In this document: positions 1 through 12,800 of the stretch, in pieces
How the letters are laid out: the number at the start of each line of letters is the position of its first letter
Numbering within the stretch: the stretch's first letter is position 1
DNA from: an uncultured archaeon
GTDB taxonomy: Archaea; Halobacteriota; Methanosarcinia; Methanosarcinales; Methanoperedenaceae
Assembly (NCBI GenBank): GCA_902386085.1
Contig: CABMIA010000044.1
Coordinates: 1-12,800 of the forward strand
Reading direction: 5' to 3'
DNA length: 12,800 bases
Position numbers and translations under genes: made by a program
The notes under the pieces: generated by a model
What the model saw: only the letters and a program-made list of their open reading frames with translations
Told to the model about the DNA's origin: nothing
Databases searched by the model: none

Positions 1-109
1 GGAACGTTAATAGACTGTGAAATCAAGAACTGTGAAGGAAGCCTGTCCTTCATTACATTCAGGTATCTTGACAGATAAAGCGGTTCCCTGTATAACTTTT
101 GCATTGAAA

Positions 110-1594
110 TTAGGCTTTTGCTCTCAAAAGCGGCATTGCAAACTTCCGTTCAACTTCTGCCCGGTGTATTGTGTTGTATGTACAGAACGGGATAATCCTT
201 CCGTCAGGAGTCGCGTAATGGACGCCGCATCTCTGTATCCTTTCGAGATCCATGTTATACAGGTCCATAAAATGCATGGCGCCTATAAAGAGAGTATGGC
301 GGTGGAATTCTTTTGTAGCTTCCCCTGTCCCTTCCTTCAGGACATTGATGAAAAGTTTTTTCACGTCAACTGATTTTGGCGCTTTTGCAGTATCGATGTA
401 CTTTGGCAGCGCCGATATAAGGCTACCCATTCTCTTTATTTTACCCAGGGACTTGCCAATCCATTTGTCGCTGTTAAGGGCCAGTTCATCGATATATTCA
501 AGAAGCCCTTCGACATCAATAAAACGGGTAATGGGCGTCATTTTCCCATTTTCAACGTAGATATATGTTCCAGTACCGCAGTGCGGGTGAACGGTGAATT
601 CCACGTTCGGGATTCCCTCCTCGGCTGCCACGAAATGAGAGATGGGCACAACAAACGGCACCGGATAGAAGTCCTCTGCTGTGATTTCGCCTCCGGTCTG
701 CTCATCGATCAACTCGAACAAATAGGGAATGGTTATCCTTTTATCCATTCTTTCCTCTTTGTCTATTCTTCCTGTAAATGAAATGGGCTGGAAATTGATA
801 CCTTTTACAGTGTCGAGATTTTTGACTGCGAACCTTATTATATCCCCGACCTGGTTGTCGTTTATCCCTTTTGCAAGCGTGGGCACAAGAGATATGCTTG
901 ACAGGCCTGCTTCCCTGCAGTTCTCTATAGCTTTAAGTTTATGCGCCAGGGCACTGTATCCCCGTGTTATTTTATAGGGTTCATCCGTAACACCGTCAAA
1001 CTGCAAATAAACAGTATGGAGACCTGCTGCGGTCAGGTCCCGGCAGAATTTCAGGCTTTTTGCAAGTTTTATTCCATTGGTCGCCATCTGGACCTGGGTG
1101 AAATTGAATTCGTTTGCCATCTTAACTATCTGGACGATATCCTCCCGCATGGTAGGTTCACCACCTGCGAACTGGATTGCGGGACACGGTACTGGCTTCT
1201 CATCCCGCAGCATTTGCATCATTGCCCTTATCTGGTCGAGAGACGGTTCATAAAGATAGCCTGAGGCTGCGGCATTCGCGAAACAAACAGGACAGCTCTG
1301 GTTGCACCTGTTGGTAACATCAATATTTGCTAAGATCGTTGTTGTTTTATGTGAGGGGCATAATCCACACCCTTGCGGGCAGTTGCCATTTGATACATTC
1401 GGATTATTTACGCCTTCCCCATCATGCCAGTAGCGGTCAAACCGTTTGAATTGTTTTGCGCTTGACCAGTAAATATCTTTGAAAGTTCCATGCCTGCTGC
1501 ATTTTTTTTCAAGCATTATCTTTCCATCCTCTTCGAAAATCGAGGCATCTATTACAGCGAGACATTCAGGGCATAACGATTTCGTTGGTTTCAT
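110..1594 (-). CDS. tes: Radical SAM enzyme, tetraether lipid synthase (Tes/MJ0619) type
   Basis: Numbering is from an upstream in-frame ATG at 1630. The radical SAM motif CNQSCPVC (Cys109, 113, 116) and a GGEP SAM-binding motif (156-159) are clear. Extra cysteines suit further iron sites: CPEC (20/23), Cys44, CPQGCGLC (84/88/91), Cys351 in HPHCGTG, Cys468 and Cys483. This pattern matches the COG1964 family, formerly annotated as a pterin dimethyltransferase. Its member MJ0619 is known to join two archaeol lipid tails into a tetraether (GDGT/GMGT) core using several Fe-S clusters and a rubredoxin-like iron. The length, about 494-506 residues, fits the family. I prefer the ATG at 1594 (residue 13) because GGTGG lies 8 nt upstream and the likely TATA box would start transcription downstream of 1630; the ATG at 1600 is another option. 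Family assignment is firm. The exact reaction is inferred, since COG1964 paralogues could do other lipid chemistry. Confidence 0.85.
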   Translation of the reverse strand: MKPTKSLCPECLAVIDASIFEEDGKIMLEKKCSRHGTFKDIYWSSAKQFKRFDRYWHDGEGVNNPNVSNGNCPQGCGLCPSHKTTTILANIDVTNRCNQSCPVCFANAAASGYLYEPSLDQIRAMMQMLRDEKPVPCPAIQFAGGEPTMREDIVQIVKMANEFNFTQVQMATNGIKLAKSLKFCRDLTAAGLHTVYLQFDGVTDEPYKITRGYSALAHKLKAIENCREAGLSSISLVPTLAKGINDNQVGDIIRFAVKNLDTVKGINFQPISFTGRIDKEERMDKRITIPYLFELIDEQTGGEITAEDFYPVPFVVPISHFVAAEEGIPNVEFTVHPHCGTGTYIYVENGKMTPITRFIDVEGLLEYIDELALNSDKWIGKSLGKIKRMGSLISALPKYIDTAKAPKSVDVKKLFINVLKEGTGEATKEFHRHTLFIGAMHFMDLYNMDLERIQRCGVHYATPDGRIIPFCTYNTIHRAEVERKFAMPLLRAKA

Positions 1595-1602
1595 AAACAT
1601 AA

Positions 1603-1639
1603 CCACCGCTTTTTTAATTGGAAGATGCATTTATTATAT
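1603..1639 (-). promoter_or_regulatory. Likely tes promoter and ribosome binding site
   Basis: On the minus strand ATATAATA (1639-1632) is a TATA-like box. A start about 31 nt downstream of its first base falls near 1608, leaving a leader of about 14 nt. The ribosome site GGTGG (1607-1603) sits 8 nt before the ATG at 1594. This is inferred from spacing. A second TATA-like stretch, TATAAGGA, lies about 60 bp further upstream. Confidence 0.4.
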
Positions 1640-1978
1640 TTGAGACTTTCCGTGATATTCCTATTGATTTTTCTGAATTCTTATGAGAATATTCCTTATA
1701 CGTGTAATCAGATTTCCCTTTTTTATTTATCTCTGATTTTCATTGACTTACTCCCGGTCAAAGTATAATGATTGGAATAGATAAATAGCTTTCGGTTATT
1801 ATATATTTTTATAGATTCGCAGAGTGCGGATATATTTATCGATTTTATTTTCTCGCCAAAAAGAAAATCTTCACACTTTTAAATTTGACGAACTCGCAAT
1901 GAATCTATTTTGTAATGGGCTGGCTCGCATCCTGACAATTATCCATATTGGTAACAGACCCCTTAATTTCAAGTGGAA

Positions 1979-2005
1979 CTATTGTTTAAATTTAAACGAC
2001 AATAG
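1979..2005. repeat. Nested palindrome, 14-bp core
   Basis: GTTTAAATTTAAAC (1984-1997) is a perfect 14-bp palindrome. It sits inside a wider, slightly offset inverted repeat, CTATTGT (1979-1985) with ACAATAG (1999-2005). It could be an operator for a dimeric regulator or simply AT-rich chance. No protein partner can be named. Confidence 0.5.
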
Positions 2006-2057
2006 AAAATAGTTGCATTCCGGAGAATGAATGTAACAAAATAATTCATGGAAAGGC

Positions 2058-2093
2058 GCAAACTTTAAATACTTTCGTTCGTATATATACGAA
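2058..2093 (+). promoter_or_regulatory. Strong archaeal BRE/TATA promoter overlapping a 16-bp palindrome
   Basis: GCAAAC (2058-2063) followed by TTTAAATA (2064-2071) is close to the ideal archaeal BRE plus TATA box. Counting about 31 nt from the first base of the box places the start near 2095. Between box and start lies the perfect palindrome TTCGTATATATACGAA (2078-2093). A repressor bound there would block the initiation site, so an operator role is a reasonable inference. The TATATATA core of the palindrome could itself act as a second TATA box. Confidence 0.6.
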
Positions 2094-2094
2094 T

Positions 2095-2185
2095 CATAGT
2101 GGGCAGAAAAACTTTTTTAACCATACCACCACCATACCATACCTTCTGCCCACTATTCCTCCTTCCTCATATTTCCATTATTTAA
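2095..2185 (+). ncRNA. Candidate small RNA: 13-bp hairpin with C-rich loop
   Basis: Arms 2096-2108 and 2144-2156 (ATAGTGGGCAGAA and its exact complement) form a perfect 13-bp stem around a 35-nt loop. The loop (2109-2143) is rich in CCATACC and CCACCACC. The predicted start of the upstream promoter falls at the first base of the stem. A pyrimidine-rich stretch follows (2157-2183) where archaeal transcription might end. The loop is complementary to GGTGG-type ribosome sites used by genes in this window. As an alternative, the same bases encode a 28-codon peptide from GTG 2099 to TAA 2185, beginning MGRKTF. The structure is seen directly; the RNA itself is inferred. Confidence 0.45.
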
Positions 2186-2300
2186 AAATCGGGAGAAGGC
2201 ACCAAATCATAATCCCCGAGGAAATCCGTAAATGATAAATGAGACAAAATTTCGGTTGGAGACAATTTGGAAATCTCATGCAGGGGATAATTTGATATCC

Positions 2301-2702
2301 TTATATCATCCACCTTCTCTGTAGTCCCCTGATTCCATCAAAATCCGCATCCTGCGAGTATATAATCCCCGCCCCCGCAATAAAGGCAGTCGCTGCATGT
2401 ATTGAATCTCTCGGAAAAAGCCGGTATTCCCTTATAAGTTCAAGAGATTTCCATATCACGGCATCATTGACGTCGATAAATCTCATATTCGACATAGCTA
2501 AAAAAGCTTCAAGGTTTTTAATCGCAATATCAATTCCCTTAGCTTTATTTACCTTATAAAATACCTCATCGAAAGTATGAAATGAAGTGCATGCAGGCAT
2601 CTCTCCACTCTGCACGCTTTCCAGGATACTTCTTGCCCAATCTCCGGTTTCTGTATCATCCAGCATTGCGTAGATGATGAGATTAGAGTCAAGATAATTC
2701 AT
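2301..2702 (-). CDS. VapC-like PIN-domain ribonuclease toxin
   Basis: This 133-residue protein has the standard PIN-domain length and acidic residues: Asp5 in LDSN, Glu46 in FDEV, Asp99 in PRDSIHAATA, and Asp118/120/122 in SQDADFDG near the end. These four clusters bind the metal ions that cut RNA in VapC toxins. The start codon overlaps the stop of the preceding frame by 4 bp (ATGA), and a GAGAGG ribosome site lies just upstream. That is the usual antitoxin-toxin arrangement, but the upstream frame looks broken (see 2699-2987). The toxin itself appears intact, with all acidic residues present. The cellular target cannot be told from the sequence. It follows the cytochrome operon on the same strand and might be read from the same transcript. 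Confidence 0.85.
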   Translation of the reverse strand: MNYLDSNLIIYAMLDDTETGDWARSILESVQSGEMPACTSFHTFDEVFYKVNKAKGIDIAIKNLEAFLAMSNMRFIDVNDAVIWKSLELIREYRLFPRDSIHAATAFIAGAGIIYSQDADFDGIRGLQRRWMI

Positions 2703-2987
2703 TGCGTCCTCTCTTCCAGTTCTTCCTCATAGGCTTCGTGGGGATGAAGTTTGAGTTTACCCATGCCTTTTGCACTTTCCCTGAAAATAGCGACTGCATC
2801 CCGCTGGGGGTTTTCTATCTCCAGTTTTTTGTCTGTTAACCTGAAGACACAAGGCGCCTGGTGTAAACATCAGATATTTAAAGACATAGTTGATACTGTC
2901 GAAATCGTAAACCGGGTGCGTGGATAGAAATGAAATTTCCTGGATTCTGCAAAGTGATTCGAGATCACATAAATAACCATATCGCAA
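2699..2987 (-). pseudogene. Probable frameshifted antitoxin upstream of the PIN toxin
   Basis: The frame ending in TGA at 2701-2699, overlapping the toxin ATG, encodes an antitoxin-like acidic tail (KLKLHPHEAYEEELEERTQ). It stays open upstream through LEIENPQRDAVAIFRESAKG to a stop at 2872-2870. That frame has no ATG, GTG or TTG before ATG 2764, which would leave only 21 residues. The preceding coding-like sequence (HPVYDFDSINYVFKYL) lies in the frame one base away, so a single +1 shift around 2850-2870 would join the two. The upstream part also lacks a good start: only a TTG at 2987, inside the end of the membrane-protein gene. Possible explanations are a decayed antitoxin, a sequencing or assembly error, or a recoded gene. 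Confidence 0.5.
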
Positions 2988-3846
2988 CCGCCCCTGCGAT
3001 TGCTATACAGGCGAGTATCGATGCATCGATCCACTTCCTGTTAATCTTGCGCTCAACCTTTTCCTGCTGTATGGAAGTCTCGATGTTTTTGAGGAGATAT
3101 TCCTTGATTTTTTTGAAATCAATGAGCTTGAACCCGATGGTCACAGAGGTCGCCCAGGAATAATATGAATAAGCATATATGAACATTAAAAAGAAGAGTA
3201 TGCCCACCATGTTGTTCACTCCGAGCGTGGCATCGAGAATAATCCCTCCGACAGGAACTGTCATGATAGGAGCAAGCCCCCAGATCATCGCGGTCTTGTT
3301 ATTGAATAGGTGGTATTCCGAGGTGAACAGCCCCCACCATAATAAGAAAATGACAAGAATAAAATAATGCACAATTCCCAGCGGATATGAGGCAACATAG
3401 ACCAGCGCAGAGAACGTGAAGATTATCAGTACCATCACTTTTACTATGAATTTAAAAGACGCACCCGGAAGAATGTAGACAGATGAAGCGTCCATATCCT
3501 GCATTTTGGTGACATAATCAAGTGTGGTATCGACTTTACGATTTGTCCTCATCACCTCTACCTCCAGGGCATTAAACCGACCGATCGCATCCGTAAGCAG
3601 GTTGGCAAGTGGTTCTATCTTATAATCCCATTCCCTGTCCATTTTATCCCTGGCGATCCTCTCCAGCAGGAGATGCCTGATACCTATCCAGGCTGTCATA
3701 TAGGCAAAGCCCATTACAAGAAGATCTACGACAGTCCCGATCAGGTTGTCCGAAATAAAGGCGTCTATTATCAGCGATACCGTCGCGAATAATCCAACTA
3801 TCGTGCCGAGGATAATGGCGCTGACCACCGCCATTTTATCTTTCAT
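2965..3846 (-). CDS. Seven-helix membrane protein of unknown function, last gene of the cytochrome operon
   Basis: I do not recognise a family. The 293-residue protein shows about seven hydrophobic segments: residues 5-28, 34-56, 131-152, 156-175, 187-207, 211-233 and 273-292. A charged, helical, possibly coiled-coil loop (about 62-118) separates the first two helices from the rest, and a second charged region (about 240-272) precedes the last helix. There are no haem motifs and only one cysteine, Cys280 in the last helix. The start ATG overlaps the stop of the upstream cytochrome gene by 4 bp (ATGA) and follows the ribosome site GGTGGTGA, so the two are probably co-translated. Its place at the end of a cytochrome and signal-peptidase operon suggests a membrane anchor, conduit or assembly factor for the exported cytochromes. 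That role is inference from context only. Confidence 0.8.
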   Translation of the reverse strand: MKDKMAVVSAIILGTIVGLFATVSLIIDAFISDNLIGTVVDLLVMGFAYMTAWIGIRHLLLERIARDKMDREWDYKIEPLANLLTDAIGRFNALEVEVMRTNRKVDTTLDYVTKMQDMDASSVYILPGASFKFIVKVMVLIIFTFSALVYVASYPLGIVHYFILVIFLLWWGLFTSEYHLFNNKTAMIWGLAPIMTVPVGGIILDATLGVNNMVGILFFLMFIYAYSYYSWATSVTIGFKLIDFKKIKEYLLKNIETSIQQEKVERKINRKWIDASILACIAIAGAVAIWLFM

Positions 3847-4727
3847 GTCACCACCACATCAAAATAAGGTTCTTCATGCACCCTGAAATGCAAGGTCGCA
3901 TTTGGGGCAGGCCAGCCTGCTGATTTGCATGATATGCAGACAAGACTTCTGTACAGGTGAGGAACTGTCTGGATATTTGTATAGAAGTTGCCCGGGTGGA
4001 GGTTATCACCGTAGGCTTGATGACACTCGTCGCATGTTGTTTTGCGCGCTGCATGCTGCTGCGACGGGAATTTGCTATCGTTCCTGTTATGGCAGGTCCT
4101 GCACCATGATTCTTCATCTGTCGAGCCGCTTATGCTGTGATTAACTACCTGCGTACCATTCCTGTCAAGGACTACCGCATGACCGTTGAGAGAGACGGCA
4201 TCAAAAATATCCTTGTGACAGTCTTTACACGATACCGCTTTCATATTGTGGTTCCCTCCCTGCCTCATAGCATTATAAGAAAGATTCAGCGTCCCGACGG
4301 TCGCGAAATTTGAGATTATCCAGTCCCCTGCATTATCTGTAATAGTATAATCGATATATTCGGCCCTGGAATAGTTCAAAAGGACGTTGTATGTAGAATG
4401 GCAGGCAATACATCCTTCCGAGCTCAGATTCGAGAAGCCTGTATGCGCTTCAAAAGTATCATTCAATTGAGGGACTGCATGGCAGTATTCGCACTTAGGA
4501 AGCACATTTGTATGGTTGGTCGATGATTTGGCATGGCAGCTCGTACATGAAAAATAGGAGTGGTTGGCAGATGCAGATAACTGTACCTTGATATCCCCGT
4601 GGCATTTTACGCATTTATCCTGTACTGTCTGGTAAAACCCATGTTCCCCGGTGATAAAAGAGACTGTCTGGCTCAGCGTGGTTACAATGAGTACCAGGAT
4701 CACTATTATGAACAGCTTCTTATTCAT
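3843..4727 (-). CDS. Secreted multihaem cytochrome c with seven CxxCH and one CxxCK motif
   Basis: An N-terminal hydrophobic segment (about 5-26) serves as signal peptide or anchor. Seven canonical haem c sites follow: CVKCH 39-43, CTSCH 61-65, CEYCH 79-83, CIACH 106-110, CKDCH 167-171, CRTCH 209-213 and CDECH 232-236. An eighth site, CISCK (264-268), carries lysine in place of histidine, as at the catalytic haem of NrfA nitrite reductase. Between haems 4 and 5 lies a beta-rich, haem-free stretch (about 111-160) resembling the end of the tetra- and pentahaem proteins of this window. No C-terminal anchor follows. The start ATG overlaps the signal-peptidase stop by 4 bp, with GGTGG 7 nt upstream. 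Transfer of electrons at or outside the cell surface is the likely role. A catalytic role for the CxxCK site is possible but unproven. Confidence 0.88.
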   Translation of the reverse strand: MNKKLFIIVILVLIVTTLSQTVSFITGEHGFYQTVQDKCVKCHGDIKVQLSASANHSYFSCTSCHAKSSTNHTNVLPKCEYCHAVPQLNDTFEAHTGFSNLSSEGCIACHSTYNVLLNYSRAEYIDYTITDNAGDWIISNFATVGTLNLSYNAMRQGGNHNMKAVSCKDCHKDIFDAVSLNGHAVVLDRNGTQVVNHSISGSTDEESWCRTCHNRNDSKFPSQQHAARKTTCDECHQAYGDNLHPGNFYTNIQTVPHLYRSLVCISCKSAGWPAPNATLHFRVHEEPYFDVVVT

Positions 4728-5410
4728 TTTTTGCCACCAAGCATAGACATTATCAACGCTGTAAATGAAATTATTGTAATGACATAACCCCAGGTTCGTA
4801 TTACCACAAACATCTGTTGCAAAAAAGTGAACTGGTCTCCATATTTGTAAAGCTTCCCTTCTTTTGAGAAATCCAGGATGAAATATGAACCTATCCCAGG
4901 CACAACAACCGGATGACCGTTTATTACAATAGCTTTTGCCAGAACATCATTTTTAGTTGTCCCATAATCATCTGCCATGGGGTTGTTATCACCCTTGGTG
5001 GTTACAACATCGCCCTGCACATTTACAACCCTGTGGGTCACAGGGTTCTGGACGCCGTTCGCTTTAAATGTTATTACGTCACCTTTTTGCGGATCTTTGG
5101 AAATCGACTGGGTTAATACAAGATCGCCTCTTTGGAATACAGGTTTCATTGAATCTGATATGACCACAGCGAAAGAAATGCTTTTGAGACCAAATGCCAG
5201 AATGAGAATAACCAGTACGCTCAGCATAATATTATCCTGTTTGCGAGTATCCTTCTGTACTTTAGCGCGGCTGTATCTGGTCTTCAAGAAAACTGTTGAA
5301 AAAAAACGCATCACAACATTGTTTTCGGATTGATATAAGCAGAAAACCAATAATAACATTGTGAAAGCTCCCGATATAACAAGTGGTATTGTGTAATTAA
5401 TTTCTTTCAT
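4724..5410 (-). CDS. Signal peptidase I, archaeal/ER (S26B, Sec11-like) type
   Basis: The catalytic serine lies in ISDSMKP (Ser87). The general base is His126 in THRVV, not the lysine of bacterial enzymes, and the conserved TKGDNNPMADD segment (138-148) supplies the usual aspartates. Membrane segments are predicted at about 7-26, 62-82 and 200-222, so the enzyme has an extra N-terminal helix and a C-terminal anchor. At 228 residues it is typical in size for archaeal S26B enzymes. It removes signal peptides from exported proteins on the outer face of the membrane. Its position, 6 bp after the surface-protein gene and overlapping the next cytochrome gene by 4 bp, suggests a peptidase dedicated to this operon's products, in the way SipW or sortase-like peptidases accompany their substrates. 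The dedication is inferred; the enzyme class is clear. Confidence 0.9.
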   Translation of the reverse strand: MKEINYTIPLVISGAFTMLLLVFCLYQSENNVVMRFFSTVFLKTRYSRAKVQKDTRKQDNIMLSVLVILILAFGLKSISFAVVISDSMKPVFQRGDLVLTQSISKDPQKGDVITFKANGVQNPVTHRVVNVQGDVVTTKGDNNPMADDYGTTKNDVLAKAIVINGHPVVVPGIGSYFILDFSKEGKLYKYGDQFTFLQQMFVVIRTWGYVITIISFTALIMSMLGGKK

Positions 5411-5416
5411 TTATTG

Positions 5417-6997
5417 TCAGCGGCGCAGTTTTTTCTTCATTTCATTTCTCAATTTACTGATAAGTTTCACTTTCACATCCTGGCGGTGGAGAATCCTATA
5501 ATCCCGATCCTGTTTCAATGGTTCTGTGAATTTTTGTCCTGGCTCTGATGCTTTCGGTTTAAACATCTGTAAGAGCCATGATTTAGTACCTGCACCAGCA
5601 TTTTTGAAAGCTCCCAGATCAGGCAATACGGTTTTCATCGGATTATTCAAGACGGCCTCAGTGGTAGTTGCAGCAGGAAAATCATCATATTTTAACCTGT
5701 TTCTTATATAGTAAAGGACTCCGGCAAAAGCCAGGAACACTACGACCATCGAGACTTTTAGCGGGCTTTCGGAAACACGTTTCAGGACAGGATTATCCTG
5801 GATCGAAGAAGTCTCGGCATCCTGGACGAACACGTTCCTGAAAAGGGCAGGGGCGTCAGATACCGTGATCTTGTTAATCCCTTTATTCTTAAGATCTAAA
5901 GGTATCTCGACGGTTTTTTCTTCAAGGTACAGGAGACTCATCTCGGCTGAGCCAACAGGTACCCTGTTTGAATAAACAGTGATTGTCTTGCTGCCGGTCT
6001 TACCGTTGTTTATCGCCGATACCGATACAGTGACATTTTCTCCAAAAGGAACGAACTCTTTATTGATGTTCATGCCAGTAATAGTGATCTTTGGAACATC
6101 CAGCCTTGTGGCATCAGATTCGTTCTTGATCGTAAACGTTAGCTCGGCGTTTTTGTATTTCACATCGGGCGTATCTGCACCGAAATGCAATTTGAAAGTG
6201 CCGAGTTTACCAGCTTTTGCATCGAAAAGAACAGTCGATGTATTCAAGCCTTTCACAGTGACTTCCTGTGTAGATACCAGGGCACTATCGACAAGCATGG
6301 CAAGTTTGACCGTGCCATCCTCTTTATAATTGTTATCAAGCTTTACTTCAATCTGGAGTTTCTCCCCGACTATTCGATCGTTAATACCATCGGTGAACTT
6401 TACATCATGAAGAAGGAACCTGTCCGGAGGATATATAGTAACCGACCTGTCTATCCTGAAATTCAGGACTGCCTGGGCGATCGGGTTCCCCCTGGAGAGG
6501 AGGATGCCCAAAGCTCCGGCATTAGAACCTGTCTCATAGAACGTCTTGTACTTATCTGGGTCCATGCCGATGGCAAAAGGGTCAGTGGCGACATTGTCTT
6601 TAAATGCGTCGCGGTCGATCATGTCGTATACCACTATTTTCACTTTATAGATACCTTCCAGCCAGTCGGATCCCGGATGCAGGGTAGAAAAGACAATGCT
6701 GGGACCGTAATTGCGGTTGAAAGAATCTTGCGTTTGTACGGCGACTACATTACTATAGGGATCATAAACAACATAGAGGAACCTCAGGGCGGTCAGGCGT
6801 TCATAAGACACATTGTAAGCTGCAGAATAGAAAATAATGTCAGCCTTCGGGTCTGGAGGATATACATCAGACCAGTGTTTAGTGTAAGTGCCGTCGTTTG
6901 TGACCTGCGTTGCAAAATCAAACTTGAATTCAGGCGACGCAAAAGCTTGCGGCGCTAATAACATAAGGGTAAGCAAAAGAAAGATAATGTGTTTCAT
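5417..6997 (-). CDS. Single-pass surface protein with beta-sandwich (CARDB-like) domains and basic cytosolic tail
   Basis: The 526-residue protein has a clear signal peptide (1-20, ending AFA). A large extracellular part follows, with an N-terminal domain (about 21-190) that I cannot classify. Two predicted beta-sandwich domains of the CARDB/Ig type come next, at about 195-292 and 303-392, each with the N(D)NGK-type turns common in such folds. A transmembrane helix (about 414-431) leads into a cytosolic tail of about 95 residues that becomes very basic at its end (KLRNEMKKKLRR). There are no cysteine haem motifs. It lies between the tetrahaem cytochrome gene (17 bp upstream) and the signal peptidase gene (6 bp downstream). 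A scaffold or receptor that holds cytochromes at the cell surface is the natural guess. The tail might touch nucleic acid, ribosomes or lipid; none of this is shown. Confidence 0.8.
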   Translation of the reverse strand: MKHIIFLLLTLMLLAPQAFASPEFKFDFATQVTNDGTYTKHWSDVYPPDPKADIIFYSAAYNVSYERLTALRFLYVVYDPYSNVVAVQTQDSFNRNYGPSIVFSTLHPGSDWLEGIYKVKIVVYDMIDRDAFKDNVATDPFAIGMDPDKYKTFYETGSNAGALGILLSRGNPIAQAVLNFRIDRSVTIYPPDRFLLHDVKFTDGINDRIVGEKLQIEVKLDNNYKEDGTVKLAMLVDSALVSTQEVTVKGLNTSTVLFDAKAGKLGTFKLHFGADTPDVKYKNAELTFTIKNESDATRLDVPKITITGMNINKEFVPFGENVTVSVSAINNGKTGSKTITVYSNRVPVGSAEMSLLYLEEKTVEIPLDLKNKGINKITVSDAPALFRNVFVQDAETSSIQDNPVLKRVSESPLKVSMVVVFLAFAGVLYYIRNRLKYDDFPAATTTEAVLNNPMKTVLPDLGAFKNAGAGTKSWLLQMFKPKASEPGQKFTEPLKQDRDYRILHRQDVKVKLISKLRNEMKKKLRR

Positions 6998-7014
6998 ATT
7001 ATCGATTTTGATAT

Positions 7015-7980
7015 TTATATTACCGTAACGTTGGATACAGCAATCACATCGCCTGTCCGGTTTCCGAAGGTTTCTATCCTTATCCCGAAAGCCGGGTAGG
7101 TCCTGTTTATTATAATATTGTAGCCGTCAGAGCTAGTTTCAAAGGCTATTGTGCTCGGACGCGTCCAGTTTATTGACACAGCGGTTGAGGTATGGCAGGC
7201 AATACAATTTTCACTGGTATTGTGTTCCATACCATATTTAATGAAAGCTTCATGTATAGTGTCGGGCATCTGGTTCAGGTAATTTGAATGGCATTCCGCA
7301 CACGGGACTATGGATGCAGCATGGGCTAATGTCCCGGGAGTTACTACTCTTGAGCCTGCACCCGTAAGGTCATCAGACCCGTACGGGTCTGAATTCACGT
7401 TGATCTTTCTCGGGTCAAGGGCCATATTTTGCGTGAAAAGATCTGTGTCTTTCGGCGCCCCGTTAGAATACGTGGTTATTCCATTTACATCAGCATAATT
7501 ATATAAAACACCTGTCTCGCCAGGCGTCATGTTCCCGGCATACTGGTTATTTGCATCCCTGAACTGCGCTTGGTCATTCCCTGCCATCGCCCATTGATCA
7601 ATCGTGATCTCGCCTGATATCGATTTTGGGAAATTCCCACTCTGGAAGTTCCCTATTGAGGTAGCAAGAACCCTGTAACGTATGTTCGATGTGCTTAATG
7701 GCGTAACATTGATGTAAATCAATCTTTCATACGCATCGTCACCGCTTGCATACTGCACTCCTTTCTGGACACGGTGGCAGTCAGAGCAGGTGAAGTTATT
7801 GTGTATGAAACCGGTATGGAGTTCTATCTGGATGTCCCCGTGGCATTTAATGCATGGGACCTGGGAATCATTAGCATCAATGTTGTAGTAGGTATGCCCG
7901 CCGCTGAACTGGGAGACGGTATTGGGAATAACCCACAAGGAAATCCCTCCCATCGCGAGCAATACCCACATTAGTTTCAT
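7015..7980 (-). CDS. Secreted tetrahaem cytochrome c
   Basis: Four haem c motifs are present: CIKCH (47-51), CSDCH (69-73), CAECH (231-235) and CIACH (263-267), numbered from a GTG at 7992. I prefer the ATG at 7980 because GAGGAGTG lies just upstream and it starts 1 nt after the previous stop. A hydrophobic signal segment is followed by FSGGHTYYN, a motif shared with the pentahaem protein (FSGQHSFYN). Other shared blocks are GNFPK, SNGAP, TQNxAxDP and SRxVTPGTxxHAAS, so the two are clear paralogues. A long beta-rich stretch separates haems 2 and 3, and a beta-rich tail follows haem 4. About eight N-x-S/T sequons point to a glycosylated extracellular protein. Tetrahaem secreted cytochromes of archaea can polymerise into nanowires; membership of that family is a guess that needs a structure comparison. 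Confidence 0.9.
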   Translation of the reverse strand: MKLMWVLLAMGGISLWVIPNTVSQFSGGHTYYNIDANDSQVPCIKCHGDIQIELHTGFIHNNFTCSDCHRVQKGVQYASGDDAYERLIYINVTPLSTSNIRYRVLATSIGNFQSGNFPKSISGEITIDQWAMAGNDQAQFRDANNQYAGNMTPGETGVLYNYADVNGITTYSNGAPKDTDLFTQNMALDPRKINVNSDPYGSDDLTGAGSRVVTPGTLAHAASIVPCAECHSNYLNQMPDTIHEAFIKYGMEHNTSENCIACHTSTAVSINWTRPSTIAFETSSDGYNIIINRTYPAFGIRIETFGNRTGDVIAVSNVTVI

Positions 7981-7981
7981 C

Positions 7982-8443
7982 TCACTCCTCACAGCTCCAG
8001 CAATAGAAGGCTGTAGTCTTATACTGGATAGCGCCCGTATGACTTACAAGGCGGATCGGTATGATCAGGACATCGCCTTTTTTAGGTTCCATCCCGTCCC
8101 TGAAGAAGAGCTGCAGTGTGTACACACCTTCGTTTGGACGGTGTACTGAAGCCCAGAAGCTTGCAGGAGCTGCGGCAAGCTTGTTGATTCTGGCATTAGC
8201 ATCAATTTCCGGGAAATTCGCAGGGGTATCTGCTCTTTTATAGAAAAAAACCACGCCCGATTCTTTAAACGTAACATTATTGACCATTGGCGTGCCTTTA
8301 TCTGTTGTATTCGTTGAAACCGTCAATATGAGCGCCGGTTTTTCCAATCCCACCTGCATCGCATGCTGGTATAGGTAATATCCTGATACTGAAAGTACCA
8401 GCAGTACTACCGCTGTATATTTTACTGTTTTTTTCTTATCCAT
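7982..8443 (-). CDS. Small membrane-anchored extracellular protein ending in CWSCEE
   Basis: I recognise no family. The 153-residue protein has an N-terminal hydrophobic helix (about 8-25) after a lysine-rich start, typical of a signal anchor. A mainly beta-strand extracellular domain of about 120 residues follows, with phrases such as SGVVFFYKR and GVYTLQLFFRDG. The last six residues are CWSCEE, a CxxC pair at the very C-terminus with glutamate where a haem motif would have histidine. The pair could form a disulphide, bind a metal, or act on cytochrome cysteines. The gene lies between the hexahaem and tetrahaem cytochrome genes, 1 nt from the latter. Its first 64 bp are partly duplicated just upstream. 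A role in the cytochrome complex is inferred from position alone. Confidence 0.75.
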   Translation of the reverse strand: MDKKKTVKYTAVVLLVLSVSGYYLYQHAMQVGLEKPALILTVSTNTTDKGTPMVNNVTFKESGVVFFYKRADTPANFPEIDANARINKLAAAPASFWASVHRPNEGVYTLQLFFRDGMEPKKGDVLIIPIRLVSHTGAIQYKTTAFYCWSCEE

Positions 8444-8520
8444 TTTATTTCACTTCCTATCCCGATACCGAAAGTATCAGCAGAAGCATTAAGTGCTTCC
8501 ATGTTTATTTGCTTATCCAT
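8380..8520 (-). repeat. Diverged tandem duplication of a gene start
   Basis: Copy A (8520-8459) and copy B (8443-8380), read on the minus strand, both begin ATGGATAAG. Both end in near-identical 24-base blocks (CTGCTG, TACTTTC, GTATC, GGAT) with three mismatches. The middle 29-31 bases are unlike. Copy B is the start of the CWSC-protein gene. Copy A contains a small hairpin, GAAGCA with TGCTTC, in its middle. Confidence 0.6.
8422..8520 (-). CDS. Possible 32-residue leader ORF between two cytochrome-operon genes
   Basis: An ATG at 8520 follows directly after the TGA of the hexahaem gene. The frame runs 32 codons (starting MDKQINMEAL) to TAA at 8424-8422, overlapping the next gene's first 22 bases. 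It shares its first codons and about 24 bp of later sequence with that next gene (MDKKKTV), but the two are offset by two bases. It may be a decayed partial duplicate whose translation merely couples the neighbouring genes, or a real small protein. I see no hydrophobic segment or known motif. Confidence 0.3.
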   Translation of the reverse strand: MDKQINMEALNASADTFGIGIGSEIKWIRKKQ

Positions 8521-9114
8521 TCAAATCATTCCTAAGATTGCATTAAACAGGCTTTTCAATAAATCAAGTATGGTGAATTTTTCAAGAACAGCGGTTCGCG
8601 CTGATGTATTTGATGATGATGTTGAGGTGTTGGTTATATATACTTTGTCTTTTGCCCATGAACCGTGACATATAGGGCAGATCTTGTCCAGGTGTGCGAT
8701 ATGTATACTGTGAACCTTGTTGCCGTGGCAGGATACACACACGAATCCATTGGCTTCCGGTTTTATTATCGTGAAATTCCCGACCATATGACACTTGTTG
8801 CAATCCACAGCATTATGGCCGTTGTGGAATATCTCCCTTTCACTGCCATCTACCAGCGTGTTTCCCATGTGGCAGCCCTTGCAGATCTTGGGATTGTGCT
8901 CGGACTGCAACAAGGGCACGTTGAAACCGCCTTCGGGGAGCTTGTAGTAATGACAGTTCCCGCATTCTCCATCACCGTAATCGGCACCAAGCGTCTCTGC
9001 ATGGCACCCAAAACAGGGTGTGGGCTTATGCCAGTCCGGGATATCCGCACTTGCAGTCCATGCAGTCAATAAAAAGGAAATAATGAGCCACAGAAAACCC
9101 GTTTTTTTATTCAT
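8521..9114 (-). CDS. Secreted hexahaem cytochrome c with hydrophobic C-terminal helix
   Basis: Six haem c motifs are present: CFGCH 36-40, CGNCH 53-57, CKGCH 80-84, CNKCH 107-111, CVSCH 128-132 and CPICH 148-152, numbered from a GTG at 9120. The dense spacing (13-27 residues between motifs) resembles small periplasmic-type multihaem carriers more than the beta-rich paralogues nearby. A signal peptide covers about 1-25 (ending ASA). After the last haem comes a Ser/Thr/Asn-rich linker (about 162-176) and a hydrophobic, amphipathic C-terminal helix (about 182-199) that could rest on a membrane or another protein. I favour the ATG at 9114; the GTG at 9120 overlaps the preceding stop by 4 bp and remains possible. 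A likely role is electron transfer between the membrane and the outer cytochromes. Confidence 0.88.
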   Translation of the reverse strand: MNKKTGFLWLIISFLLTAWTASADIPDWHKPTPCFGCHAETLGADYGDGECGNCHYYKLPEGGFNVPLLQSEHNPKICKGCHMGNTLVDGSEREIFHNGHNAVDCNKCHMVGNFTIIKPEANGFVCVSCHGNKVHSIHIAHLDKICPICHGSWAKDKVYITNTSTSSSNTSARTAVLEKFTILDLLKSLFNAILGMI

Positions 9115-9116
9115 TT

Positions 9117-9344
9117 TCACTTTTTATAAGTATTAATTATTTCTGTATCTGAAAGTTTTTTAACAGCTTCATCATACGGGGTTTTTTTCCAGACCTCAAG
9201 CAGGATATTTAAAAAACATGAATCCTTTAATGTGCTTACTTCTTTCACATTACATTCGGGTTCTTTTGAAAAGCGATTCTTGAAGTCAGCTTTGAGATTA
9301 TCAAAGTTGATCTTATCCTCATCTTCGATTCTAACTACTTTCAT
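9117..9344 (-). CDS. Small charged cytosolic protein, first gene of the cytochrome operon
   Basis: I do not recognise this protein. From ATG 9344 it has 75 residues starting MKVVRIED, is rich in Lys, Asp and Glu, and has no signal peptide or membrane segment. It appears largely helical and carries two cysteines (in PECNV and DSCFL). An upstream ATG at 9362 is in frame, but the operon's TATA box predicts a transcript start near 9351, which would exclude it. The gene ends where the hexahaem gene begins. Being soluble and first in an export operon, it could be a regulator or a chaperone; the sequence gives no direct support for either. Confidence 0.6.
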   Translation of the reverse strand: MKVVRIEDEDKINFDNLKADFKNRFSKEPECNVKEVSTLKDSCFLNILLEVWKKTPYDEAVKKLSDTEIINTYKK

Positions 9345-9350
9345 CCTATC

Positions 9351-9382
9351 ACAAAATAACATTGGTAACTTAAGTATATAAA
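9351..9382 (-). promoter_or_regulatory. TATA box of the cytochrome operon
   Basis: TTTATATA (9382-9375, minus strand), preceded by AAAC, is a good archaeal TATA box. The expected start near 9351 leaves a leader of about 7 nt before ATG 9344. All genes from 9344 down to 2965 are on this strand with gaps of 17 bp or less, apart from the 77-bp duplicated stretch at 8444-8520. One long transcript is therefore likely. Confidence 0.6.
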
Positions 9383-9588
9383 GTTTACACTAGATGAAAC
9401 AGAATTACAATTTATAATTATGATAATTGAAAAAGATATTAATGTCTTATCCTTTCAAAAGGATTCACTTGAAATTCTTGACCATTAATTATCACAGAAT
9501 TGTTTACCAGCGCAATTGTTTATACAAATTTACAGGAAAAAACGAGAAAACGTTTCAGACAGGATAGGTCTGGTTATTTTGATGCTCT

Positions 9589-9622
9589 AAAAAAGAAAAA
9601 AGAAATGGGGGTTACCCATTTC
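9589..9622 (-). terminator. Hairpin plus U-tract terminator of the pentahaem cytochrome gene
   Basis: Read on the minus strand, GAAATGGG (9622-9615), a 5-nt loop and CCCATTTC (9609-9602) form a perfect 8-bp stem that begins a few bases after the gene's stop codon, within 9627-9625. It is followed by TTTTTTCTTTTTT (9601-9589). This is the classic intrinsic-terminator layout. Archaea mostly need only the U-tract, so the hairpin is notable and may also protect the mRNA end. Confidence 0.7.
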
Positions 9623-9624
9623 AT

Positions 9625-10956
9625 TTACTGTCCGGTGGTTAATGCTGTTGCGCTATCGCTTGAAGATGTTCCAGCCGTTCCAAGACCTACAACCTTTGCT
9701 CCACTGCCATTGATGTACAGGTTTGTGCCTGGTGTCCAGCTATACGTCTTGTTGCCGGTTGCGAAGGTCTGGCCTGAGCCGTTGCCATATACTGCAATAT
9801 TGACATTTCCTTCAACAGCGAAGTTGCCAACGCTGTACTGTCCGGCTGAAGATTCCGTTGCGCTGAACGAAAGCTTGTAGCCCTTCTGGAAGTTGATATC
9901 AACTGCGACGTGCGTGTGGCATGCAATGCATGCGCCGTTGGATGCGCCGTAGCCGAATCTGTTGATGCCATCATTTGTTTTCACGAATGCATTATGGGCT
10001 TCAACCGAGCCAGTGTCGCCTGCAAACTTTGTCAGGCCGAATCCGCCAGCTTCGAGTGCATGCTCAAACGCCGGGGTATGCGAGGACGTGCTATAGTGGC
10101 AGTTCTGACATCCGCTGTTCGGATTCGTGGGATCAATCAACCAGCCGGAATGCATATATGGTTCTGCAGATCCGATTTCGTATCCCGCAACACCCTTCTC
10201 CTGTTCTCCACCGTGGCATTCCATACAGGAAACCAGTGATGCTGCATGGTACCTTGTACCTGGCGTGACCTCTCTAGAGCCTGAACCGTTGAAGTTAAAC
10301 GATCCAGTTCCGGATATCGTAACCGCGCTCGGGTCAACTGCATTATTTTGTGTCGAAGTATTCTGATCCAGGGGTGCGCCATTTGAAAAAGTGGCTGTTT
10401 CTGACACACGGGAGAAATTGTATAGTATACCAGCACTCTGGGCGGTAATTTGGCCAGCATAGAATCCCCTGTCATCCCTGTAATCAGTCTTTTCTACGAA
10501 TGTAGTCAAATCAAGGTTCTTGGCACTGAAGACAGACCAATCACTGATAGTTTTGGTGGCAGCACCGACGCCGGTGATCTGTTTCGGGAAATTTCCAGTC
10601 TCGTAGTTCTGTATCGTGGTCGCTACATACACTGACGTTACGGCTGCCGGACCGGTGACATTAGCGTATGTTAATTTTACAATCGCATTGTCGCCGCTTG
10701 CCATGCCTGCCTCAGACCTGTGGCAGTACTCACACTGGAAATCTGCGTGCGGGCCTTTCGTGCCTGTCACTGTTGATAGTCCACTGTTCAATTCCGCTTT
10801 CACATCACCGTGGCATTTCTGACACGGGATCTGGTTGCCTGTTGCATCTATGTTGTAGAAAGAGTGCTGCCCGGAAAATAATGCCATTGTAGACGGCAGA
10901 GCGAACACACCTACTCCAACCAGCGCAATCAAAGCTAAGCTAAGTTTTGCGTTCAT
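9625..10956 (-). CDS. Secreted pentahaem cytochrome c, stand-alone gene
   Basis: Five haem c motifs are present: CQKCH (45-49), CEYCH (75-79), CMECH (244-248), CQNCH (283-287) and CIACH (343-347). A signal peptide (about 1-25) precedes FSGQHSFYN. The protein is a longer paralogue of the tetrahaem protein at 7015-7980. It has the same two N-terminal haems, the same beta-rich middle with GNFPK, SNGAP and VTPGT blocks, and the same CMECH/CIACH pair, but an inserted segment (about 250-340) carries the extra haem CQNCH. The tail after CIACH (348-443) is rich in Gly, Ser, Thr and Asn and probably beta-structured. The gene has its own promoter, a long structured leader and its own terminator, suggesting high and separately controlled expression. 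It is the best candidate here for an abundant extracellular or filament-forming subunit. That role is inference. Confidence 0.92.
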   Translation of the reverse strand: MNAKLSLALIALVGVGVFALPSTMALFSGQHSFYNIDATGNQIPCQKCHGDVKAELNSGLSTVTGTKGPHADFQCEYCHRSEAGMASGDNAIVKLTYANVTGPAAVTSVYVATTIQNYETGNFPKQITGVGAATKTISDWSVFSAKNLDLTTFVEKTDYRDDRGFYAGQITAQSAGILYNFSRVSETATFSNGAPLDQNTSTQNNAVDPSAVTISGTGSFNFNGSGSREVTPGTRYHAASLVSCMECHGGEQEKGVAGYEIGSAEPYMHSGWLIDPTNPNSGCQNCHYSTSSHTPAFEHALEAGGFGLTKFAGDTGSVEAHNAFVKTNDGINRFGYGASNGACIACHTHVAVDINFQKGYKLSFSATESSAGQYSVGNFAVEGNVNIAVYGNGSGQTFATGNKTYSWTPGTNLYINGSGAKVVGLGTAGTSSSDSATALTTGQ

Positions 10957-10998
10957 ATTTTTCTATCCTTCCTATCTTTTATTATTGTACCCTGGTAT

Positions 10999-11086
10999 CC
11001 AAATTCAGATATGAAATGGATGGTAATAAAATAGAGAAATTCCTATCTATGTTTCTCCTATCCTATCCATTTGATCCCGAATTTGG
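10999..11086 (-). promoter_or_regulatory. Three-tier stem-loop in the leader of the pentahaem cytochrome mRNA
   Basis: Three nested perfect arm pairs lie in the transcribed leader: CCAAATTC 11086-11079 with GAATTTGG 11006-10999, AAATGGAT 11072-11065 with ATCCATTT 11021-11014, and GAGAAA 11057-11052 with TTTCTC 11039-11034, closing a 12-nt loop. Their order is that of a single long interrupted hairpin. It ends about 42 nt before the ATG. It could stabilise the mRNA, sense a signal or bind a protein. I do not recognise a known riboswitch. Confidence 0.5.
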
Positions 11087-11102
11087 GTTAAATTTGGGTA
11101 TG

Positions 11103-11137
11103 AATTAAAGTTGTTGTTTTTTGTATATATATTTATC
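11103..11137 (-). promoter_or_regulatory. TATA box of the pentahaem cytochrome gene
   Basis: The minus strand reads GATAAATATATATAC from 11137 to 11123, a strong TATA element. The expected start is near 11103, giving a leader of about 147 nt. The run is nearly symmetrical, so it might also serve the divergent plus-strand gene at 11246, although TTTAATAT at 11163-11170 is another candidate for that gene. Confidence 0.55.
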
Positions 11138-11245
11138 GAATAGTTTAGTCAAAACAGTTTCATTTAATATGTGTTTGTGAATCAGAAGCTGGGCAAAGAT
11201 TATTAGCGCCCGCAACACTACAGAAATGGGTACTGAAGAGGCAAT

Positions 11246-12364
11246 ATGACAGATGAAAAACCAGCCATAATCACGGCAGAAGAAAAAAAAGAACCTAACG
11301 ATGTTATTCCACCCCAGGCCGGCATCAAGCGCGCTTTCTGCGTGGCACTTCCTGTAACCGGTGGAAAACCATTAAAATTAACAGGAGACGGCCCGCATGA
11401 ATTCATACCGTTCCTTAAAGATTCGGGAATTGCATGGCTGAACTTCCCGGTCAAGGATATAAAAAAAGATGCCGATCTCATCGCAGTATCCCTGGGTTTT
11501 GGCTCTTCTCTCGTACCTGCGCTTCTTTCCAGCTACCTGTCTGCATATGAAGACCGCGATACTGAAATGGGGTTGATGCTTCCGGCAGTGGCGGTGAAGA
11601 AATTCGATGTTCTCATCAGCCCGATATTGATCCTGATAAGAAAAGACCTCATAGTCACAATCCATGATGAGAATGTGAATCGTCTAATCCGCCTCTCCCG
11701 CTATGCAGATGCCTTTATGAGAAAGATCAAGCCCAACCTCATACCTGAGGATAAGTTAACGATCATCCTTACACGAATAATCGATGAGAACATTAACAGG
11801 AATTTTGACCATTTGCGCGAGATAGAAGCCCAGGGCGATGAACTGAGCAAGATACTTCTTGATACCACAACACCGAGAGGAATGATCGCACCCGAGATAT
11901 ACAACATGAAACATGCACTTATAAGTTACATGGACACGCTCTGGGCCACGCTTGATGTGGTAAATTCGCTTCGCCACGGGGATGCAGAACTCATCACCGA
12001 CAGCCCCAAATTGCTTGCGCGTGTGGGTATTCTTTCTGATGACGTAAACAGGCACATAGCACTCAGCGAACACATGTCGGATGTCCTGGCATCAGGACTT
12101 GAGGTGCTCCAGAGCATCTACAATAACCAGCTTCAGATCCTGAACAACAGGCTTGCGCTCGTCATGACATGGCTCACGATACTCGGTACAGCCGTGCTTG
12201 TACCAAATACTCTTGCAACAGTGTTCAGCAATCCGGCCTTTAATCTCGGCCCGGGGGATGAAATATGGTATTCTTCCCTTATCATATTATCAACAATAGT
12301 CTCAACATGGGCGGCTTACTGGTGGATAAAAAAGAAGGGATTGATGCCATTCAAGGTTGACTGA
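11246..12364 (+). CDS. CorA-superfamily (MIT) divalent-cation transporter-like protein without a GMN motif
   Basis: The 372-residue protein has the CorA plan. A soluble alpha/beta N-terminal domain (to about 150, including the CorA-like VTIHDENVNRL) precedes a long helical stalk (about 165-300), then two C-terminal membrane helices (about 304-327 and 341-360) and a short basic tail. Known CorA proteins carry GMN at the end of the first helix, forming the pore entrance. Here the corresponding place reads FSNP (327-330), and the loop to the second helix holds GPGDE. The protein may therefore be a diverged transporter with other selectivity. GAGG lies 5 nt before the ATG. A seven-codon frame starting at 11226 (MGTEEAI) ends on the start codon and could couple translation. 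It is divergent from the pentahaem gene and unlikely to belong to its pathway. Confidence 0.8.
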   Translation: MTDEKPAIITAEEKKEPNDVIPPQAGIKRAFCVALPVTGGKPLKLTGDGPHEFIPFLKDSGIAWLNFPVKDIKKDADLIAVSLGFGSSLVPALLSSYLSAYEDRDTEMGLMLPAVAVKKFDVLISPILILIRKDLIVTIHDENVNRLIRLSRYADAFMRKIKPNLIPEDKLTIILTRIIDENINRNFDHLREIEAQGDELSKILLDTTTPRGMIAPEIYNMKHALISYMDTLWATLDVVNSLRHGDAELITDSPKLLARVGILSDDVNRHIALSEHMSDVLASGLEVLQSIYNNQLQILNNRLALVMTWLTILGTAVLVPNTLATVFSNPAFNLGPGDEIWYSSLIILSTIVSTWAAYWWIKKKGLMPFKVD

Positions 12365-12800
12365 TCATTTTTTAGTTAGAACATTTGAAATTGCAAGAAT
12401 CACAAGCAGAGCTACAACTATTATGCCCAGGACTATAAGCATTGTCAGGACAACGCTTTTCATGGTCGATGGCACCGGGGCCGGAGTAGCAGTTTCTGCC
12501 GGCAGGGTTGTCTGTACAACAGTCGGAGTCGGTGCTGGCGTGAGCGTGGGAGTTGCAACAGTCGGTGTTATCGCCGGCGGCAATCCAACCACATCTCCAG
12601 CTGCTATTTTAGCATTGCCAGCGATATCTATCGCTACATACGCGAACTTACTTCCATCGAGGCTATAGGATGGGCTTTGCTGCCTGTGATCATCAGATAC
12701 AACGAATAACCTTTTATTGGAGCCATCTTCGTTAATCGCGAAGATTCTCTCAAGAGATAATGTATTGCTTTCATACGAAACGTATGTTATCGTACCTTCC
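12365..12800 (-). CDS. C-terminal part of a beta-propeller surface protein with Pro/Thr stalk and membrane anchor (cut by window edge)
   Basis: The frame is open from the right edge to TGA at 12367-12365, so the start lies outside the window; a GTG at 12592 is an internal valine. The visible 144 residues begin with a PD40/TolB-like propeller blade: RIFAINEDGSNKRLF, then QQSPSYSLDGSKFAYV, the usual pattern of such repeats. A linker of about 40 residues very rich in Pro, Thr and Ala follows, then a strongly hydrophobic helix (VVLTMLIVLGIIVVALLVIL) and a short tail ending KK. This is the layout of an archaeal extracellular protein held by a C-terminal anchor through a stalk, probably glycosylated. 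The stop codon abuts that of the convergent gene with no gap. Propeller function, whether binding or enzymatic, cannot be judged from one blade. Confidence 0.75.
   Translation of the reverse strand, partial: EGTITYVSYESNTLSLERIFAINEDGSNKRLFVVSDDHRQQSPSYSLDGSKFAYVAIDIAGNAKIAAGDVVGLPPAITPTVATPTLTPAPTPTVVQTTLPAETATPAPVPSTMKSVVLTMLIVLGIIVVALLVILAISNVLTKK

Follow-up and report, generated by a model that had tools for sequence, protein, structure and literature searches.

Why does a gene for a signal peptidase stand inside an operon of multihaem cytochromes? It had been suggested from the DNA letters, by analogy with peptidases placed in the operons of their substrates, that such a locus could export and assemble an extracellular electron-conducting structure. 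We have followed up this suggestion in the window, the whole stretch of 12,800 nucleotides that was analysed, which comes from a methane-oxidising archaeon, and in related genomes. As far as sequence reaches, the suggestion is supported by two homologues of the filament cytochrome AvECN, by a module of genes that recurs and by its co-occurrence with these cytochromes. We consider it quite probable that the locus serves AvECN-type extracellular cytochrome nanowires and carries a module of its own for their processing, assembly and anchoring. Homology, gene order and genome-level co-occurrence are directly shown.

Gene content of the locus

The genes listed in the original prediction (hexahaem cytochrome, anchored protein, tetrahaem cytochrome, beta-sandwich surface protein, signal peptidase, 7+1-haem cytochrome and seven-helix protein) were all found on the minus strand, in the order Cyt6, anchored protein, Cyt4, P526, peptidase, Cyt8 and TM7. 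The features are the following:

9625-10956, minus strand: ECN, AvECN-type cytochrome, 443 aa, 5 CxxCH (phmmer against PDB 8e5g_A, E 1.1e-24)
9369-9382, minus strand: TATA-like element, putative promoter of the Cyt6-TM7 operon, TTTATATACTTAAG (by eye, without an archaeal promoter tool)
9117-9362, minus strand: small soluble ORF, 81 codons, first gene of the operon, 4-bp overlap with Cyt6
8521-9120, minus strand: Cyt6, six-haem cytochrome (6 CxxCH), signal peptide, hydrophobic C-terminus
7982-8443, minus strand: small N-terminally anchored 'CWSC' protein (15-row alignment)
7015-7992, minus strand: Cyt4, second ECN-like cytochrome, 325 aa, 4 CxxCH (phmmer against 8e5g_A, E 3.8e-12)
5417-6997, minus strand: P526, signal peptide, beta-sandwich domains, membrane helix 412-437, basic tail (AlphaFold2)
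4724-5410, minus strand: type I signal peptidase (Ser/His/Asp; TIGR02228, 87.1 bits, cut-off 51.85)
3843-4727, minus strand: Cyt8, ECN-like N-terminal domain and C-terminal haem extension, 7 CxxCH and one CxxCK (hhalign with the ECN profile)
2965-3846, minus strand: TM7, membrane protein, no Pfam family (predicted structure)

From the small ORF through TM7 the intergenic gaps are -4, +77, -11, +17, +6, -4 and -4 bp, so that the arrangement is operon-like and the proposed 4-bp overlaps are found at three junctions. A single promoter had been proposed; the TATA-like element at 9369-9382 and these gaps agree with it, but the ECN gene just upstream, which lay outside the interval first described, probably has its own transcript. 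A TATA-like AAATATATATAC is seen by eye ahead of it (11123-11134), and a T-rich stretch past its stop codon. Also missing from the first description was the 81-codon ORF at the operon start; its true start is probably the ATG at 9344, and ORFs 63-69% identical to it occupy the same position in three other clusters (L026, L032 and L034). Gene order is kept across other Methanoperedens genomes, with roughly 44-78% protein identity, and since it recurs in the genus the arrangement is more than chance.

The cytochromes and the anchored protein

By phmmer, AvECN (Archaeoglobus veneficus, PDB 8E5G, UniProt F2KMU8) is the sole PDB match for ECN and for Cyt4, which are both its sequence homologues. 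In comparison with AvECN, the window ECN has five CxxCH motifs and a long insertion, and is about 180 residues longer (443 versus 262). In an alignment of 20 ECN-like proteins, which includes both window proteins and not AvECN, four CxxCH motifs are invariant, as are F27, G29 and H31; the printed AvECN sequence starts with F-L-G-Q-H. ECN is likely the main nanowire subunit and Cyt4 is a candidate for a minor one. The two five-haem ECN genes of M. nitroreducens may correspond to the tags Methanoperedens_00388 and _00391, a putative link based only on the haem count and the small ORFs between them.

When the ECN and Cyt8 profiles were compared by hhalign, they matched with a probability of 100 (E 2.5e-46) over columns 1-199 of the 370 of the Cyt8 profile. 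Cyt8 is a candidate for the end cap or the base of the wire. In eight of ten clusters of this type we observed a protein of about 1,000-3,500 residues with the same ECN-like head; the window has none. The putative mature start F-x-G-x-H is a conserved sequence; cleavage sites were placed by eye. The strict N-terminal motif is present in 68 of 98 ECN-labelled ORFs, 10 of 42 Cyt8-labelled ORFs (32 are without it) and none of 76 other cytochrome ORFs, counts that are partly circular because the labels come from HMMs spanning the motif region. Four six-haem ORFs with the strict motif are all ECN-labelled.

Cyt6 may be what donates electrons to the base of the wire; its relatives are present in many clusters, and in G083, the AvECN-encoding genome, a Cyt6-like gene lies two genes away from AvECN. 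The small anchored protein, with invariant residues that include P36, W97 and W149 (15 rows), has a lipoprotein-like N-terminus in several divergent clusters. It had been singled out for its CWSC tail; the protein is there, but the tail is found in 2 of 15 aligned relatives and was rejected as a functional motif, the invariant part being a tryptophan near the C-terminus.

Peptidase, P526 and TM7 within and across genomes

As first described, the peptidase gene lies directly between those of a surface protein, P526, and a cytochrome, Cyt8. The predicted Ser/His enzyme scores above the TIGR02228 cut-off, and all 17 aligned rows keep Ser87, His126, Asp141 and Asp147; we take S87 and H126 to be the catalytic pair. 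By these sequence features it is a genuine archaeal type I enzyme, and ECN-type precursors are its presumed dedicated substrates. The original prediction would have been refuted by a lone signal peptidase with neighbours that are not kept in relatives. Neither applies: a second peptidase of the same kind adjoins an ECN-like gene in this genome (contig C12), and the neighbours are conserved in related genomes. A further such peptidase, in a 99%-complete relative, has no cytochrome around it.

SipW and TasA serve as an analogy only. In Bacillus, as given in the excerpt of PMC9674648, the tapA-sipW-tasA operon places a peptidase with an extracellular polymer and an accessory protein, and the window may be likened to it in its working, with a peptidase inside a putative wire-subunit operon. 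However, the window peptidase reaches 42.6 bits with the SipW model, for which the cut-off is 190, and is not a member of that family; no TasA family match was obtained with Pfam among the window proteins scanned. A link of the module to TasA or to a bundling pilus was dropped because the neighbours of two cytochrome-free modules belong to other families (pilin-like DUF7287/7288/7289 and VWA families in L121, a helicase and an ATP-binding protein in L113), with no TasA among them. Closer in theme is the OmcZ/OzpA locus, also present in Methanoperedens and Borgs, in which, according to excerpts of PMC10874420 and PMC11208441, OmcZ is accompanied by the serine protease OzpA and a prolyl isomerase. 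There too a cytochrome-wire gene adjoins a processing protease, but in the window the cytochromes are AvECN-type and the protease is a type I signal peptidase, a contrast drawn from descriptions; among peptidases in the cluster we found only signal-peptidase family matches and no OzpA-like serine protease.

P526 was expected to be a single-pass beta-sandwich surface protein, and its AlphaFold2 model (mean pLDDT 79.7, pTM 0.53) agrees, with beta-sandwich domains and a single C-terminal membrane helix. Among the best 50 matches listed, Foldseek returned nothing beyond generic Ig/FnIII-type proteins, e.g. RbmA. It has homologues in other genomes and is a candidate scaffold. The predicted structure of TM7 likewise shows, by our count, the seven membrane helices expected; no PDB match was found in a fold search at E <= 0.001. 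A mark of the '8x TMH' protein of ANME archaea (below) is a large periplasmic loop in which several tryptophans are conserved; in TM7, W170 and W171 are invariant and W187 and W231 nearly so, the loop topology being a prediction only.

Chadwick et al. (2022) described in ANME archaea, in the excerpt of PMC9012536, a signal peptidase and '8x TMH' pair that adjoins MHC-B and CcmF. In our locus L225, where the S-layer and CcmF Pfam matches adjoin TM7, the order is peptidase, TM7, 34-haem S-layer cytochrome and CcmF, the same as the published arrangement, and its TM7 matches A1 by hhalign (probability 99.9, E 5.1e-31). This context suggests that TM7 is of the '8x TMH' family, a likeness seen in gene order and in the L225 homologues. 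Unlike the ANME pair, the window cluster has neither CcmF nor a giant S-layer cytochrome; its partners are ECN, Cyt4, Cyt8 and P526.

It had been proposed to check whether the peptidase, the 526-residue protein and the seven-helix protein co-occur with the cytochromes. We observed that the three recur jointly, with ECN genes as neighbours in Methanoperedens and in a number of further lineages, and that peptidase and TM7 track ECN genome by genome. Among 31 Methanoperedens genomes, that of the window included, ECN (E < 1e-10), TM7 and the cluster-type peptidase (E < 1e-30) go together: 26 genomes have all three and the other 5 have none of them (Fisher 5.9e-6, a value that ignores descent; one loss might account for all five absences). 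The 57 Archaeoglobales divide into 22 genomes with both TM7 and strong ECN, 1 with TM7 only, 2 with ECN only and 32 with neither, and the peptidase (E < 1e-45) gives the same four counts against ECN. For 392 genomes of the phylum, the counts for TM7 and ECN are 58 both, 2 TM7 only, 11 ECN only and 321 neither. All these counts ignore descent, and the E-value limits were chosen after the lists were seen, the gaps being wide.

Linkage speaks against the nanowire reading in Archaeoglobales, where most modules stand apart from ECN. We read 20 of 23 TM7 regions (those of G106 and G119 were left out, and G060 was covered through L062 instead). The stretch read contains no ECN match in 14 of them; in 2 of the remaining 6 the only ECN match falls within a large cytochrome, and TM7 is alone in 5 of the 20. 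In other lineages of the phylum (G172 and G398 left out), TM7 stands without a partner in 8 of the 31 regions. G083, in which an ORF as long as AvECN (262 residues) contains a printed AvECN fragment letter for letter, has Cyt6-like, Cyt8-like, P526, peptidase and TM7 genes, but there, unlike in the window cluster, peptidase, P526 and TM7 lie apart from AvECN.

A possible route to the wire and its alternatives

Processing and assembly are roles that we infer for the module from sequence. The ECN precursor would be exported and loaded with haem by a Ccm system whose genes lie elsewhere. The peptidase, dedicated to these substrates, would then cleave ECN, Cyt4 and Cyt8 behind an ending that they share and that resembles P-x-T-x-(A/S), freeing the conserved F-x-G-x-H start, and the subunits would polymerise outside the cell. 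TM7 and P526 may form a membrane platform and a stalk through the S-layer, with Cyt6 passing electrons into the wire base and Cyt8, through its ECN-like domain and extension, terminating the wire; in relatives, the giant versions of Cyt8 could tie the wire end to a surface or partner via Ig-like repeats.

The module might instead help large multihaem cytochromes of any kind to mature, the role proposed for the ANME pair, with ECN nearby by chance. The published neighbourhood of that pair and its repetition in L225 speak for this, as do L105 (peptidase, TM7 and a 35-haem S-layer cytochrome) and the large cytochromes near TM7 in L115, L116 and L117. However, in L225 and L105 ECN-like genes also adjoin the peptidase, and several Archaeoglobales regions carry the module without any cytochrome while ECN is elsewhere in the genome. 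Moreover, all 31 Methanoperedens genomes have other multihaem cytochromes, and the five without strong ECN, with 4-41 Cytochrome_C7 matches, lack both peptidase and TM7. We thus regard this explanation as unlikely.

Even less probable is a short-range conduit, in which ECN-like, Cyt4, Cyt6 and Cyt8 proteins would sit in a fixed S-layer complex held by P526 and TM7 and form no long polymers. Four different cytochromes within a single locus would suit it, and the roughly 180 extra residues of ECN mean that polymer contacts may have changed; but AvECN, the nearest solved relative, is described in excerpts of PMC12954529 and PMC11936953 as a filament, and several ECN-like genes in a row, as in L039, fit a main-subunit role. 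Signal peptidases are common and these genomes have others, so that the window enzyme could be one of several general peptidases, its operon position meaningless. We give this very little credence: it is already contradicted by the conserved neighbourhoods, of 16 Methanoperedens regions selected through P526, 14 have peptidase and ECN in one stretch, and the peptidase subfamily tracks ECN across the 57 Archaeoglobales.

The reading we retain is a nanowire locus equipped with a biogenesis module. ECN homologues in Methanoperedens and the ANME pair are both already published (for the latter, excerpt of PMC9012536); we did not find them joined as one ECN-linked module in the literature searched, the scope of which did not extend to the founding ECN paper (Baquero 2023). 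A bolder version, which we hold as tentative, is a dedicated, conserved archaeal nanowire-building machine with a substrate-class peptidase, a TM7 platform, an Ig-type P526 stalk and a purpose-built Cyt8 end subunit, the giant Cyt8-headed proteins gripping mineral, electrode or partner cell. If true, these proteins would give the wire a built-in grip, the largest with about 3,500 residues.

The finding bears on the processing, anchoring and termination of cytochrome wires in archaea. It suggests reassigning the ANME pair, so far linked to the maturation of cytochromes in general, to the biogenesis of nanowires, and it yields a testable cleavage motif, candidate end subunits and a short list of genes that accompany wire proteins even if unlinked. 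Since parts of the module occur in most related ECN-bearing genomes, archaeal nanowire building becomes directly testable, also in the AvECN-encoding genome itself, which carries homologues of most parts.

The AvECN-type cytochrome of the locus

The window corresponds to contig C44 (12,800 bases) of a genome of 1.69 Mb that is 63.6% complete and belongs to a methanotroph of the Methanoperedens type. The key gene of the locus, which the original prediction missed, is ECN, a cytochrome gene of the type of AvECN, the nanowire subunit of Archaeoglobus veneficus. When compared with PDB sequences, ECN gave a single match, 8e5g_A (E = 1.1e-24), and 8E5G is described as a filament of A. veneficus (PMC11936953, PMC12954529). 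The tetrahaem cytochrome Cyt4 also matched 8e5g_A (E = 3.8e-12), and the sequence of the 7+1-haem cytochrome Cyt8 alone had no PDB match at E ≤ 0.001. ECN itself is not new, since it was already named in Methanoperedens by another group (PMC12246660).

9625-10956, minus strand: ECN
110-1630: Tes, a tetraether lipid synthase (NF045702, 711.9 bits, cut-off 450)
2301-2702: PIN-domain protein, encoded between Tes and the operon and possibly part of a toxin-antitoxin pair
11246-12364, plus strand: CorA-like transporter
12365-12799: C-terminal piece of an anchored protein, TolB-like by appearance, with no Pfam match

On the minus strand, ECN is followed by an 81-codon ORF, the six-haem cytochrome Cyt6, a small anchored protein, Cyt4, the beta-sandwich surface protein P526 (whose named homologues are mostly from Candidatus Methanoperedens), the signal peptidase, Cyt8 and the seven-helix membrane protein TM7. 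Between successive genes of the run that starts at the small ORF and ends at TM7, the gaps are -4, +77, -11, +17, +6, -4 and -4 bp. ECN is probably transcribed separately from this run because it lies 262 bp upstream of the small ORF, is followed by a T-rich stretch and is preceded by a TATA-like box of its own. Elsewhere in the same genome, a second peptidase stands beside a 4-haem ECN-like gene (L111, G000:C12:1-5378) and another contig carries a further ECN gene, of 436 residues (L230, G000:C38:6630-7940).

In M. nitroreducens, Zhang et al. 2023 (PMC10542353) report two 5-haem cytochromes: on nitrate, one is among the two extracellular cytochromes with the highest expression, and on an electrode the other is 44.2-fold up. 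At the cluster, the contig of M. nitroreducens carries two ECN genes for 5-haem proteins, which may correspond to that pair. In L104:5449-7953 the same organism has a further mini-cluster, in which a 3-haem ECN-like protein and a 5-haem protein are encoded along with the mini-cluster's own peptidase.

Genome G083 was taken as A. veneficus; one of its ORFs (262 residues) contains the printed 8e5g AvECN fragment letter for letter. Beside this ORF lies a second ECN-like gene, with a Cyt6-like gene after it. Another two ECN-like genes each precede a Cyt8-like gene, and a further group of genes stands in one place.

G083 C1:1,645,464-1,650,120: TM7, peptidase, P526 and a MinD-like gene together

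Thus the organism with the imaged wires has homologues of the main parts, in separate places; in our scan of G083, neither the 81-codon ORF nor the small anchored protein had an identifiable counterpart.

Co-occurrence of the peptidase, TM7 and ECN

The original prediction proposed testing whether the peptidase, P526 and TM7 co-occur with the cytochromes. When the 31 genomes of the genus (own included) are compared, TM7, ECN (E < 1e-10) and the cluster-type peptidase (E < 1e-30) are present in the same 26 and lacking from the same five (G012, G013, G014, G023 and G029; Fisher 5.9e-6, ignoring descent). These limits were chosen after viewing the lists, in gaps from 1.6e-13 to 8.5e-5 for ECN and from 2.5e-35 to 6.1e-5 for the peptidase; at E ≤ 0.001, ECN is found in 30/31 (the extra four at 8.5e-5 to 9.7e-4) and the peptidase in 29/31. 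Four of the five genomes are at least 95% complete (G029, 77%), and the five hold 41, 25, 15, 13 and 4 matches to Cytochrome_C7, a family present in all 31.

Within 57 Archaeoglobales, TM7 was found in 23 genomes, ECN in 26 (24 at E < 1e-10) and the cluster-type peptidase (E < 1e-45) in 23; the peptidase search matched 47 genomes, those beyond the 23 at E = 8.5e-24 or worse. TM7 and strong ECN occur together in 22, TM7 only in one (G106), ECN only in two (G099, and G079, whose match has stops) and neither in 32 (Fisher 1.7e-12, ignoring descent). Across 392 genomes of the phylum, which include the Archaeoglobales and so do not form an independent table, TM7 is present in 60 and ECN in 69 (both 58, TM7 only 2, ECN only 11, neither 321). 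Of the 11 ECN-only matches, five have E > 1e-4 and are weak; the other six are strong, and completeness is at most 81% in five of their genomes and 92% in the sixth, G331. When ECN is limited to E < 1e-10, the counts become 57, 3, 6 and 326. All these figures are raw counts, uncorrected for shared descent. We conclude that the presence of TM7 is better predicted by ECN than by cytochromes in general, and we hold with high confidence that the association of peptidase, TM7 and ECN is strong.

Neighbourhoods and published arrangements

Neighbourhoods were scored with HMMs from our own alignments, some rows of which come from the loci scored. In the 16 Methanoperedens regions, which are not a random sample because they were picked through P526 matches (16/60 genomes, own included), the peptidase accompanies ECN in 14 and P526 in 14; both misses (L035 and L043) come from a single genome, in which they form two halves at contig ends. 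Outside the genus and the Archaeoglobales, the phylum sample has 33 genomes of this kind that were not already covered, and 31 of them supplied one TM7 region each, many on short contigs: 23 contain at least one of peptidase, ECN, P526 and Cyt8, and eight TM7 alone. In the Archaeoglobales (20 of 23 TM7 regions read), 14 regions have both peptidase and P526, six have ECN matches (in L128 and L129 confined to a large cytochrome at the end of the contig) and five have TM7 on its own. In the Methanoperedens regions read, physical linkage to ECN is therefore the usual state; in Archaeoglobales it is uncommon.

After P526, a second, divergent type of ECN cluster encodes an ATPase of the MinD/ParA kind together with a winged-helix protein that is predicted to have a membrane helix (L056-L060; L036 and L039 by Pfam); these two proteins possibly place the wires on the cell. 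The gene of the oligosaccharyltransferase AglB heads two divergent clusters tested (L058:1816-4077, L037:16915-17994), hinting that the wire proteins are glycosylated. In three Archaeoglobales loci (L121, L124, L130) a P526-peptidase-TM7-MinD module without cytochromes lies beside runs of single-helix proteins, several of which, in L121, the one scanned, match pilin-like DUF7287-7289 and VWA families.

According to Chadwick et al. 2022 (PMC9012536), a signal peptidase and an '8x TMH' protein are encoded upstream of CcmF and MHC-B, and the second of the two occurs in all ANME groups as well as in Syntrophoarchaeum, Argoarchaeum, Geoglobus and Ferroglobus; the authors suggest that both proteins act in cytochrome maturation. 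Locus L225 has the order peptidase, TM7 (homologous to that of the window), 34-haem protein with S-layer domain and CcmF; ECN-like genes also adjoin the peptidase. We conclude from this context that TM7 belongs to the '8x TMH' family. Our literature search, which fell short of most subscription journals and Baquero 2023, found no paper uniting this peptidase, TM7 and ECN as one system.

Cyt8-headed proteins and the N-terminal motif

A profile-profile alignment of 20 ECN-like with 14 Cyt8 proteins (probability 100, E = 2.5e-46) covers Cyt8 columns 1-199 of 370; Cyt8 therefore consists of an ECN-like domain with a haem-bearing C-terminal extension. The 7+1 haem count originally proposed for Cyt8 is supported, the last site being CxxCK in 7/14 rows and CxxCH at the same place in the other seven. 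A large protein with a Cyt8 head is encoded in 8 of 10 window-like clusters (window, L026, L028-L031, L032 second part, L033, L034, and L035 plus L043, which are two contigs of the same genome and count as a single cluster), the window and L034 showing none.

L026:1101-10496, L030:852-8624, L031:10901-19000 and others: giant surface proteins with an N-terminal Cyt8/ECN-like haem head, about 2,000-3,500 residues where uncut

Their lengths are 3,131 (L026), 2,590 (L030) and 1,976 residues (L045, same contig as L029), with open frames of 3,543 in G015 and 3,251 in G007, and at least 987 (L028), 988 (L032) and 1,002 (L033) at the stretch or contig end; in L028 and L031 the large Cyt8 is the only one seen. 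In the two giants scanned (L026 and L030), the haem head is followed by Ig-like (Big_9) and carboxypeptidase-regulatory-like (CarboxypepD_reg) repeats. A wire-ending subunit would be expected to look like this, with an ECN-like head carried on an extension; a model in which these proteins cap and grip the wire end is tentative, and we give it somewhat less than an even chance.

The strict motif F-x-G-x-H-x-x-(Y/F/W/V), within the first 75 residues, was counted in 216 distinct ORFs that each carry three or more CxxCH, drawn from 105 loci above 4.5 kb. It occurs in 78 of them (68/98 labelled ECN, 10/42 labelled Cyt8, 0/76 others), a split that is partly circular because the labelling HMMs contain the motif region; many motif-less Cyt8 heads have S-F-I/V-x-G-(E/D)-H in its place. 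In the 20-row ECN alignment, P21, F27, G29 and H31 do not vary, and T23 is almost invariant. An ending P-x-T-x-(A/S) appears to precede a common mature start, placed by eye, which suggests a single cleavage class that a dedicated peptidase would handle. We regard a role of the module formed by the signal peptidase, P526 and TM7 in the biogenesis of ECN wires as likely.
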